Shown: positions 1 to 64,000 of the stretch, in pieces
How the letters are laid out: each line of letters starts with the position of its first letter
How positions within the stretch are numbered: position 1 is the first letter of the stretch
From: Thermosipho ferrireducens
GTDB lineage: Bacteria; Thermotogota; Thermotogae; Thermotogales; Fervidobacteriaceae
DNA length: 64,000 nt
Assembly: GCF_017358165.1 (NCBI RefSeq)
Contig: NZ_CP071446.1
Coordinates: forward strand, 806,001-870,000
Direction: 5' to 3'
Notes under the pieces: model-generated
The model's database searches: none
Seen by the model: the letters and a program-made list of their open reading frames with translations, nothing else
What the model was told of the DNA's origin: nothing
Position numbers and translations under genes: made by a program

Positions 1-1
1 G

Positions 2-1603
2 ATAAAAAGCTCAAAAATAGAACATAGCTATCCGCATTGCTGGAGATGTAAAAATCCAGTAATATTTAGAGCAACTCCCCAATGGTTTATTTCTGTTGAT
101 GCCAATAATTTAAGAGAGAAAGTACTCAGTGAAATAAAAAAAGTGGAATGGCATCCAGAGTGGGGTGAAAATAGAATAACAGCAATGGTAAGTGAAAGAC
201 CAGATTGGACTATTTCAAGGCAAAGAGTCTGGGGAACTCCAATTCCTGCTGTAAAATGTAAATCCTGTGGAGAAGTATTTCTGGATACTGAAATTATAGA
301 TAAATTTATAGAAATAGTTAAAAACCAGGGAACAGATGCGTGGTTTGAACTTTCTGAGGAAGAATTAATACCTGAAAGTGTGAAGTGTCCTAAATGTGGT
401 AAAAATGAATTTGAAAAAACATATGATACATTAGATGTATGGATAGATTCTGGTTGTTCTTTTGAAGCGGTGGTACGTTCAAAAGGTGAAAAGTTTCCTG
501 CTGATCTTTATCTGGAGGGCGATGATCAGCACAGGGGATGGTTCCAGAGTTCCATATTTATGTCTGTAGCATATACCGGAGAAGCGCCATACAAGGCTGT
601 TGTTACTCATGCGTTTATAAAAGATGAGCAGGGAAGAAAAATGAGTAAATCTCTGGGAAACGTTGTGGACCCAGGAGAAATAGTGGATAAATATGGTGCA
701 GATATTCTGAGGTTGTGGATAGCAAGCACTGACTTTTTTGATAATATTAGAGTAGGAAAAAATATAATTCACCAGCAGGTAGAAGTTTACAAAAAAATAA
801 GAAACACCTTAAGATATTTATTGGGAAATCTTAGCGACTTTTCAGAGGAAGATTTGGTTCCATATGATAAACTTTTGTCCATAGACAAATGGGCTCTTGG
901 AAGGCTCATGCAGGTTATTAAGCAAATAACAGGTTACTATGAAAGATATGAATATTCAAAAGTTTATAGTGCTATTAATAAATATTGTACTGTAGAATTA
1001 AGTGCAACTTATCTTGACATTATAAAAGATAGACTTTATGTTGAGGCAAAAGATTCAATATATAGAAGATCAGCACAAACTGCTATGTATTACATTCTCG
1101 AAGCGTTGATAAAAATGCTGGCACCTATCCTTGTTTTTACAAGTGAGGAAGCATATGAGGCGAGCCCATTCAAAAAATACGAAACAATCCACATAGAAGA
1201 GTGGCCAGAAGTGCGTGAAGAGTGGATTGACGAAGAATTAATAAGCGATTTTAAAGCTCTATTAATGATAAGAGATGATGTGCTAAAAGCGCTTGAGAAT
1301 GCAAGAAATAGAGGAGTAATAGGTCATTCGCTGGATGCTAAAGTTATAATAGAAGCGTTGAACGAAGATGTTCAAAAACTTTTAGAAAATTATGAAGATA
1401 TTCTTGGGGAATTTTTAATAGTTTCTCAGGTGGAATTTGGAAAAGGGGATCAGAAAGGTGAACTTGTCAACGTGTCAGTTATTAAAGCCGAAGGCGAAAA
1501 ATGTAATCGATGCTGGAAATATCATCCGAAAACAGGACAGAGTGAAGAATTTCCGAATATTTGTCCAAGATGTGTATCAGTCTTAAAAGGCGAGCGAAAA
1601 TAA
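2..1603 (+). CDS. ileS: isoleucyl-tRNA synthetase, C-terminal part (5' end outside window)
   Basis: This cytoplasmic class I aminoacyl-tRNA synthetase charges tRNA-Ile. The reading frame is open from the first bases, so the N-terminal part with the HIGH motif is missing. The visible 533 residues begin with the [12 protein letters not shown] segment of the catalytic core and carry the KMSKS loop at nucleotides 638-652. An anticodon-binding helical domain follows, and the protein ends in a zinc finger with CNRCW and CPRC cysteine pairs. Family members are about 900 residues, so roughly 60% of the gene is here. A strong terminator follows 10 bases after the stop. The identification is secure. 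Confidence 0.97.
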
Positions 1604-1613
1604 GTAAAATATT

Positions 1614-1641
1614 AAATGCGGGGAATTATCCCCGCATTTTT
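1614..1641 (+). terminator. Rho-independent terminator after ileS
   Basis: A perfect 10-bp stem (AAATGCGGGG / CCCCGCATTT) with a 6-base AATTAT loop is followed by a short T run. It separates ileS from the next gene, whose ribosome binding site (GAAAGGAGG) begins immediately after the hairpin. Confidence 0.9.
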
Positions 1642-1655
1642 GAAAGGAGGAAATA

Positions 1656-2171
1656 ATGAAAAGAGTAGCGGTTATTGGATATTCTGGAAATCCGCATTTA
1701 TTTTCCCTTTCTTTAAAAGAGTTGTGTATAGAAATTGGAAAAGAATTAGGAAAAAAATACATTGTCTATACCGGGGGAAGAGACGGAGTTATGGAACTTG
1801 TATCAAAAGGGGTAAAAGAAGTAGGCGGTGTGAGCCTGGGCATTCTTCCTTTTGAGGAGGATGGAAATAAGTATGTTACACATCAGATACAAACGGGCCT
1901 GGATTTTCAAATGCGTTCTTTTATACTTGTTAAAAATGTAGATGTGGTTGTATCAATTGGTGGTGAAATAGGAACAGCTATAGAAATATTGGGGGCGTAT
2001 TCTAATAGAAAACCTGTAATTTTAATGTCAGGAACAGGAGGCTGGACAGATAGGATCCAGAAAGTTCTTATAGAAGGGAAATATTTAGATAATAGAAAAT
2101 TGGCGGTTGTATATAAAGCAACCAGCATTTTAGAAATGTTAAAAATACTGGAAAAAACTATCGGAGAGTGA
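1656..2171 (+). CDS. LOG/TIGR00725-type Rossmann-fold protein
   Basis: This 171-residue protein starts at ATG after GAAAGGAGG. It opens with a Rossmann strand (KRVAVIGYSG), has a YTGGRDGVMELVSKG segment near residue 40 and an SIGGEIGTAIEI segment near residue 108. Those segments match the nucleotide-binding motifs of the LOG (lysine decarboxylase-like) superfamily, and the length fits its TIGR00725 subgroup. LOG proteins cleave cytokinin-type nucleotides in plants, and related bacterial proteins bind nucleotides or the molybdenum cofactor. The substrate here cannot be read from the sequence. The last codons run into the start of the exporter gene, so the two are probably co-transcribed. Confidence 0.75.
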   Translation: MKRVAVIGYSGNPHLFSLSLKELCIEIGKELGKKYIVYTGGRDGVMELVSKGVKEVGGVSLGILPFEEDGNKYVTHQIQTGLDFQMRSFILVKNVDVVVSIGGEIGTAIEILGAYSNRKPVILMSGTGGWTDRIQKVLIEGKYLDNRKLAVVYKATSILEMLKILEKTIGE

Positions 2172-2176
2172 TATCT

Positions 2177-3046
2177 GTGGCAAGATATCTTGGATTAATA
2201 ATAGTTATATTACTCTGGGGATTATCGTTTATTGCTACGAGGATAGTTGTAGGTTCAATATCGCCACTTACCGCAGCTTTAGTAAGATTTTTAGTAGCTC
2301 TGGTTACGTTACTTGTTGTACCCAGAAAAAGAAAAATACAACTTTTTAATATACACAAGATTTTAGCAGGTTTTTGGGGAATTACTGCATATTTTGCTGC
2401 GGAAAATATTGCTTTAAAATTCACCAGTCCAACAAATGCTGCAATGATTGTTTCCACAGCACCAATATGGTATGTGATGTTTACTCACTTTGTTTATAAG
2501 AAAAAAACAAATATTTTTCACTATTTAGGTTCGTTTATTGCTCTTATTGGAGTTTTTGTTGTTATACTTAATGGTAGAATATATTTAAAGGTTAATCCCA
2601 TAGGAGATGCCCTGGCTTTTCTGGCAGCGTTTTCATGGGTGTTTTATACGCATCATATTGTAAAGTTAAAGGATAGTTCTTCTATAGCGGCAATATTTGA
2701 AATCACGTTTTGGGGAGTTGTAACTTTAATTCCTTTCTCTCTATTTGAAGTTGCAATAAGTCCGGCTATTGTAGTAAACTTTAAAGGTATTGTTGGGCTT
2801 TTATATCTTGGAGTTTTATGTTCTGCTCTGGGATATGTGTTGTGGAACAAATCTATTGAGACACTTGGTGATAGAACAACAACTAATGCAGTTTATATAA
2901 TTCCTGTTGTTACGGCGGTTTCAGAGGTTATAATTTTCAAAAGACTTCCAACATTGTTGTTAATTTTAGGGACATTTTTAGTAGTGATAGGTCTTTATCT
3001 ATTTGAAAAGCATGAAGAAAGGAGCGAAACATATGGGAAAGAATGA
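2177..3046 (+). CDS. EamA/DMT-family transporter
   Basis: This inner-membrane protein of about 289 residues has roughly ten hydrophobic helices arranged as two EamA repeats. The first repeat begins with the typical LGLIIVILLWGLSFIATRI stretch, and the second covers about residues 145-280. Family members export metabolites or amino acids, and the substrate is unknown. A GTG at 2177 is preferred because GGAGAG lies 8 bases upstream. An in-frame GTG at 2168 overlaps the previous stop codon and is the alternative. The 3' end overlaps the mreB start by 14 bases. Confidence 0.85.
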   Translation: MARYLGLIIVILLWGLSFIATRIVVGSISPLTAALVRFLVALVTLLVVPRKRKIQLFNIHKILAGFWGITAYFAAENIALKFTSPTNAAMIVSTAPIWYVMFTHFVYKKKTNIFHYLGSFIALIGVFVVILNGRIYLKVNPIGDALAFLAAFSWVFYTHHIVKLKDSSSIAAIFEITFWGVVTLIPFSLFEVAISPAIVVNFKGIVGLLYLGVLCSALGYVLWNKSIETLGDRTTTNAVYIIPVVTAVSEVIIFKRLPTLLLILGTFLVVIGLYLFEKHEERSETYGKE

Positions 3047-4043
3047 CCTTGGAATTGATCTGGGAACAGCAAATTTTATAGTTTATCAAAAAGGAAAAGG
3101 AATAGTGCTTTACGAGCCTTCTGTTGTTGCTATTTCGAAAAATACTGATAAGATAATAGCTATTGGTGAGGAAGCTAAAAAGATGCTTGGAAAAACACCG
3201 GAAGATAATATACTTGCTGTACGTCCAATGAAAGATGGGGTAATAGCAGATTATACAATAATTTCTGAAGTTTTAAAACTTTTTATAAGGCGAGTTACGA
3301 AAGGTTTCTTCTTTAAACCTGATATAGTAATAGGTATTCCTGCAAAAACCACGACTGTTGAAAAAAGGGCAGTTTTTGATGCAGCAATTAATGCCGGCGC
3401 TAAAAAAGTGTTTGTAGTTTCTGAACCACTTGCAGCAGCGATTGGTGCCGGTATAGATGTAACTCAACCAGAAGGTAATATGGTAATTGATATTGGTGGT
3501 GGGACAACAGATATAGCTGTAATAAGTCTTGGGGGAATTGTTGTAGGAGATTCTATAAAACTTGCTGGTAATGCGATGGATGAAATAATTATAAAAAGTG
3601 TAAGAAAGCTGTTAGGACTTGTCATTGGAGAATCTACAGCAGAAGAAGTTAAGATTAGAATTGGAAAAGCTCATGAAGAGGTTGAAGATTTCGAAATGAC
3701 TATTAAAGGAAGAGATGCTGTGACTGGATTACCAAGAACAGATGTTATAAACTCTCAAGGTGTTTATAAAATGTTGAGACCTATTATTGACAATCTCATT
3801 GCGAGAATAAAAGTCGTGCTGGAAAAAACACCACCAGAACTTTCAGCTGATATTATGGAAAAAGGTATAGTATTAACAGGTGGAGGAGCTTTACTAAGAG
3901 GCATTGATAAAGCCATATACGAAGAAATAGGGGTACCGTGCCGAATAGCAGAAGATCCTTTAACCTGTGTTGCGCGAGGTACAGGAATTTTACTCGATGA
4001 TGAAGAATTATTAAAAGAGGTGGCAATAACTTATCAACGTTGA
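3033..4043 (+). CDS. mreB: rod-shape-determining protein MreB/Mbl
   Basis: This 336-residue bacterial actin forms membrane-associated filaments that guide peptidoglycan synthesis. The actin-fold nucleotide motifs are visible: LGIDLGTANF at the N-terminus, VIDIGGGTTDIAVISLGG in the middle (phosphate 2) and VLTGGGALLRGID near the C-terminus (adenosine). The ATG at 3033 follows GAAAGGAG and gives the usual family length. It overlaps the end of the exporter gene and is followed within 10 bases by the flagellar rod gene. An mreB/mbl gene before two flagellar rod genes also occurs in Bacillus (mbl-flhO-flhP), so this may be the Mbl-type paralogue. Confidence 0.93.
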   Translation: MGKNDLGIDLGTANFIVYQKGKGIVLYEPSVVAISKNTDKIIAIGEEAKKMLGKTPEDNILAVRPMKDGVIADYTIISEVLKLFIRRVTKGFFFKPDIVIGIPAKTTTVEKRAVFDAAINAGAKKVFVVSEPLAAAIGAGIDVTQPEGNMVIDIGGGTTDIAVISLGGIVVGDSIKLAGNAMDEIIIKSVRKLLGLVIGESTAEEVKIRIGKAHEEVEDFEMTIKGRDAVTGLPRTDVINSQGVYKMLRPIIDNLIARIKVVLEKTPPELSADIMEKGIVLTGGGALLRGIDKAIYEEIGVPCRIAEDPLTCVARGTGILLDDEELLKEVAITYQR

Positions 4044-4052
4044 GGTGATAAA

Positions 4053-4796
4053 ATGTATCGAGGAGTGTACCTCGCGGCAATGGGGATGCTTGCGGATATA
4101 ACAAAACTTGATACTCTTTCAAACAATTTATCCAATGCAAACACAACTGGATTTAAATCTGATGGGCTGGCGTTTAAAACCTATCTGAATAAAGAAATAT
4201 ACGCATTAAAACCAGAACCTGAAAACAAAAAAATGCGGTATATTAAGTTAGGTAGTTTTGAACAAGCCCTTGTTCTTGATGAAGTAAAAACCAACTTTTC
4301 GCAAGGAGTTCTGGAGCATACTGGCGTTCCAACAAATATGGCCATAGATGGTTCAGGCTTTTTTGTTGTAAAAAAAGGAGATAAAACGCTTTATACAAGA
4401 AATGGGGAATTTATATTAAACAACGAAGGTTATTTAACCACAAATGAGGGATATTATGTGCTCGACGTTAACGGAAAACCAATAAAACTCGATAGGGATT
4501 TTGAAATAGCAGATGATGGAACTATTGTTAATAACGGCAGGATTGTAAAAATAGCAATTGTAGAACTTGATAATCTACAAAAGCTTGGGAACACCTTCTT
4601 CACGGGTTCCCCAAAAACAATTAGAAAACAATTTAGGATTTTGCCAGGATATGTAGAAAAATCAAATGTGGACATAGTAAAAAATATGGTTAAAATGATA
4701 GAAGCAACCAGACATTATGAGGTTCTTGCAAAAGCTATTGTGGTTCACGACGAACTTCTCAACAAATCGGTTAATTCTGTGGGAACCCTCAGGTAG
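4053..4796 (+). CDS. flgF: flagellar basal-body rod protein, FlgF/FlhO-like
   Basis: This 247-residue protein belongs to the FlgF/FlgG family that forms the rod of the flagellar basal body. The N-terminus has the rod-family pattern of a YxAAxGMLxDxxKLDTLSNNLSNANTTG type. The middle contains the AIDGSGFFVVKKGDKTLYTRNGEF core, and the C-terminus has GYVEKSNVDIVKNMVKMIEATRHYE. The start follows GAGGTGAT just after the mreB stop. The next gene is a closely related rod protein. FlgF is chosen because it is the first and more diverged of the pair, so an FlhO-type name is equally acceptable. Confidence 0.85.
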   Translation: MYRGVYLAAMGMLADITKLDTLSNNLSNANTTGFKSDGLAFKTYLNKEIYALKPEPENKKMRYIKLGSFEQALVLDEVKTNFSQGVLEHTGVPTNMAIDGSGFFVVKKGDKTLYTRNGEFILNNEGYLTTNEGYYVLDVNGKPIKLDRDFEIADDGTIVNNGRIVKIAIVELDNLQKLGNTFFTGSPKTIRKQFRILPGYVEKSNVDIVKNMVKMIEATRHYEVLAKAIVVHDELLNKSVNSVGTLR

Positions 4797-4816
4797 AATA
4801 TGAAGGAGGTGTTGGA

Positions 4817-5602
4817 ATGATAAACGGACTTTATACAGCGGCAACGGGAATGTGGGCACAGCAATTTAAATTGGATACTCTTTCAAATAATATAGCTAAT
4901 GTCGATACTGCGGGTTATAAAAAAGTGAAAGCAGAATTTCAGGATCTATTATACGATTATTCAAAAAACGCAGGAGCAGCGACTGCTCAAAATTCACTTC
5001 ATCCAACAGGATTGTACGTTGGCCATGGAACAAGACTTGCGGCGACCACTCGAGTATTTACACAGGGAAATCTTGAAAACACAGGAAACTCGACGGATTT
5101 AGCGATCTCAGGTGACGGTTTCTTTCAGATACAACTTCAAGACGGAAGAATCGCGTATACAAGAGATGGCCAGTTCAAAATAGACGGTAATGGAAGAATA
5201 ATTACAAGTAATGGACATTTGCTTTCACCGAATATGGTAATACCTCAAAATGCTGTTGCTATAAACGTATCACCAGATGGAATAGTTACTGCCGAACTTC
5301 AAGATGGTACCATTCAAAATATTGGTACTATAACTCTTGTCAGGTTTGTAAATCCATCCGGGTTAAAAGCAATAGGAGATAACCTTTTCCTGGAAACTCC
5401 AGCAAGTGGAGCGCCAATTGAGGGGACACCTGGTCAGGATGGGTTTGGTTCACTGCTTCAGGGATATGTGGAAAAATCAAACGTAGACATAGTTAAAGAA
5501 ATGGTAGATATGATAAGTGCCATGAGAGCATACGAGCTTAATTCAAGAACCATTCAAACAGCGGACGAAATGCTAAGAACCGCCAGTGGATTAAAGAGAT
5601 AA
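4817..5602 (+). CDS. flgG: flagellar basal-body rod protein FlgG
   Basis: FlgG forms the distal rod of the flagellar basal body. The 261-residue length equals the family norm. It has the conserved N-terminal LYTAATGMWAQQFKLDTLSNN region, the central LAISGDGFFQIQ segment and the C-terminal GYVEKSNVDIVKEMVDMI / AYELNSRTIQTADEMLRTAS helix used for axial packing. The start follows GAAGGAGGTG with good spacing. It is the last gene of the mreB-rod group and is followed by a strong terminator. Confidence 0.95.
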   Translation: MINGLYTAATGMWAQQFKLDTLSNNIANVDTAGYKKVKAEFQDLLYDYSKNAGAATAQNSLHPTGLYVGHGTRLAATTRVFTQGNLENTGNSTDLAISGDGFFQIQLQDGRIAYTRDGQFKIDGNGRIITSNGHLLSPNMVIPQNAVAINVSPDGIVTAELQDGTIQNIGTITLVRFVNPSGLKAIGDNLFLETPASGAPIEGTPGQDGFGSLLQGYVEKSNVDIVKEMVDMISAMRAYELNSRTIQTADEMLRTASGLKR

Positions 5603-5628
5603 TTATAGCGTTAAAGTTATAGAGTAAG

Positions 5629-5657
5629 AACAGGCCCCATAGGGGCCTGTTTTTTTG
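5629..5657 (+). terminator. Rho-independent terminator after flgG
   Basis: A 10-bp GC-rich stem (AACAGGCCCC / GGGGCCTGTT) with an ATA loop runs into a T stretch, ending transcription of the mreB-flgG group. Confidence 0.95.
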
Positions 5658-5670
5658 GTCATATGTAAAA

Positions 5671-5874
5671 GTTAGCGAGGGTTGCTCTCCGCCCATGTCA
5701 TTCCGAACCCGAAGGGTGAGGAATCTTAATTGGCGAGATTAGCAAGAGTTAGCAAGGTTGGTAAAATAAGATCCTTCGTCGCTAACGCTCCTCAGGATGA
5801 CATCCCCCTCGCATATGCTCGGGATGACACTCTTTTTTATGTCATTCCGAGGAGTTCAGCGACGAGGAATCTTA
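5671..5874. repeat. dispersed palindromic repeat cluster, locus A
   Basis: Related 28-36 bp units occur in both orientations. Forward units at 5696-5728 and 5840-5874 run from TGTCATTCCGA to GAGGAATCTTA. A reverse unit at 5768-5802 runs from AAGATCCTTCG to AGGATGACA, and a partial reverse unit lies at 5816-5829. Between them, at 5730-5767, is a run of 9-10 base words of the form TTGGCGAGA / TTAGCAAGG ending TTGGTAAAA. The same composite appears at about 15.1-15.4 kb and 42.1-42.3 kb. Opposed units could fold into a long stem. No coding capacity is evident. Confidence 0.85.
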
Positions 5875-5879
5875 AATAA

Positions 5880-6141
5880 TAAAATTAACAAAATATCTCT
5901 ATATCACCCTCGTTCACCATCCGTTAACATTTTATATCTAAACCAGCGTGAATAAACAACCACGCTTTCTTAACATTGTAAAGTTTAAGTAAACGAGTGA
6001 AAAATGGTGAAAAACAGCCAATTTTATCGGGACAAAAAACGCACGTAAAGGCGCATAAATAAACGACTTTACTTTTAATTAACTTCTTTCTAATCGGAAT
6101 GTAACTTTTCGCAAAGCCTTATATTATATAATTTCTTACGG
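5880..6141 (+). promoter_or_regulatory. CRISPR leader with putative promoter
   Basis: This AT-rich, gene-free stretch lies immediately before the first intact repeat. A consensus -10 box TATAAT sits at 6127-6132, about 10 bases before repeat 1, with only a weak -35 upstream. The opposite end of the array holds the variant and truncated repeats, which is where the oldest units are expected, so this side is inferred to be the leader. Transcription on the plus strand also places the ATGAAAAC repeat end as the crRNA 5' handle. Confidence 0.7.
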
Positions 6142-6993
6142 GTTTAGCTTCTACCTATAAGGAATGAAAACAAATATGGCGTTTTTGCAGCGATAAACAT
6201 CATTTTGGGTTTAGCTTCTACCTATAAGGAATGAAAACTGTTTTCAAAAGTTCGAATTCCTCATCGGTAAGTCGGTTTAGCTTCTACCTATAAGGAATGA
6301 AAACACGCACGTGCTGCCAATACAGACAGCACGTGCTGTTAACTGTTTAGCTTCTACCTATAAGGAATGAAAACAGATAATTACTTATTAATTCTTCACT
6401 ATTTTCTGGATAAGTTTAGCTTCTACCTATAAGGAATGAAAACGCTTTTTATATAATCACTATTTAATCTCATACTTAAATCTTCGTTTAGCTTCTACCT
6501 ATAAGGAATGAAAACTAAAATCTTACCTGTTGCGTAATCAACGACCGCTTCATACCGTTTAGCTTCTACCTATAAGGAATGAAAACCATATCTATTAACT
6601 TTTTTAGCTGGATCATCTCTTAAAGGTTTAGCTTCTACCTATAAGGAATGAAAACTTTTTTTCTCCCTTAAAAATTGCCATAAAATCCCCTCCTTTTGGT
6701 TTAGCTTCTACCTATAAGGAATGAAAACTTTTGATCATACACATTAATCTCATATACATTCCTTTTCCGTTTAGCTTCTACCTATAAGAAATGAAAACTA
6801 AATTTTTTTTTCTAAAACTTTAATGAAAACATAGATGTGCTCGTTTAGCTTCTACCTATAAGGAATGAAAACAAAACTACTATCACGTTGCATCCCCTGC
6901 CAAGGGAGTTACCTCCGTTTAGCTTCTACCTATAAGGAATGAAAACCATACAACTTTTCGATTTTTTCCTTATATCGATTGAGAAATGAAAAC
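6142..6993 (+). CRISPR. CRISPR array: 12 repeats, 11 spacers, plus a truncated terminal repeat
   Basis: The 30-bp repeat begins GTTTAGCTTC, continues TACCTATAAG and ends GAATGAAAAC. Repeats start at 6142, 6209, 6275, 6345, 6414, 6486, 6557, 6626, 6699, 6769, 6843 and 6917. Spacers are 37, 36, 40, 39, 42, 41, 39, 43, 40, 44 and 44 bases. The repeat at 6769 has one G-to-A change in the AAGGAATG block. After the last full repeat a 36-base spacer-like stretch is followed by only the final 11 bases of a repeat (6983-6993, one mismatch). The repeat type and spacer length fit type I-B or type III systems of thermophiles. No cas gene lies within the window, so the effector must be elsewhere. Confidence 0.98.
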
Positions 6994-6998
6994 TAAAC

Positions 6999-7024
6999 AA
7001 GCGAGCTTTGAAGCTCGCTTTTTT
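6999..7024 (+). terminator. terminator after the CRISPR array
   Basis: The inverted repeat AAGCGAGCTT / AAGCTCGCTT with a tight loop is followed by TTTT. It lies 6 bases after the truncated terminal repeat and would end the precursor crRNA transcript. Confidence 0.85.
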
Positions 7025-7165
7025 GTTGGACTTGATAATAAATTAGATGGAAATGAAAATGTGGAGATTTGGAATAATAAAGTAACAAAGATAAGAGGCA
7101 GATAAAAAGAGTGAAACATATAAAAGAAAGAATATTAAAATAGGTTTGTATAATTTTATTAAAAT

Positions 7166-7193
7166 TTGACAATTTCTTATTAAATGATACAAT
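7166..7193 (+). promoter_or_regulatory. sigma-70-type promoter of the MFS gene
   Basis: TTGACA (7166-7171) and TACAAT (7188-7193) are separated by 16 bases, which puts transcription start near 7200. This rules out the in-frame ATG at 7184 as the translation start of the following gene. Confidence 0.8.
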
Positions 7194-7228
7194 ATATTTT
7201 AATTATTATAAAGAAAGGGGATAGGGAA

Positions 7229-8407
7229 ATGGATATTTCTGTTAATATTAGAGTTTATCGACTTTTTAAACTATTTATAAATTTGCTTATTATTGGACCT
7301 ATTTTAGTTCCTTTTATGTTATACAAAGGATTGTCTTACTTTCAAATTTTATCTCTGCAAACGATTGCAAGAATAGCGGTTATTGTTTTTGAGATTCCCA
7401 CGGGGACAATTGCAGACAAAATTTCAAGAAAAATTTCTATCTTTTTTTCAGGAATATTTGCGGCTATAAGTATTTTGTTATACATTTTTGGGTGGAATTT
7501 CTGGACTTTTGCAGTAGCAGAAGTATTGTTTGGGATAGGTGCTACATTTTATTCAGGAGCCGATAGCGCCCTTCTTTTTGAAAGTTTGAAAAAGATGGGG
7601 AAAGAGAAGGAATTTCACACAATTCAGGGTGGTACCGATTCTTTAGTGTTTTTTTCTCTGGGAGTGGGGTCAATATTTAGTAGTATGTTATATAAAATAA
7701 ATCCATATTATCCATGGTGGTTTAGTTTTGGATTTGTAATATTTGCGTCTTTTATATCTTTGTTTTTTGTGGAACCTGAAAGGGAAAAAAGTGAACATAA
7801 ATATTCTAAACATATTCTGGAAAGTTTTAATATTGTCTGGAGTAAAAAAAGAGTTTTGTGGGCAATTTGTTTTGCTATGTTCAGTGGAACGTTTCTTGGG
7901 TTGAGTTTTTGGTTGTATCAACCATATTTTGAGTTTGTTGATATCGATGTTTTTTATTATGGGGCGATATTTTTCGGGTTTAATTTAATTGCTTCTTTTT
8001 CTTCAAAGTTTCTTGTAAAAAAATATAAAGATAGAAGACCACGACGTGTTTTACTGGTTTTAAGCACTTTATTTGCCGTGTCTTTTACCATGCCGGTTAT
8101 TTTGGTTTCAAAAGTTTCTATCTTATTCTTTTCTTTGCAACAAATGTTTAGAGGTGCTGCTTCACCATTCTTAAAGTTTTATGTAAATCTTGAAGTAGAA
8201 GATAAATTTCGAGCCACTGTTCTTTCAATTGCGAGTCTGGCAGGAAGTTTAGCTTTTGCCATTTTTGCACCATTTTTTGGAAAATTGCTGGATAACGCTG
8301 GAGTAAGATTTACTTATATTACTATTTCTGTTTTGTCATGGGTAAGTGTTATAGGTTTGTATTATTTGAGAAAAAGACAGAAAAGGAAATTATCAATAGA
8401 AATTTAA
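7229..8407 (+). CDS. MFS transporter
   Basis: This 392-residue inner-membrane protein has about 12 hydrophobic segments. The signature between helices 2 and 3 is recognisable (VFEIPTGTIADKISRK, about residues 50-65), as is the repeat of that motif in the second half (VKKYKDRRPRRVLL, about residue 270). This pattern is typical of major facilitator superfamily exporters, and the substrate cannot be deduced. The ATG at 7229 follows AAGAAAGGGGA and lies downstream of a good promoter. The gene is monocistronic and converges on mnmG with only 14 bases between the stops. Confidence 0.88.
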   Translation: MDISVNIRVYRLFKLFINLLIIGPILVPFMLYKGLSYFQILSLQTIARIAVIVFEIPTGTIADKISRKISIFFSGIFAAISILLYIFGWNFWTFAVAEVLFGIGATFYSGADSALLFESLKKMGKEKEFHTIQGGTDSLVFFSLGVGSIFSSMLYKINPYYPWWFSFGFVIFASFISLFFVEPEREKSEHKYSKHILESFNIVWSKKRVLWAICFAMFSGTFLGLSFWLYQPYFEFVDIDVFYYGAIFFGFNLIASFSSKFLVKKYKDRRPRRVLLVLSTLFAVSFTMPVILVSKVSILFFSLQQMFRGAASPFLKFYVNLEVEDKFRATVLSIASLAGSLAFAIFAPFFGKLLDNAGVRFTYITISVLSWVSVIGLYYLRKRQKRKLSIEI

Positions 8408-8421
8408 GTTGATTCCTGCAA

Positions 8422-10296
8422 TTATTTATTAATGTAACTTATTATATTTGTTATATCAGAAGGTGTTACTCCTGGTATACGCATGGCTTGTCCAATAGAA
8501 CGTGGGGTAATTTTTTTAAGTTTTTCTCGTGCCTCTGTTGATAAATTAGGGACTTTATCAAAGTTTATGCTGGATATATCGACAGATTCATATTTTTCGA
8601 AAATTCTAACATCTTCAAGCATTTTTTCTATATATCCTTCATATTTAAGCGAAATTTCTAACTGTTCTATGATCTCTCGATCCGTAATTGGTTCAGGATC
8701 AAAACTGGACAGGTCTTTGTAATTTATTTCAGGTCTTTTTAGTAAATTTGCGAGTCTTGTTCCTTCTTTTATAGGAGTTGTGCCAAGTTCTTCAAGCTTT
8801 TTGTTTATTTCACCACTAGCTGGTATTTTAACGTTTTGCAATCGCTGAAGCTGGTAATTTATATCTTTTTCCAGTTTTATAACTTTTTCATAGAACCATT
8901 TTGGTATTAGCCCAACTTCGTATCCATATTTTGTAAGTCTTAAGTGTGCGTTGTCATGGCGAATTAGTAATCGATATTCAGCTCTTGAAGTTAAAAGTCT
9001 GTAAGGTTCGTCAACACCTTTTGTTACAAGATCGTCGATCATTATTCCTATGTAACTTTCCGTTCGTTTCAGTACAAGTTGATTTCCTCCAAGAATTTTC
9101 ATGGCAGCGTTTATTCCCGCAATGAGTCCCTGCCCTGCGGCTTCTTCGTATCCACTTGTTCCATTAATTTGACCTGCAAAGTATAGTCCTTCTATTATTT
9201 TGGATTCAAGTGTTGGGAAAAGCTGGGTGGGATCTATGTAATCATATTCAATGGCGTATGCCGGCCGAACAATAACTACATTTTCAAGACCCGGGATTGT
9301 TCTGAGCATTTGAATTTGCGCGGCATAAGGTAAACTTGTAGATAGGCCGTTTAAATAGTATTCTTCACTGTTTTTACCTTCAGGTTCAACAAATACCTGA
9401 TGACTGTCACGATTAAATTTAATTATTTTATCTTCAATTGAAGGACAATATCTTGGGCCAATGCTCTGGATGAGTTTAATTTCCCCATATAATGGGGAAT
9501 ATATGAGGTAATCTTTTATTACTTTATGTGTTGAGGGATTTGTGTGAGTTAACCAGCAAGGGAAATTTTTTGAAAGTAGTTTAGGTTCACTAAAGTATGA
9601 AAAATTTCTTGGAATGTCATCTGTATCCTGTCTGGTCATTTTTGAGAAATCAATGCTGTTTTTTAAAACCCTGGCAGGAGTTCCTGTTTTAAATCTTCCA
9701 AGTTTGAAGCCAAGTTCTTTTAAAGAAAGACTTAATCCTTTTGATGGAAAGTCTCCCATTCTTCCAGCTTCCATAGTGCTTCTACCTATAAATATCTTTC
9801 CTCTTAAAAATGTTCCTGTGGTAAGAATGACAACTCTGGATTTATAATCTATTCCAAATGAATCTACAACTCCTTCAATTTTTCCGTTTTTTACAAGTAA
9901 TTTTTCGACTATACCAAATCGGAGGATAAGATTTTTCTGTTGCTGTAATTTCTTTTTCATTGTAAGTGAATATTCATATTTGTCTATTTGAGCACGTAGT
10001 GCACGCACAGCTGGACCTTTCCCTGTATTCAGCATTCTAACATTAATCATTGTATCATCTGTGGTTTTTGCCATTTCTCCGCCTAAAGCATCTATTTCTC
10101 TAACAACAATACCTTTTGCCGGTCCACCTACTGCAGGGTTGCATGGAGCCCAGCCTACATTATCAGGATTACCAGTTAAAAGCAATGTTTTTAAACCAAG
10201 TTTTGCAGTGGCAAGTGCTGCTTCAATTCCAGCATGACCGCCACCTACCACTATTACGTCGAATGTTTGATCATCTTCAGGTCTTTTGAAAAACAG
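8422..10296 (-). CDS. mnmG: tRNA uridine-5-carboxymethylaminomethyl modification enzyme MnmG (non-canonical start)
   Basis: MnmG, with MnmE, installs the cmnm5 group on wobble U34 of several tRNAs. The FAD motif [12 protein letters not shown], the [11 protein letters not shown] loop and the [12 protein letters not shown] segment identify it, and the C-terminal helical domain ends in [17 protein letters not shown]. The first ATG/GTG/TTG in frame (GTG at 10251) lies inside the FAD-binding motif and would remove the first strand. The frame stays open upstream to a GGGAGG at 10304-10309, and the only sensibly spaced codons are CTG (10296) and ATT (10299). Starting at CTG adds 15 residues, giving 624 aa and the usual [10 protein letters not shown] beginning. 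It is the last gene of a minus-strand operon, 23 bases after pyk. Confidence 0.9.
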
Positions 10297-10319
10297 AATT
10301 ATACCTCCCTATTTGAATA

Positions 10320-11732
10320 TTAGTAAACTTCTTGAATTTGAACAGTGTTGGTTGTTCCAGGTCTTCCCCACGGAATACCAGCGGTTATAACAACTTTATC
10401 ACCTTTTGAGGCAAGATTGAGTTCTTTGGCTTTTTTCAATACTTCAGAGATCATTTCATCTGTAGAAGCGGTTTGATTTATCATTACAGGGATTATTCCC
10501 CACACGAGGCTTAGTTTGTAATAAGTTGATTCATTTGGAGTTGCCGCCATTATGGGGACTTTTGGACGCAGTCTTGCCACGTTGATAGCAGTGTTACCAG
10601 TGCTTGTTGCGGTTATAATGAGTTTTGCATTTACATCGTATGTTAGATTATATACGGCATGAGATATGGCATCGGAAATGTTTTCTGAAATGTAGTATGT
10701 CCTTATCCATTCTAATTCTAACGAATCGTAACTGTGCATGAATTTTTCTGTTGTTCTTGCCACTTCATCCATTACTTTTACCGATTCTAAAGGATTTTTG
10801 CCAATAGATGTTTCGGCAGAAAGCATAACTGCGTCTGTTCCATCAAGAATGGCATTTGCGATATCTGAAATTTCAGCACGTGTTGGTGTTTCGTTTTTGA
10901 TCATACTTTCTAACATCTGTGTTGCAGTTATAACTGGTTTTGCAAATCTATTAGCTGTTTCTATTATTTGTTTTTGCGCTATGGGCACTTTTGAAAGGGG
11001 TATTTCAACTCCAAGGTCTCCTCTTGCAACCATGACACCATCTGCTTCCTGGATAATTGAGTCTAAATTATCAAGAGCTTGAGCTGTTTCTATCTTTGCA
11101 ATAACAGGTATACCATTACTTAAAGATTTTGCAAGACGAACATCAGATACTTTTCTCACAAATGAGAGAGCGAAATAATCTATACCCTCTTCGACACCAA
11201 GTTTTATAAACTGTTTGTCTTTTTCTGTAAGCGCAGGCATTGATATATCTATGCCAGGTAAATTAACTCCCCTGTGATGAGTTATTTTCCCACCTCTTAG
11301 AATTTTTGTTTCAATTTCGGTATCTGTTGTTCCAACAACTTCAAGTTCAATTGCTCCATCGTTTAATAATATTTTATCGCCTTTTTTTACTTCAAAAGGT
11401 AATCTTGAATAGTTAATATAAATTTTTTCTGTATTCCCCGGGATATCTTCTACAGTGAGTGTTAGATTATTCCCTTCCTGTAAAGTAACGTATTCAGTTT
11501 CGAGGATTCCTGTTCTTATTTTTGGTCCGGATAGGTCTAAAAGTATAGCAAACGGCACACCCATTTCTTCTCTGAGTTGTTTCATTCTTCTAATTCTTTT
11601 TTGGTGTATGTTTATAGTATCATGTGAAGAATTAAGTCTAAACACATTTACGCCAAGTTCAACAAGTTTTTTCAACATGTCTTCTGATTCAGTAGCTGGT
11701 CCTATTGTGGCTACGATTCGAGTTTTTCTCAT
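10320..11732 (-). CDS. pyk: pyruvate kinase
   Basis: Pyruvate kinase converts phosphoenolpyruvate and ADP to pyruvate and ATP, the last step of glycolysis. The 470-residue protein starts RKTRIVATIGPATES and has the substrate and metal motif IAKIETAQALDNLDSI around residue 215 (catalytic Lys, Mg-binding Glu). MVARGDLGVEI follows near 240 and ATQMLESM near 270. A normal C-terminal allosteric domain is present, without the extra PEP-utiliser domain found in bacilli. The ATG overlaps the preceding gene by 4 bases, so translation is probably coupled to the upstream membrane protein. Confidence 0.97.
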   Translation of the reverse strand: MRKTRIVATIGPATESEDMLKKLVELGVNVFRLNSSHDTINIHQKRIRRMKQLREEMGVPFAILLDLSGPKIRTGILETEYVTLQEGNNLTLTVEDIPGNTEKIYINYSRLPFEVKKGDKILLNDGAIELEVVGTTDTEIETKILRGGKITHHRGVNLPGIDISMPALTEKDKQFIKLGVEEGIDYFALSFVRKVSDVRLAKSLSNGIPVIAKIETAQALDNLDSIIQEADGVMVARGDLGVEIPLSKVPIAQKQIIETANRFAKPVITATQMLESMIKNETPTRAEISDIANAILDGTDAVMLSAETSIGKNPLESVKVMDEVARTTEKFMHSYDSLELEWIRTYYISENISDAISHAVYNLTYDVNAKLIITATSTGNTAINVARLRPKVPIMAATPNESTYYKLSLVWGIIPVMINQTASTDEMISEVLKKAKELNLASKGDKVVITAGIPWGRPGTTNTVQIQEVY

Positions 11733-12979
11733 GTTTTTACCCTCCTTCCAAAGTATATGATTCCATATATTGACAGGGCAATAAGTAATGTTATTATTTC
11801 CCTATAACCATTTATAAAGAGTGGGGCTCGAATATGGCAGAAAGTGTTAAATGTAGATACAAGAGCTATTGTTCCTAAAAGTTCAAACATGTCGAACCAT
11901 ATGCTGTCTTTTGATATTAATTGACTTCCAAATAAGAAAGGATACAAAAATAATTCTTTTGTTCTTGGACGTATTACGAAAAGATTTTCTACAAACTCTC
12001 GAAAGTTTCGTTCAAAGTTTAGTACCAGGTCGCTGTTTCCACTTCTTATTATATAATAAATTCCAGCAACGGCGAAGAATGGAATTATTATTTTTAAAAC
12101 GCCTTTTATTTCCTGCTTTCTTTTCAATATAAACTTTAATAGCATTATGGCTGGAAGTAGTGAAATTGATAATTTTACCCCTCTATAGAGTTCTATATTG
12201 TTTAAAAAGTAAAATTCATACAGTGATAGATTGGTTAATATACCAAGTGAAAAATAAGCAAAAAATTTTTCGAAGTTGTTTTGTAGTCTGAAAAAAAGAA
12301 CAACTGTTCCAATTATACTCACTGTTGAAACGTATATTGTATAAGAAAGAGGAAACAATATGAAGGCAAAAACTGCTGATGGAAAGAATATAAGTACATA
12401 AATGCCAAGGATTATACCAAAAAATTTGTATGGAAACAGTGGTTGTTCATATGGATGCGGGGAACTTATATTAAAAAACGAGGAAGCTTTTTCTCGAGCG
12501 ATTTCAGTTAGTTTCGTTTCTGGTAGTATTATGAGATCTATACTTCTTTCTACCACAGCTCGCCATATTCTTTTGAACAATTTATTTTCTGTATAGTTTG
12601 TAAGTTCCTCTGGTTTTATATAGTGTGCGTAAATTATCTGGTTTTTAGGTATAAATTTTGCTATTTTCCTTGCCAGATTTTCCGAGATGTTGAACTCTAA
12701 TATTCCAAGTTTTCGATTGCCTAATTTTTTGATAAACTCATTAAAGTTTACATTTTCGAGATCTTTTATAACAACGAATTGCGCTTTTTCAGGTATAGAT
12801 TTTTCATGATTATCGTAAAAAAATAATCTTTCATCGTTCTGGAATATTATTAAGGTTTCCATGTTTTTTAAATCAGATGGTGTTCTATAAAATATTAAAA
12901 AAAGCGACAATATTGTAAAAACAAATACAGTCAGATGGGTTATTTTATGGGGAAATTCGTATAATTTTTTTATGTTCAT
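11729..12979 (-). CDS. polytopic membrane protein, possibly DUF5693-like
   Basis: This 416-residue protein has one N-terminal transmembrane segment (about residues 13-30), an extracytoplasmic domain of about 150 residues, then about eight to ten hydrophobic helices. The soluble part reads like a degenerate TIM-barrel-type region (KLGILEFNIS, IIYAHYIKPEEL, RSIDLIILPE). This layout resembles proteins annotated DUF5693, but that is a judgement by eye. Its N-terminus overlaps the end of the upstream gene by 35 bases and its end overlaps pyk, so all three appear translationally coupled. No enzymatic motif is recognised. A role in envelope or surface carbohydrate processing is only a guess. Confidence 0.6.
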   Translation of the reverse strand: MNIKKLYEFPHKITHLTVFVFTILSLFLIFYRTPSDLKNMETLIIFQNDERLFFYDNHEKSIPEKAQFVVIKDLENVNFNEFIKKLGNRKLGILEFNISENLARKIAKFIPKNQIIYAHYIKPEELTNYTENKLFKRIWRAVVERSIDLIILPETKLTEIAREKASSFFNISSPHPYEQPLFPYKFFGIILGIYVLIFFPSAVFAFILFPLSYTIYVSTVSIIGTVVLFFRLQNNFEKFFAYFSLGILTNLSLYEFYFLNNIELYRGVKLSISLLPAIMLLKFILKRKQEIKGVLKIIIPFFAVAGIYYIIRSGNSDLVLNFERNFREFVENLFVIRPRTKELFLYPFLFGSQLISKDSIWFDMFELLGTIALVSTFNTFCHIRAPLFINGYREIITLLIALSIYGIIYFGRRVKT

Positions 12980-14159
12980 CAGTAATCCACCTCTTAACTT
13001 CTGGCTTTACCCATGATTTTATATATGGGGTTTTAAATAAAAAGCCGCCTATGTTGATCCAGCGTTTTTCTCCAAAAAATTTGAACGCACTTTTCAAATT
13101 TTTCAAAGCGCGTATTTCCTTTTTTGCAAAAGAAAAGTTTCCAAAACTATCCTCTGAATACACTATTAAAACATTTAAACCTGTTGAGAGCTTTCGAATT
13201 CCACTTTCTATTTTTATACTGTTTAAAAGAGCGATAGTGTTAAATGATGTTTTATCTGAGGTGATTACTTTAATATAGTAATAGTTATCCGTTATTCTTT
13301 TGGTGACAATTTTCAGTGAAGGTGGTGTAGTGTCAGTTGATGTGATAGTTGTTATAGTAGAATTTATTGTACTTATTTCGTAAAAATTTTTCTTTCCTAT
13401 GAAATTTATTGTTCCAAATTTTGTATTATTTCCTATTTCCACGGTTTTTTCTACAAAAGTAATTGTTGAGGCAGGAATGAAAAGAGTTGTAGTGCTTGAT
13501 GCTTCAAGTCCGAGCTGGTCCATGGCTACTGCTAAAATAGTATATGTTCCTGATGGCAAAATCCCCATATGATCGGAAATGTTTCCGTTTATGTAAGTTT
13601 TAATAGTTAATTGTCCTTTGTCCATACCACTTACTGCGTAAAAACCAGCGTCTGGAAATATGAATGTGGATATTTTAACGGAAGGTTTTTCTGGAGTTAT
13701 ATCGTATTTTCCGTAATAAATTTCAAGATCTGGAAGTTCAAATTCTTTTAAAAAAAGTTCTAAATATTCATACAGTTTTTCCTTTGACATGAAGTTTTTT
13801 ACATATATTTTGTTAGAATATATTTCTACTGGATAGTTGTCTATTATTACGTCATTTATTTTATTGGTAAGAAACCAGTCCTTTAATGTTTCAAATAAAT
13901 CTGAAGGAATTTTAATTGTTCCATTCGTTCCTATGGTTTGTCCATCCTTTAAAACAAGAAGATTACCAGGAAGATTCACATTGGGAATATTGATCCCTTT
14001 ATAATATCTTACAATTTTTCCACGATATGGCTGGGCATTTCCTTGAAAAGAATAAATCTTACCGTTGAAAAATACGGTATGATTGTATGTATTAAAGTAT
14101 ATGTTTGTTCCAAAAGAAAAAGTGAAAATGAGTATGTATAGAAAGATTAGATATTTCAA
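12945..14159 (-). CDS. exported protein of unknown function
   Basis: This 404-residue protein starts with a signal peptide (MKYLIFLYILIFTFSF, cleavage probably after about residue 17). The rest is rich in beta-type sequence with many Thr, Ser, Tyr and Ile. Two segments could be immunoglobulin-like modules: about 160-235, with FPDAGFYAVSG and LPSGTYTILAVAMDQLG, and about 265-345, beginning TTPPSLKIVTKRI. That suggests an extracytoplasmic scaffold or sporulation-type surface protein, but no family is recognised. Its last 35 bases overlap the membrane protein downstream, and the pseudouridine synthase ends 9 bases upstream. Confidence 0.6.
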   Translation of the reverse strand: MKYLIFLYILIFTFSFGTNIYFNTYNHTVFFNGKIYSFQGNAQPYRGKIVRYYKGINIPNVNLPGNLLVLKDGQTIGTNGTIKIPSDLFETLKDWFLTNKINDVIIDNYPVEIYSNKIYVKNFMSKEKLYEYLELFLKEFELPDLEIYYGKYDITPEKPSVKISTFIFPDAGFYAVSGMDKGQLTIKTYINGNISDHMGILPSGTYTILAVAMDQLGLEASSTTTLFIPASTITFVEKTVEIGNNTKFGTINFIGKKNFYEISTINSTITTITSTDTTPPSLKIVTKRITDNYYYIKVITSDKTSFNTIALLNSIKIESGIRKLSTGLNVLIVYSEDSFGNFSFAKKEIRALKNLKSAFKFFGEKRWINIGGFLFKTPYIKSWVKPEVKRWITDEHKKIIRISP

Positions 14160-14168
14160 TTTAACACC

Positions 14169-15047
14169 TCATTTGTTTTCCAGTTTTTTTAGCACGATTT
14201 TTAGATCTTCGGGGATTTCCGTGTTTATATTTATAAATTTGTTGTTAAAGTAAAAAGCCATTCGCTTGCAATGAAGAAAATAGCGCTTTAATCCATATAA
14301 CCTTCTAAATTCATGGTTTAATTTTCGTTTTCCATACAAATCATCGCCAACGACTGGATGATTTATTAAAGAAAAATGGCGCCGGATTTGATGTTTTCGA
14401 CCAGTTTTTATTTTGACACATAATTTTGTGAAAACGCCAAGTTCTGTTTCATATAAGTTTAAAGGTTTGTAATAAGTTACTGCTTCTAAATTATCAAGAG
14501 ATAATTTAATTTCACCGCTTCTGGAAATTTTTCCAGCAACTAATGTGATATATTCTTTCTCTACTTCACGATTAGATATTAACTTTCCCATTTTTCGAGC
14601 AGCTTCTGGATTTTTAGCTACTATGAGCACACCAGAAGTATGCTTGTCTAATCTATGGACTAAATATGGTTCAAAATTATTTTGATTTCCATAATACATC
14701 AAACCTTCAATAATTGTCGCTATATGCACACCTTTTCCAGGGTGAATAGGAATTCCTGGTTTTTTATTTATGATAAGCAGATTGCTATCTTCATAAATTA
14801 CGTCGAGTTCCATGGGGATAGGCCTTAGCTTGTAATTTGTTTTACGATTGTATTTTGATATATCGGTAAATATTTCAACTTCATCTCCTATTTCGAGTTT
14901 AAAAGACGGAGTTTTAACTCTTTTTCCATTTACTTTGACAAAACCTTTTCTTATTAGTTTATATATAGCATTTAATGGTATGTTTTCATGAGTTTTTCTC
15001 AGAAATTTATCAAGACGTGAATAATAGTTTTTTTCTGTGACTTTCAC
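14169..15047 (-). CDS. RluA-family 23S rRNA pseudouridine synthase (RluC/RluD-like)
   Basis: This 292-residue protein has an N-terminal S4 RNA-binding domain (about residues 8-60) and a RluA-type catalytic domain. The catalytic aspartate lies in HRLDKHTSGV near residue 133. The family normally has HRLDKDTSG, so the second Asp is replaced by His, which should not affect the catalytic residue. KTGRKHQIRRHF and HPVVGDDLYG confirm the family. A second RluA-family gene at 40017 is closer to RluD, so this one may act like RluC. It starts at GTG... or ATG-type context after GAGGAGG and is the first gene of the minus-strand operon leading to mnmG. Confidence 0.88.
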   Translation of the reverse strand: MKVTEKNYYSRLDKFLRKTHENIPLNAIYKLIRKGFVKVNGKRVKTPSFKLEIGDEVEIFTDISKYNRKTNYKLRPIPMELDVIYEDSNLLIINKKPGIPIHPGKGVHIATIIEGLMYYGNQNNFEPYLVHRLDKHTSGVLIVAKNPEAARKMGKLISNREVEKEYITLVAGKISRSGEIKLSLDNLEAVTYYKPLNLYETELGVFTKLCVKIKTGRKHQIRRHFSLINHPVVGDDLYGKRKLNHEFRRLYGLKRYFLHCKRMAFYFNNKFININTEIPEDLKIVLKKLENK

Positions 15048-15081
15048 GATAACCTCCTCATTTTTTTAATCTTTCATGAAT

Positions 15082-15087
15082 ATTATA
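15082..15087 (-). promoter_or_regulatory. -10 box of the minus-strand rlu-pyk-mnmG operon
   Basis: TATAAT on the minus strand lies about 35 bases before the start of the pseudouridine synthase gene. No good -35 hexamer is visible 16-18 bases further upstream, so the call rests on the -10 box and its position alone. Confidence 0.5.
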
Positions 15088-15135
15088 CCCTATAAATTAA
15101 TTAAAAGGGTAATTTGAGTAATATTTTAAAATTAA

Positions 15136-15450
15136 TAGGCGAGATTGGCAAATAAGATCCCTCGTCACTTCGTTCCTCGGGATGACAAAAAAAGAGAAAG
15201 TCATTTCAGGGAACGTAGTGACAAAGAATACCTTCATACATGTCATTCCGAGAACGCACACGACGAGGAATCTAACCCACCCATGTCATTCCAAGGAGCG
15301 AATGCGATGAGGAATCTAACCCACCTATGTCATTCCGAACCCGAAGGGTGAGGAATCTTATAATTAACGAGGCTGGCTATGTTGGTAAAAGAATTGGCAA
15401 GGCCTGTCCTGAAGAACGTGATGACGAAGGATCTTGCGAGTGTTGGTGGG
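15136..15450. repeat. dispersed palindromic repeat cluster, locus B
   Basis: This is the largest of three related clusters. A reverse unit lies at 15154-15187 (AAGATCCCTCG to GGGATGACA). Forward units lie at 15241-15273, 15284-15317 and 15328-15360 (TGTCATTCC to GAGGAATCT), and degenerate copies lie at 15199-15230 and 15402-15435. The forward units are spaced by a short AACCCACCCA-type linker. The unit at 15328-15360 is identical to one at 5696-5728. Short TTGGCGAG-like words flank the cluster. Open reading frames through it are artefacts of the repeats. Confidence 0.85.
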
Positions 15451-15522
15451 AATAGTGAAAGAGAAAGAAGAAGGCGAAAAATAATATCCAATTACTTGAC
15501 AGTGACCTTCCTTCGATAAACC

Positions 15523-15550
15523 TTGACAAGTTGAATAGATATGTTAAAAT
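15523..15550 (+). promoter_or_regulatory. promoter of the tRNA genes
   Basis: TTGACA (15523-15528) and TAAAAT (15545-15550) are separated by 16 bases, about 12 bases before tRNA-Val. A second CTTGACA at 15495-15501 lacks a matching -10 box. Confidence 0.8.
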
Positions 15551-15561
15551 ATTTTCGGCTT

Positions 15562-15636
15562 GGGTGCGTAGCTCAGTGGGAGAGCGCTTCCTTGACGCGG
15601 AAGAGGTCGCAGGTTCAATCCCTGCCGCACCCACCA
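15562..15636 (+). tRNA. tRNA-Val (anticodon GAC)
   Basis: A full cloverleaf is visible. The acceptor stem GGGTGCG pairs with CGCACCC, and the D arm is AGCTCAGTGGGAGAGC. The anticodon stem CTTCC/GGAAG encloses loop TTGACGC with anticodon GAC, and the T arm contains GGTTCAATCC. The 3' CCA is encoded in the DNA. The gene has its own promoter and a terminator directly after it. Confidence 0.97.
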
Positions 15637-15637
15637 G

Positions 15638-15657
15638 AGGGGCCGATGGCCCCTTTT
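15638..15657 (+). terminator. terminator after tRNA-Val
   Basis: The stem AGGGGCC / GGCCCCT with a GAT loop is followed by TTT and begins one base after the CCA end. Confidence 0.85.
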
Positions 15658-15681
15658 AAAATCTTTACCTGTCATGGAAGT

Positions 15682-15756
15682 TGGGGCGTCGTCTAACTGG
15701 CAGGACACTGGACTTTGGCTCCAGCAGTGTAGGTTCGAGTCCTACCGCCCCAGCCA
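15682..15756 (+). tRNA. tRNA-Gln (anticodon TTG)
   Basis: The acceptor stem TGGGGCG pairs with CGCCCCA. The anticodon stem CTGGA/TCCAG encloses loop CTTTGGC with anticodon TTG, and the T arm contains GGTTCGAGTCC. The discriminator base is G and CCA is encoded. The U-A first pair of the acceptor stem is typical of tRNA-Gln. Confidence 0.97.
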
Positions 15757-15782
15757 GAGGGCTGATAAAGCCCTCTTTTTTT
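15757..15782 (+). terminator. terminator after tRNA-Gln
   Basis: The stem GAGGGCT / AGCCCTC with a GATAA loop is followed by seven T residues, directly after the CCA end. Confidence 0.93.
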
Positions 15783-15848
15783 GCCTGTGGTTTAAAATGT
15801 TTAAAACGCACGAAAGCGTGGACGAAACAAAAAGTTCACGTATTTTTC

Positions 15849-15877
15849 AAGACAAATTTTTTTATAATGTTTATAAT
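15849..15877 (+). promoter_or_regulatory. promoter of the ribosomal protein operon
   Basis: AAGACA (15849-15854) and TATAAT (15872-15877) are separated by 17 bases. A second TATAAT at 15863-15868 overlaps the spacer. Transcription would begin near 15884, giving a leader of about 70 bases before rpsL. No comparable promoter was seen inside the roughly 19 kb that follows, although the tuf-rpsJ hairpin may set a boundary. Confidence 0.7.
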
Positions 15878-15953
15878 GTTAATGGTATGTTATTCTTTGC
15901 GGCGTGGCTGAAAATAATTTAAAAGTGAAGAGCAGTTTGAAGGGAGGGTTTAG

Positions 15954-16328
15954 ATGCCTACTATAAACCAATTGGTAAGGCATGGTAGAAAAGTTATAAA
16001 AAGTAAATCGAAATCGCCTGCTTTGCAAGGGCATCCTCAAAAAAGAGGAGTTTGTGTAAGGGTTTCTACTATGACACCTAAAAAACCGAACTCTGCTTTG
16101 AGGAAAATAGCAAGAGTTAGACTCAGTAATGGAATAGAAGTTACTGCATACATCCCTGGTATTGGACATAATTTACAGGAACACTCAGTAGTTCTTGTAA
16201 GAGGCGGAAGGGTTAAAGATCTGCCTGGTATAAGATACAAAATTATTCGTGGAGCATTGGATACAGCTGGTGTTGAGGGAAGAAAACAATCCAGAAGTAA
16301 ATATGGTACAAAAAGACCAAAGAAATAA
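15954..16328 (+). CDS. rpsL: 30S ribosomal protein S12
   Basis: S12 is a decoding-centre protein of the small subunit. The 124-residue sequence has the invariant [11 protein letters not shown] and GGRVKDLPG loops that face the A site. Both carry lysines at the positions where streptomycin-resistance changes usually occur, so the protein looks streptomycin-sensitive. The ATG follows GAAGGGAGGG. It is the first gene of the str group and is 18 bases from rpsG. Confidence 0.99.
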
Positions 16329-16346
16329 TTTGGGAGGGAAATATAA

Positions 16347-16814
16347 ATGAGGAGAAGAAGAGCGGAAATTAGAAAAGTCCCACCCGATCCAATTTACAAT
16401 GATGTATTAGTTTCAAAGCTTATAAATAGAGTTATGTGGGATGGGAAAAAATCAATAGCACAAAAAATAGTATATAAAGCCATGGAAATACTCGGAGAAA
16501 AAACAAAGAAAAATCCTCTGGAAGCTTTGCATCAAGCAGTTGATAATGTAAGACCTATTGTAGAAGTTAGACCAAGAAGGGTTGGAGGAGCAACTTATCA
16601 GGTTCCAATTGAAGTTCAGGAGCCGAGAAAAACTTCTCTTGCTTTAAGATGGATTGTTGAAGCCGCAAGATCAAGGAAAGGAAAGCCAATGGCTGAAAAA
16701 TTAGGAGAAGAACTTGTTAATGCGTTTAATAACACAGGTACCGCTATTAAAAAACGTGAAGATGTACATAGAATGGCAGAAGCCAACAGAGCCTTTGCTC
16801 ACTTTAAGTGGTAA
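16347..16814 (+). CDS. rpsG: 30S ribosomal protein S7
   Basis: S7 nucleates assembly of the 30S head and contacts the E-site tRNA. The 155-residue length is typical of the family. It starts [18 protein letters not shown] and contains [15 protein letters not shown] and the C-terminal [19 protein letters not shown]. The start follows GGGAGGGAAATATAA. Confidence 0.99.
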
Positions 16815-16837
16815 ATTATAGGTTTGAGGAGGAAAGT

Positions 16838-18913
16838 ATGCAGGAAGTTCGAGCTGTTTATGTTGACTTGAAGAAGTTAAGAAATATAGGTATAATGGCT
16901 CATATTGATGCTGGAAAAACCACAACTACCGAAAGGATTTTGTATTATACGGGCAGAAAGCACGTAATCGGTAGTGTGGATGAAGGTACAGCCACGATGG
17001 ACTGGATGGTCCAGGAAAAAGAACGTGGTATAACCATAGTATCTGCGGCCACTACGTGTATGTGGAAAGGGAACAGGATTAACATAATAGATACTCCTGG
17101 ACACGTTGATTTTACTATAGAAGTTGAGCGAGCCTTAAGGGTTCTTGATGGTGCGATAGCAGTATTCGACGCAGCTGCTGGAGTAGAACCGCAATCTGAA
17201 ACAGTCTGGCGACAGGCTGACAAGTACAATGTTCCCAGAATAGCGTTTATGAATAAGATGGATAAGATAGGCGCAGATTTTGAAATGTCAGTTAATTCAA
17301 TGGTTGAGAGGTTGAAGGCTAATCCAATTCCCATTCAAATACCCATGGGTGCAGAAGACACATTTGAAGGTGTTATAGATTTAATAAAAATGAAGGCTAT
17401 TAGGTGGATTAGCGAAGATGGTTCAGAGATGGCTTACGAGGAAATCCCGGAAAAATATTTAGCAAAAGCCGAAGAAGCACGTGAAGATATGCTTGAAAAA
17501 ATAGCTGAAATAGATGATGATATTATGATGTTGTATCTTGAAGGTGAAGATATTTCAGAAGAACAAATAAAAAGTGCGTTGCGGAAAGCTACAATTTCAG
17601 GTACTGCCACACCTGTGTTGTGTGGGTCCGCTAAGATGAACCAGGGTATCCAGCCTCTACTTGATGCGGTTATTGATTATTTGCCGTCTCCATTAGATGT
17701 GCCACCAATCAAAGGTTGGGATGAAAAGGGAGAAGAGATAGTTATTAAACCTGATGAAAAGGAACCATTTACGGCTCTGGCTTTTAAGATTCAGGCGGAT
17801 CCATTTGTTGGAAAGTTGACATTTTTCCGTGTTTACAGTGGAAGACTTGAAAAAGGAAGTTATGTGTATAATTCAACAAAAGGGAAAAAAGAGAGAATTT
17901 CACGCTTAATTTTCATGCATGCGGATAAACGTGAGGATGTTGAATATGTAAGAGCGGGCGATATTGTAGCTGCAATTGGATTAAAAGATACCAAAACAGG
18001 AGATACGTTATGTGATGAAAAAAGACCTGTTATACTTGAAAAGATGGAATTTCCTGAACCTGTTATATCTATTGCAATAGAACCAGCTACAAAAAATGAT
18101 GAAGCAAAACTTTCAAGAGCACTTACACTTTTAAGTGATGAGGACCCATCCTTTAGAGCATATGTGGATAGAGAAACAGGTGAAACAATTATTGCTGGAA
18201 TGGGAGAACTCCATCTTGAGATAATAGTTGATAGATTAAAAAGGGAATTCAATACAAATGTTAGAGTAGGAAAGCCTCAGGTTGCTTATCGTGAGACGAT
18301 AGAAACTTCTGCAGAAGCTGAAGGAAAATATATAAGACAAACTGGAGGAAGAGGCCAGTATGGACACGTAGTTATGAGATTTGAGCCATTGGAACTTACA
18401 AAGACATTTGAATTTGAGGATAAGACAGTTGGTGGAGTTATTCCAAAAGAATACATTTCAGCAATAATGGAAGGAGTAAAAGAAGCTGCCCAGACAGGTT
18501 ATTTAGCTGGTTATCCAATGGTTGGCATAAAAGCTATTCTTTTAGATGGGTCTTATCATGAAGTTGATTCTTCAGAGATGGCTTTCAAAATAGCTGCGAG
18601 TTTGGCTTTCAAAGAAGCTATGGCAAAAGCCAGACCTGTTTTACTTGAACCGATTATGAAAGTGGAAGTGACAACACCAGAAGAGTATATGGGAAATATT
18701 ATAGCTGATTTAAATTCCAGAAGAGCACATATTGATTCTTTAGAGACAAGAGGTCATTTGAGGGTTGTAAAAGCTTTTGTTCCATTATCAGAGATGTTTG
18801 GATACGCTACTGATTTGAGATCGGCAAGTCAGGGAAGAGCGAATTATACTATGGTTCTTTCCCATTATGCAAAGGTTCCTGAAAAAGTAGCCGAAAAAAT
18901 TTTAAACAAATAA
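16838..18913 (+). CDS. fusA: translation elongation factor G
   Basis: EF-G is the GTPase that drives translocation on the ribosome. The 691-residue protein has G1 [15 protein letters not shown], switch-[10 protein letters not shown] and the G4 motif NKMDKIGAD in the G domain. The domain [14 protein letters not shown] loop and a complete C-terminus follow. Domain I begins about 20 residues in, so there is a short N-terminal extension. The ATG at 16838 follows GAGGAGG. An in-frame GTG at 16808 lies inside rpsG and is not used. Confidence 0.99.
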
Positions 18914-18939
18914 CCACAAAGTGCGAGGGAGGGTGAAGT

Positions 18940-20142
18940 ATGGCAAAAGAAAAGTTTGTGAGAAGTAAACCCCATCTTAATGTAGGTACTATAGGACACA
19001 TTGACCATGGTAAGACAACACTTACTGCAGCTATTACAAAGTATTTGTCTTTGTTTGGAAGAGCCGATTATACACCATACGAACAGATCGATAAGGCTCC
19101 TGAAGAAAAAGCAAGAGGTATTACCATTAACATTGCACACATTGAATATGAAACTGATAACAGACATTATGCACATATCGACTGTCCAGGCCACGCTGAC
19201 TACATCAAGAACATGATTACCGGTGCAGCTCAAATGGATGGTGCTATTCTTGTTGTTGCAGCTACTGATGGACCAATGCCACAAACAAGAGAACACGTTC
19301 TTCTCGCAAGACAGGTTAATGTTCCTGCAATGATTGTTTACATTAACAAAACAGATATGGTTGATGATGAAGAACTTATTGACCTTGTTGAAATGGAAGT
19401 AAGAGAACTTTTGAGCAAATATGAATTCCCTGGTGACGATTTGCCAGTTATTAGAGGTTCTGCTCTTAAAGCTGTTGAAGCTCCAAATGATCCTAACGAT
19501 GCAGCTTATAATTCTGTTAAAGAACTTCTCGATGCAATGGATTCTTACTTCCCGGAACCACAAAGAGAAGTTGACAAACCATTCCTTATGCCAGTAGAAG
19601 ACGTTTTCTCCATTACGGGAAGAGGTACAGTTGTTACTGGAAGAATTGAACGTGGAGTTATTAAGCCCGGTGATGAAGTAGAAATAATTGGTATGAGCTA
19701 TGAAGTAAGTAAAACAGTTGTTACCAGCGTTGAAATGTTCAGAAAAATACTCGATGAAGGTATTGCCGGTGACAATGTAGGATGTCTTTTAAGAGGTGTT
19801 GACAAGGATGAAGTAGAAAGAGGACAGGTTCTTGCTAAACCTGGTTCCATTACTCCTCATACAACATTTAAAGCACAGGTTTACGTTCTAAAGAAAGAGG
19901 AAGGCGGAAGACACACACCATTCCAAAAAGGATACAAACCACAATTCTACATTAGAACAGCAGATGTTACAGGAGAACTTATAGAATTCCCTGCAGGTGT
20001 TGAAATGGTCATGCCAGGTGACAATGTTGAAATGACAATTAAACTCATCTACCCTGTTGCTATAGAAGAAGGTATGAGATTTGCTATTCGTGAAGGTGGA
20101 AGAACAGTAGGTGCAGGAGTTGTCACAGCAATTGTTGAGTAA
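18940..20142 (+). CDS. tuf: translation elongation factor Tu
   Basis: EF-Tu delivers aminoacyl-tRNA to the ribosome. The 400-residue protein has [10 protein letters not shown] (G1), DCPGHADY (G3), NKTDM (G4) and GSALKA (G5), followed by the two beta-barrel domains. The gene uses more C-ending codons (AAC, GAC, TTC, CTC) than its neighbours, as expected for a very highly expressed protein. The start follows GAGGGAGGG. A GC-rich hairpin lies directly after the stop. Confidence 0.99.
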
Positions 20143-20154
20143 TGAATATGCTAT

Positions 20155-20182
20155 AGAAGGGGGAAACTCCCCCCTTCTTTCT
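20155..20182 (+). terminator. hairpin between tuf and rpsJ, possibly a partial terminator
   Basis: AGAAGGGGG pairs with CCCCCTTCT across a 6-base loop and is followed by TTCT, a poor T tract. It divides the str genes from the S10 group. It could attenuate transcription or protect the 3' end of the abundant fusA-tuf message. Confidence 0.65.
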
Positions 20183-20205
20183 GAAATAAAAAGGGAGGGA
20201 ACAAG

Positions 20206-20514
20206 ATGCCTGGACAAAAAATAAGAATTAGGTTAAAGGCTTACGATCATAAATTGTTAGATGAATCAGCAAAAAAAATAGTGGAAGTTGTTAAGCAAAC
20301 TAATGCTAAAGTTTCTGGACCTGTGCCACTTCCAACAGAAAGAACGCTTTATGTAGTTTTGAGATCGCCCTTGAAACACAAAGATTCTCGTGAGCAATTT
20401 GAAAAAAGAGTACACAAAAGATTGATTGACATAATGGAACCAACCCCAAAAACTATTGATGCACTGATGAAAATAAATCTTCCAGCTGGAGTTGACGTTG
20501 AAATCAACCTGTGA
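20206..20514 (+). CDS. rpsJ: 30S ribosomal protein S10
   Basis: S10 is a 30S head protein that is also NusE in transcription antitermination. The 102-residue length is typical. The protein begins [20 protein letters not shown] and has the conserved GPVPLPTE segment and the [11 protein letters not shown]-terminal region. It follows AAGGGAGGGAACAAG and opens the S10 group. Confidence 0.98.
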
Positions 20515-20536
20515 TTTAAACTTGGAGGTGCTTACA

Positions 20537-21154
20537 ATGAAAATGATAATTGGAAAAAAAGTTGGAATGACACGTATATTTAAAGACGATAAAGCCATTC
20601 CAGTTACTGTAATAAAAGCAGGTCCATGTTACGTTGTTCAGAAGAAAACAGTGGAAACTGATGGATACAATGCTATACAACTTGGTTTTGAAGAGGCAAG
20701 AAAAGTTAATAAGCCAATGGAAGGGGTATTTAAGAAAGCAGGAGTAAAACCATTAAAAATATTAAGAGAATTTCGTGTGGAAAATCCAGAAGACTTTGAA
20801 ATAGGTCAGGAAATAAAAGTAGACATTTTTGAAGAAGGCGATAAAATAGATATTACCGGTTGGTCAAAAGGTAGAGGATTTGCTGGAGCAATGAAAAGAT
20901 GGGGATTTCGCGGCGGACCAAAATCCCATGGTGCAAAATTTCATAGGGAACTTGGTTCAGTAGGTCAACACACAGAACCAGCAAGAATATTCAAAGGAAA
21001 AAAGATGCCAGGACAATATGGTAACGAACGTGTAACCATTTTAAACTCTGAAATTGTTAAAATAGATGTTGAGAATAATTTGATAGCGGTTAAAGGAGGA
21101 GTTCCAGGAGCGAGGGGCGGCCTTGTCCTCATAAGAAGTGCAAAAAGAGGATAA
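20537..21154 (+). CDS. rplC: 50S ribosomal protein L3
   Basis: L3 is an early-assembly large-subunit protein whose loop reaches the peptidyl transferase centre. The 205-residue protein starts [14 protein letters not shown] and has the loop [14 protein letters not shown]-type segment and [13 protein letters not shown]. The ATG at 20537 follows TTGGAGGTG. An upstream in-frame start at 20492 lies inside rpsJ and is rejected. Confidence 0.98.
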
Positions 21155-21192
21155 GAGCAAGCCTCGAAATTGTTGAAAGGGAGGCATAGAAG

Positions 21193-21858
21193 ATGGCAGT
21201 ACTTGATGTTTTGAACATCAAAGGTGAAAAAGTTGGAACGATGGAACTAAAGGATGAAATCTTTGATATTGAACCAAACACAGATGTAATGTGGCGTTAT
21301 GTGGATATGCAACTTACCAATGCGAGAGCGGGTACAGCATCTACCAAAACGCGCGGAGAAGTGTCTGGTGGTGGAAGAAAGCCATGGATTCAGAAACATA
21401 CAGGTAGAGCAAGACAGGGCTCAATAAGAGCACCACACTGGAGACATGGTGGTGTTGCACATGGACCAAAACCAAAAGTTTACTTTAAACGCATGAATAA
21501 GAAAATGAAAAAATTGGCACTTAAATCAGCTTTGTCTGTAAGGTTTAAAGAGGGGAATCTTTTGGTTCTTGATGAATTGAAAATGGAAAGAGCAAAGACT
21601 AAGGATTTAAAAGAAATAATAAGAGCTCTTGGACTTGAAGAAAGTAAAATATTGTTTGTTTTACCGAAAAAAGAAAATGAATATGTTAATGTTAAAATTT
21701 CTGGACGAAATATTCCTGGGGTAAAGGTAATCATTGCTGATAATCCAGGAAGCGAAAAAGTAAATATAGATGGATTGAATGTATATGATATACTCAATCA
21801 TGATAAATTGGTTCTCGTTCAGAGTACCGTCCAGAAAATTGAGGAGGTGCTCGGATAA
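21193..21858 (+). CDS. rplD: 50S ribosomal protein L4
   Basis: L4 lines the exit tunnel with an extended loop. The 221-residue protein has the [19 protein letters not shown] loop and [15 protein letters not shown]. The start follows AAAGGGAGGCATAGAAG. Its TAA stop shares one base with the rplW ATG, so translation is coupled. In some bacteria L4 represses its own S10 operon, but no leader structure of that kind was looked for in detail. Confidence 0.98.
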
Positions 21859-22163
21859 TGAAAAATTATGCGGATATAATAATAAGACCTGTAGTAAGCG
21901 AAAAAGCTTACTATGCTCGTGAGAATAGGCAATATGTTTTTGAAGTAAACAAGGATGCGAATAAATCTCAAATTAAAGAAGCTGTAGAAAAATTATTCAA
22001 TGTTAAAGTTGAAAAAGTTAATGTTATAAATGTAAAACCAAAACCCAAAAGAGATATACGAAGAGGCGCTATGGCAAGAGAAGGATACACAAGATCATGG
22101 AAAAAGGCGATTGTTAAACTCAGAGAAGGATATACGATTAAAGAACTTGAAGGAGAACACTAA
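21858..22163 (+). CDS. rplW: 50S ribosomal protein L23
   Basis: L23 sits at the exit of the ribosomal tunnel, where trigger factor and SRP bind. The 101-residue protein has DIIIRPVVSEKAY near its start, the usual YVFEVNKDANKSQIKEAVEKLF segment and a basic loop. Its start overlaps the rplD stop. Confidence 0.98.
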   Translation: MKNYADIIIRPVVSEKAYYARENRQYVFEVNKDANKSQIKEAVEKLFNVKVEKVNVINVKPKPKRDIRRGAMAREGYTRSWKKAIVKLREGYTIKELEGEH

Positions 22164-22175
22164 AAGGGGTGAATA

Positions 22176-23003
22176 ATGATGGGTCTTAAGAGATTTAAAC
22201 CAACAAGCCCTGGTAGACGTCAAATGATAATAAGTGATTTTTCAGAGATTACAAAAGCAAAACCTGAAAAGTCGCTTCTGGTTAGTTTGAAGAAAACAGG
22301 TGGAAGGAACAATCTTGGAAGAGTTACTGTTAGATTTAGAGGTGGAGGTCACAAAAGAAGATACAGAATTATAGATTTTAAAAGAGATAAAGTAGGAATA
22401 CCGGCACGTGTTGTGGCCATTGAATATGATCCTAACAGAACAGCAAGGATTGCCTTACTTGTTTATGCAGATGGAGAGAAGAGATACATTCTCGCACCTC
22501 AAGGTTTAAATGTGGGCGATACAATTGTAAGCGGACCTGAGGCAGAAATTAAACCGGGTAATGCTCTGCCACTTGAAAACATACCAGTTGGTACTATTGT
22601 TCACAATGTTGAATTTATTCCTGGAAAAGGTGGACAGATAGCAAGATCTGCAGGTAGTTCTTGTCAGTTGATGGCAAAAGAAGGAGGTTATGCACTTCTC
22701 AGAATGCCATCTGGAGAATTAAGGAAGGTTAGTGTAAGATGTTACGCGACAGTTGGAGTAGTTGGTAATGAAGATCACAAAAATGAAGTGGATGGTAAAG
22801 CAGGAAGAGTAAGATGGAAAGGGAGAAAACCACATGTTCGTGGTGTTGCTATGAACCCCGTTGATCACCCGCATGGTGGTGGAGAAGGAAGAGGAAAAGG
22901 TCATCACCCACAGAGTCCTTGGGGACAACTTGCCAAAGGTTATAAGACAAGAAGGGGTAAGAAAGCATCAGATAGACTTATTGTAAGAAGAAGAAATGGT
23001 TAA
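22176..23003 (+). CDS. rplB: 50S ribosomal protein L2
   Basis: L2 is needed for subunit association and peptidyl transferase activity. The 275-residue protein has the [12 protein letters not shown] segment, [14 protein letters not shown] and the invariant [13 protein letters not shown] loop with its conserved histidine. Two consecutive ATG codons (22176 and 22179) follow AAGGGGTGA and either may be used. Confidence 0.99.
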
Positions 23004-23022
23004 TTAGCAAGGAGGTGCAACA

Positions 23023-23310
23023 ATGGGCAGGTCCACTAAGAAGGGACCTTACGTAGATCCCAAGCTTCTCAAGAAAATCAGGCAGTTAAATGAATCAGGT
23101 GAAAAGAAAATAATCAAGACCTGGAGTCGAGCAAGCATGATAATACCGGAAATGGTAGGTCATACCATTGCAGTATATAATGGAATAAAACATATACCTG
23201 TATATATAACTGAAAACATGGTAGGGCATAGACTTGGTGAATTTTCATTCACTCGTAGATTTGGAGGACACGCAGATAAGTCGGCAAGCAAGGGTCAGGT
23301 TAAAAAATGA
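23023..23310 (+). CDS. rpsS: 30S ribosomal protein S19
   Basis: S19 is a head protein that pairs with S13. The 95-residue protein starts [18 protein letters not shown] and has [21 protein letters not shown] and [13 protein letters not shown]. The start follows AAGGAGGTG. The stop overlaps an in-frame ATG of rplV, but a better rplV start lies 15 bases downstream. Confidence 0.99.
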
Positions 23311-23324
23311 GGAGGGTGGAAACA

Positions 23325-23774
23325 ATGCAAGCTCTTATCAAACGTAACGGTTTGAAACGTTCAAAATTTCATAGAGAGAGAAAAGAAAAATTAGCTTCAT
23401 TACCTGTTTATGAGGCAAAAGCAATAGCTCGTTTTGTCAGGATTTCTCCAAGAAAAGCAAGAAGTGTGGCTAATTCCATAAAAGGGAAAAATGTTTCAGA
23501 AGCGTTTACAATTCTTGAATTTTCTCCGAAAAAGGCTGCACGTATTATCAAAAATGTGTTAAAATCAGCTGTGGCAAACGCAGTAAATAATTACAATCTT
23601 TCGGAAGAAAATCTTTATGTGTATACATGTTACGTAAATGATGGGCCGCGTATGAAAAGGTTATGGCCACGCGGAAGAGGTAGTGCTGATATAATTCAAA
23701 AAAGAATGTCTCATATCACTGTGATTGTTAGAGACAGAGAAGCTGAGAAAGAAGCAAAGAAAGAAGAAAAGTGA
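23325..23774 (+). CDS. rplV: 50S ribosomal protein L22
   Basis: L22 lines the exit tunnel near L4. The core [21 protein letters not shown] and the C-terminal beta hairpin [16 protein letters not shown] are present. The protein is about 149 residues, longer than the typical 110, because of an N-terminal basic extension of about 30 residues and a Glu/Lys-rich tail. GGAGGG at 23311-23316 supports the ATG at 23325. The ATG at 23307, overlapping the rpsS stop, is the alternative. Confidence 0.95.
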
Positions 23775-23794
23775 TGGAAAGGTGAGGTGGTAAG

Positions 23795-24424
23795 GTGGGT
23801 CAAAAAGTTCATCCGCGAGGATTTAGGTTGGGTTTAACTGCTGATTGGCAGGCAACCTGGTTCAATGAGAAAAACTATGCGGAATATCTTCTTGAAGACG
23901 AAGAAATAAGAAAGGTTATTAAGAATAAATATGCGCAGGCAGGAATAAGTGAAATAGTAATAGAGAGACCTGATTCTGAACGAGTAGTTGCTATAATAAA
24001 AACAGCAAGACCTGGTATTATAATAGGTAAAAAGGGAGCAGAAATTACTTCCTTGCGCCAGGAATTAGAAAAAAGATTTAACAGAAGATTTATTTTAAAT
24101 ATAGAAGAGATAAAAAGTCCTGAGGCAGACGCACAATTAGTAGCTGAAAATATAGCAAATAGAATTGAGAAACGTGCATCTTATAAAGTTGTTATGAAAA
24201 GGGCTATTTCAAATGCTATGAGGAAGGGTGCAAAAGGAATAAAAGTTATGGTAGCTGGAAGGCTCGCCGGTGCGGAAATAGCTCGTACAGAATGGTATCT
24301 TAAAGGAAGACTTCCTCTTCAAACACTTAGGTCAATAATTGAGTATGGTACAGCAAGAGCTGAAACGAAATACGGTACAATCGGCATAAAGGTTTGGATT
24401 TATAAAGGTGACGCCGATATCTGA
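23795..24424 (+). CDS. rpsC: 30S ribosomal protein S3
   Basis: S3 is part of the mRNA entry site. The 209-residue protein starts [13 protein letters not shown], has a KH domain with the [11 protein letters not shown] motif and a C-terminal domain with [14 protein letters not shown]. It uses a GTG start that overlaps a GGTGAGGTGG Shine-Dalgarno region. The gene lies directly between rplV and rplP. Confidence 0.98.
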
Positions 24425-24446
24425 CGTCAAAAGGAGGTAGTACGAC

Positions 24447-24875
24447 ATGTTAATGCCAAGAAGGGTAAAATATCGAAAACAGCATCGTGGTAGAATGAAA
24501 GGAAAGGCAAAAGGTGGAACATTGGTGGCGTTTGGAGATTATGGTTTAAAGGCTTTAGAGTCTCATTGGATTACAGCACAACAGATAGAAGCTTGCAGAA
24601 TTGCTATCACAAGAACGCTTAAAAGAGCAGGAAAGCTTTGGATCAGGGTTTTTCCAGATAAATCATATACAAAACACCCGGCTGAGAGTAAACTCGGTAA
24701 AGGAAAAGGAAATGTTGAAGGCTGGGTTGCAGTAGTAAAACCTGGAAAGATATTATTTGAGATAGGCGGAGTTAGCGAAGAGCTTGCAATTGAAGCTCTT
24801 GAATATGCTGCAACAAAGTTACCCATAAGAACAAAGATAGTAAAAAGAAATGAGATAGGTGGTGAAGCTGTATGA
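24447..24875 (+). CDS. rplP: 50S ribosomal protein L16
   Basis: L16 contacts the A-site tRNA and completes the peptidyl transferase centre. The 142-residue protein has [18 protein letters not shown] at the start and [15 protein letters not shown] with the [17 protein letters not shown] loop. The ATG at 24447 is 9 bases from GGAGG and is preferred over the ATG at 24453. The stop overlaps the rpmC start (ATGA). Confidence 0.98.
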
Positions 24876-25072
24876 AGGCCGCCGAACTTAGAAATTTAAC
24901 CACGGAAGAACTTTTGAATCTTTTAGAGGAAAAGAAAAGAACACTTATGAATCTCAGATTCCAGAAAGCCCTGGGACAATTAACTGATTACAGTCAGCTT
25001 AGTAAAACAAAGAAAGATATAGCAAGAATCAAAACACTTCTCAGGGAACGAGAACTGGGAGTAAGGAGGTAA
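24872..25072 (+). CDS. rpmC: 50S ribosomal protein L29
   Basis: L29 is a small two-helix protein at the tunnel exit. The 66-residue sequence has the family pattern [27 protein letters not shown] and then [15 protein letters not shown]. The start overlaps the rplP stop by 4 bases, so the two are translationally coupled. Confidence 0.98.
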
Positions 25073-25077
25073 TAATC

Positions 25078-25395
25078 ATGCCAAGAAAGAGACTTGTTGG
25101 AGAGGTCGTTAGTGATAAAATGGATAAAACCATTGTAGTTGCAGTTAACACATTGGTAAAACACCCGAGGGTGGGGAAATACATTAAAAGAACGAAAAAA
25201 TATTATGCACACGATGAAAAAAACGAGTGTAAAATTGGCGACACAGTTGAAATAATCGAATCAAGACCACTCAGTAAGTTGAAAAGATGGAGAGTAGTCA
25301 AAATAGTCAAGAGATCTGAATTTGCTGAAAAGACACCAGTGGAAGACGAAGAAGTAGTTGAACAGTTGGAAGGAGGTAGTAGTGATGATAATTAA
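25078..25395 (+). CDS. rpsQ: 30S ribosomal protein S17
   Basis: S17 is an OB-fold protein that binds 16S rRNA early in assembly. The core [20 protein letters not shown] and [14 protein letters not shown] is standard. At 105 residues it is about 20 longer than many homologues because of an acidic C-terminal tail rich in Glu and Asp. The last 11 bases overlap rplN. Confidence 0.97.
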
Positions 25396-25753
25396 TGAGA
25401 GCTACCTCAAAGCAGCGGACAATTCTGGTGCAAAAGTTTTAAGAGTAATTCGAGTTTTAGGTGGTTCCAGAAGGAAATGGGGTACAGTAGGTGATATAGT
25501 TGTTTGCAGTGTAAGAGACGCTGTTCCAAATGGTGACATAAAAAAAGGAGATATCGTTAAAGCAGTTATAGTGAGGACGAGAAAAGAAATAAGAAGGCCA
25601 GATGGAACTTATATTCGTTTTGACGATAATGCTGCTGTTGTTTTGGATAAATTCAACGAGCCTAAGGGGACACGTGTATTTGGACCTGTTGCAAAGGAAC
25701 TTAGAGAAAAAGGTTTTATGAAAATAGTCTCCTTAGCGCCTGAAGTATTTTAA
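25385..25753 (+). CDS. rplN: 50S ribosomal protein L14
   Basis: L14 lies at the subunit interface and bridges to 16S rRNA. The 122-residue protein has the exact family length and begins [17 protein letters not shown]. It includes the [17 protein letters not shown] and [20 protein letters not shown] segments. The start overlaps the end of rpsQ and follows GGAGGTAGT. A GTG immediately before the ATG is an alternative. Confidence 0.99.
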
Positions 25754-25766
25754 GGGGTGATGTGCA

Positions 25767-26087
25767 GTGGCGAGAAAAATAAAAAAAGGTGACACAGTAC
25801 AGGTTTTATCAGGTAAAGATAAAGGAAAAGTAGGGGAAGTTATTGCTGTTATACCAAAAGAAGATAAAGTGATTGTACGTGGTGTTAATGTTGTCAAAAG
25901 ACATCAGAGGCCAAACCCGCAACTTAGACAGGGTGGAATAATAGAAAAAGAAGCTCCAATATATGTTTCGAAGGTTGCACTCGTGTGTCCTGATTGTGGA
26001 AAGCCTACTCGTGTAGGATTTAAGTTCCTTGAAGATGGAACTAAGGTTAGGTACTGTAAGAAATGTGGAGAAGTCATAGATAAGTAA
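25767..26087 (+). CDS. rplX: 50S ribosomal protein L24 with a four-cysteine C-terminus
   Basis: L24 starts large-subunit assembly. The N-terminal KOW motif ([20 protein letters not shown]) is clear in this 106-residue protein. The C-terminal half has two cysteine pairs, CPDCGK and YCKKCGE, in the positions where many L24 proteins have non-cysteine residues, so a zinc ribbon is likely. It starts at GTG after GGGGTGATG. Confidence 0.98.
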
Positions 26088-26100
26088 GGAGGAATAGAGT

Positions 26101-26649
26101 ATGCCAGTATATGTACCTTTAAAAGAAATGTACAAAAATGAAATTGTTCCTGCTATGATGAAAGAGTTTGGATATAAAAACATTCACCAGGTACCAAAAA
26201 TTGAAAAAATAGTTATAAATATGGGAATAGGAGAAGGTTCCAGAAATAAAGATGTTATAGATGTACATGCCAAAGAATTAACATTAATTGCCGGTCAAAA
26301 ACCTGTGGTGACTAAAGCTAAAAAAAGTATTTCTAACTTTAAGATTCGAAAGGGTATGCCAATAGGATTAAAGGTTACTCTTCGTGGTGTTAATATGTAC
26401 AACTTCCTTTATAAGCTCATTAATCTTGTTCTTCCAAAAGTAAGAGACTTTAGAGGTTTGAACCCAAACGCATTTGATGGAAAAGGGAATTACTCTTTTG
26501 GCTTAACAGAGCAACTGGTTTTCCCGGAAATTTCTCCAGATCAGGTTAAAAGAGTTCAAGGGATGGACATAGTAATTGTTACTACAGCAAAGACCGATGA
26601 AGAAGCAAGAAAATTGTTAGAACTTTTTGGATTTCCTTTTAGAAGATAA
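26101..26649 (+). CDS. rplE: 50S ribosomal protein L5
   Basis: L5 binds 5S rRNA and contacts the P-site tRNA. The 182-residue protein has [14 protein letters not shown], the [25 protein letters not shown] region and [24 protein letters not shown]. It begins at an ATG directly after AAGGAGGAATAG. Confidence 0.99.
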
Positions 26650-26666
26650 TTTAAGGAGGTTACGAT

Positions 26667-26852
26667 ATGGCTAGAAAAGGTCTTGTGGAAAGGTGGAAAA
26701 AACCAAAGAAATATAAAACCCGTGTATACACAAGATGTAAGATTTGTGGAAGAGCGCATTCTGTGTACAGAGAATTTGGAATATGTAGAGTTTGTTTTAG
26801 AAAAATGGCCAATGAGGGAAAACTCCCGGGTGTTAGGAAGGCAACATGGTAA
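26667..26852 (+). CDS. rpsZ: 30S ribosomal protein S14, zinc-binding type
   Basis: This short S14 (61 residues) is the zinc-binding C+ type, with RCKICGR and GICRVCFRK supplying four cysteines. It ends in the family-typical [11 protein letters not shown]. The gene sits between rplE and rpsH, the usual spc position, after TAAGGAGGT. Confidence 0.99.
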
Positions 26853-26867
26853 AAGGAGGGGAATACA

Positions 26868-27272
26868 ATGTGGAGCGATCCAATAGCTGACATGCTCACT
26901 CGAATAAGAAATGCAAACGTTGCGTTCAAAGAACAAATAGACATACCAGCATCTAATTTGAAGAAAGAAATAGCTGAGATTTTGAAAAGAGAAGGTTTTA
27001 TAAAGGGTTATACATATATAGAAGATGGAAAGCAAGGTATATTAAGGATACAGATGAAATATAAAGGTACAAGAAGAAATAGAGAGCGAATTATTCATGG
27101 TATTGTACGTGTTTCTAAACCTGGAAGAAGAATATATGTTGGAAAAGATAAACTTCCAAAGGTAAAGAATGGTCTTGGAATAGCTATTATTACAACTTCC
27201 AAAGGTGTTGTAACAGACAAAGAAGCGAGACAACTTGGCGTTGGTGGAGAAGTAATAGCCTATATCTGGTAA
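26868..27272 (+). CDS. rpsH: 30S ribosomal protein S8
   Basis: S8 binds the central domain of 16S rRNA and is the spc-operon repressor in E. coli. The 134-residue protein starts [16 protein letters not shown] and ends with the conserved [22 protein letters not shown]. The ATG follows AAAAGGAGGGG. Confidence 0.99.
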
Positions 27273-27285
27273 GGAGGTGTACTTA

Positions 27286-27840
27286 ATGTCTCGAATTGCA
27301 AATAAACCTATTACAATCCCAAACGGGGTTGAAGTAAAAATCGAGGGAAATGTAATTACTGTAAAGGGACCAAAAGGAGAGTTATCGCTTGAATTTTTAC
27401 CTTATGTTACTGTTGAAATTGGTGAGAATGAAATGAATGTGAAGCCTAATGTAGCGGCGATGAAAAGACGTTCAGATTTGAAAAAAATGAAAATGTTTAC
27501 GGGAACATATTGGAGACTTATAAACAATATGGTTATAGGCGTAACTCAGGGCTTCAAAAAAGAGCTTGAGATAGTAGGGATCGGTTATAGAGCACAATTA
27601 CAGGGAAATAAACTTGTTATGAATCTTGGTTATGCGCACCCTGTAGAAATGGATATACCAAAAGATGTAAAGGTAGAAGTACCAAGTCCTAATAAAATAA
27701 TAGTAAGTGGAATAGATAAACAAAGGGTAGGCCAGGTGGCGGCAAATATTAGAAATTGGAGAAAACCAAATATCTACTCAGGAAAAGGTATCAGATATGT
27801 TGGAGAGGTTGTAAGGATGAAAGAAGGAAAGAAAGCATAA
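27286..27840 (+). CDS. rplF: 50S ribosomal protein L6
   Basis: L6 has two tandem related domains and supports the sarcin-ricin region. The 184-residue protein begins [16 protein letters not shown] and has the C-terminal signature [16 protein letters not shown]. The ATG at 27286 follows AAGGAGGTG at good spacing. An in-frame GTG at 27277 overlaps that site and is rejected. Confidence 0.98.
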
Positions 27841-27855
27841 AGGGGGTACACTGAG

Positions 27856-28224
27856 ATGATAAAAAAAGAAAACAGGAATTGGAGAAGGAAAAAGAGACAT
27901 CTTAGTATCAGGAAAAAGATTTATGGAACAGAAGAAAGGCCAAGATTGTGTGTTTATAAAAGTGAAAAACACATATATGCTCAGATTATAAATGATGAAA
28001 AAGGACATACACTTGTAGCTGCTTCAACTCTTGATAAAGAATTACGCGAACAATTGCAGAAGACCTGGAATAAAGAAGCTGCAAGAGAAGTTGGAAAGCT
28101 AATAGGGAAGCGAGCCCTGGAAAAGGGAATAAAAAAGGTAGTATTTGACAGAGGCGGCTATCGTTACCATGGAAGAGTGAAGGAACTTGCAGATGGCGCC
28201 AGAGAAGCTGGCCTGGAATTTTGA
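27856..28224 (+). CDS. rplR: 50S ribosomal protein L18
   Basis: L18 binds 5S rRNA. The 122-residue protein has the [21 protein letters not shown] segment, then [39 protein letters not shown], which is the family signature. The start follows AAAGGGGGT. Confidence 0.98.
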
Positions 28225-28238
28225 GGGAGGTGCATTGG

Positions 28239-28769
28239 ATGGTAGACATTGCACAGAAAATAAGACAGAGTGGCGAAGAATTTGAAGAACGAATAGTTGA
28301 AATAAGAAGAACAACGAAAGTTACAAAAGGTGGAAAAAATCTTTCTTTTAGAGTATTGGCAGTTGTTGGAAATAGAAATGGAAAAGTTGGTGTCGGTGTT
28401 GGAAAAGCGCGTGAAGTACCTGATGCGATAAGAAAGGCGTTGTCTAACGCAAGGAGAAATGTTTTTGAGGTACCAATATATAATGGTACGATACCTCATG
28501 AAATTTTAGGGCGTCAGGATGCAGCAAAAGTTCTTTTAAAACCTGCAGCACCAGGTACTGGTATAATATCAAATGGAACTGTACGTGCGGTTGTGGAACT
28601 TGCTGGTATTCATAATATACTTACAAAGACCAGTGGTTCAACAAATCCAGTAGTCCTTGCTCAGGCAACGGTTAATGGGTTGAAGAACCTCCTTTCAGTG
28701 GAGAAAGTAGCTCAGCTTAGAGATATAACACCCCAGGAAGTAATTTATGGTGTGAAGAAGGAGGGTTAA
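28239..28769 (+). CDS. rpsE: 30S ribosomal protein S5
   Basis: S5 forms part of the mRNA entry tunnel. The 176-residue protein has the [30 protein letters not shown] double-stranded RNA-binding domain, [21 protein letters not shown] and a standard C-terminal domain. The ATG at 28239 is 8 bases from GAGGGAGG. An in-frame start at 28221 inside rplR is rejected. Confidence 0.98.
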
Positions 28770-28772
28770 GGA

Positions 28773-28958
28773 ATGAAGAAATTAAAAATAACATTGATAA
28801 AAAGTCCAATAGGTTATAAATATGATCAAAAAGACACAGTAAAGAGATTGGGACTTAGAAAGCTAAATTCAACAGTTATAAAAGATGATGTTCCTCAAAT
28901 CAGAGGTATGATTAGAAAAGTAAGACACCTCGTTAAAGTTGAGGAAATAGATGAGTAA
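28773..28958 (+). CDS. rpmD: 50S ribosomal protein L30
   Basis: This 61-residue protein has the L30 pattern [31 protein letters not shown], with a [20 protein letters not shown] end. It lies between rpsE and rplO, its usual place. Confidence 0.98.
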
Positions 28959-28973
28959 AGGAGGTAATTTGTT

Positions 28974-29417
28974 ATGAGAATAGAGGATCTTAAGCCTACT
29001 CCAGGTTCAGTGAAAAAACGAATACGTGTGGGGCGTGGCATAGCTTCTGGAAAAGGAAAAACGTCTGGAAAAGGACACAAGGGTCAGAAATCTCGAGGGG
29101 CAGGCAAGGTTAGAATTTGGTTTGAAGGAGGACAAACACCTCTTCACAGGAGATTACCAAAGTATGGATTTAAGAATTTCAATAAAAAAGTATATACAAT
29201 AGTAAATGTTGAGCAACTTGAAAAGTTATTTGAATCAGGTGAGGAAGTAACACCAGAGAAGCTTATAGAATTGGGTGTTGTGAAAAAATTAAATGATGGT
29301 GTTAAAATTCTTGGTAATGGTGAGATAACAAAACCTCTTACAGTAATTGCTCATGCTTTCAGTTCCAGCGCTAGGAGGAAGATAGAGGCTGTTGGCGGAA
29401 AAGTTGAGGTGATATAA
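28974..29417 (+). CDS. rplO: 50S ribosomal protein L15
   Basis: This 147-residue L15 has the glycine-rich N-terminus [21 protein letters not shown] and [20 protein letters not shown]. It ends in [16 protein letters not shown]. secY starts 2 bases after its stop, so translation is probably coupled. Confidence 0.98.
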
Positions 29418-29419
29418 AA

Positions 29420-30706
29420 ATGTGGAAAGCGTTGAAAAATGCTTTAAAGATTCCTGAACTGAGAGATCGTATAGTATTTACGTTATTGATGCTTATAGTA
29501 TTTCGTTTGGGGATTTATATACCGGTACCCGGTATTAATCTGAAGGCGTGGGGGGCCGCCTTTACTCAACTTGGAAGTGGAGCGGCAAGTGGACTTCTTA
29601 GTTTTTACGATGTTTTTACTGGGGGAGCATTTAGAAGATTTTCAATATTTTCAATGAGTGTTACTCCTTACATCAATGCTGCAATAATTCTTCAGTTGCT
29701 TTCATCGGTTATACCAAGTTTAAAAGAAATGTTGAAAGAAGGAGAAGAGGGTCGTAAAAAATTTCAGCGTTATACACGAAACCTTACAGTGATATTAGGC
29801 GCTCTTCAGTCTTTTGTCGTCTCATTTAGTCTTGGAAGAGGTTTTCAAAATGTTTTGACAGTTCCACTCTGGACCTTTACTTTTGTGTCAACAGTTTCTT
29901 TGCTTTCTGGAACAATGTTTCTTTTGTGGATAGGCGATAGAATTACTGAAAAAGGAATAGGAAATGGTATAAGTGTTTTAATATTTGCGGGTATTGTTGC
30001 AAGGTATCCGAGCTATTTTAGACGTGCAGTTCTTGGAGGATTAAATATATTTGAGTGGCTATTCCTTATAGGTGTTATGATTTTAATGGTTGTAGGAATT
30101 ATTTATGTTCAACAGGCAGAAAGAAGGATAACGATTCAATACGCTTCAAGAATGGTCGGCAGAAGAATCTATGGCGGGACATCTACTCATATTCCTATAA
30201 AGGTTAATCACAGTGGTGTTATTCCTATAATTTTTGCCTGGGCTATAGTTTCCATTCCTGTAGGTATAGCTCAATTTACAAATTCAGATACTGCTAAATC
30301 TTTATTTGGAATGTCGAGTCCCCTTATAATAACAATATACGCTATTTTAATCTTCTTCTTTACATACTTTTACAGTGTGGTTGTATTTGATCCAAAAGAT
30401 ATTGCCAGTAATATAAAAAGTTATGGTGGATATATTCCTGGTATAAGGCCTGGAAAACCAACTGAGCAATATATTACAAGAGTACTCAACAGGATAACTT
30501 TTGTTGGGGCTTTATTCCTTGTGACAATATCTTTAATACCTTACGTTATACAGGGAGTTACAGGAGTAAATATCTGGCTTGGTGGAACAAGTGCGTTGAT
30601 AGCTGTTGGTGTGGCCCTTGATGTGGCACAACAGATGGAAGCACACCTTATAATGAGAAATTACGAAGGATTTGTTAAAAAAGGCAAACTTCCTGGAAGG
30701 AGATGA
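29420..30706 (+). CDS. secY: preprotein translocase subunit SecY
   Basis: SecY is the protein-conducting channel of the inner membrane. The 428-residue sequence has ten transmembrane helices. These include FRLGIYIPVPGIN in helix 1, YDVFTGGAFRRFSIFSMSVTPYINAAIILQLL around helix 2, and the cytosolic IYGGTSTHIPIKVNHSGVIPIIFA loop. It lies at the end of the spc group, followed 4 bases later by adk. Confidence 0.99.
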   Translation: MWKALKNALKIPELRDRIVFTLLMLIVFRLGIYIPVPGINLKAWGAAFTQLGSGAASGLLSFYDVFTGGAFRRFSIFSMSVTPYINAAIILQLLSSVIPSLKEMLKEGEEGRKKFQRYTRNLTVILGALQSFVVSFSLGRGFQNVLTVPLWTFTFVSTVSLLSGTMFLLWIGDRITEKGIGNGISVLIFAGIVARYPSYFRRAVLGGLNIFEWLFLIGVMILMVVGIIYVQQAERRITIQYASRMVGRRIYGGTSTHIPIKVNHSGVIPIIFAWAIVSIPVGIAQFTNSDTAKSLFGMSSPLIITIYAILIFFFTYFYSVVVFDPKDIASNIKSYGGYIPGIRPGKPTEQYITRVLNRITFVGALFLVTISLIPYVIQGVTGVNIWLGGTSALIAVGVALDVAQQMEAHLIMRNYEGFVKKGKLPGRR

Positions 30707-30710
30707 GGCT

Positions 30711-31355
30711 ATGAATATAGTGTTTCTCGGGCCTCCAGGAGCAGGAAAAGGGACCTACGCTAAAAAGTTAGTAGAACTTCTCGGAATCCCTCATATATCC
30801 ACAGGAGATATGTTTAGAGAGGCAATATCTTCCGGGAGTGAACTGGGGAAAAAGGTAGAAGAAATAGTAAATAAGGGTGAATTGGTCCCTGATGATTTAA
30901 CAAATGCGATAGTAAAGGACAGGCTTTCAAAAGCAGATTGCAGAAAAGGGTTTATTCTGGATGGTTTTCCACGAACGTTAGCGCAGGCGAAAGCACTTGA
31001 TGAAATATTAAAGAGTTTGAATAAATCAATTGAATATGCCATGTATTTTGAAGTTAGTGAAAATGTAGTAGTAGAAAGAATCAGCAATAGAAGAATATGT
31101 TCTAAATGTGGAAAAATATATAATTTAATAACATTACCTCCAAAACGAAAAGATTTTTGTGATGAATGCGGGGGAAAACTTTATCAGAGAGATGACGATA
31201 AAGAAGATGTAGTAAGAAGACGATATAAAATTTATATGGAGAACACAGCCCCTGTAATTGAATTTTATCGTAATCAAAACAAACTTTTTACAATAAATGG
31301 TGCTGAAGGTGTTGAAGTGGTAATAAAAGAAGTATTAAATATTATCAGAAGGTGA
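30711..31355 (+). CDS. adk: adenylate kinase (zinc-lid type)
   Basis: Adenylate kinase interconverts AMP, ADP and ATP. The 214-residue protein has the P-loop GPPGAGKGTYAKK at residues 7-19, the AMP-binding ISTGDMFREAI, and FILDGFPRTLAQA. The LID has four cysteines (CSKCGK and CDECGG), indicating a structural zinc as in Gram-positive and thermophilic enzymes. The ATG at 30711 follows AAGGAGATGAGG. Upstream in-frame codons lie within secY. Confidence 0.98.
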   Translation: MNIVFLGPPGAGKGTYAKKLVELLGIPHISTGDMFREAISSGSELGKKVEEIVNKGELVPDDLTNAIVKDRLSKADCRKGFILDGFPRTLAQAKALDEILKSLNKSIEYAMYFEVSENVVVERISNRRICSKCGKIYNLITLPPKRKDFCDECGGKLYQRDDDKEDVVRRRYKIYMENTAPVIEFYRNQNKLFTINGAEGVEVVIKEVLNIIRR

Positions 31356-31359
31356 AGCA

Positions 31360-32118
31360 ATGATTTTTCTAAAGAGCAAAGATCAAATTGAGAAAATGAA
31401 AGTGGCATGCCAGGCAGTGGCAGCTATACTTGAAGAAGCAGAGAAATACGTAGTTGAAGGAGCGTCTGCCTGGGATCTTGAAATAGTTGCTGATAAGATT
31501 CTTAAAGAATATAGATGTAAACCAGCTTTTAAGGGATACTCCGGGTATCCGTATATTACTACTGTCTCTGTAAATGATGAAGTTATTCATGGATTTCCAT
31601 TGAAGAAAAAGGTATTTAAAAATGGCGATATTGTTTCTCTTGATGTTGGAGCGATTTATGATGGTTATTATGGTGACGGGGCTTTTACTTATGTAGTAGG
31701 TGGAACAACAGATCAGATAGGTATGAAATTAGTAGAAGTAACAAAAAAATCTCTTGAAAGAGTTATTTCCAGAATCCGTGGTGGAATAAGATTAGGGGAC
31801 ATTTCACATGAAATACAATCTTTTGTTGAGTCAAATGGATTTAATGTTGTTAGAGATTTTGTTGGGCATGGAGTTGGAAGTAAATTACACGAAGATCCGC
31901 AAATACCTAATTATGGAAAAAAAGGTACGGGTCCCATAATAAAACCTGGAATGACGTTTGCAATAGAACCAATGGTTACAGAAGGCGGCTGGCACGTAGT
32001 TATCCTGGATGATGGTTGGACTGTGGTAACCAGAGATGGTAAAAGAGCGGCACATTTTGAACATACTGTTCTCGTAACCGAGGATGGCGCAGAAGTTTTA
32101 ACCCGTTTTAAGGGGTGA
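31360..32118 (+). CDS. map: type I methionine aminopeptidase
   Basis: This enzyme removes N-terminal methionine from new proteins. The 252-residue protein has the metal ligands of the pita-bread fold: Asp in [16 protein letters not shown], His in [10 protein letters not shown], Glu in [11 protein letters not shown] and Glu in [11 protein letters not shown]. It starts 4 bases after adk and overlaps infA. Confidence 0.98.
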
Positions 32119-32123
32119 TACGG

Positions 32124-32354
32124 TTGTCAAATAGGGATGATATTATTAAAATGGAAGGAACGATTGTAGAAGCTTTACCTAACGCTATGTTTAGAGTAGA
32201 ACTTGAAAACGGATACAAAATTTTAGCTCATATAAGCGGTAAAATGCGAAAAAATTTCATAAGATTGGTTCCAGGAGACAAAGTGGTTGTTGAACTTACC
32301 ATTTATGATTTAACTAAAGGAAGAATTATATATCGTAAGAAAGTAGAGAAATAA
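32124..32354 (+). CDS. infA: translation initiation factor IF-1
   Basis: IF-1 occupies the A site during initiation. The 76-residue OB-fold protein has the [25 protein letters not shown] pattern and [25 protein letters not shown] at 32124 gives the usual MSNRDD start and is well spaced from AGGGGTGAT. A GTG at 32115, overlapping the map stop, is the alternative. Confidence 0.95.
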
Positions 32355-32376
32355 TATTGAAAGGAGAGTGTTATAC

Positions 32377-32493
32377 ATGAAGGTTCAATCCTCTGTAAAG
32401 AAAAGATGCGAGCACTGTAAGATAATAAAGCGAAAAGGTAAAGTATATGTTATTTGCAAGGTTAATCCCAAGCATAATCAGAAGCAAGGTTAA
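32377..32493 (+). CDS. rpmJ: 50S ribosomal protein L36
   Basis: This 38-residue protein reads [15 protein letters not shown], continues with a [19 protein letters not shown] tail and ends in TAA. The cysteines in CEHC and VICK and the histidine in NPKHNQ make it the zinc-binding C+ form of L36. It follows GAAAGGAGAG and stands between infA and rpsM, the standard place. Confidence 0.97.
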
Positions 32494-32505
32494 GGAGGGA
32501 GATAA

Positions 32506-32874
32506 ATGGCTCGTATCGTTGGTGTAGAAATTCCTAATGATAAAAAAGTAGAAATAGCTCTTACATATATTTATGGAATAGGCAAAACAAGGGCAAAGCA
32601 AATTTGCGAAAATGCAAATATAGATCCAAATAAACGTGTAAGAGAATTAAATGAAGATGAAATAAGCAGAATAGCAAGTTTTATACAACAAAACTATAAG
32701 GTAGAAGGTGAACTTCGATCAGAAGTAATGAGAAACATTAAGAGGCTTATGGATATAGGTTGTTACAGGGGATTAAGGCACAAATTAGGGCTTCCTGTAA
32801 GAGGACAGAAAACAAAATCAAATGCAAGAACAAGAAAAGGCCCAAGACCAAGTAGAATTAAAAAGAAAAAGTAA
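32506..32874 (+). CDS. rpsM: 30S ribosomal protein S13
   Basis: S13 bridges the 30S head to the 50S subunit. The 122-residue protein starts [25 protein letters not shown] and ends with the basic [18 protein letters not shown] segment. It begins the alpha group after AAGGAGGGAG. Confidence 0.99.
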
Positions 32875-32889
32875 GGAGGGAAAAATTAA

Positions 32890-33282
32890 ATGGCCAGGAA
32901 AACTCGCAGAAGTGCATCAAAAAGAAAAAAGAAAATAGCTATAGATCACGGAGTTATTCACATAAAGTCCACTTATAATAACACAATAGTGACGTTAACA
33001 GATCCAGATGGAAAAGTGATTATCTGGGGTAGCGGAGGAACAGCAGGATTTGAAGGTACAAGAAAAGGTACACCTTATGCAGCTCAACTTGCAGCAGATA
33101 AAGTTGCAAAGGAAGCGGTAAGACTCGGTATAAAAAAAGTAGATATTCTTGTTAAAGGACCAGGTTCTGGAAGAGAAGCAGCTATAAGAACTTTCCAGGC
33201 AGCCGGTCTTGAAATAGGGATAATAAAGGATGTAACACCTATACCATTTAATGGTTGCAGGCCAAAAAAGAAGAGAGTTTAA
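32890..33282 (+). CDS. rpsK: 30S ribosomal protein S11
   Basis: S11 lies on the platform near the E site. The 130-residue protein has [35 protein letters not shown] and the C-terminal signature [16 protein letters not shown]. The start follows AAGGAGGGA. Confidence 0.99.
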
Positions 33283-33295
33283 AGGAGGGAAATAA

Positions 33296-33925
33296 ATGGC
33301 AAGATATACAGGTCCACAATGTAAACTTTGCAGACGCGAAGGAATGAAGTTGTACCTGAAAGGCGAACGATGTTTTACTGATAAATGTGCTTTTGATAAA
33401 AGGCCTTACGCTCCAGGAGATCATGGAAGAGCAAGAAACAAGTTAACTCAGTATGGAATTCAGCTCAGGGCAAAACAAACAATGAAGAGAATATACGGTG
33501 TGCTGGAAAAACAATTTAGAAGATATTATGAAAAAGCTGCAAGGCAATCAGGGGATACACGTGAAAATCTTGTACTTCAAGTGGAAAGAAGACTCGATAA
33601 TGTAGTTTATAGACTTGGCTTTGCAGTTAATAGAAATACTGCTCGACAATTAGTTAACCACGGTCATGTGCTTGTTAACGGTAAAAAGGTGAGCATACCT
33701 TCTTACCAGGTAAGACCCGGAGACGTCATAGAAGTTAAAGAAGCGAGTAGAAATATAGAACCAGTTAAACAGGCCATTGAGCTTAATAAAGATAAAAATA
33801 GAATGCCATGGCTTTCTGCTGATTATGAGAATTATAAAGGGGTTTATGAAAGACATCCAAAATTGGAAGAAGTTATCGACTTGCCAGTTGATGTACAGGC
33901 AATTATCGAATTGTACTCGAGGTGA
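33296..33925 (+). CDS. rpsD: 30S ribosomal protein S4
   Basis: S4 is a primary 16S rRNA binder. The 209-residue protein has a zinc-type N-terminus with CKLCRREG and a further CxxxxC pair (CFTDKC). An S4 RNA-binding domain with [31 protein letters not shown] follows. The stop overlaps the rpoA start region. Confidence 0.99.
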
Positions 33926-33930
33926 TGTAT

Positions 33931-34914
33931 ATGGAATTTGTTATGCCAAAAAAAATGAAACTCGAAGAGATGTCAGAAGGGGAAGAGCATTACTATGCGA
34001 AGTTTATACTGTCTCCTCTTGAGAAGGGATACGCTACAACGATAGGTAATACTTTAAGAAGAGTGTTACTTTCTTCAATACCATCTCTTGCAATAACAGA
34101 TGTGAGATTTGTTCGACCAGAGAAGTATCATGAATTTGATACATTAGAAGGTGTAAAGGAAGATATAATCGAAATATTGCTCAATCTGAAAAAAGTGCAA
34201 TTGAGAATGGAAACATACGTTGAAGAACCTGTTAAAATGAAGATTCAAAAAGCTGGAGCAGGAGAAATACTTGCAAAAGATATAGAAGTTCCTGCGGGGG
34301 TTACAATAACAAATCCCAATCTTCATATAGCTACTCTTAATGAAGATGCTGACATTGAAATAGAGATATACGCAACAGTTGGAAAGGGGTTTGTCCCTGC
34401 AGCTGAAAGGGTTGAACGTCCCGAAATTGGCTGGATAGTATTAGATGGAGTTTATAATCCTGTTTTGAAAGTTAACTGGAGAATGGAAAATGTTCGTGTT
34501 GGAAAGAAAACAGACTATGACAAACTTATTCTTGAGGTATGGACCAAGAAAAGTATAAGACCTATTGAGGCAATGAAACAAGCGGTAAGAATAATAATAG
34601 ACCATTTCAGTGTTGTAGAAGAAAGTCTGGGAGATATTGAAGAAGTTCCTATTTCTTTAGAGGTTTCAAAAGAAGATACAGAAGAAGTAGTTTTTGAAAA
34701 TGATGTTTTGCAGAGGAAAATTGAAGAACTTGATCTTTCAGTAAGGGCTTTGAATTGTTTGAAACGAGACAGAATAGAAACAATAGGTGATTTACTTGAA
34801 AGAGGAGAAGAAGAGCTTTTGAAAATTAAGAATTTTGGATCAAAGTCCCTTGATGAAGTAAAAGAAAAACTTATGGAAAAATTTGGTCTCACATTTGGAA
34901 AGGGGGACAAATAA
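33931..34914 (+). CDS. rpoA: RNA polymerase alpha subunit
   Basis: Alpha assembles RNA polymerase and contacts upstream promoter DNA. The 327-residue protein has the N-terminal dimerisation domain ([25 protein letters not shown]) and a C-terminal HhH domain from about residue 250 ([35 protein letters not shown]). The ATG at 33931 is 7 bases from GAGGTG. Start codons at 33922 and 33925 overlap the rpsD stop and are less well spaced. Confidence 0.98.
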
Positions 34915-35298
34915 ATGAGGCATCGTGTAAAAAAACACAGAATAGGTAGATACGGAAGTCACAGGAGAGCTACTTTGAGAAATCTTGCAAGAGAAATAAT
35001 TAAGCATGGGAGTATTCTTACAACTACAGCAAAAGCTAAAGCAGTTCAGTCATTTTTTGAAAAACTTATGACAAAAGCGATAAAAGCGAAAAAGGCTGAT
35101 AAAAAAGAAGTAAGCGTTGCTTTAAGAAGAGAGATATTCAAGGCCATTGGAGATAGAAGACTAGTTAATAAATTGGTGGATGAGATAGCTCCGAAATTTT
35201 TAGAAAGACCGGGAGGATATACTGCGATTTATAAGGTAGGTCCAAGAAGAGGCGATGGAGCAGAAATGTCCCTGATAAAACTTGTCGAAGAGGAATAA
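34915..35298 (+). CDS. rplQ: 50S ribosomal protein L17
   Basis: L17 lies near the tunnel exit. The 127-residue protein starts [28 protein letters not shown] and ends with [27 protein letters not shown], the family pattern. It starts directly after the rpoA stop and is the last gene before a strong terminator. Confidence 0.99.
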
Positions 35299-35306
35299 TA
35301 AATTGT

Positions 35307-35328
35307 AAGGGGGGTATCCCCCTTTTTT
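35307..35328 (+). terminator. terminator of the ribosomal protein block
   Basis: AAGGGGG pairs with CCCCCTT across a GTAT loop and runs into six T residues. It lies 8 bases after the rplQ stop and 20 bases before tig, so tig depends on readthrough or on a promoter that was not recognised. Confidence 0.9.
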
Positions 35329-35348
35329 AATCTCAAGGAGGTGCACAG

Positions 35349-36665
35349 ATGGATATTAAGGAGTTAGGCATAGATAAAAATGTTGTGACGAAAGAATATG
35401 TTTTTAGCAAGCAGGAAATAGAAATAGCCGAGAGAAGAGTTACAAATGAATTAAATCAAAAATATACTATAGAAGGATTTAGAAGAGGAAGAGTTCCTAA
35501 ATCAGTTTTTAAAACAAGATTTGGGAAGTCGTTTTATGAAATATTCGTTTTTGAAAAACTTATAGATAATATATACAATTCAGTTAAAGGGGAGAATTTA
35601 CTTCTCGTTCCAGAAATAGCTGAAAGTACAGTAAACGCTGATGAAGCAAAGATTGTAGTTTATTTACACAAAAAACCAGAAATTACAATAGATTATGAGA
35701 AAATAAAAGTGAAAGTTACAAACAAGGAACAGGTACTTGATAATTACGTGGAGTTTAGACTTAAAACATTCCAGGAAGAAAACGCAATATTAGAACCCAA
35801 AGATGGAGAAGCTGATTATGAAGATCTTGTAAAAGTAAAAGTTACTATCTTATCTAACGACACGGGGAAAGAGCTTATCAAAGAAAAGGAAGACGAATAT
35901 GTTTTGTATAAAGATGATGAACGTCCAATAGTAACGAATGTTGTGGGACATAAAAAAGGCGATATTGTAGAATTTGATAGAGAATTCGATGTTTCTGAAG
36001 AAGGGAAAAAATTGAGTTACCATTATAAAATAGAAATTTTAGAAATATACAATCGCAATCTTCCAGAAATTACTGACGAGTTTGTAAAAACGACTCTTTC
36101 TGAAATGCATCTTGAAACAGTGGAAGCTTTAAAAAATAAATTAAGAGAAGAAGGAGAGCAAATTTACGAATCAGAAACCAAACAGTCCATTAGAGAACAG
36201 ATTCTTTCGCTGCTACCTGATGCTACAGAGCTTGATATTTCTGAAAAGACAATAGACTATGCAGTGAGATTAATAGTTGCAAATATGAAGGAAGAAAACA
36301 GCTTTGAAAACTTTGTCAAGAAATATAATAACGAAGAAGAAGCTTTGAAAGAATTAAAAGAATACTATTTGCATGATTTGAAAAAAGAGCTTGCACTTGA
36401 CAAAATAGCAAAAGAAAATGAAATAAAAAAAGAGGTTACAGATGAAGAATTGGATAGTTATGCGGAAATATTAGCTCCTTATTGGGGGATAAGTGTTGAG
36501 AGAGCAAAAGTGCTGGTGAAAGAAAGAGCTGATATTAGAAAAGAAGTTGAAAATACAATATTTGTCGATAAAATCCTCGATGTAATAGCAGAAAAAGTTG
36601 AAAAAGAGGTAGTAGACGTGGATAAGGATAACAAAGAAGGTGAGGAAAATGAAAAAGAACAGTGA
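35349..36665 (+). CDS. tig: trigger factor
   Basis: Trigger factor is the ribosome-bound chaperone that meets nascent chains. The 438-residue protein has the ribosome-binding signature [17 protein letters not shown] near residue 40. A divergent PPIase-like middle domain covers about residues 145-235, followed by a long helical C-terminal arm. The C-terminus is strongly acidic. The start follows AAGGAGGTGC. The gene overlaps clpP by 17 bases, so folding and proteolysis genes are coupled. Confidence 0.95.
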
Positions 36666-37263
36666 GTTTTTAGACCAATATGTTCCTATGGTTGTGGAAA
36701 GTACAGGTCGTTATGAGAGAGCTTATGATATATATTCAAGACTTTTAAAAGATAGAATAATATTTCTGGGAAGCGCAATAGATGATCACGTTGCTAATCT
36801 GGTTGTTGCACAACTATTGTTTTTAGAAGCGGAAGATCCCGATAAAGATATTCAGTTGTATATAAACTCTCCAGGAGGATCTGTAAGTGCGGGGCTCGCT
36901 GTTTATGATACAATGCAATATGTAAAATGTGATATTGCAACTATATGTATTGGTCAGGCTGCTTCAATGGGTGCTGTTTTACTTGCAGGTGGTGCAAAAG
37001 GTAAGAGATTTGCACTTCCCAACAGTAGAATAATGATTCATCAACCACTCGGTGGAGCTGAAGGTCCAGCAAAAGATGTTGAAATACTTGCCAAAGAATT
37101 GCTCAGAATAAAAAATAGAATAAATGAGATATTAAGCTATCACACAGGGCAGCCTATCGAAAAAATAGAAAAAGACACGGATCGTGACTTCTTTATGACA
37201 GCAGAGGAAGCCAGAGAATATGGAATAGTAGATAAAGTTATAGTACCTGGCGAAAAAAGGTAA
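36649..37263 (+). CDS. clpP: ATP-dependent Clp protease proteolytic subunit
   Basis: ClpP forms the proteolytic double ring used by ClpX or ClpC. The 204-residue protein has the catalytic Ser in GQAASMGA (Ser106), His in MIHQPLGG (His131) and Asp in DTDRDFF (Asp180), with the usual relative spacing. The ATG at 36649 lies within the end of tig after GAAGGTGAGG. No clpX gene follows. Confidence 0.98.
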
Positions 37264-37309
37264 TATGTTATAATTAGAGGTGTAAAGTTTTTAAAGGAGG
37301 TATAGAAGG

Positions 37310-38068
37310 ATGTCTGGACATAACAAATGGGCTAATATTAAACACAGAAAAGCGGCCCAGGATGCTAAAAGATCTAAAATATTTACCAAGTTAATAAGAG
37401 AAATAATAGTTGCAGCAAGAGAAGGCGGAGGAGATCCTGAAAGTAACCCGAGGTTAAGGGCTGTAATTGAAAGAGCAAGAGCTGCTAATATGCCAAAAGA
37501 TACTATTGAAAAATCCATAAAAAAAGGAACAGGGGAATTAGAAGGCGTAGATTACCAGGAAATAATATACGAAGCTTATGCACCAGCTGGAGTTGCACTT
37601 TATATTTATGCAATGACAGATAACAAAAATAGAACTGCTCAGGAATTAAGACATCTTTTAAGTAAGCATGGTGGATCGCTTGCGGAAAGTGGGTCAGTTG
37701 CATGGCTTTTCGATAGAAAAGGTGTAATAGAAATACCAAAGGAGAAAATAGCCGATTTTGAAGAGTTTGCTATGCTTGCTATTGATGCAGGAGCGGAAGA
37801 CATTATAGAAGATGATCCTGTACAGGTATTAACCACCCCTGATACTTTAACAAGTGTTAAAGAAACACTTGCCCAGAATGGTTATGAAGGTGAAGCCAAG
37901 ATAACATTTATTCCCAAAAATACTGTACATATAACAGGTTCGGATGCTGAAAAAGTTTTGAAGCTTATAAGTATTCTGGAAGACAATGATGATGTTCAGG
38001 AAGTTTACGCTAATTTTGATATAGATGATGCAGAAATGGAGGAAATAATGGCTAAACTTGAAGGATGA
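37310..38068 (+). CDS. YebC/PmpR-TACO1 family protein
   Basis: This 252-residue cytoplasmic protein begins [31 protein letters not shown], the invariant N-terminus of the YebC family, and has [30 protein letters not shown] and [13 protein letters not shown]. Family members have been described as transcription regulators, and more recently as factors that help ribosomes at proline stretches. The sequence cannot tell which role applies. The start follows AAAGGAGGT. A TATAAT at 37269-37274 upstream may be a minor promoter. Confidence 0.95.
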
Positions 38069-38790
38069 GAAGGATATTTCTTTTTCTAACGTTATTAATA
38101 GTAATTTTGTCTTTTTCCAACACATTTTTATTCTGGGTTTCGCCATTTGGTCAAAATTATGGATTCAGTATACGTCAAAACGTTTCTTTCTGGAAAGTTG
38201 ATGCCCTGCTCCTTTATGAAATAGAAGTAGAGTGGAGACAGGGCATTATTCTATTATACCCTGAGAACCCAGAATTATATTTTTCTTTGGACTCAGATTT
38301 GTACATGGTACAATATGGGTACTTTCATAAAAATATACCATTTTCTACTTTTGTAAATCCTTACGAGAAAGGATTAAATTTGCAGTGGGGTTTTACTGGT
38401 TTTTATAATGAGTTTCAATATTTTTCATCTCCATATTTTAGTTTGCTTTTGGGAAATGACTTTTTTAATGTAAGCATGAAATATAACAAAATGTTCTTTT
38501 TTTACGAAGAAAATTCAACAGCTACAGTTTATGGAGCAGGATATGATAGTATTATTTTTTATTTTGATGAATATGGTTTTGAAGTAGCTTTTCATGTGGA
38601 AACTGAGACTATTGGATTGTATTTAGTTCCCTCAAGAGGAGTATTTGGCTTTGTTGTAAATTCAGGTGAAAATTATTTATTTTTAACAAATGAGTTTTTT
38701 GAAACGGTATTGAAATGGGGTGAATTATATGTCTTTGGAAGAGTTCAGAAAAAAAAGGCAATTTTCAAACTTGGGTTCTCAATTTGGTGA
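38065..38790 (+). CDS. exported aromatic-rich protein, unknown function
   Basis: This 241-residue protein starts with a signal-like hydrophobic stretch ([19 protein letters not shown]). The rest is unusually rich in Phe, Tyr and Trp with alternating polar and apolar residues (for example [20 protein letters not shown] and [16 protein letters not shown]). The pattern suggests transmembrane beta strands, perhaps a small outer-membrane (toga) barrel, and the final residues form FKLGFSIW, a typical aromatic C-terminal strand. No family is recognised. Its start overlaps the YebC-family stop by 4 bases, and its last 62 bases overlap cheR, so it sits in an actively translated row. Confidence 0.65.
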
Positions 38791-39583
38791 AATTAAAGAG
38801 TTTCCAGTTGAAGAATTCGAGTGGTTTATTAAGAAAGTGAAAGAAAGTTTTGGACTGGATTTAACTGGTTATAAGCCACACCGGGTCAAGAGAAGAATAG
38901 AGATGTTAATTAGAAAATATAGTCTATCATCGTATAAGGAATATTACGAATTACTTTTAAAAGATAATAAGAAGAAAGAGGAATTTTTTGATAGGTTGAC
39001 AATAAATGTTACAGAATTTTTTAGAAACCCGGAAAAATGGTGGGAATTAAGGGATCGATTTCTTCCCAAATTGTTATCTGAAAGAAAAAATAAGTTTAAA
39101 GCGTGGAGTGCTGGTTGTTCTTCTGGAGAGGAGCCGTATTCTCTTGCTATACTTTTAGAGGAACTTAAAGCCCCCATAGGAGCAAAAGTATTGGCTACTG
39201 ATCTTGATATAGGCGTTTTAAATAAGGCAAGACTTGGAAAATATGAGGAAAGATCACTGGTAAGTACACCGCAATCTTATATAAATAAATATTTCGAATT
39301 ACTTGATTCTGGAAAATTTATGGTTAAACCTTCTGTTAAGGCAAGGGTGAAATTTAAACAACATAATCTTTTGCAGGATCCATTTGAGAAAGATTTTGAC
39401 ATAATAATATGTAGAAATGTGGTTATATATTTTGAACTTCATGCAAAAGAGATTTTGTATAAAAAATTTGCAGAGTCTTTACGTTCGGGAGGGTTATTGT
39501 TTGTAGGTAGCACAGAGAGAATTTTTAATTACAAACAGATAGGACTTACTGTTGTGTCGCCTTTTATTTACCAGAAGTTGTAA
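38729..39583 (+). CDS. cheR: chemotaxis protein methyltransferase CheR
   Basis: CheR methylates glutamates of chemoreceptors using S-adenosylmethionine. The protein of about 284 residues has the N-terminal helical CheR domain ([39 protein letters not shown]). Its SAM-binding domain contains [30 protein letters not shown] and [12 protein letters not shown]. The ATG at 38729 follows GGGGTGA and lies inside the preceding gene. No other chemotaxis genes are next to it. Confidence 0.96.
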
Positions 39584-39598
39584 GGAAGAGGTGGTTTT

Positions 39599-40243
39599 TT
39601 GTTTTGGGTTACAATATCTTTTGTCTTAGATCAAATAACAAAATATCTGGCAACAGAATTTTGGCGTTTTAAACCAGAGAAGATTTTTTTTGGTTTTTTT
39701 TATTTAACTTATGCCACAAACAAAGGAATAGCTTTTGGGCTTCTGGCAAATGCAAGGGAGATAGTGATATATTTAACGTTAATTGTAACTATCCTGGTGT
39801 CAATTGTACCGTTGTTTAAGAAACTTTCTTTTACTTCAAATATGTTTATAGGTTTTATTGTGGGCGGTTCGCTGGGTAATATAGTTGATAGAATACGTTT
39901 TGGATATGTTGTGGATTTTATAACTATGCCTTATTGGCCTACCATATACAATCTTGCGGATTTTTTTATTCTTCTTGGAGGAATAGGGATTTCTTTCACG
40001 GTTTTATGGAGGGGAGATGTTGAACTTAATAGTAACATCAAGGGAAGAAAGCTGGAGACTCGACAGGTACGTCCAGGAGAAATCGCCGGACTGGATTTCA
40101 AGAACATTTATTCAAAAGGCGATAAAAAATGGAGAAGTAACAGTGAATGGCAGGAAGAAGAAACCGAGTTACAGGGTGAAGATTGGGGATATAATTACCT
40201 TGAATCTTCCAGAAAAACCGGAGAAGGTGGAAATTCTTCCTGA
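39599..40243 (+). CDS. lspA: lipoprotein signal peptidase with an extended C-terminus
   Basis: LspA cleaves the signal peptide of prolipoproteins in the inner membrane. Four hydrophobic helices and the conserved motifs are present: DQITKYLA (about residue 10), NKGIAFGL (about 42), GGSLGNIVDRIRFGYVVDF and YNLADFFILLGG. The last two carry the two catalytic aspartates. The family part ends around residue 140 (FTVLWRG). The frame then stays open for about 75 more, strongly hydrophilic residues that overlap the start of rluD by 227 bases. The start is a TTG after AAGAGGTGG. The tail may be real or may reflect a frameshift. Confidence 0.88.
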   Translation: MFWVTISFVLDQITKYLATEFWRFKPEKIFFGFFYLTYATNKGIAFGLLANAREIVIYLTLIVTILVSIVPLFKKLSFTSNMFIGFIVGGSLGNIVDRIRFGYVVDFITMPYWPTIYNLADFFILLGGIGISFTVLWRGDVELNSNIKGRKLETRQVRPGEIAGLDFKNIYSKGDKKWRSNSEWQEEETELQGEDWGYNYLESSRKTGEGGNSS

Positions 40244-40946
40244 GAATATACCATTATCGATAATATACGAGGATAAAGATATAATAGTAATCAACAAAGC
40301 TCCCGGAATAATAACTCATCCTACTCCTTCAGTAACTACAGGAACCTTAGTTAACGCGATATTGTTTCATTGTAAGGATTTACAGGGAATAGGAGGAGAA
40401 CTCAGACCAGGAATTGTACACAGACTTGATAAAGACACGAGCGGAGTAATTGTTGTTGCAAAAAACGATAAAGCTCACCAGAGTCTTTCCCAGCAGTTCA
40501 AGGATAGAGTTACTGAAAAAGTATACGCTGCTGTTGTTCATGGGAATGTTAAAAAAGACTATGGAGCTATAGAGGTTTCTCTTGCGAGAAATCCGGTTCT
40601 TAGAACAAAAATGGCAGCACTTGAATGGGGAAAACCAGCCGTTACTTATTTTAAAGTAATCAGAAGATTTTCAAATATAGCCTCCCTTGTTTTTGCTTAT
40701 CCCAAGACAGGAAGAACTCATCAAATAAGGGTTCATATGAAATATATGGGAAATCCTTTGCTTGGAGATGAATTATACGGAAAAGGAAAAAAAGATGAAA
40801 TATACAATGTAAGGCGTCAAATGTTACACGCTTTAAGATTATCGTTTTATCATCCTTCCACCAAGGAAAAAGTTATTTTTACAGCTCCACTGCCAGAAGA
40901 TTTTAAAAATGTATTGAGAACGCTTTCGAAATTAGAAGAATCATAG
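40017..40946 (+). CDS. rluD: 23S rRNA pseudouridine synthase RluD
   Basis: RluD makes pseudouridines in helix 69 of 23S rRNA. The 309-residue protein has an N-terminal S4 domain (LDRYVQEKSPDWISRTFIQKAIKNG) and the RluA catalytic domain with HRLDKDTSGVIVVAKND holding the catalytic Asp, then PKTGRTHQIRVHMKYMGNPLLGDELYG. The ATG at 40017 and a TTG at 40020 both follow GGAGGGGAG. lspA followed by rluD is a common gene order. The 3' end overlaps the convergent clamp gene by 6 bases. Confidence 0.95.
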   Translation: MLNLIVTSREESWRLDRYVQEKSPDWISRTFIQKAIKNGEVTVNGRKKKPSYRVKIGDIITLNLPEKPEKVEILPENIPLSIIYEDKDIIVINKAPGIITHPTPSVTTGTLVNAILFHCKDLQGIGGELRPGIVHRLDKDTSGVIVVAKNDKAHQSLSQQFKDRVTEKVYAAVVHGNVKKDYGAIEVSLARNPVLRTKMAALEWGKPAVTYFKVIRRFSNIASLVFAYPKTGRTHQIRVHMKYMGNPLLGDELYGKGKKDEIYNVRRQMLHALRLSFYHPSTKEKVIFTAPLPEDFKNVLRTLSKLEES

Positions 40947-41984
40947 TAAAGGCAAAAATATATATCTTTTATGTTGACTGGTGGTAACTATTAAAAATTT
41001 ATCTCCCAGGGCAATTTTAATATTTTCGCCTCCAATTCTATTCAAAACACTCCTGAAAAAATATGCGGGCACTTCAGTATAAAAAGTTTTTTTCACAGCT
41101 GTTTTTATTATTCCTTTATATTCCAGACCATTTTTTGATGAATAAAATATCAATTTATCATTTTTGCCTGCTATTTTGACGTGTGTATATTTTCCAAGTA
41201 TCATTGATCTTCTTAGAAAATGCCTTAACATTTTTAAATTTGATGAAGCTATAAAAAAAGCATTTTTTATTTCATTTTCAAGTAGATCTAATCTGGTAAA
41301 GTTTTCAGAAATGTTTTCTCCACACAGGTTATACGTATATTTTGATTTAAATACAAGATGATTAATTCCCATACCAAAATGTAATTCTTTTTGAGGTAAT
41401 TTTTTGAATGATTTTACAATGTGACGCACTGAGAAGTAGGGAACGCTCCAGGCTAAGGTTCTTGAGAATTTTAACATTTCTCGGCGAGTATAACATATTA
41501 TAGAGTTGTGTTCTGCGGCCATTTTGAGGAAGTCGTGAAAAAATATGTCTATCATACTTCCTTCTTCAAGATGAGCAGATACAAAATCTAAATCATTTAC
41601 AAAAGAGCCTGTGTGAATACTTCCAAGATGTTCTGCTCTGTCTTCAAACGAAGTAAATTTAAAGGTATCAACCTTTAATTTTATACTTTCGCTTCGAGCT
41701 TTTAAAACGATATAATTTCCATCCGAGTAAAGAGAAATTTCTCCGGAAAGATCCTGCAGAAATGCTTTTAAAATGTCTAATGAAGCGTTAAAAGAAAGTG
41801 TAGTAGGATTAATTTTTCCAACAGGGATTCTTACAGAAAGGCAACCATCTGTTCCATAAAGTGTAAGATAACCTCTATTATATGAAAATCCCACGTATCT
41901 TACAGAAGGTTCAATGCTTCCACATATTTTGTCTATGTGATTTATAGCCTCTCTTAATATTTCAGTATGAATTGTTATTTTCAT
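40941..41984 (-). CDS. diverged DnaN-like sliding clamp
   Basis: This 347-residue protein resembles the DNA polymerase III beta clamp over its whole length. The N-terminus has the domain-1 pattern MKITIHTEILREAINHIDKI, with LTLYGTDGCLSVRIPV where typical clamps have a TDLE-type strand. LKMLRHFLRRSMILG matches the start of domain 3, and the end (KRYIFLPLL) matches the usual YLIMPVRL. Sequence identity to standard clamps looks low, and several central positions differ. It may be the only clamp or a second, specialised paralogue. It faces away from replication genes and stands alone on the minus strand. Confidence 0.65.
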   Translation of the reverse strand: MKITIHTEILREAINHIDKICGSIEPSVRYVGFSYNRGYLTLYGTDGCLSVRIPVGKINPTTLSFNASLDILKAFLQDLSGEISLYSDGNYIVLKARSESIKLKVDTFKFTSFEDRAEHLGSIHTGSFVNDLDFVSAHLEEGSMIDIFFHDFLKMAAEHNSIICYTRREMLKFSRTLAWSVPYFSVRHIVKSFKKLPQKELHFGMGINHLVFKSKYTYNLCGENISENFTRLDLLENEIKNAFFIASSNLKMLRHFLRRSMILGKYTHVKIAGKNDKLIFYSSKNGLEYKGIIKTAVKKTFYTEVPAYFFRSVLNRIGGENIKIALGDKFLIVTTSQHKRYIFLPLL

Positions 41985-42023
41985 AATCCCACCATATATC
42001 TACACGTTTTCAGGTTCGTTGAG

Positions 42024-42029
42024 ATTATA
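42024..42029 (-). promoter_or_regulatory. possible -10 box of the clamp-like gene
   Basis: TATAAT on the minus strand lies about 40 bases before the clamp-like gene, next to a second TATAAT-like sequence. No convincing -35 element is present. Confidence 0.4.
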
Positions 42030-42065
42030 ACATATTATAGATATATAGATGTAGAGTGGATACAA

Positions 42066-42270
42066 ATTAGCGAGGTTGGCGAGTGTTGGCGAGGTTAGCA
42101 AGATTGGCGAGATTGGCGAGGTTAGCGAGAGTTAGCAAGGTTGGTAAAAAGCAAGATCCTTCGCTACGCTCAGGATGACAAAAAAGGTTGTCATTCCGAG
42201 GAGCGTAGGAGGTGAGGAATCTTAATTTGGCGAGAGTTAGCGAGTGCTGGCGAGATTGTTGAGGTTAGCG
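42066..42270. repeat. dispersed palindromic repeat cluster, locus C, with 9-base tandem words
   Basis: A run of 9-10 base words of the TTGGCGAGA / TTAGCGAGG type occupies 42066-42146. It is followed by a reverse unit (42153-42180, AAGATCCTTCG to AGGATGACA) and a forward unit (42189-42224, TGTCATTCCGAGG to GAGGAATCTTA), then more of the words to 42270. The two units face each other and can pair as a stem with an 8-base loop. It shares its parts and their order with loci A and B. Confidence 0.88.
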
Positions 42271-42273
42271 TTT

Positions 42274-42298
42274 CACCTATTTTTTGAATAAATAGGTG
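42274..42298. other. 9-bp perfect hairpin before the ornithine cluster
   Basis: CACCTATTT and AAATAGGTG form a perfect inverted repeat with a 7-base loop, without a T tract on either side. It lies about 40 bases upstream of a TATAAT at 42339-42344 that could start the ornithine operon transcript. It may be an operator or the arm of an RNA structure. Confidence 0.45.
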
Positions 42299-42338
42299 TA
42301 TGTATGATTATACTTACGCATAGTTATGTATAAAGGAG

Positions 42339-42344
42339 TATAAT
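42339..42344 (+). promoter_or_regulatory. possible -10 box of the ornithine cluster
   Basis: TATAAT lies about 130 bases before ord, leaving a 5' untranslated region of roughly 120 bases. No good -35 hexamer is visible. No cobalamin riboswitch consensus was recognised in the leader. Confidence 0.4.
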
Positions 42345-42472
42345 ATGGTTTATTTTAATTTGTCTTTTTTACGTAAAATTAATTGAATTTAAATAGGTTG
42401 GAAAAGTTTCGATGAACATGATAACATAAAAGATGGGATATTCTAAATTTTAATCAAAGGAGGAAGAATAAA

Positions 42473-43480
42473 ATGAGAATAGTGAGTTGGGGTCTTGGAG
42501 CTATGGGAAAAGGCATTGCGAAAAACATAGTGGAAAGTGGTTATATGAAACTTGTTGGAGCAATTGATAATAATCCTGCACTTTCCGGGAAAGACATAGG
42601 AGAAATTCTGGGAACAGGTAATTGCGGAGTGACAATAAGTGAAACGCCAGATGTTATAGAAAAAACCAATCCTGATCTTGTTGTGATTGCAACATCTTCT
42701 TTTGTGAAAGAAGTACTCCCTCAAATAGAATATTCTATAAAATCTCACGCAAACGTTATAACAATAGCAGAAGAAATGGCTTATCCATTCGATTCTCACA
42801 CCGAAGAATCACTTTACATTGATAGTCTCGCACGAAGATACGGTGTTACTGTACTTGGAACTGGTGTAAATCCTGGTTTTGTTCTTGATACATTGATAAT
42901 TTCTTTAACAGGGGTGTGTAACAAGGTTGATAAAATTGTTGCAAGAAGAATCAACGACCTATCTCCTTTTGGTAAAACGGTAATGGAAACACAAGGAGTA
43001 GGTACCACACCTGAAGAGTTTGAAGAAGGATTGAAAAGTGGAAAAATAGTGGGACACATAGGTTTTCCACAAAGTATTATGATGATTGCCCGGGCGCTGG
43101 GATGGAATATAGATAGAGTGGAAGAAGAAAGAAAACCAATTATTTCAAAAGTTCATAGAGAAACGCCAGTGGTAGAAGTAAAACCTGGAATGGTAGCGGG
43201 GTGTAATCATTCGGCAAAGGCTTATATAGGGAATGATGTTGTTATAGAAATGCAGCATCCACAGCAAATTCATCCACACCTTGAAGGAGTTGAAACAGGA
43301 GATTATATAGAGATTTACGGTGATCCAGATATTAAACTGGCGATAAAGCCGGAGATACCAGGTGGTAAAGCTACAATAGCAATAGCAACAAATATGATTC
43401 CAATTGTGATAGGAGCACAATCAGGACTAAAATGTATGGCTGATTTACCTGTTCCGCGTTCAATTCTTTCAATAAAGTAA
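42473..43480 (+). CDS. ord: 2,4-diaminopentanoate dehydrogenase
   Basis: Ord oxidatively deaminates (2R,4S)-2,4-diaminopentanoate to 2-amino-4-oxopentanoate with NAD(P)+ in ornithine fermentation. The 335-residue protein begins with a dinucleotide-binding fold ([14 protein letters not shown]) and has [20 protein letters not shown] and [22 protein letters not shown], typical of the dihydrodipicolinate reductase-like Ord family. The assignment is strengthened by the four genes that follow. The start follows AAAGGAGGAAG. Confidence 0.92.
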
Positions 43481-43497
43481 GTACAGAGGTGATTTAC

Positions 43498-43806
43498 ATG
43501 AAAGCCAGAAAAGGTGATTGGGTGCAAATACAGAAGACCATTTTAAAACCAGAAGAGCGAACAGCGCCACTTCCAGATGATACTAAAAAGGTTCCTTTTG
43601 AAATGAGAGTTAAAGGTTTTTTGTTAAATGAAAGTGCAATAGAAGGTGATATAGTTGAGATAAGAACATTAACAGGCAGGATAGTGAAAGGAACTCTGGT
43701 TTCAATTAATCCTGTGTATGAGCATAATTTTGGTGAACCAGTACCAGAACTCATTAATGTTGGATTGGAACTTAGAAAGATTTTAGAAGGTGATAACAAT
43801 GCGTGA
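43498..43806 (+). CDS. ortA: 2-amino-4-oxopentanoate thiolase, small subunit
   Basis: OrtA and OrtB together split 2-amino-4-oxopentanoate with CoA into acetyl-CoA and D-alanine. This 102-residue subunit has the compact beta-rich sequence of the family, with GDWVQIQKTILKPEERTAPLPDDT at its start and NPVYEHNFGEPVPELINVG near its end. The ATG at 43498 follows GAGGTGA. It overlaps ortB by 8 bases. Confidence 0.92.
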   Translation: MKARKGDWVQIQKTILKPEERTAPLPDDTKKVPFEMRVKGFLLNESAIEGDIVEIRTLTGRIVKGTLVSINPVYEHNFGEPVPELINVGLELRKILEGDNNA

Positions 43807-45217
43807 TGTATCTTATGATGCAGTAATGTCGAGAAAGAATGAAATAATGAAAAAAGCTGTCGGGATAGATTATAAAAAATTTATAAGCAGCGAGATAGCA
43901 TTTGATTATAACAAAATGATGGACGAAGTGGGATACGATATAGAAACAGTAAAAGAGATTCAGAAAGAAACAGGTGTGGGGAATACACCACTTGTCGAGC
44001 TTAAGCAAATAAATAAACTTATAAAGAAAATAGCTCCTAAAGGTAAAGGGGCCCGAATATTTGTAAAGGATGAAGCCACAAATCCATCTGGAAGCTATAA
44101 AGATAGAAGAGCTTCTGTGAGCATTTATCACGCGCAAAAACTTGGATATAAAGGTGTTATTGCAGCCACAAGTGGAAACTATGGGGCTGCTGTAGCATCA
44201 CAAGCTGCTAAAAGGGGCCTAAAATGTATAATAGTCCAGGAATGTTATGATAGCAAATGGATAGGTCAACCAGAAATTCTTGAAAAGGCAAGAGCATGTG
44301 AGGCTTATGGAGCAGAAGTTGTTCAGCTTACAGTTGGGCCAGAACTTTTTTATTATACGCTCGTATTGCTTGAAGAAACAGGGTATTTTAATGCGTCGCT
44401 TTATACACCATATGCAATTGCAGGTGTAGAAACACTGGGTTATGAGATAGCAGTTCAAGCAAAGGAAATAACAGGAAGATATCCTGATGCTGTTGTTATT
44501 ACCCACGCTGGTGGTGGAATATTAACAGGAACAGCCCGTGGTCTAAAAAAGGCTGGCGCAGTTGATACTCAGGTGATAGCTGCAAGTGTTAATTTGCGAG
44601 GGCTTCATATGGCAAGTGATAAAGATTTTAATAGGAAATATTTTACAACGGGACACACTGGTTTTGGAATACCTTTTGTTACCTTTCCGGATAGATCGGA
44701 TGTTCCCAAAAATGCTGCAAGAGCTTTAAGATATATGGATAGATATCTTCTGGTTACACAGGGAGAGGTATTTTACATAACTGAGATGTTAGCTCAGCTT
44801 GAAGGAATTCAAAGGGGACCTGCTGGTAACACATCTTTAGCTGCTGCTTTTGCATTAGCGCTCGAGATGGAAGAAGATAAAGTTATTGTTGTAAATGAAA
44901 CAGAGTATACTGGTGCTGGAAAACTCCCATCTGCTCAACTTACATTTGCCAGAAAAATGGGGATGGAGATAAAGAGAGGAGATCCTGTAGCAGAAGATTT
45001 ACCTGGGAAAAGAATAGTGATACCTCAACATCCGTCGCAAATCGCATATATAGAACTTAATATGGATAATATAAGAAAAAGTTATGTAAAAGAGGTTATA
45101 AAGAGATATGGAAAAAAAGACTTTACAAAAGAGGAAATAGAATTTATGGCGGAAGATACAAATACAACTCCCGAGAAAATTAATAATTTCATAGAAGAAA
45201 TACTTGGAGGTGAATGA
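43799..45217 (+). CDS. ortB: 2-amino-4-oxopentanoate thiolase, PLP-binding large subunit
   Basis: This 472-residue subunit has a fold type II PLP enzyme pattern like threonine synthase. The PLP lysine is Lys101 in NPSGSYKDRRASV, and the phosphate-binding ATSGNYGAAVASQAA and THAGGGILTGTARG loops are visible. It catalyses the PLP-dependent thiolytic step that releases D-alanine. The ATG at 43799 overlaps the end of ortA after GAAGGTGAT. Confidence 0.94.
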   Translation: MRDVSYDAVMSRKNEIMKKAVGIDYKKFISSEIAFDYNKMMDEVGYDIETVKEIQKETGVGNTPLVELKQINKLIKKIAPKGKGARIFVKDEATNPSGSYKDRRASVSIYHAQKLGYKGVIAATSGNYGAAVASQAAKRGLKCIIVQECYDSKWIGQPEILEKARACEAYGAEVVQLTVGPELFYYTLVLLEETGYFNASLYTPYAIAGVETLGYEIAVQAKEITGRYPDAVVITHAGGGILTGTARGLKKAGAVDTQVIAASVNLRGLHMASDKDFNRKYFTTGHTGFGIPFVTFPDRSDVPKNAARALRYMDRYLLVTQGEVFYITEMLAQLEGIQRGPAGNTSLAAAFALALEMEEDKVIVVNETEYTGAGKLPSAQLTFARKMGMEIKRGDPVAEDLPGKRIVIPQHPSQIAYIELNMDNIRKSYVKEVIKRYGKKDFTKEEIEFMAEDTNTTPEKINNFIEEILGGE

Positions 45218-45218
45218 T

Positions 45219-45599
45219 TTGAAACCACGTAAAGATGATTTTGAGGTTAGAAGTAAACATCTTCAAAAGATGTCAGATAAAGAATTAAACGAATATTTCT
45301 GGCACCTTGTAGAAAAAGTGGTTGATCCATTGATCGAACTTGCCAGAACTCATACTTCACCATCTGTAGAAAGATCAGTGCTTTTAAGAATGGGATTTAA
45401 CAGTATGGAATCAACAAAACTTGTTGATATGATCTTTCAAAAAGGTTTGCTGGGAAAAGGAGCAGGTCATATAGTATGGAGAATAGCCAGAGAAAAAAAC
45501 TTAGATGTGTTAACCGCAGGTAGAGAACTAATTGCTGGAAAATACTGGGAAGATGTAGACAGGATTTTCAAAGGGGTGAAAAATGATGCTAAAGCCTGA
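45219..45599 (+). CDS. oraS: D-ornithine 4,5-aminomutase, small subunit
   Basis: OraS is the small subunit of the adenosylcobalamin- and PLP-dependent enzyme that moves the 5-amino group of D-ornithine to C4. The 126-residue helical protein has LARTHTSPSVERSVLLRMGFNSMESTKLVD and KGLLGKGAGHIVWRIA, family hallmarks. A TTG at 45219 lies at good distance from GGAGGTG. A TTG at 45204 and a GTG at 45210 fall in or before that site. The end overlaps oraE by 17 bases. Confidence 0.92.
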   Translation: MKPRKDDFEVRSKHLQKMSDKELNEYFWHLVEKVVDPLIELARTHTSPSVERSVLLRMGFNSMESTKLVDMIFQKGLLGKGAGHIVWRIAREKNLDVLTAGRELIAGKYWEDVDRIFKGVKNDAKA

Positions 45600-47775
45600 T
45601 AAACCAATTGATATAGATGAAATATTAAAGGATCTGGATAAATACCGTCCAAGAAGAAGAGGATGGACGTGGAGAAAAAGATTGAAAGAAGGCACAAAGA
45701 TAGGAGATTATGAGTATTATCAGGTTAGTGAAGATTTAAAAAATAGTGTGCCACTTCCCGCTGCACATTATTTTGGAAATATAGATCCGCAACCTGAAGT
45801 TGTCATAACTTCAGAAATTGCTTCAGGAAGGTTTGAAGATGATATTAGAAGAATGAGAATGGCGGCGTGGCACGGGGCAGATCATATAATGGTTATAAGA
45901 ACTCTTGGTCAATCCCATTATGATGGTCTTATAGAAGGAACACCAGAAGGTGTTGGAGGAATACCAATTACAAGGAAACAACTTCGTGCTACAAGGAAGG
46001 CGTTAGATTTAATAGAAGACGAGGTTGGACGACCTATCAATTTCCACAGTTACGTATCCGGAGTAGCAGGTCCAGAAATAGCGGTTTTATTTGCCGAAGA
46101 AGGTGTAAATGGAGCGCACCAGGACCCACAGTATAACGTGCTTTACAGAGGTATAAATCCCATAAGGTCTTTTGTTGATGCAGCTGTTGCTAAAAAAATA
46201 ATGGCGTGGGCGAATATGTTGCAGATTGATGGAGCGCATAACGCGAACGCTTCCGCAAAACTTGCCTGGACTGTGATGCCGGAACTTCTGGTGCAGCACG
46301 CTATAAACTGTATGTACTCTCTTAAAGCAGGAATGAAGAAAGAGTATATAGCCCTCTCTACAGTTCCACCGGTTGTTGCACCGATGCCTGAATTTAGATA
46401 TAACTTGCCGTATGCTGTTGCTTTACGAGAATTGTTTGACGGATTTAAGTTTAGGGCCCAGATGAATACAAGATACATTGAATCTGATCTTTTTGATGCT
46501 ACAAGAATTCACGTGCTTAATACACTTATTTCAAGACTTACTTCTGCTGACTTACAATCTACAATAACACCTGACGAAGGAAGAAATGTACCATGGCATG
46601 TAAACTCAATTCGTGGTGTTGAAACAGCCAAGCATACTCTTATAGCTCTTGATGGAATGAAAGAGTATATAAAAATAGATGAACAAAAAATAAGAGAGCG
46701 AGTAAGAGAACTTAAAATGAGAGCTATCTTGATGTTAGAGGAAATAATAGATATGGGAGGTTACTTTGAGGCTTTAGAAGCGGGAATGTTTGTTGACAAT
46801 GGTTATTACCCGGAACGAATTGGAGATGGAATTGCCAGGAAAAAGGATGGAGAAATAGCTGCCGGGACTGTGGTACCGCGAGAGTCTGATTATATGGCAC
46901 CTGTATGTGAACATTTTGGATATAACAATTTACCGGAAAAAGTTGAAAAGCCATGTGATTTAATAGGTGGATGTACTCTGCATAATCCAGAAAAAATTCA
47001 ATTTATTGATGAACTTGATGAAACAGATAATGTAAACTTGAGACTTGAGAAAGTCCGAGACATGAAAAATAGAAACGTTATAAAACCAGAAGTTGAATGG
47101 TTCGCCGACGGGTGGATTCAATTAGATATGACATTTGCACTACCTGAAGAGCTGGCAGAAGCTGCAGCAATAACATTATGTGAGCGTTTAGGTTTAGAAG
47201 AACCTGCTGTAATAAGTAAAACTGTTTTACATCCATCAGAAGGAACTTATTTAGAAATAAAGGCCAGAGTTCCGTTTGAAATAGAAATTGATAAACTTGA
47301 ACTTCCTGAAAAACCTGAAACGCTTCCTGAAGAGGAAATTTTTGAATTTGTGAAAAACAATCCTATACATGTTGTTGCTGGTACAGTTGGAAATGATGAA
47401 CATTCAGTTGGATTGAGAGAAATTCTTGATATAAAACATGGTGGTATAGAAAAATACGGCATAAAGTACACTTATCTTGGAACAAGTGTTCCACCTGAGA
47501 AAATGATAGACGCAGCAATTGAAACAGGAGCAAAAGCTATACTTGCTTCTATGATCATTACACATAATGATGTTCATGTAAAAAATATGAAGCGATTGCA
47601 TGAATTAGCCATTGAAAAAGGTATTCGTGATAAAATACTTTTGATAGCAGGTGGGACTCAAATAGTCAATGACTTAGCAATTGAAAGTGGTATGGACGCA
47701 GGATTTGGAAGAGGTACGAAAGGGGTGCATGTAGCATCATTTATAGTGAAAAAGTTAAAAGAAAAAGACAAATGA
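45583..47775 (+). CDS. oraE: D-ornithine 4,5-aminomutase, large subunit
   Basis: OraE carries the active site, a TIM barrel, and a B12-binding Rossmann domain. The 730-residue length matches the family. The N-terminal half has PRRRGWTWRKRLKEG, GQSHYDGLIEGTPEGVGG and SYVSGVAGPEIAVLFAEEG. The C-terminal domain has the base-off cobalamin motif D605-x-H607-x-x-G (NDEHSVG), then AGGTQIVNDL and GFGRGTKGVHVA. Either of two adjacent ATG codons (45583, 45586) may start it after AAGGGGTGA. The stop overlaps the next gene by 4 bases. No ornithine racemase gene lies in the cluster. Confidence 0.97.
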   Translation: MMLKPDKPIDIDEILKDLDKYRPRRRGWTWRKRLKEGTKIGDYEYYQVSEDLKNSVPLPAAHYFGNIDPQPEVVITSEIASGRFEDDIRRMRMAAWHGADHIMVIRTLGQSHYDGLIEGTPEGVGGIPITRKQLRATRKALDLIEDEVGRPINFHSYVSGVAGPEIAVLFAEEGVNGAHQDPQYNVLYRGINPIRSFVDAAVAKKIMAWANMLQIDGAHNANASAKLAWTVMPELLVQHAINCMYSLKAGMKKEYIALSTVPPVVAPMPEFRYNLPYAVALRELFDGFKFRAQMNTRYIESDLFDATRIHVLNTLISRLTSADLQSTITPDEGRNVPWHVNSIRGVETAKHTLIALDGMKEYIKIDEQKIRERVRELKMRAILMLEEIIDMGGYFEALEAGMFVDNGYYPERIGDGIARKKDGEIAAGTVVPRESDYMAPVCEHFGYNNLPEKVEKPCDLIGGCTLHNPEKIQFIDELDETDNVNLRLEKVRDMKNRNVIKPEVEWFADGWIQLDMTFALPEELAEAAAITLCERLGLEEPAVISKTVLHPSEGTYLEIKARVPFEIEIDKLELPEKPETLPEEEIFEFVKNNPIHVVAGTVGNDEHSVGLREILDIKHGGIEKYGIKYTYLGTSVPPEKMIDAAIETGAKAILASMIITHNDVHVKNMKRLHELAIEKGIRDKILLIAGGTQIVNDLAIESGMDAGFGRGTKGVHVASFIVKKLKEKDK

Positions 47776-48089
47776 TTTATAGAATAATATTTGTGGCTAT
47801 TGCCATGGTTGTGGCAATAGCCTCTTTTATTCCGTTACAAATGGACAGCTATCCTAACCAGGACAAAACTTATCATATATTAGCGTATATTCCAATAGGT
47901 TTTTTTGGCTTTCTTGGATTTAGCAAATACTCCTGGCTTTTTGGTGTTATACCAGGACTTTTAGAAATAGTACAACCGTATTTTGGAAGAGTATCAAGCA
48001 TCTGGGATTTTCTTTTTAGTTTTCTTGGAATGGCGTATGGAATACTTATTGCAGAGCGATTATTCCCACTATTCCGGACAACAAAATAA
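47772..48089 (+). CDS. VanZ-like small membrane protein
   Basis: This 105-residue protein has three to four hydrophobic helices and the VanZ-family pattern: an N-terminal helix, DKTYHILAYIPIGFFGF, GLLEIVQPYFGRVSSIWDFLFSFLGMAYG and a charged end. VanZ is known from glycopeptide resistance, but most family members have no assigned function. Its ATG overlaps the oraE stop, so it is translated together with the ornithine cluster. Its end overlaps a convergent gene by 44 bases. Confidence 0.75.
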   Translation: MIYRIIFVAIAMVVAIASFIPLQMDSYPNQDKTYHILAYIPIGFFGFLGFSKYSWLFGVIPGLLEIVQPYFGRVSSIWDFLFSFLGMAYGILIAERLFPLFRTTK

Positions 48090-48546
48090 TGTATATGGGA
48101 TCCATTTTAGTTTTGATAAAGAACATAAAAGAGATAAAGGCGATTACTAAAGAAATAGTACTATCTATTTTAAGTAACAAAGATTGTAAAGTTACCATTA
48201 TAAGAAAAGTAACACCGTATTTTAGAGCTGAGATTAATCTTTTATTTTTTATTATTTGATTTCTAAATACAAAGAGCAACGAAGTAAAAATTATTGGAGA
48301 GATTAGTACGGCACTTGTGGTTAATAAAGCCCCAACAATACCGTGAATTTTAAGACCTACATAGGTAGCTGTATTTAGCAGTACAGGACCTGGTGTCATT
48401 TGGGCAACAGAGATAATTTCTTTAAATTCAACTCTGGTTAACCATCCTTTTTGAATGACTGTATCCTGAATGATTCCTAAAACAGACCATCCTCCACCAA
48501 AAGCGAGAAACCCAATTCCTGCAAAGGTTAAAAATAACTCTAACAA
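48046..48546 (-). CDS. CHR-family transporter, single domain
   Basis: This 166-residue membrane protein has the CHR (chromate ion transporter) domain pattern: FLAFGGGWSVLGIIQDTVIQKGWLTRVEFKEI, then QMTPGPVLLNTATYVGLKIHGIVGALL. Short CHR proteins normally occur as two adjacent genes (N- and C-type halves) or as a fused 400-residue protein. Only one half is present here, and no partner lies next to it. The TTG start follows AAGGAGAG. The 3' end overlaps the VanZ-like gene. Chromate is not necessarily the substrate. Confidence 0.82.
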   Translation of the reverse strand: MLELFLTFAGIGFLAFGGGWSVLGIIQDTVIQKGWLTRVEFKEIISVAQMTPGPVLLNTATYVGLKIHGIVGALLTTSAVLISPIIFTSLLFVFRNQIIKNKRLISALKYGVTFLIMVTLQSLLLKIDSTISLVIAFISFMFFIKTKMDPIYIILLSGIVGIIALQ

Positions 48547-48746
48547 CTTTTTTCTCTCCTTATAAAAATTTCTAAAATCAGATATAATCAGGGATAATTT
48601 TCAAGGTTATAAGCATATGTTTTTAGTTATAAGATAACAATTATTATTTTAACATAAGATGTTATAATAAAAATATAGACCTTATTGTGAAAGTGTAAAT
48701 ATTTTAGCATGGTTCATTTTTTTAAGTTACGAGGAGGGTAGATATA

Positions 48747-49982
48747 TTGAAAAGGATTCTGATTATAATGCTAATAGCAATAAGTGTTATAATTGCATTT
48801 TCTGCGCATAAAATAACAATTGAAAGTGTAACTTCTACAGGAGTTACACTGGAGGTAATACCTTACTATGAAACTAAAACACTACCCAGAGTTTATGTTT
48901 ATGGCCCTACAGGTTTTCAAATAGCAAAACACAAAAAGGATAATTTATATTCTATTCCAAACATGAATTCTGATTGGTTGATACCAATAGTTTACGGTAC
49001 AAATGTTAACGGTAATATTATTTTTGGGAGTGTTTCTAAACCTATATTATACCTTAATGATTTTAAATCGGGTATAAAAATAAAAGTTTTGACCAATCCA
49101 GATGATCTTTCTATGACAGTTTCTGTGGAAAGTAATCTGAATATTTTTAAAGCGTATGTTGACGATTTAGAGCTTATGCATTTTGAGGCTGATGGGGTTA
49201 AGATATTATTTACAGATAAGAAAAGAGGAGAAGGGATTAATATACTGCGGATTTTCTTTAAACTTCCAAATAATAGAGTAAAGAGAGTAGAATATAAATT
49301 ATTTACACTGGCAGGGTATACAACATATCTGCGCGGAGATTCAACTCCTTATGTTGTGCAAATAAAAGGAATTCACAAAGTGCAACGCGGGGAGAATTTA
49401 TGGGAAATAGCAACTAAATATGGAGTAAGAACAGCTGATTTACAGATAATAAATAACCTTGAAGATCCAGATAAAATTTATCCTGGAATGAAAATAAAAA
49501 TAGGTATTGTTCAATTTACAGAAGGTCTAACAACGGTGGTTGTCAACCTTTCAACTTCCAGACTGGCAGTTTACTATGCTGGCAAACTTGTAAAGGTGTT
49601 TCCTGTTGCTATCGGAAGAAGTGATGCGATGCCTCCAGGAAATTATTGGATTTACGATAAAAGAATAGATCCAGCTTTGTATTGGTATGGAGAGTATATC
49701 CCACCAAGTTCACCTATAAACGGACTTGGTACCAGGTATTTGCAGTTTTCTGATCCAACTTACGGCATTCATGGAACTTCAAAACCATGGGAAATAGGCC
49801 GCAGGATTTCACACGGTTGTGTAAGGATGAATAATAAAGATGTAGAAGCATTGGATGCGTTTGTGGATCTGGGAAGTCCTGTGATAGTAATAAAAAATTA
49901 TGAGGATTTTCCACAAGAACTTGAAAAATTGCCAGAATTTATAGCTTTTAGAACTTCTTTGAAGGATAAGTTTGCAAATTGA
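48747..49982 (+). CDS. exported LysM plus L,D-transpeptidase (YkuD) protein
   Basis: The 411-residue protein has an N-terminal signal or anchor helix (RILIIMLIAISVIIAFSA), a beta-rich region (about 25-200) and a LysM module (about 208-253, HKVQRGENLWEIATKYGV). A YkuD catalytic domain follows (about 262-390), with the active-site Cys358 in SHGCVRMNNKDV and His342 in GIHGTSKPW. YkuD enzymes crosslink peptidoglycan through 3-3 bonds and LysM binds the glycan. The start is a TTG after GAGGAGGG. The gene is followed closely by the dual-domain regulator. Confidence 0.93.
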   Translation: MKRILIIMLIAISVIIAFSAHKITIESVTSTGVTLEVIPYYETKTLPRVYVYGPTGFQIAKHKKDNLYSIPNMNSDWLIPIVYGTNVNGNIIFGSVSKPILYLNDFKSGIKIKVLTNPDDLSMTVSVESNLNIFKAYVDDLELMHFEADGVKILFTDKKRGEGINILRIFFKLPNNRVKRVEYKLFTLAGYTTYLRGDSTPYVVQIKGIHKVQRGENLWEIATKYGVRTADLQIINNLEDPDKIYPGMKIKIGIVQFTEGLTTVVVNLSTSRLAVYYAGKLVKVFPVAIGRSDAMPPGNYWIYDKRIDPALYWYGEYIPPSSPINGLGTRYLQFSDPTYGIHGTSKPWEIGRRISHGCVRMNNKDVEALDAFVDLGSPVIVIKNYEDFPQELEKLPEFIAFRTSLKDKFAN

Positions 49983-50001
49983 AAAAAGAGGGATGAATTT
50001 T

Positions 50002-51213
50002 ATGAGGGTAGAAACTTTTCCTGCGGGAAAATATCTTTACAGGGTGGGGGAAAAACCAGAAGAAATATTCATACTTTTAGAAGGAAGTGTTTCAGTAAAA
50101 TTATGGCAAAGCGAAGAAGCCTTTGATTATGCAACGTTTGGTGAATGGTCCCTTCTGAATAAAAGTGCGTGTGAAGATGTAAAGGTTAGTGAAGATAGTG
50201 TAATTTCTTTAATAGAGCCCTGCGAAATTCTCGATATTGAGAATATTTCAGAAACTATTCTATTGATGCTTAGATCTATTAGCAATAGACTTTTGATTAT
50301 TGATTCAGAACTTACTGGAAATTTTGAAGTAAGTGAAACACGAGAAGATGTAATGAGAACTTTTTTGAGAAAACATCCAGGCGCTTATTTCCTGAATGAT
50401 AAATTATTTTCTGACTATTTGTTTATGAAGAAAAAATTTTTTGAGGAAGATTATAAATCAGCACTTAGTATTTCTTCGAAATGTCTTGGAATATCGATGC
50501 CTGATGATTTAAAGAAAGAATTTTTAATATGGCAAACTCTTGCAAGTATAATGCTCTCTCCTGACAGGATGGAGCTTCTTGTTAGAAAACTTCCCCTTGA
50601 AAAATATAAAAATAATCTTTCTTATCATTATTTGTTGAAATTTATAAGAGGAGGAAAAGAGAATTTTATTCTGGATATATTTGCAAAAATAGGACTGCAT
50701 TTACCAGCGAAAACCATCCTGGTTTTGGAAGGAGACGTGGCAAAGCAGGGATTTTTAGTTGTGAATGGTTATGTGAAAGCTGTTAAATTTTCAGGTGATA
50801 GAGAAATTTTTCTTTCGCTTGTAAAGCCGGGGGAATTTTGTGGAGAGAGTGCTGTATTTGAAACGGGTAAAAGAATGGCCACACTTTATGCGGTAACTCC
50901 CGTTGATTTGATTCCTTTTGATAAAGAAACATTACAGAACCAGATTAAGAAAAATCCTAATTTTGGATTGAGATTATGTAAAGGGCAACTTGAGAGAATA
51001 GAAAAAACGTACAGATTACTGAAAATAAGAGCTACAATTGGAAAAACGGTAAGAATAGAAAAAGTTCTGCAGCATTTATCAGAAGCAATAGAAAATGCCG
51101 GACTAACCATACATGATATTTCTAATATAGCTGAAGCAAATATTGAAGATGTTATAGAAATTGTAAAAAAATACGGATATAATGTGAAATTAGATGGGGT
51201 TGTTGGAAGGTGA
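50002..51213 (+). CDS. regulator with two cNMP-binding-type domains
   Basis: This 403-residue cytoplasmic protein has two Crp-type beta-roll domains. The first (about 5-90: FPAGKYLYRVGEKPEEIFILLEGSVSV) is degenerate and lacks the phosphate-binding cassette. The second (about 235-335) retains GEFCGESAVFETGKRMATLYA, close to the phosphate-binding consensus. A helical stretch of about 150 residues lies between them. The C-terminus (about 350-400) is short and could be a diverged helix-turn-helix. The ligand is unknown. Start choice favours ATG 50002 over 49993 because GAGGGA lies about 8 bases before it. It sits 19 bases after the L,D-transpeptidase gene and overlaps the short-chain dehydrogenase's upstream region. 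Confidence 0.75.
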   Translation: MRVETFPAGKYLYRVGEKPEEIFILLEGSVSVKLWQSEEAFDYATFGEWSLLNKSACEDVKVSEDSVISLIEPCEILDIENISETILLMLRSISNRLLIIDSELTGNFEVSETREDVMRTFLRKHPGAYFLNDKLFSDYLFMKKKFFEEDYKSALSISSKCLGISMPDDLKKEFLIWQTLASIMLSPDRMELLVRKLPLEKYKNNLSYHYLLKFIRGGKENFILDIFAKIGLHLPAKTILVLEGDVAKQGFLVVNGYVKAVKFSGDREIFLSLVKPGEFCGESAVFETGKRMATLYAVTPVDLIPFDKETLQNQIKKNPNFGLRLCKGQLERIEKTYRLLKIRATIGKTVRIEKVLQHLSEAIENAGLTIHDISNIAEANIEDVIEIVKKYGYNVKLDGVVGR

Positions 51214-51217
51214 GTTT

Positions 51218-51895
51218 ATGAATTGGCTTATTACTGGTGCTAATAGGGGGATAGGATTAGCTTTAACAAGAGAAGTGTTGAAAAAAGGTTATAGGGTTAT
51301 TGCAGCTATAAGAAATGTGAGGGCCGAAAGTTTGAATTTATTGATGGAAGAGGGGAAGAAACTAGTTGTAAAAAAATTGGATGTTTCAGATAGTGATTCA
51401 ATAGCAAATTTTTCTGAGCGTTTAGAGTATAAGATTAACGTTATTATAAACAATGCTGGAATCCTTCTTAGAGATAAATTTCCGAATTTACCATATGAAA
51501 ATTTTATCTACTCTTTTAAAGTTAATACCCTTGGAGCTTTATTTTTGATCCAGGAACTTTATAGGAGAGGAAAGATATATACGAAAGCTAAAATTGTGAA
51601 TATAGACTCCATTTTAGGTTCAATAAACCATGCAACTGGTGGTGTTAGTTATAGTTATTCTTTATCAAAAGCTGCACTTAATATGGTCACTAAACTTCTT
51701 TCACAATACCTTGTTAAGGATAACATAGTAGTTATTTCAATTCATCCAGGGTGGGTAAAAACAGATATGGGTGGAATGGAAGCACCACTTACTCCGGAGG
51801 AGTCGGCCAAAGGAATAATTAATGTTATAGAAAATCTTACAATGAATGATACAGGAAAATTTTTTGAGTATAATGGCAAAGAATTAGAATGGTAA
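51218..51895 (+). CDS. short-chain dehydrogenase/reductase
   Basis: This 225-residue classical SDR has the cofactor motif TGANRGIG at residue 6, NNAG near 82, the active-site Ser in NIDSILGS and the YSLSK catalytic Tyr/Lys motif near 150. The aldehyde, ketone or alcohol substrate cannot be deduced. The ATG at 51218 follows GGAAGGTGAG and lies 4 bases after the regulator gene. Confidence 0.9.
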   Translation: MNWLITGANRGIGLALTREVLKKGYRVIAAIRNVRAESLNLLMEEGKKLVVKKLDVSDSDSIANFSERLEYKINVIINNAGILLRDKFPNLPYENFIYSFKVNTLGALFLIQELYRRGKIYTKAKIVNIDSILGSINHATGGVSYSYSLSKAALNMVTKLLSQYLVKDNIVVISIHPGWVKTDMGGMEAPLTPEESAKGIINVIENLTMNDTGKFFEYNGKELEW

Positions 51896-51917
51896 GATAT
51901 AAGCGTTTATATACTGG

Positions 51918-54077
51918 TTATTTACTTATAAGAATTACAGAACTTCGTGGCTGTGCTATGTAAACATAACCTACCTGCTCAGGTTCATCAAGAAAATCAT
52001 AAGGAGAGTCTTTAGAAGTGTCGACGACCCTGTACCAGGTTTTTTCGTGTATAAATGGTAGAATAAATTTTAAAGGTTCTCGCCATTGATTGAGTATAAC
52101 GTATATGTCATTGTCTGGTGGAACGTCTTTGCATAAAAAGTCTGTACCACTTATCATAAAGGCAATTGAGTGAGAAGAATAGCTCCAGTCTGGCTGAAAC
52201 GGTTTTACACCATGCCAGGTTATGTCTGGAATACCATCCCCTGAAAGGTCTAAGCCTGTGAAGAAATGTTTTCTTCTAAGGGAGTGATGTTTTTTTCTGA
52301 ACTCGATCATCTTTTTAAAAAATCTGAATATGTCGTAATGTTTTTCCTTTAAGCTCCAATCCACCCATGTAGTTTCGTTATCTATACAATAGGCATTGTT
52401 GTTTCCTTTTTGTGTGCGAAACATTTCGTCTCCCATAAGAATCATAGGTGTGCCGTGAGACACCATTAATATTGTAACGAAGTTTTTGATTTGCTGTTTT
52501 CTTATTTTTATTATTTCTGGATCATCAGTATCTCCTTCGACGCCATAGTTAAAGCTGAAATTTTCGTCAGTGCCATCTTGGTTGTTCTCTCCATTTTCTT
52601 CATTATGTTTAAAGTTGTACGATACTAAATCTCTCAATGTAAATCCATCATGGCAAGTAATGAAATTAATACTTGCATGGGGCATGCGTCTTCCATATAA
52701 ATCCTGGCTTCCAGTGATTCTGGTTGCAAGATCTGTTACAATGCCTTCATCACCTCTAACAAATTTTCTAACAACGTCTCTATATTGCCCATTCCATTCA
52801 GCCCAGCCTTCAGGGAATTCACCGAGAAAGTATCCACCAGCTGCGTCCCAGCCTTCTGCTATTAATTTTAAGTTGTGTAGAATGGGATCTTCTGAAATGT
52901 CCTTTAAAAGGGATAAATCTCCTATCCATTTGCCTTCAGGTGTTCTTCCAAGGATGGCGGCAAGATCAAATCTAAATCCATCAACATGCATTTCCGTTGC
53001 CCAATATCTTAAACTGTCGATTATCATTTCCTTTACAACAGGGTGGTTACAATTCAGGGTATTTCCACAACCTGAGTAGTTTAAGTAATATCTTTTATTG
53101 TTTGGATTGAGCATGTAGTAGATCTCATTGTCAATGCCCCTGAATGATAAAGTGGGTCCCAATTCGTTACCTTCTCCTGTATGGTTGTAAACAACATCTA
53201 ATATAACCTCGAATCCATTTTTGTGCAATTCTTTTACGAAATCTTTAAACAGAAAAACCTGTTCTCCGAGTTTTAAACCGACTGAATAGTTACCTGTTAC
53301 AGCGAAGAAACATAAAGGATTATAGCCCCATATATCTTTTAGCTTTTCCCCTGTTTTTGGATTTATTTTGGTGTTGGCGTTCACGTTAAATTCAAATATA
53401 GGCATTAACTCTATAGTTGTTATTCCAAGTTCTTTGAGGTGATCCAGCTTTTCCAATATTCCCATAAAAGTTCCAGGGAAACGTACCTTTGATGTAGGAC
53501 TTATTGTAAAAAGCCTTACGTGCATTTCATAGATTATTGTTTCTTCCCAGGGGATGTGAAGTTGCTTATCATTTCCCCAGTCGTATTTTGAATCATCTAT
53601 TACAATTGATTTTGTAGGACTTTTGGCAGAATTTTCTTTAGAGAAAGATAAATCAAGTAGTGGAGAATTTTTATCATAACCGTAAACAGAACTCTCGTCC
53701 CAGTCAAAAGAGCTCGAAACAGCTTTGGCATACGGATCTACCAATAATTTGTTTGCATTAAAGCGTTTGCCGTTTTCAGGGTCATAATCCCCATCCACTC
53801 GCCATCCATAATATTGACCATGTTTTACACCGTATATATAAATGTGCCATATATCTCCTGTTTTATTGTAAACAGGGTCAAGCTCAAACCTGTGAGATGG
53901 TGTGTCATCGTAATAATTTTGGTACAATTCCAGAATAACTCTTTTTGCATTTCTTGAAAACAAAGCAAAATTAACCCCGGTATCATCCGGGGTCGCGCCA
54001 ACTCTTGGATAACCTCGTTTTGTTTTTAAAATGACCTCAGAACCAGGATTATTGTATTGAAGGGGATAATCAGCCAT
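51918..54077 (-). CDS. glgX: glycogen debranching enzyme / isoamylase-type GH13
   Basis: This 719-residue GlgX/TreX-type enzyme hydrolyses alpha-1,6 branches of glycogen or limit dextrins. An N-terminal CBM48 domain (about 20-150, with VGATPDDTGVNFALFS) precedes the TIM barrel. The barrel carries ILDVVYNHTGEGN, the nucleophile Asp in VDGFRFDLA, the acid Glu in LIAEGWDAAGG and the third catalytic Asp in FITCHDGFTLRDL. A C-terminal beta domain follows. It lies 11 bases after the OsmC gene and is probably co-transcribed. No signal peptide is present. Confidence 0.96.
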   Translation of the reverse strand: MADYPLQYNNPGSEVILKTKRGYPRVGATPDDTGVNFALFSRNAKRVILELYQNYYDDTPSHRFELDPVYNKTGDIWHIYIYGVKHGQYYGWRVDGDYDPENGKRFNANKLLVDPYAKAVSSSFDWDESSVYGYDKNSPLLDLSFSKENSAKSPTKSIVIDDSKYDWGNDKQLHIPWEETIIYEMHVRLFTISPTSKVRFPGTFMGILEKLDHLKELGITTIELMPIFEFNVNANTKINPKTGEKLKDIWGYNPLCFFAVTGNYSVGLKLGEQVFLFKDFVKELHKNGFEVILDVVYNHTGEGNELGPTLSFRGIDNEIYYMLNPNNKRYYLNYSGCGNTLNCNHPVVKEMIIDSLRYWATEMHVDGFRFDLAAILGRTPEGKWIGDLSLLKDISEDPILHNLKLIAEGWDAAGGYFLGEFPEGWAEWNGQYRDVVRKFVRGDEGIVTDLATRITGSQDLYGRRMPHASINFITCHDGFTLRDLVSYNFKHNEENGENNQDGTDENFSFNYGVEGDTDDPEIIKIRKQQIKNFVTILMVSHGTPMILMGDEMFRTQKGNNNAYCIDNETTWVDWSLKEKHYDIFRFFKKMIEFRKKHHSLRRKHFFTGLDLSGDGIPDITWHGVKPFQPDWSYSSHSIAFMISGTDFLCKDVPPDNDIYVILNQWREPLKFILPFIHEKTWYRVVDTSKDSPYDFLDEPEQVGYVYIAQPRSSVILISK

Positions 54078-54088
54078 ATGGTTTCACC

Positions 54089-54514
54089 TTATTCGTAGAT
54101 GATTTCATGGGTAAATGAAGGTATGGCTTTTTGAAGCATTGCGGAAACTGCGCAATATTTCTCCTGAGAAAGTCCAACAGCTTTTTCTACTTTGTCTTTT
54201 GGAGGTTCCCCGTTGAATTTAAATATATATTTTAAGTGAATTTTCGTGTAGACTTTTGGATGCTCACTTGCCGTTTCATAGTCTACTTCGAGATGGAAAT
54301 TTTCAAGCTGATCAATAACTCTCATCTTTTTTAAAAGGGATATTATGTCCATCCCTGTACACCCCATAAGAGAGTAAAGAATAAGCTCCTTTGGTCTTAA
54401 ACCCGCATCTTTTCCTCCAACGTTTTCACTTGAGTCGATAACAATGTCATGACCTGACGTTGTTTTAGAGTAAAACAGCATACCACCATACCATTTTAAA
54501 TTTGCTTTTGCCAT
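54089..54514 (-). CDS. OsmC family protein
   Basis: This 141-residue OsmC/Ohr superfamily protein probably reduces peroxides with two cysteines: Cys52 in MGCTGMD and Cys121 in [26 protein letters not shown] is the family signature. A TATAAT on the minus strand at 54553-54558 lies within the end of the preceding ccdA gene and could be its promoter. A small CCGGA-AAA-TCCGG hairpin sits just before the start. The gene leads into glgX. Confidence 0.9.
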
Positions 54515-54553
54515 AATTTCACTCCGGATTTTCCGGATGCCCTCCTTTCTATA

Positions 54554-55198
54554 TTATACTCCTATTTTTCCAAAGAAAATTAATATTCCTGAGAATATTA
54601 TGAAAAAAGCCCCTAAAATTCTTAGTAAATTTTCCCAGATTGGTTTTCCAAACTTATATGTTAATATTTTTGAAATGGATGTTCCTATGGTTAGAAAAGG
54701 AATAGATATACCAATTGAATATACAAATAAGAGAAAACCTCCTTTGATAGCATTTCCGCTTGCTGCAATTGAAAGTATAGAACCCAATACAGGGCTACTA
54801 CACGGGATCCAGATAATTGCAATTGAACCACCAAATATTATTCCTGTTATAAATCCGCCGCCTTTGAATTTCCATATATCAATTTGCACTTGTCTAATTA
54901 GTTGTAACTTTAATAAATAAAGTATTCCCATTAGAATAATTAATCCGCCAAGTACATAGTTGATTATATTACTATAACTACCTAATATGAAACCTAATTG
55001 ACCCGAAAAAATGCCGATAATAGCGAAAAGAAGTGAGAAACCTATAAAAAAGCCAAAAATTTTAAGTATTTTTCTTTCGGCTGTAAATAGAATCCCAAGA
55101 AAAGCGGGAATTAATGGAATAATACATGGACTAAAAAAAGCGATAAACCCATGAACTAAAGCTGTCCAGAAACTAACATCTTTGTATAGTTGTATCAA
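54554..55198 (-). CDS. CcdA-type transmembrane thiol transporter
   Basis: This 214-residue membrane protein has about six helices in two halves. Each half has the conserved cysteine-proline motif that carries electrons across the membrane: SPCIIPLIP with Cys25 and WIPCSSPVLGS with Cys133. CcdA/DsbD-type proteins pass reducing power from cytoplasmic thioredoxin to extracytoplasmic partners. The neighbour upstream is an exported thioredoxin-fold protein, a likely partner. Confidence 0.92.
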   Translation of the reverse strand: MIQLYKDVSFWTALVHGFIAFFSPCIIPLIPAFLGILFTAERKILKIFGFFIGFSLLFAIIGIFSGQLGFILGSYSNIINYVLGGLIILMGILYLLKLQLIRQVQIDIWKFKGGGFITGIIFGGSIAIIWIPCSSPVLGSILSIAASGNAIKGGFLLFVYSIGISIPFLTIGTSISKILTYKFGKPIWENLLRILGAFFIIFSGILIFFGKIGV

Positions 55199-55213
55199 TT
55201 TTTCACACCCTGG

Positions 55214-55891
55214 TTATTTGTTATTAATTAGCAAAACTCTAATGACTCCAGATTTAATTAATTTGTTTGCGATCTGGTTATCTTCAGTTATATACAGGGC
55301 AAACTTATCGTCTTTTTCAGAAAGTGTAGAAATAAATACAGCATTTTTATCATTTTTCAATATAAAGTCAGCTTCATCTTTTGAGACTGTTATAATTTTT
55401 GGTATTCCGTAGAATTCATCAGCTGCTTTTGAATATTCTTCAAAACTAATTTTTATGTTACTGTATATAAATCTAAGTATATAACGTAGAGCTTTTATAA
55501 AAATATCCTCTGGCATGTATCCAGGGACACTCGTTATTACTTGATTATTATTCCAGAACACAAAAGTTGGAGTGCCTCTTACACCAAAAAGTGCAAAAAG
55601 TTCTCGATTTGTGTATTCTTTTCCAAAGAATTCTGTAATGTTATTGTCAGGTGTTATTTTTACAAAGACATAGCTTCCCCGTAAAATAGTCTGAAATACT
55701 TTATTAGACAACACCTCAGACTCAAACTTTTTGCAATATATACACTCTGGAGAAGCAAAATATATCAAAAGTGGTTTTTTTTCAATCTGGGAGACTTTAT
55801 TTGCTATTGCTAAATCATGCAAAGTGTAGTTGTAGGAAAAAGAAATGAGTGATAAAAGTGAAAATATAAGAGTTAATATTCTTTTTTTCAC
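55214..55891 (-). CDS. exported thioredoxin-fold protein
   Basis: This 225-residue protein has an N-terminal signal helix (KKRILTLIFSLLSLISFSYN) and a thioredoxin fold with a CIYC active site at Cys50/Cys53 (FASPECIYCKKFE) and the cis-proline loop GVRGTPTFVFWNN. About 90 further residues are not recognised. It is probably membrane-attached or periplasmic and reduced by the CcdA protein encoded directly downstream. The start is a GTG 5 bases after a small ORF. Confidence 0.88.
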   Translation of the reverse strand: MKKRILTLIFSLLSLISFSYNYTLHDLAIANKVSQIEKKPLLIYFASPECIYCKKFESEVLSNKVFQTILRGSYVFVKITPDNNITEFFGKEYTNRELFALFGVRGTPTFVFWNNNQVITSVPGYMPEDIFIKALRYILRFIYSNIKISFEEYSKAADEFYGIPKIITVSKDEADFILKNDKNAVFISTLSEKDDKFALYITEDNQIANKLIKSGVIRVLLINNK

Positions 55892-55895
55892 AATA

Positions 55896-56003
55896 TCACT
55901 CTCTTTTTAAAATTTTCAGTTTAAGTTTTTTCATTTTGAACCTCTCTATTAATCGGATAACAGGACAACCTTTTTGTAGATTTTTTAAAAACTGTTTTAT
56001 CAT
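55896..56003 (-). CDS. small ORF in the redox cluster (35 aa)
   Basis: An ATG after GGGGGG opens a 35-residue frame, M I K Q F L K N L Q K G C P V I R L I E R F ..., which continues with a Lys-rich end to TGA 4 bases before the next start. It is a helical, basic peptide with one Cys-Pro (CPVIRLIERF). The good ribosome-binding site and tight placement between two thiol-redox genes argue that it may be translated. No family is recognised and it might be a chance frame. Confidence 0.45.
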   Translation of the reverse strand: MIKQFLKNLQKGCPVIRLIERFKMKKLKLKILKRE

Positions 56004-56025
56004 TTTATCCCCCCAGTATTTTGGA

Positions 56026-56054
56026 ACAAAAGGCAGGAACCACCTGCCTTTTGT
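56026..56054 (-). terminator. hairpin after the glutaredoxin-like gene
   Basis: A perfect 12-bp inverted repeat (ACAAAAGGCAGG / CCTGCCTTTTGT) with a 5-base loop lies directly after the stop of the glutaredoxin-like gene. Read on the minus strand it ends in TTTTGTT, a short T tract. It may be a partial terminator, since no promoter was recognised before the small ORF that follows. Confidence 0.8.
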
Positions 56055-56297
56055 TTAATTAATCCCAAGAATTCTATCAATTTTTGATTTATCAAACCCA
56101 ACAACTACCTGATTCCCTATTTCGATTACTGGAACGCCAAGCTGACCTGACTTTTTATACATTCTTTCTGCTCCTCTTTGATCCTTAGAGACATCAATTT
56201 CTTTGAACTTTAATCCAAGTTGTTTAAAATATTTTTTTGCTTTTTTGCAATATGGACACGTGGGAGTAGTGTACAAAATAATTTTTAAATGTTGCAT
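56055..56297 (-). CDS. glutaredoxin/NrdH-like redox protein
   Basis: This 80-residue protein has the CPYC active site (Cys14, Cys17), the cis-proline GVPVIEIG segment and the GFD end motif of the glutaredoxin/NrdH family. It is likely reduced by the thioredoxin reductase encoded immediately upstream, rather than by glutathione. It ends directly before a strong hairpin. Confidence 0.92.
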   Translation of the reverse strand: MQHLKIILYTTPTCPYCKKAKKYFKQLGLKFKEIDVSKDQRGAERMYKKSGQLGVPVIEIGNQVVVGFDKSKIDRILGIN

Positions 56298-56315
56298 TTT
56301 GTCACCTCCAGTTTG

Positions 56316-57275
56316 TTAAAAATATTTCTTTGCAGCATGTTCAACAGCAATTGCACCATCCGCTGCGGCGGTGACAATTTGTCTTAGATTTTTTATTCGA
56401 ACGTCTCCAACTGCATATATTCCAGGTATGTTAGTTTCCATATTTTCGTCTGTCTTTATGTAACCGTAATTGTCAGTTTCCACAAGTTCCTTTATCAACT
56501 CACTTTTTGGTACCAGACCTACATAAATGAACACACCTTCAGTTTTGATAACACTTTCTTCTTTTGTGTCGTTGTTGATAATGATTACTTCTTCCACTTT
56601 TTCGTTACCTCTTATTTCTTTTATTACTGAGTTGTATATTACCCTGACATTTTTATTTGATAATAATCTTTCCTGTAGAACTTTTGCCGCTGTCAGATAA
56701 GGAAGATTTTGAACTATAGTTATGCTTTTCACCATTTTTGCAAGAAAATGTGCTTCATCGCAGGCGCTGTCTCCACCACCGACTACTATTACATCTTTTC
56801 CTGAAAATAAATATCCATCACACGCAGCGCAATATGTAACTCCTCTACCTTTGAATTTTTGCTCACCAGGGACTCCCAATTCTCTTGGCTTAGCACCTGT
56901 TGCAAAAATTAAAACTTTACCTTTTACCATGGTTCCGTTGTCAAGTTGAATGTATTTGTATTCTTCATCGTAAGTAATCTTTACAACTTCTGCTGTTATA
57001 ATGTCAGCCCCAAATTCTCTTGCGTGTTCAGCAAATTTTTCTCCAAGTTCGGAACCTTCTATTCTAATAAAACCAGGCCAATTTTCAACAACATGTGTCT
57101 GTGTTACTGCGCCACCTTCAAGAGCTTTCTCAAACACAGCGGCGCTTAACCCAGCACGGCCTGCATAAATAGCAGCAGTTAATCCTGCAGGACCTCCACC
57201 AACTATTAATATGTCATAATATTCTTTTGGACCAGTGGAAATATTCCCTAAATCGAAGTGAACCATACGATTCAC
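56316..57275 (-). CDS. trxB: thioredoxin-disulfide reductase, atypical NAD(P)H site
   Basis: This 319-residue flavoprotein has the FAD motif VGGGPAGLTAAIYAGRAG (residues 25-42), the redox pair CAAC (Cys149, Cys152) and the second nucleotide-binding motif VGGGDSACDEAHFLA (165-179). The C-terminal FAD motif GIYAVGDVR completes it. The usual HRR-x-x-x-RA segment that binds the NADPH 2'-phosphate is replaced by QNLPYLTAAK (189-198). NADPH specificity is therefore doubtful; NADH or another donor is possible. It lies between PDO and the glutaredoxin-like gene. Confidence 0.93.
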   Translation of the reverse strand: MNRMVHFDLGNISTGPKEYYDILIVGGGPAGLTAAIYAGRAGLSAAVFEKALEGGAVTQTHVVENWPGFIRIEGSELGEKFAEHAREFGADIITAEVVKITYDEEYKYIQLDNGTMVKGKVLIFATGAKPRELGVPGEQKFKGRGVTYCAACDGYLFSGKDVIVVGGGDSACDEAHFLAKMVKSITIVQNLPYLTAAKVLQERLLSNKNVRVIYNSVIKEIRGNEKVEEVIIINNDTKEESVIKTEGVFIYVGLVPKSELIKELVETDNYGYIKTDENMETNIPGIYAVGDVRIKNLRQIVTAAADGAIAVEHAAKKYF

Positions 57276-57281
57276 CCCCTT

Positions 57282-57947
57282 TTACAAACTGATCGCCTTG
57301 AGTACTTCTTCAAGGTATTGCTGCTCAGGGTAAGCTCCTATAAAATATGTATCTGGATTTCTGTTTATGACTATATGAGGAACAGAAGAAACTCCAAATT
57401 CATTACTTAGATCAAAATATTCATTTGCTTCAATCATTTCAGCTGTTATGAGGGGATTTACAAGAGCAAAATTGTGTGCTGTTAATACAGCTTTTGGACA
57501 ATAAGGACATGTTGGAGTTACAAATACACTTATTTTAACAGGTTTATCAATCGCTTTTAACTTTTCAATAGTAGCGGGTGAAAGTTCAGGAGAAGCACCT
57601 TTCCCGAATGTAATAATGTCCTGTACCAGTGTTCCAAATTCGTGACCTGATGGAATGCCGTAAAATCTTATGCCTTTGTCTTCTCCATCTTCAAGCGTTA
57701 AAACAAGAGCGGGAATCATTTCAATTTTATATTTTTCGGCGATCTCTTTGTTTGAATTTATATTGTACTTTTCAACAATGATTTTGCCGGATAACTCAGA
57801 AATTTCATCAAGAATTTGTTCTTCAAGTTCACAATACTCACAATTGTCTTTGGAATCACCAAAATAAATAAGTTTGACTTTGTTCTGCAATTCTTTTTCA
57901 AATGCTTCCATAAGATACTTCCTATCTTTTTCTGATAAAAGCGCCAT
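57282..57947 (-). CDS. protein disulfide oxidoreductase (two thioredoxin folds)
   Basis: This 221-residue cytoplasmic protein is made of two thioredoxin-like halves. The first has CEYC (Cys36, Cys39) and the second CPYC (Cys147, Cys150), with cis-proline loops IEMIPALVL and VSSVPHIVI. Proteins of this PDO type are found in thermophiles and are thought to form or reshuffle disulfides in the cytoplasm with a TrxR-like partner. The adjacent trxB gene matches that arrangement. The start follows GGAGGTG. Confidence 0.93.
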   Translation of the reverse strand: MALLSEKDRKYLMEAFEKELQNKVKLIYFGDSKDNCEYCELEEQILDEISELSGKIIVEKYNINSNKEIAEKYKIEMIPALVLTLEDGEDKGIRFYGIPSGHEFGTLVQDIITFGKGASPELSPATIEKLKAIDKPVKISVFVTPTCPYCPKAVLTAHNFALVNPLITAEMIEANEYFDLSNEFGVSSVPHIVINRNPDTYFIGAYPEQQYLEEVLKAISL

Positions 57948-58343
57948 AAAAACACCTCCGTAAAAATTGTTTTTTATTATTATGGTTTTTAACCACAGCT
58001 AAATTATACACCATTTCTTTACTAATTAGTCTAAACTTAATGTTACAATTCAGACAAATTTAGTAGAAATTACAGAGAGGGATAATTAAATAGTCAGCGT
58101 TGATATTTTTGTTATTTTTTAAATAGCTTTGAAACTTTTGAACCTCTATCACGTAATGGTATAGGAATTTTATTGAAAGGTATAAGGTTAAAGATAGTAA
58201 GTTTTTGGTAGAATTATGTAAATATTATTTAGTATTCAGTTGCATTTGTATTGAAACGTTTAATAAATATACGATATGGAAAGTAAATAGAAGGAAAATA
58301 AATTTAATTTCGTTGTGAGTCCAAAAAACGCTGAAAATAAAAC
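57948..58343. other. intergenic region between the PDO and ROK operons
   Basis: This stretch has no convincing ORF. It contains the minus-strand -10 box TATAAT at 58003-58008 that probably drives PDO-trxB and, at 57982-57998, a small TGGTT/AACCA hairpin in that leader. The remainder (about 58020-58340) is AT-rich and shows no RNA gene, repeat or ORF that can be supported. Confidence 0.6.
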
Positions 58344-58374
58344 TTTACAAGCCGTAGCTTTAATTTGTTATAAT
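58344..58374 (+). promoter_or_regulatory. promoter of the ROK-GH3-ABC operon
   Basis: TTTACA (58344-58349) and TATAAT (58369-58374) are separated by 19 bases, or 18 with a one-base shift of the -35. The transcription start would fall near 58381, inside the palindrome that follows. Confidence 0.7.
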
Positions 58375-58379
58375 CTGGT

Positions 58380-58402
58380 TAGTTGATTGAAACAACCAAC
58401 TA
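58380..58402 (+). promoter_or_regulatory. palindromic operator, probable ROK repressor site
   Basis: TAGTTGATTG and CAACCAACTA form a 10-bp inverted repeat (9 of 10 matching) around AAA, directly downstream of the -10 box and across the likely transcription start. A repressor bound here would block the promoter of its own operon. Confidence 0.7.
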
Positions 58403-58417
58403 TCATGGAGGGAAAAA

Positions 58418-59446
58418 ATGATAACAGAATCTTTGAAGAGGGTAATGAGTTTTGCCTGGAGGAATAAAACAATCACTGCTAAACATTTGTCAGATTCTCT
58501 AAATTTAGAAAAATCGACAGTTTCAAGAAATATTTCTAAGTTAAGACGGAAAAATGTTTTGGTAAAAGTAGATGAACTTTCTCCTTCGGCCCTTGGTGGA
58601 AGGAAGACTATTGTATATTCTTTCAACAAAGATTTTGCAAATATTCTTGGGATTTCAATTGAACAGGATGGGATTGAATATGTAAAAACAAATCTTTTTT
58701 CAGAAATAGTTTTTAAAGAAAGAATAAATGTGAGAGTATCTCAAGAAAATATTATAGAAGAGGTAGATAGAATAATTCAAAAACATCCAGAAGTTATTGG
58801 GATTGGGATTTCGGTTCCAGGTATTGTTGAAAATAACATTGTCATTTTTTCGGAAGCGTTAAAGTTGAAAAATTTCAGTGTAGAAAAGGTAATGAAAACT
58901 GAAATACCAATATTTGTCGAGAAAGATTCTTTATGTGGAGCTATACGTCATTCTCTGAATAAAAGGAATATTATTTATTTCCAGTTTTCTATACCTTATT
59001 ATGTGAATGAGCCAGTAGGATTTGGTGTAGGAATTGTAATTGATGGGAAACCATATTATGGAAGCAACAATTTTGCTGGAGAATACAAAATAAATAAATG
59101 TATTTTTAATAAGAAAATATTGTTTGAGGATTTTTTGAGAATGAAAGTTGATGTGAAAAGCTTTTTTAAAGAAATTTCTAAAAAAATGGGGATAATTTCA
59201 AGTGTTTTTGATCCAGAGATAGTTGTAATAGGTGGAAATATAGCCTATATTCCGCAGGTAGAAATGCTAAGGACTCTTTTAGAAAACGAAATATATATGA
59301 TAGAAGAAAGGAATATGGAAATATTGATAGAAGATATGAAAGAATTTGTAAATGCTGAAGGAGCTGCTATTAAAGTTTTAAATGCTATTTTTTCTGAGGA
59401 TAAATGGCTGGAATATTTTTATAGAAAGGTGGTAAATGATGAATAG
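58418..59446 (+). CDS. ROK-family transcriptional regulator
   Basis: This 342-residue protein has an N-terminal winged helix-turn-helix (about 5-60, ITAKHLSDSLNLEKSTVSRNISKLRRKN) and a ROK domain (about 75-325, with GIGISVPGIVENN and FDPEIVVIGGNIA). The zinc-binding cysteine cluster typical of many ROK proteins is absent. This is a NagC/XylR-like sugar-responsive repressor. It is the first gene of an operon with a GH3 enzyme and a sugar ABC transporter, so the inducer is probably an amino sugar or its oligomer. The start follows GGAGGG. Confidence 0.9.
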   Translation: MITESLKRVMSFAWRNKTITAKHLSDSLNLEKSTVSRNISKLRRKNVLVKVDELSPSALGGRKTIVYSFNKDFANILGISIEQDGIEYVKTNLFSEIVFKERINVRVSQENIIEEVDRIIQKHPEVIGIGISVPGIVENNIVIFSEALKLKNFSVEKVMKTEIPIFVEKDSLCGAIRHSLNKRNIIYFQFSIPYYVNEPVGFGVGIVIDGKPYYGSNNFAGEYKINKCIFNKKILFEDFLRMKVDVKSFFKEISKKMGIISSVFDPEIVVIGGNIAYIPQVEMLRTLLENEIYMIEERNMEILIEDMKEFVNAEGAAIKVLNAIFSEDKWLEYFYRKVVNDE

Positions 59447-60782
59447 AGAATTTGGTAACCTTTTTTTTATAGGATTTCAAAAAGAGTTTAATAAGCAAAT
59501 AGTTGAAAAAATTAATCCAGCGGGGGTAATTCTATATCCTAAAAACATGGAAGATATTTATAAGATGCAGGTAAACATGGAAAGAATTTATTCTTTACAT
59601 GATAAAGGGTATCGGCTTTTTATTACATCAGACCATGAGGGAGGACAGCTTGAAACTGTACCTAATATATTTCCTTCTCCTGGAAATCTTGCATTGGGGA
59701 AGACTGGGAATGTTCGTAGCTTTGGGGAGTATCTTGGTTATATGTTTAAAGCACATGGGTTTAATATGGTATTTGCACCAGTAGTAGACGTTGCTTATAC
59801 ATATTCCAGCCATGTAACAGGATATAGAGCATTTTCTTTTAATTACAAAGTGGTTGAAAAACAAGCTAAAGAATTTTTACTTGGTTTATCTAAAAATAAA
59901 ATAGCGGCGACACTGAAACATTTTCCAGGACATGGAAAAGCTAAAGAAGATTCTCACTTTACTTTGCCAGTTGTGAATGATTTTGAAGAAAATGATGACG
60001 ATATAGAAATATTTAAATCATTAGCCGAAGATGTTGATTTTATAATGACTGCACATGTTTTATATCCTAAGGTAGATGATGTAATAGCAACTCTTTCAAA
60101 AAAGTTTTTGACGGATATTTTAAGAAAAAAGTTTAACTACAAAGGATTAGTAATTTCTGATGCATTTGAAATGAAGGCGTTGTATAAAAGTTATTCAGAA
60201 AAAGAAGTTATTAAGAAATTTTTTGAAGCAGGAGGAGATATTGTATTAATAGGAGATATAGAAAATCATTATCACTTTTTTGAAACTTTCAAGACAATGG
60301 TTGAAAATGGAGAACTTGATGTTGAATTGTTGAAAGAGAAAGTAAAAAAAGTTGAAAAAATTAAAGAAAAGTATGTAACAAAAGATTATCCTACCAGATT
60401 CTTGTCATTTGCTGCAAGAGATGCTATTGAGCATAACCTGAGTGCTCCTGTTGAAACTCCTGCTTTCTTAATTCCACAGCCAAAAAACCTGAGTCTTGCA
60501 GATACTTCAGAAAAAGATCTAAAACATTTAGAAAACATTATTCGTGAAGAATTTCCAGAATCAAAGGTTTATAGAGAGAAAGAGATGGAAAAGATGAATT
60601 TTCAAGACACAGTTGTCTATTTTGTAGTTGACCAAATAAAAAAAGTAAAGGCTAAAAGAGTAATATACATCTTTTTACGTAAGTTTTTCGATGTCGAAAA
60701 TGAATACATAATTCCATATTCTTCTAAACTCATTTCAATTTATCATGTATTACAACTTTTAAAAGGGGAGGGATCATTATGA
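59436..60782 (+). CDS. GH3 beta-N-acetylhexosaminidase-like enzyme
   Basis: This 448-residue protein has the NagZ-type GH3 active site KHFPGHG (161-167) followed by DSH at 172-174, whose Asp/His dyad acts as general acid/base. The nucleophile is Asp242 in VISDAFEM. It has no signal peptide, so it acts in the cytoplasm on imported oligosaccharides such as chito- or muropeptide-derived sugars. The C-terminal 120 residues form a further domain. The gene overlaps the ROK stop and the next gene by 4 bases, so all are translationally coupled. Confidence 0.9.
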   Translation: MMNREFGNLFFIGFQKEFNKQIVEKINPAGVILYPKNMEDIYKMQVNMERIYSLHDKGYRLFITSDHEGGQLETVPNIFPSPGNLALGKTGNVRSFGEYLGYMFKAHGFNMVFAPVVDVAYTYSSHVTGYRAFSFNYKVVEKQAKEFLLGLSKNKIAATLKHFPGHGKAKEDSHFTLPVVNDFEENDDDIEIFKSLAEDVDFIMTAHVLYPKVDDVIATLSKKFLTDILRKKFNYKGLVISDAFEMKALYKSYSEKEVIKKFFEAGGDIVLIGDIENHYHFFETFKTMVENGELDVELLKEKVKKVEKIKEKYVTKDYPTRFLSFAARDAIEHNLSAPVETPAFLIPQPKNLSLADTSEKDLKHLENIIREEFPESKVYREKEMEKMNFQDTVVYFVVDQIKKVKAKRVIYIFLRKFFDVENEYIIPYSSKLISIYHVLQLLKGEGSL

Positions 60783-61987
60783 AAAAGTTTGTTGTGATTT
60801 TGTTAGTTTTGATCGCACTTGTTAGTTTTTCAAAGACAAAACTCACGTTCTGGGGATTTATGATGAATGATGAGCATGCAAGGAAAGTCCTTGAAAAATT
60901 CGAGAAAGAAAATCCTGATATTGAAGTTGAATATGTGCAACTTTCCTGGGCAAATGGATTTGATAAGATAGTTACTGCAATAGCCGGTGGAGAATCTCTT
61001 GATGTAGTGGAACTTGGAAACACATGGGTTGCCAATTTTGCAGAAAGGAAAGCACTGGAAAGCATGGATGTTTTTTATAAAAACTATGGAGATAATTATA
61101 TCGGTTGGAACACAGTATATTACAAGGGTAGTTACTGGTCAGTTCCGTGGCTTCTTGGAACAAGAGCCCTTTTTTACAATTTAGAGCTTTTTGAAAAAGC
61201 GGGGCTTGATCCGGAGAATCCACCTGAGACATGGGAGGAATTATATGTAGCAGCGAAGAAAATTGATGCGCTTGGAAATGAGATTTACGGCTTTGGAATG
61301 CCAGCAGGAGAAAGCTATAGTCCATGGCAGCAGTGGTTTTTACCAGCTGTGTGGGGAACTGGTGGAGATATAATTTCAGAAGATGGTGCAAGAGCTTTTT
61401 TAACGTCCTGGAGAGTTAGGCAAACAGCAGAATTTTATAAAGCTCTTTCTGAATATTCGTTAAAAACTAAGCAGGCTGACCTTGCTAAAGCGTTTGGTGA
61501 GGGAAAGATTGGAATGTATGTGAGCGGGGCATGGGATATTGATTATTTAGAAACTAATTATCCAGAAACACCGTTTAATGTTGTTTTTATTCCGAAACCC
61601 GCAGCCTGGTTTGGGACTCATGCATCGTTTGCTGGTGCAGAAGTTCTGGCTATCATGAAACACTCAAAGCATAAAAAAGAAGCACAAAAACTCGTAGAAT
61701 TCCTTATAAGACCGGATGTTGCAATGGAAGTTGCAATGATCTGGCCTGCAATTTTCCCCTCACATGTTGATGCAGGAAAAGATCCGTGGTTTGAAGATCA
61801 TCCAATGCATAAAGTCTTTTATGAGCAAAATGCCTATGCAAAACCCGTTCCTTCAATCCCGGCGTGGCCAAAAGTTCAGGCGTTACTTACAGAAGCTATA
61901 GAGAAAATAATACTTCAAAATGAAGATATTGATTCTATTTTGTTTGAATACAACAGAAAAATTCAGAAAGTATTAGATGAAGAATAA
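60779..61987 (+). CDS. sugar ABC transporter substrate-binding protein
   Basis: This 402-residue exported protein has a signal helix (KKFVVILLVLIALVSFS) and the family 1 solute-binding pattern: KLTFWGFMMND, AIAGGESLDVVELGNTWVANFAERKAL and FGEGKIGMYVSGAW. The binding cleft is rich in Trp, as expected for oligosaccharides. No lipobox cysteine follows the signal region. It is coupled to the GH3 gene by ATGA overlap and is followed by a stable hairpin, then two permease genes. Confidence 0.93.
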   Translation: MKKFVVILLVLIALVSFSKTKLTFWGFMMNDEHARKVLEKFEKENPDIEVEYVQLSWANGFDKIVTAIAGGESLDVVELGNTWVANFAERKALESMDVFYKNYGDNYIGWNTVYYKGSYWSVPWLLGTRALFYNLELFEKAGLDPENPPETWEELYVAAKKIDALGNEIYGFGMPAGESYSPWQQWFLPAVWGTGGDIISEDGARAFLTSWRVRQTAEFYKALSEYSLKTKQADLAKAFGEGKIGMYVSGAWDIDYLETNYPETPFNVVFIPKPAAWFGTHASFAGAEVLAIMKHSKHKKEAQKLVEFLIRPDVAMEVAMIWPAIFPSHVDAGKDPWFEDHPMHKVFYEQNAYAKPVPSIPAWPKVQALLTEAIEKIILQNEDIDSILFEYNRKIQKVLDEE

Positions 61988-61993
61988 AAAATT

Positions 61994-62014
61994 CCCCCTG
62001 CGTTCAGCAGGGGG
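61994..62014 (+). other. hairpin between binding-protein and permease genes
   Basis: CCCCCTGC / GCAGGGGG form a perfect 8-bp stem with a GTTCA loop, 6 bases after the binding-protein stop, and no T tract follows. Such hairpins after binding-protein genes can stabilise the upstream message and let it accumulate above the permeases. Confidence 0.7.
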
Positions 62015-62029
62015 ATAGGGGTGATCAGA

Positions 62030-62908
62030 TTGAAAAGAAAAACGCGTTACGGATTTGAAACTTTTCTCCTTCTATCTCCTTTTTTGATACTTTTTGTTGT
62101 TTTTGGAATTTTTCCTATATTATACTCATTTTTTATGAGTTTTACAGATTATTCGGCATTGAGTCCGGAATATAACTTTGTAGGATTGAAAAATTATATA
62201 AAAGCATTTAATGATGAAGTTTTTTTGATATCGCTTAAAAATACAACAATATTTGTAATAGGTACAATTCCGTTTACAACAGTTTTTTCCTTATTGCTTG
62301 CTGTATTAATTAATAGTAAATTCTTGCCGTTAAAAGATTTGTTTAAAGCTGGTTTTTTCTTACCATCTGTTGTATCAATGGTGGTTATTGCAACAATGTG
62401 GATGTATCTTTATAGTGCCGATGGTTTTTTTAACAAAATGATAGAATTCTTTGGGGGAAATGCACTTTCCACAAGCTGGTTAGCTCACACAAAAACAGCG
62501 CTTTTATCCATTATGATAATGGATATCTGGGCGGCCATAGGATATTATACCATACTATTTTTGGCGGGGCTTCAAAGTATTCCTCAGCAATTATATGAAG
62601 CCGCATCGATCGATGGAGCAAATAAAATAAAGACCTTTTTTAAAATAACACTTCCACTTTTAAAACCAACATTGTATTTTGTTATAGCTTTAAATACAAT
62701 AAGATCTTTTCAGATCTTTTCAGAGATTTTTACAATGACAGGTGGAGGACCTATGAATTCTACACAAACGATTGTTCATTATCTTTACATAGTAGGATTT
62801 AGAAACTTTGATATGGGCTACGCCTCTGCCATAGCATATATACTTGTTTTCATAATATTAACGGTAACTATAGTTCAAGGGAAACTTCTTAGGAGTGAAA
62901 ATATATGA
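62030..62908 (+). CDS. ABC sugar permease, MalF-type (CUT1)
   Basis: This inner-membrane permease of about 292 residues has six helices and the EAA loop EAASIDGANKIKTFFKITLPLLKP near residue 195 that contacts the ATPase. The sequence FPILYSFFMSFTDYSALSPEYNFVGLKNYIKAF is typical of CUT1 MalF-type subunits. A TTG at 62030 after AGGGGTGAT is preferred over a GTG at 62021 inside that site. The stop overlaps the next gene by 4 bases. Confidence 0.93.
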   Translation: MKRKTRYGFETFLLLSPFLILFVVFGIFPILYSFFMSFTDYSALSPEYNFVGLKNYIKAFNDEVFLISLKNTTIFVIGTIPFTTVFSLLLAVLINSKFLPLKDLFKAGFFLPSVVSMVVIATMWMYLYSADGFFNKMIEFFGGNALSTSWLAHTKTALLSIMIMDIWAAIGYYTILFLAGLQSIPQQLYEAASIDGANKIKTFFKITLPLLKPTLYFVIALNTIRSFQIFSEIFTMTGGGPMNSTQTIVHYLYIVGFRNFDMGYASAIAYILVFIILTVTIVQGKLLRSENI

Positions 62909-64000
62909 AAAAAGTATTGTTTCTAACTATTATGTTTGCACTTTTACTTGTTTCACTTTTTCCAATGATAGCTATGTTTTACACAGCGGTTATTCCAAGT
63001 GGAAATTTAACAAGAGTAATAAAGGAAAGATATATAAATGATTTTGAAACAAAGTACATGATTTATTTGAGGAGAAAAGTAAAGTCCGGCGGGAAAATTT
63101 CTATTGTTAAAGAGTCGCCTGAGTCAACAAAGTCTATACTTGTAGAAAGAGATGTAACATTATTGGCGGATAAACTTGACATGAGAGTTGCAAAGTATGT
63201 AGAGTTCTGGGTTAAAGGTAAGGGTTCTTTTTCCGTAGAAATACTGGACGCCTTTGGAAAAAGTACAGTAAAAACTTTTTCCGGTAATGATGAGTGGAGA
63301 AAATATAGGATAAAATACAACGAAATGAAGTATATCAATTTAAAATATGTATCTAAAATTATCTTTCGTTTTGATGGGAAACATTACCTTGATGATGTAA
63401 AACTTGTTTATAAATTTCCAGCTTTTTTAAATTTTATAAGCGTATTAAAAGAAGATATGTTTGGAAGGTATATATTTAATAGTTTTCTTGTCTCAAGTGT
63501 TGTGGTTTTAGGGAATATGATTTTCTCGACAATGGTTGCATATGCGTTTGCGAGGAGAGAATTTTTTGGTAAAAATATTTTATTTTCAATAGTACTTATG
63601 ACTATGATGATTCCACCTCAGATTACAATTATTCCTATATTTATTCTTATGAAAAAAATTGGATGGATAGATACGTATTTTGCGCTAACTGTTCCTTTGC
63701 TTGTAACACCATTTAGCATTTTTTTGCTGAAGCAATACATAGAGCAATTGCCAGTTGAGCTTGAACAAGCCGCATATGTAGATGGAGCTAATACATTCCA
63801 GATATTGTTTAAAATAGTGTTTCCACTTACGAAACCAGCGCTCGCAGTTATGGGAATAAACACTTTTATTGCGGTGTGGAACGATCTTTTTTATCCGCTT
63901 GTAATGACAAATTCGCGTGAGATGAGAACAGTTCAGGTGGGACTTGCGCTTTATCAAAAATTAAATCAGGTAGACTGGCCAAGACTAATGGCCGCTTCTT
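62905..64000 (+). CDS. ABC sugar permease, MalG-type, with large inserted domain (3' end outside window)
   Basis: The frame is open from ATG 62905 to the window end (365 residues). After a first helix (about 4-28) comes an extracytoplasmic region of about 160 residues, where MalG-type subunits have about 50. Its core (about 65-170) has a beta-sandwich character, with KYVEFWVKGKGSFSVEILD and HYLDDVKLVYKF, like carbohydrate-binding modules. From about 175 the normal permease resumes (FLNFISVLKEDMFGRYIFNS), with the EAA loop LEQAAYVDGANTFQILFKIVFP near 290. It pairs with the MalF-type permease. Confidence 0.9.
   Translation, partial: MKKVLFLTIMFALLLVSLFPMIAMFYTAVIPSGNLTRVIKERYINDFETKYMIYLRRKVKSGGKISIVKESPESTKSILVERDVTLLADKLDMRVAKYVEFWVKGKGSFSVEILDAFGKSTVKTFSGNDEWRKYRIKYNEMKYINLKYVSKIIFRFDGKHYLDDVKLVYKFPAFLNFISVLKEDMFGRYIFNSFLVSSVVVLGNMIFSTMVAYAFARREFFGKNILFSIVLMTMMIPPQITIIPIFILMKKIGWIDTYFALTVPLLVTPFSIFLLKQYIEQLPVELEQAAYVDGANTFQILFKIVFPLTKPALAVMGINTFIAVWNDLFYPLVMTNSREMRTVQVGLALYQKLNQVDWPRLMAAS

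Follow-up and report, generated by a model that had tools for sequence, protein, structure and literature searches.

The window analysed here is a stretch of 64,000 nucleotides from Thermosipho ferrireducens, corresponding to bases 806001-870000 of a genome that forms a single contig (1,982,543 bases, 99.97% complete). On its minus strand, at 40941-41984, lies an intact open reading frame of 347 codons that encodes a paralogue of the bacterial beta clamp, DnaN; read on the plus strand, the same interval contains many stops. A Shine-Dalgarno-like hexamer, GGTGGG, is found three bases 5' of the ATG. The features of the gene are listed below, where domain boundaries are based on domain comparison, an AlphaFold model and profile alignment, and counts refer to 96 aligned paralogues.

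40941-41984, minus strand: DnaN paralogue gene, 347 aa, ATG start, stop included
41988-41993, minus strand: GGTGGG, possible ribosome-binding site, as read from the sequence
41637-41984, minus strand: domain 1, approximately residues 1-116
41265-41636, minus strand: domain 2, approximately residues 117-240
40944-41264, minus strand: domain 3, approximately residues 241-347, where the Pfam and NCBIfam matches fall
41910-41921, minus strand: G22-E25 loop, aligned with the R24 loop of E. coli DnaN (G in 96/96, E25 in 93/96)
41841-41849, minus strand: D46-G47-C48 motif (D in 94, G in 86 and C in 91 of 96)
41688-41690, minus strand: E99, in the domain-1 edge strand, member of the top coevolving pair with Y289
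41559-41567, minus strand: E140-E141-G142 loop, at the place of the E. coli 149-151 loop (E141 in 90/96)
41496-41513, minus strand: residues 158-163, aligned with the cleft motif T172-L177 (T-D-G-x-R-L), which is missing here and family-wide
41412-41441, minus strand: P182-K191, helix start PYxSxRHxVK (R187 and K191 in 96/96, H188 in 91/96)
41319-41324, minus strand: C221-G222, close to the end of domain 2 (C in 92/96)
41118-41120, minus strand: Y289, in the domain-3 edge strand, coevolving with E99
41037-41054, minus strand: R311-R316, basic domain-3 helix (K/R in 74/96 and 92/96, respectively)

The gene shares 6 bases with the end of a convergent rluD-like gene, and 488 bases separate it from a divergent gene cluster (window 42473-47775), which by eye resembles an ornithine-degradation cluster (ord, ortA, ortB, oraS, oraE). 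Upstream of the paralogue gene, at 42059-42270, there is a patch of degenerate repeats of the type GCGAGRTTRG with a spacing of 9 bases; the repeat AAGATCCTTCGCTACGCTCAGGATGACA beside this patch has 19 copies in the genome at up to 3 mismatches, with 0 for the reversed control. No RNA family or terminator-like site was found near the gene.

The original prediction, made from the DNA alone, described a diverged DnaN-like protein with a recognizable clamp start, domain-3 entry and end, and with most of its sequence departing from standard clamps. The three pieces are borne out, with homology above chance by Pfam, NCBIfam, profile-profile comparison and fold, and the middle turns out to align as well. 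A match to DnaN models, whose absence the prediction had named as refuting it, is found. For the window protein, Pfam PF00712 gives 26.1 bits (cut-off 24.4, E ∼1e-5, best stretch residues 265-341), and TIGR00663 gives 24.7 bits (E ∼1e-5, best stretch residues 249-339), which does not reach the curated DnaN equivalog cut-off of 137.65. Models applied to single sequences thus produce a faint match confined to the third domain, and TIGR00663 matches only one of 37 family members at E 0.01 or better, and PF00712 four of 37. The profile built from 96 paralogues, on the other hand, can be aligned with a canonical set, in which E. coli DnaN is included, with 98.7% probability along 341 columns. Identity to DnaN is 13-14% (∼13% in the profile alignment with DnaN of the same lineage). 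In a 3x3 comparison of paralogue (P) and canonical (C) domains, the best scores lie on the diagonal (P1-C1, 5.8e-10; P2-C2, 1.8e-5; P3-C3, 8.6e-9), and hence the domain order is 1-2-3, colinear with DnaN. A circular permutation (2-3-1), to which the placing of the Pfam and NCBIfam domain-1 models on the third domain had pointed, is ruled out because the domains prefer their own counterparts.

The predicted structure agrees with this assignment. An AlphaFold model from seven sequences (pLDDT 85.5, pTM 0.81) was compared with the PDB by Foldseek, and the 50 matches listed are all beta clamps, with TM scores of 0.73-0.81 by query length. VIA-align gives Z values of 27.9-29.3 over 332-341 residues to solved beta clamps, and clamps alone are among the matches listed; the lowest of these Z values (27.9, 341 residues) is that for T. 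maritima TM0262, a canonical beta clamp (PDB 1vpk). A sequence search for a solved structure of the paralogue itself matched canonical clamps only. Sequence comparison and the predicted model together confirm that the window protein is a full-length, three-domain, colinear homologue of the bacterial beta clamp.

A second, normal dnaN, whose existence the prediction had left as a question, is present in the same genome (C1:131264-132358, 242.9 bits, one copy). The window gene is consequently a paralogue, and the possibility that it is simply the sole clamp of its lineage is ruled out. The remark that the gene lies away from dnaA and recF is true but not diagnostic, as neither of these genes adjoins the canonical dnaN of this genome (L032, 4259-5365), which sits between what by eye are pilin-like and sugar-kinase-like genes. 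In the genomes searched within the order and the class, homologues of the paralogue are located elsewhere than the canonical genes. The two groups are also separated by a family HMM, with which full-length paralogues score at least 175 bits and the best canonical clamp 76, and by a tree built from 43 paralogues together with 24 canonical clamps, which contains one group change with a branch support of 100 (long branches, quick method). Canonical dnaN was found in 58 of 61 genomes, and the three genomes without it are 60, 79 and 93% complete.

The paralogue is carried by 98 of 103 genomes of the Thermotogota, whose members are mostly thermophilic. The profile search matched 101 of the 103, with no match in G042 and G043, and we discounted weak matches in G036, G048 and G054 (those in G048 and G054 are at or near canonical scores). 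One carrier, G081, has an end fragment only, and the copies of G028, G059 and G089 are interrupted or split. Among the 82 genomes with a completeness of 90% or more and a contamination of 5% or less, four are without the paralogue by this reading (G036, G042, G043 and G048). Both members of genus g14 (G042, G043) and of genus g18 (G048, G054) lack it and keep DnaN and PolC matches; these absences are possibly real losses, or else divergence beyond detection. Beyond the phylum, the paralogue was found in none of 287 sampled genomes (of 390), where no match exceeded 37 bits and two weak family-HMM matches both fell in the canonical score range; the absence is that of a 287-genome sample and not of an exhaustive search. 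A separate contig scan with narrow patterns gave 6 loci.

In a tree of the 96 paralogues, families f1, f2, f5, f8, f9 and f11, and the three rows of f4, are each grouped, while f3 is split into two parts joined by weak branches. In each of 300 genome pairs, drawn from 25 genomes with both sequences, the paralogues are less similar to each other than the canonical clamps are (mean identity 26% versus 50%), and dN/dS values are 0.04-0.17 in 14 of 15 close pairs (one undefined), which indicates purifying selection. Taken together, the tree, identities and dN/dS values describe a gene that is old, mostly vertically inherited, fast-evolving and constrained. A tblastn search with the window protein found no match among phage records (50,697) or plasmid records (72,556), and this result, along with the largely family-wise tree, rules out recent import from a phage or plasmid. 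The proposal of a specialised clamp remains the best reading, judged from sequence, of a paralogue beside a normal DnaN. The original prediction did not foresee a phylum-wide, largely vertical family.

For comparisons of the cleft and of charge, the canonical set consisted of the 30 distinct clamps among the loci fetched, rather than of all 58 dnaN-bearing genomes. E. coli positions were mapped by hhalign; the functional positions of the E. coli DnaN cleft are T172-L177, P242, V247, N320 and M362-R365. The cleft between domains 2 and 3 (T-D-G-x-R-L, FPDY, N320, R365) is kept in the 30 canonical Thermotogota clamps, with 30 of 30 conserved at each of the positions D173, R176, P242, V247, N320 and R365, whereas it is lost across the 96 paralogues, in which the residues at these positions are scattered. 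The clamp-motif pocket, which the prediction placed in domain 3 and whose presence it left to a test, is therefore lost, and is really a cleft between domains 2 and 3 and not a feature of domain 3 alone. Since the loader delta subunit and polymerases use this cleft, a role stated in general terms in PMC3290774, a clamp that lacks it would have to be recruited and loaded in another way.

The paralogues have instead a conserved set of their own, consisting of G22, E25, D46, G47, C48, E141, P182, R187, H188, K191, C221 and R316 (86-96 of 96 each). Of these, the R187 position is also K/R in 29 of 30 canonical clamps, while K73, in the second helix of domain 1, and R311, in that of domain 3, are basic positions absent from canonical clamps. 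Cysteines C48 and C221 are lost together in three proteins of one family, and three others lose one of the two; a disulfide or metal site formed by this pair is a weak candidate, given the three proteins that lose just one cysteine.

The paralogues are more basic than the canonical clamps. Net charge ranges from -4 to +19 (median +5) for the 96 paralogues and from -29 to -6 (median -20) for the 30 canonical clamps, and the paralogue is the more basic of the two in 25 of 25 matched genomes. Net charge is above zero in 70 of 96 and zero or below in 26 of 96, so that "basic" is to be understood as relative. The median pI is 8.8, versus 4.7 for the canonical clamps, and the acidic character of DnaN is not shared by the paralogues. 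In the six helices that align with the channel helices, mean net charge is +9.3, compared to +1.8 for the 30 canonical Thermotogota clamps and +5 for E. coli; at the level of sequence, then, the paralogues have the positively charged channel helices of a clamp. This charge suggests that the protein may bind DNA directly.

At the domain edges, where canonical clamps dimerise, the paralogues keep the character of some positions and not of others. The F106 position is L in 84 of 96 paralogues and the L108 position is mostly L, I or V; the acids of the canonical domain-3 edge (E301 and E304 positions) are not kept, and the R103 position is K/R in 24 of 30 canonical clamps and in 0 of 96 paralogues. 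In a corrected mutual-information scan, the top-ranked pair was E99-Y289, equivalent to E. coli positions 104 and 302. This pair is close to R103C/I305C, the engineered cysteine pair in the title of PDB entry 3pwe. As judged from the known ring, residues of domain 1 and domain 3 in the same chain are expected to meet only across the dimer edge. E99 and Y289 changed jointly only approximately two times on the tree, and a paired sign test cannot reach significance. In the top 0.5% of pairs between domains 1 and 3, five of 60 are in the interface (2.4 expected), and as a class the interface pairs outscore other such pairs (p 2.7e-5, pairs non-independent); the interface columns for this comparison were picked after E99 and Y289 had already been tabulated. 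These observations are a hint that the paralogue may dimerise head to tail through the edges of domains 1 and 3.

A repeated genomic association is with polC. In two families the paralogue lies directly behind polC in 30 of 38 genomes (f11, 16 of 17; f9, 14 of 21), with 10-23 bases between the two matches. The identity of PolC was established by NCBIfam at two loci (1798 and 1720 bits); at the two loci that were read, polC is itself preceded by ruvC-type genes, and RuvC was confirmed by a model in one. At two paralogue-linked loci, the C-terminal end of PolC is QITLF or QISLFGG, a motif for the canonical cleft, and so PolC presumably holds the normal clamp and is linked to the paralogue by operon only. 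In the coordinates listed for families other than f9 and f11, there is no polC adjacency; upstream neighbours are alaS (f3 g7), ddl (f2) and tsaD (Fervidobacterium, g3, and g2), and no constant neighbour is common to all families. Co-absence of PolC and the paralogue is uninformative, as PolC-type matches occur in 103 of 103 Thermotogota genomes (97 above cut-off). The T. ferrireducens genome has one holA and one dnaX above cut-off, and no further loader was seen. That the gene recurs behind polC suggests a role in replication or in repair synthesis.

Starting from the observed fold, paralogy, retention under purifying selection, cleft loss and charge, we consider that the gene probably encodes a second, anciently diverged, DNA-encircling beta-type clamp of Thermotogota, here labelled DnaN2, whose recruitment, and probably also whose loading, would bypass the canonical cleft (a probability of roughly 55%). 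DnaN2 resembles DnaN (E. coli; T. maritima TM0262, PDB 1vpk) in its whole-length, colinear, three-domain fold, its hydrophobic edge positions and some basic positions of the channel helices (R187 and R259 of the window protein). It differs in being 13-14% identical and far below the equivalog cut-off, in having its own invariant set and a net charge that is reversed or near zero, and in lacking the cleft, FPDY, R365 and the R24 position. In the proposed mechanism, DnaN2 would pair with itself head to tail through the domain-1 and domain-3 edges and enclose DNA with positively charged helices. It would not be bound by canonical QxxLF proteins, nor by loader delta through that cleft, and would associate with DNA by its own basic surface or another loading route. 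The conserved cluster in domains 1 and 2 (E25, D46-C48, E141, C221) suggests a new partner surface, through which a dedicated partner may be recruited. More speculatively, the D-G turn of domain 1 might do the job of the T-D-G turn of DnaN domain 2.

A more specific version, which we put forward tentatively and which is rather unlikely to hold in full, is that of a self-loading, basic cellular clamp without a cleft, in which the partner site has shifted from domains 2/3 to domains 1/2 (D46-G47-C48, E25, E141, C221) to serve a Thermotogota-specific partner, with a link to replication in the ancestor of those families where the gene follows polC.

The clamp fold is also used without a ring. The herpesvirus processivity factors UL42 and UL44 are viral, two-domain proteins of this fold that turn a basic surface to DNA and have no loader bound at a cleft, and the paralogue could likewise be a processivity or DNA-binding factor that presents an open basic face to DNA and needs no loader. 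The missing docking cleft for loader and polymerase, the loss of the E301/E304 acids and the raised pI would fit this, the last being suggestive only. We nevertheless regard a UL42-like factor as unlikely, because the edge hydrophobics are kept, the top coevolving pair bridges the two dimer edges and there are three domains, as in ring-forming beta, in contrast to the two of UL42. The likeness to UL42/UL44 is in any case an analogy of working only. A doubtful alternative is that the paralogue forms mixed rings with the canonical clamp, in which a single cleft would still work, or that it regulates DnaN by opening or blocking it. The two genes do co-occur and their folds are compatible, but the interface charges differ at the R103 and E301/E304 positions, both members of the top coevolving pair belong to the paralogue, and DnaN evolves much more slowly in all 300 genome pairs.

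An ordinary backup or repair clamp with the same partners is very improbable. The precedent is a second chromosomal dnaN (DnaN-2) beside the normal one, which occurs in many Bacillus species; that of B. anthracis and relatives is ∼40% alike to its sister and is thought to be active in replication (PMC3290774). In contrast, the Thermotogota paralogue is ∼13% identical to DnaN, which is too distant for a close paralogue, and is phylum-wide and cleft-less, with cleft positions unconserved across the 96 sequences. That the gene is a decaying remnant, or came from a phage and serves no function, is already contradicted: its evolution is faster than that of DnaN and some copies are broken or split, but the low dN/dS values, retention in 98 of 103 genomes, invariant residues, absence from the phage and plasmid records and largely family-by-family tree all argue against it.

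DnaN2, if correctly interpreted, bears on the clamp and its protein-binding groove, which PMC3290774 describes as one of the most conserved interaction systems of bacterial replication. If a phylum keeps a groove-less, charge-changed second clamp across its families, then the groove is not needed for a clamp to be of use, and DnaN2 would be a natural test of the separate contributions of groove, loader and sliding. A gene that nearly all Thermotogota carry, and that current family models largely miss, would also gain a role. In the literature searched, with subscription journals and preprints outside its scope, no description of the paralogue gene was found; the corresponding T. maritima locus may be TM1395.

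Several other DnaN-like sequences came to light. Phage DnaN-like clamps (PHROG 947; BFVD) have the same fold as the paralogue (TM up to 0.80), and PHROG 947 is matched by 10 of 37 paralogue members, with a best E of 4.7e-8. The same family gives 298 bits for E. coli DnaN and 238 for the canonical DnaN of T. ferrireducens, versus 28 for the one that matched among four paralogues tried alone, and the weak matches are thus attributable to general DnaN homology. The Thermosipho-like genome G013 has two canonical dnaN matches above cut-off (C23:20508-21593 and C3:62171-63262; 287 and 239 bits), reflecting either contamination or a true second copy. In G060, a second canonical-type dnaN match (C1:1818024-1819064) has two internal stops and is possibly a pseudogene. 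Lastly, G058 contains a DnaN-like open reading frame of 502 codons (C55:30330-31463, 124.8 bits, below cut-off) that stands apart from both clamps.

Follow-up and report, generated by a model that had tools for sequence, protein, structure and literature searches.

The MalG-type permease encoded at the end of the analysed window (the whole stretch of 64,000 nucleotides from Thermosipho ferrireducens) contains, in its first external loop, a beta-sandwich domain that is probably related to CBM11. The gene belongs to an operon whose enzymes point to N-acetylglucosamine (GlcNAc) sugars. The reading that we prefer, with a probability of roughly 0.45, is that the domain helps dock the binding protein of the importer.

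An inserted domain in the first external loop of MalG

The malG reading frame (Table 1) begins with an ATG at 62905, has no internal stop and, when completed with DNA of the same genome beyond the window end, encodes 394 residues. It overlaps by 4 bases both the upstream malF and the downstream SIS-domain gene. Pfam detected BPD_transp_1 at residues 210–349 (2.6e-18, 66.8 bits versus a cut-off of 26.4) and named no domain in the insert. This match, together with an EAA-type loop in the core (ELEQAAYVDGA) and the gene order, identifies the protein as a MalG-type subunit of a CUT1 sugar ABC importer. The sequence MKK at the start of TM1 places the N-terminus inside, so that the following loop is external. 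A frame error, a gene fusion artefact or a chance pattern can be dismissed as the origin of the long loop, given the intact ORF and the recurrence of the domain in 28 or more full-length homologues drawn from many assemblies.

Loop lengths were measured on one alignment, from T27 (the end of TM1) to N192 (the N-S motif at TM2). This span amounts to 166 residues in the window MalG, versus 41 in six ordinary homologues (the three nearest relatives and three Thermotoga ChiG), 39–60 in the MalG paralogues of ordinary size encoded by this genome and 39–43 in most ordinary homologues; the first-pass annotation, which had put the loop at about 160 residues rather than about 50, therefore holds on this point. 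The nearest ordinary relative reads S-x-KPEGNILP-TWDSLIP-KKVTLRNY...NS, and in the window protein the equivalent flanks, AVIPSGNLT and KFPAFLNF...NS, surround ~133 extra residues (37–170). The region originally assigned to the insert, 62985–63425, brackets its limits as set by homology, 63013–63414.

When modelled with AlphaFold2 from an alignment of eight sequences, the insert folded into an all-beta sandwich with a mean pLDDT of 78.6 (85–95 in the core blocks). The full-length model repeats this fold, its membrane part being of low confidence (mean pLDDT 62.5). All the motifs that had suggested a carbohydrate-binding jelly roll (VEFWVKG, VEILD, W-x-x-YRIKY, IIFRFDG and YLDDVKL) were found, and they lie on predicted strands (96–104, 107–115, 132–137, 149–156 and 160–169). 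In a Foldseek search of the PDB, C. thermocellum CBM11 occupied ranks 1–3 (E-values of 8.1e-7 to 1.7e-6, probability 1.00, TM 0.63 by query length). The lower matches were CBM6, CBM29, CBM61 and the complex I assembly factor CIA30/NDUFAF1, which share the galactose-binding-like sandwich. The prediction of a beta-sandwich inserted in loop 1 of MalG was thus borne out, as an independent domain in the AlphaFold2 model and as a galactose-binding-like/CBM fold in Foldseek. CIA30 (PF08547), a neighbour by fold, gave no family match in the genome (G000). We hold this description of the anatomy and fold of the insert with high confidence.

Table 1. Features of the operon and of the MalG-type permease, in window coordinates
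Feature	Position	Strand	Basis and remarks
ROK-family regulator with HTH (ChiR-like)	58418..59446	+	Pfam
GH3 beta-N-acetylhexosaminidase with NagA_C domain (CbsA/NagZ-like)	59436..60782	+	Pfam 5.1e-56 and 1.9e-17
Soluble substrate-binding protein (SBP_bac_1)	60779..61987	+	Pfam; signal peptide without lipobox cysteine, read from sequence
malF-type permease, 295 aa, no P2-type insert	62021..62908	+	ORF, Pfam, NCBIfam
malG-type permease gene (chiG-like)	62905..64000	+	394 aa total, last 30 codons past window end (G000:C1:868905-870089); ORF and Pfam
TM helix 1, residues 4–26	62914..62982	+	Predicted helix 2–26; positive-inside rule read from sequence
Inserted CBM11-like beta-sandwich domain (probable), residues 37–170	63013..63414	+	AlphaFold2, Foldseek, hhalign, loop lengths
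D46-F47-E48, N-terminal strand motif	63040..63048	+	F invariant in 28 homologues
W131, invariant tryptophan of sandwich	63295..63297	+	Homologue alignment
D163-D164, closing strand (YLDDVKL)	63391..63396	+	D163 invariant, D164 89%
Link F-P-[TA]-[LF]-x-N-[FY], residues 171–183	63415..63453	+	Invariant P172 and N176; corresponds to the 'VTLRNY' segment before TM2 of ordinary MalG
Transmembrane core, helices from residue 185 on	63457..64000	+	Contains ELEQAAYVDGA; ORF, Pfam, predicted helices

Probable relationship to CBM11

For comparison at the profile level, we used two CBM11-type domains located at the C-termini of secreted Thermotogota enzymes (L152 and L154). The insert scored 94.7% and 90.3% against these domains in hhalign, over ~80 columns confined to the C-terminal half and with few CBM sequences available. 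In the control runs, 148 unrelated proteins reached at most 1.8%, and shuffled and reversed copies at most 1.1%. The alignment pairs equivalent strands, namely VEFWVKG with LVFYVKG, the W-x-K strand with its counterpart and the closing strand with the closing strand. To judge from fold and profile, the insert is probably a CBM11-like domain, homologous to CBM11 by common descent, and the jelly roll of the first-pass annotation was correct as a fold.

The insert shares with the CBM11 of C. thermocellum Lic26A-Cel5E (PDB 1v0a/6r31) and with those of L152 and L154 the beta-sandwich, the strand order and the tryptophan and closing-strand motifs. However, the known CBM11 domains are appendages of secreted enzymes, whereas the insert sits in a permease and its ligand-binding loops have apparently not been kept. 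No Pfam CBM match was obtained for the window protein or for 13 insert domains (the Pfam CBM_11 cut-off was not reached), a PF03425 search of the genome returned nothing, NCBIfam named no domain on the insert, and a sequence search of the PDB with the single insert gave no match. The same database searched with profile A1 yielded sub-threshold matches only, the sensible one being 1gui (CBM of laminarinase 16A) at 0.35; matches to viral capsids, also sub-threshold, were treated as chance.

Distribution and conservation within Thermotogota

Comparison with MalG proteins of other Thermotogae, as proposed in the first-pass annotation, revealed the same insertion across several families of the heat-loving Thermotogota. 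A search with the loop found a match in 18 of 45 genomes of the order, and further families gained members when a 13-row profile was run on 103 genomes of the phylum; one of the carriers is a Fervidobacterium assembly (contig DJGV01000010). Matches of 20–45 positions at the profile end are ordinary MalG proteins that share the TM2 link. A scan of genome contigs returned the domain from Thermotogota only, although it overlooked members already known from other families of this phylum; nothing significant was seen in plasmids and nothing in viral contigs. In the genome G085, one intact copy of an insert-bearing permease (on C15) coexists with three frame-broken copies (on C6, C11 and C12).

When the membrane core was used as the query, all matches of at least 60% identity were found to carry the insert, save contig-end fragments and broken copies, and the next matches (51% and lower) were of ordinary length or had other inserts. 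A maximum-likelihood tree of the core was built with the insert columns excluded, leaving out L149 (638 aa; broken membrane part) and L014 (431 aa; long branch). In this tree, a single branch with support of 100/99 splits off the 28 insert bearers. The computation shows that, within the sampled set, the domain was gained once. No loss of the insert was found in close homologues.

The insert has diverged much more than its surroundings, its identity to members from other orders or families being only 22–31%, against 64–71% for the membrane core and 50–57% for the substrate-binding protein (SBP). In close pairs, dN/dS was 0.06–0.17 for the domain versus 0.00–0.07 for the core; the insert is under purifying selection, less constrained than the core. 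Across the 28 members, the residues kept in the insert are D-F-E (46–48), D92, D115, W131, D163-D164 and the link P172-x-x-x-N176, and those that are invariant look structural.

Other large inserts in MalG proteins

Large inserts at this place have been described before: Thermotogales MalG1 and MalG2 have ~500 hydrophilic residues, of unknown function, between TM1 and TM2 (PMC2246101). Three MalG paralogues of the genome studied here also have large first external loops, of 490 (L013:2344-4506, minus strand), 567 (L011:8070-10493, minus strand) and 187 residues (L011:3512-4807, plus strand), all unrelated in sequence to the beta-sandwich insert, and the paralogues of 720 and 807 aa are of the large-insert kind reported in that study. 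These proteins resemble the window MalG in subunit type, phylum and position of the external insert, but the MalG1/MalG2 inserts are 3–4 times longer, belong to a maltose/mannooligosaccharide clade and could not be related to the present domain. The latter, compared by hhalign with the inserts of the 720, 807 and 638 aa proteins, scored 0.1–0.6%, and kinship with them was rejected on this basis; the marginal profile A1 matches to the same proteins covered mostly the insert end and the shared link before TM2. One MalG1-type gene (L149:5786-7699) has its frame broken near the start of the membrane core. Thus, there are at least two unrelated kinds of large MalG inserts in Thermotogota.

Operon context and probable substrate of the transporter

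The window operon encodes, in this order, a ROK regulator, a GH3 enzyme, an SBP, MalF, MalG and an SIS protein closest to glucosamine-6-phosphate deaminases. The GH3 product matched NCBIfam PRK05337 at 4e-47 (161 bits, below the 207 cut-off). Among the loci of relatives, the ROK–SBP–MalF–MalG set was found in all 20 and GH3 in 14, the other six having GH20 (two) or GH84 (four) in its place according to Pfam scans. A GH18 chitinase gene adjoins malG at one locus (L093). That one transporter is accompanied by enzymes of equal activity from three unrelated families strongly implies GlcNAc oligosaccharides as the substrate, and, on this genomic evidence, the class imported is very likely that of beta-linked, chitobiose-like N-acetylglucosamine oligosaccharides.

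We found no gene for a dedicated ATPase (MalK) in the operon (window 58418-62908; L009:2087-3010), implying that the transporter must share an ATPase from elsewhere in the genome. This is not a defining lack, because the ATPase gene is likewise missing from the T. maritima mal operons (PMC2246101). In one Thermotogaceae branch (L084:7023-8297, L085:3884-5134 and L086:7577-8845, the last on the minus strand) the partner MalF reaches 417–425 aa, with ~120 extra residues after YLYSAEGPFN that include several hydrophobic stretches resembling additional TM helices. The malF gene in G010 is split into two ORFs (L083:6403-7320).

A known counterpart is the T. maritima operon of chiEFG, cbsA and nagAB, whose ROK regulator ChiR responds to chitobiose (PMC3750489). 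The ChiR-CbsA-ChiEFG-NagAB arrangement has the same order of ROK, GH3, SBP–MalF–MalG and SIS deaminase (L141, L144 and L145). However, Thermotoga ChiEFG is a distant paralogue of the window transporter and not its orthologue (25–27% identity for the SBP, 33–35% for MalG, with a 41-residue MalG loop). In the Thermotoga-like genus g13 (L141, L142, L144 and L145), the regulator and enzymes kept beside a non-orthologous EFG set make for an apparent replacement of the transporter in situ. Given that the Thermotoga loci, alike in regulator and enzymes, have a MalG of ordinary loop length, chitobiose import as such does not depend on the domain.

The closest MalG relatives without the insert (L146–L148) have 51% core identity. 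The loci L147 and L148 contain GH3-like and AnmK- or MurQ-like genes, as read from their sequences only, and this gene content suggests that the sister group transports peptidoglycan sugars.

Possible roles of the domain

In our preferred reading, which draws on analogy with E. coli MalF, the CBM11-like domain would stand outside the membrane beside the permease entrance. There it would hold or orient the soluble, non-lipidated SBP, a role that falls to the P2 domain of MalF in E. coli; it would raise the chance of a loaded SBP engaging the permease and would not itself select the sugar. An interaction of MalF-P2 with MalE throughout the catalytic cycle is announced in the title of Daus et al. 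2009 (cited in PMC3328499). The first-pass annotation had aptly contrasted E. coli MalF, with its large external loop (the P2 domain), and MalG. P2 is also an extracytoplasmic domain of similar size inserted in a CUT1 permease subunit, but it sits in MalF between TM3 and TM4, whereas the present insert lies in MalG between TM1 and TM2, and the two are not known to be related in sequence. The operon's own MalF can be aligned to the E. coli MalF model over 258–516 of 520 only; as nothing aligns before 258, it is without the P2 region.

The gradient of identity from core through SBP to domain has the pattern expected of an accessory surface, as opposed to a specificity-giving ligand site. Fast divergence, however, would also fit a loosely constrained role, and Thermotoga ChiEFG, with its ordinary loop, apparently does the same job without the domain. 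The insert might instead be a structural or stabilising add-on or a steric lid, rigidifying the permease or filling periplasmic space without binding any ligand or particular partner. The tolerance of Thermotogales for very different inserts at this place (loops of 490, 567 and ~190 residues in the paralogues) would agree with such a role, as would the rapid divergence of the domain, but purifying selection, the invariant link residues P172 and N176 and the lack of any loss among the close homologues found make it unlikely.

A further alternative is that the domain works as a CBM, for chito-oligosaccharides or for the peptidoglycan or outer polysaccharide of the organism itself, concentrating substrate or positioning the permease at the channel mouth. 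The fold and the probable descent from CBM11 speak for it, as do the operons dedicated to a polymer-derived sugar and the chitinase gene at L093. The ligand-binding residues of CtCBM11, which we take to be Tyr22, Tyr53 and Tyr129, were located through a phmmer alignment of a Thermotogota CBM11 with CtCBM11. In the insert family, no counterparts of Tyr22 and Tyr53 were seen (the segment opposite Tyr53 is aliphatic, in an N-terminal half where the residue alignment is weak) and the loop bearing Tyr129 is shortened, so that the ligand tyrosines seem to have been lost. Aromatic residues present in 70% or more of members comprise F47, F101, W131, Y148 (or H) and link residues, most of which would be expected to lie in the core; among exposed aromatics, none is invariant in the 28 sequences. 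These features argue against a conserved CBM11-type ligand site, although a different site could still exist. The domain also diverges far faster than the SBP. A working CBM, and with it carbohydrate binding by the insert, seems to us rather improbable.

A more specific version would have a CBM captured from a secreted polysaccharide-degrading enzyme bind GlcNAc oligosaccharides or a wall polymer and feed the channel or the binding protein. Such a capture, which we consider improbable, would give the permease an external sugar receptor of its own.

Significance

In the usual depiction, a MalG-type permease has short external loops. A literature search, with little coverage of subscription journals, retrieved no report of an ABC permease with a CBM-like domain, and a module of this kind inside the channel protein of an importer appears to be undescribed. 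Large MalG inserts as such are already known in Thermotogales (PMC2246101), and the CBM11-like type is unrelated to them in sequence.

Here, a MalG subfamily has taken up a CBM-like domain at the importer mouth, and the enzymes of its operons point to GlcNAc sugars. Its sister clade and the Thermotoga operon, both with ordinary loops, provide a natural with/without pair for effects on SBP docking or substrate capture.
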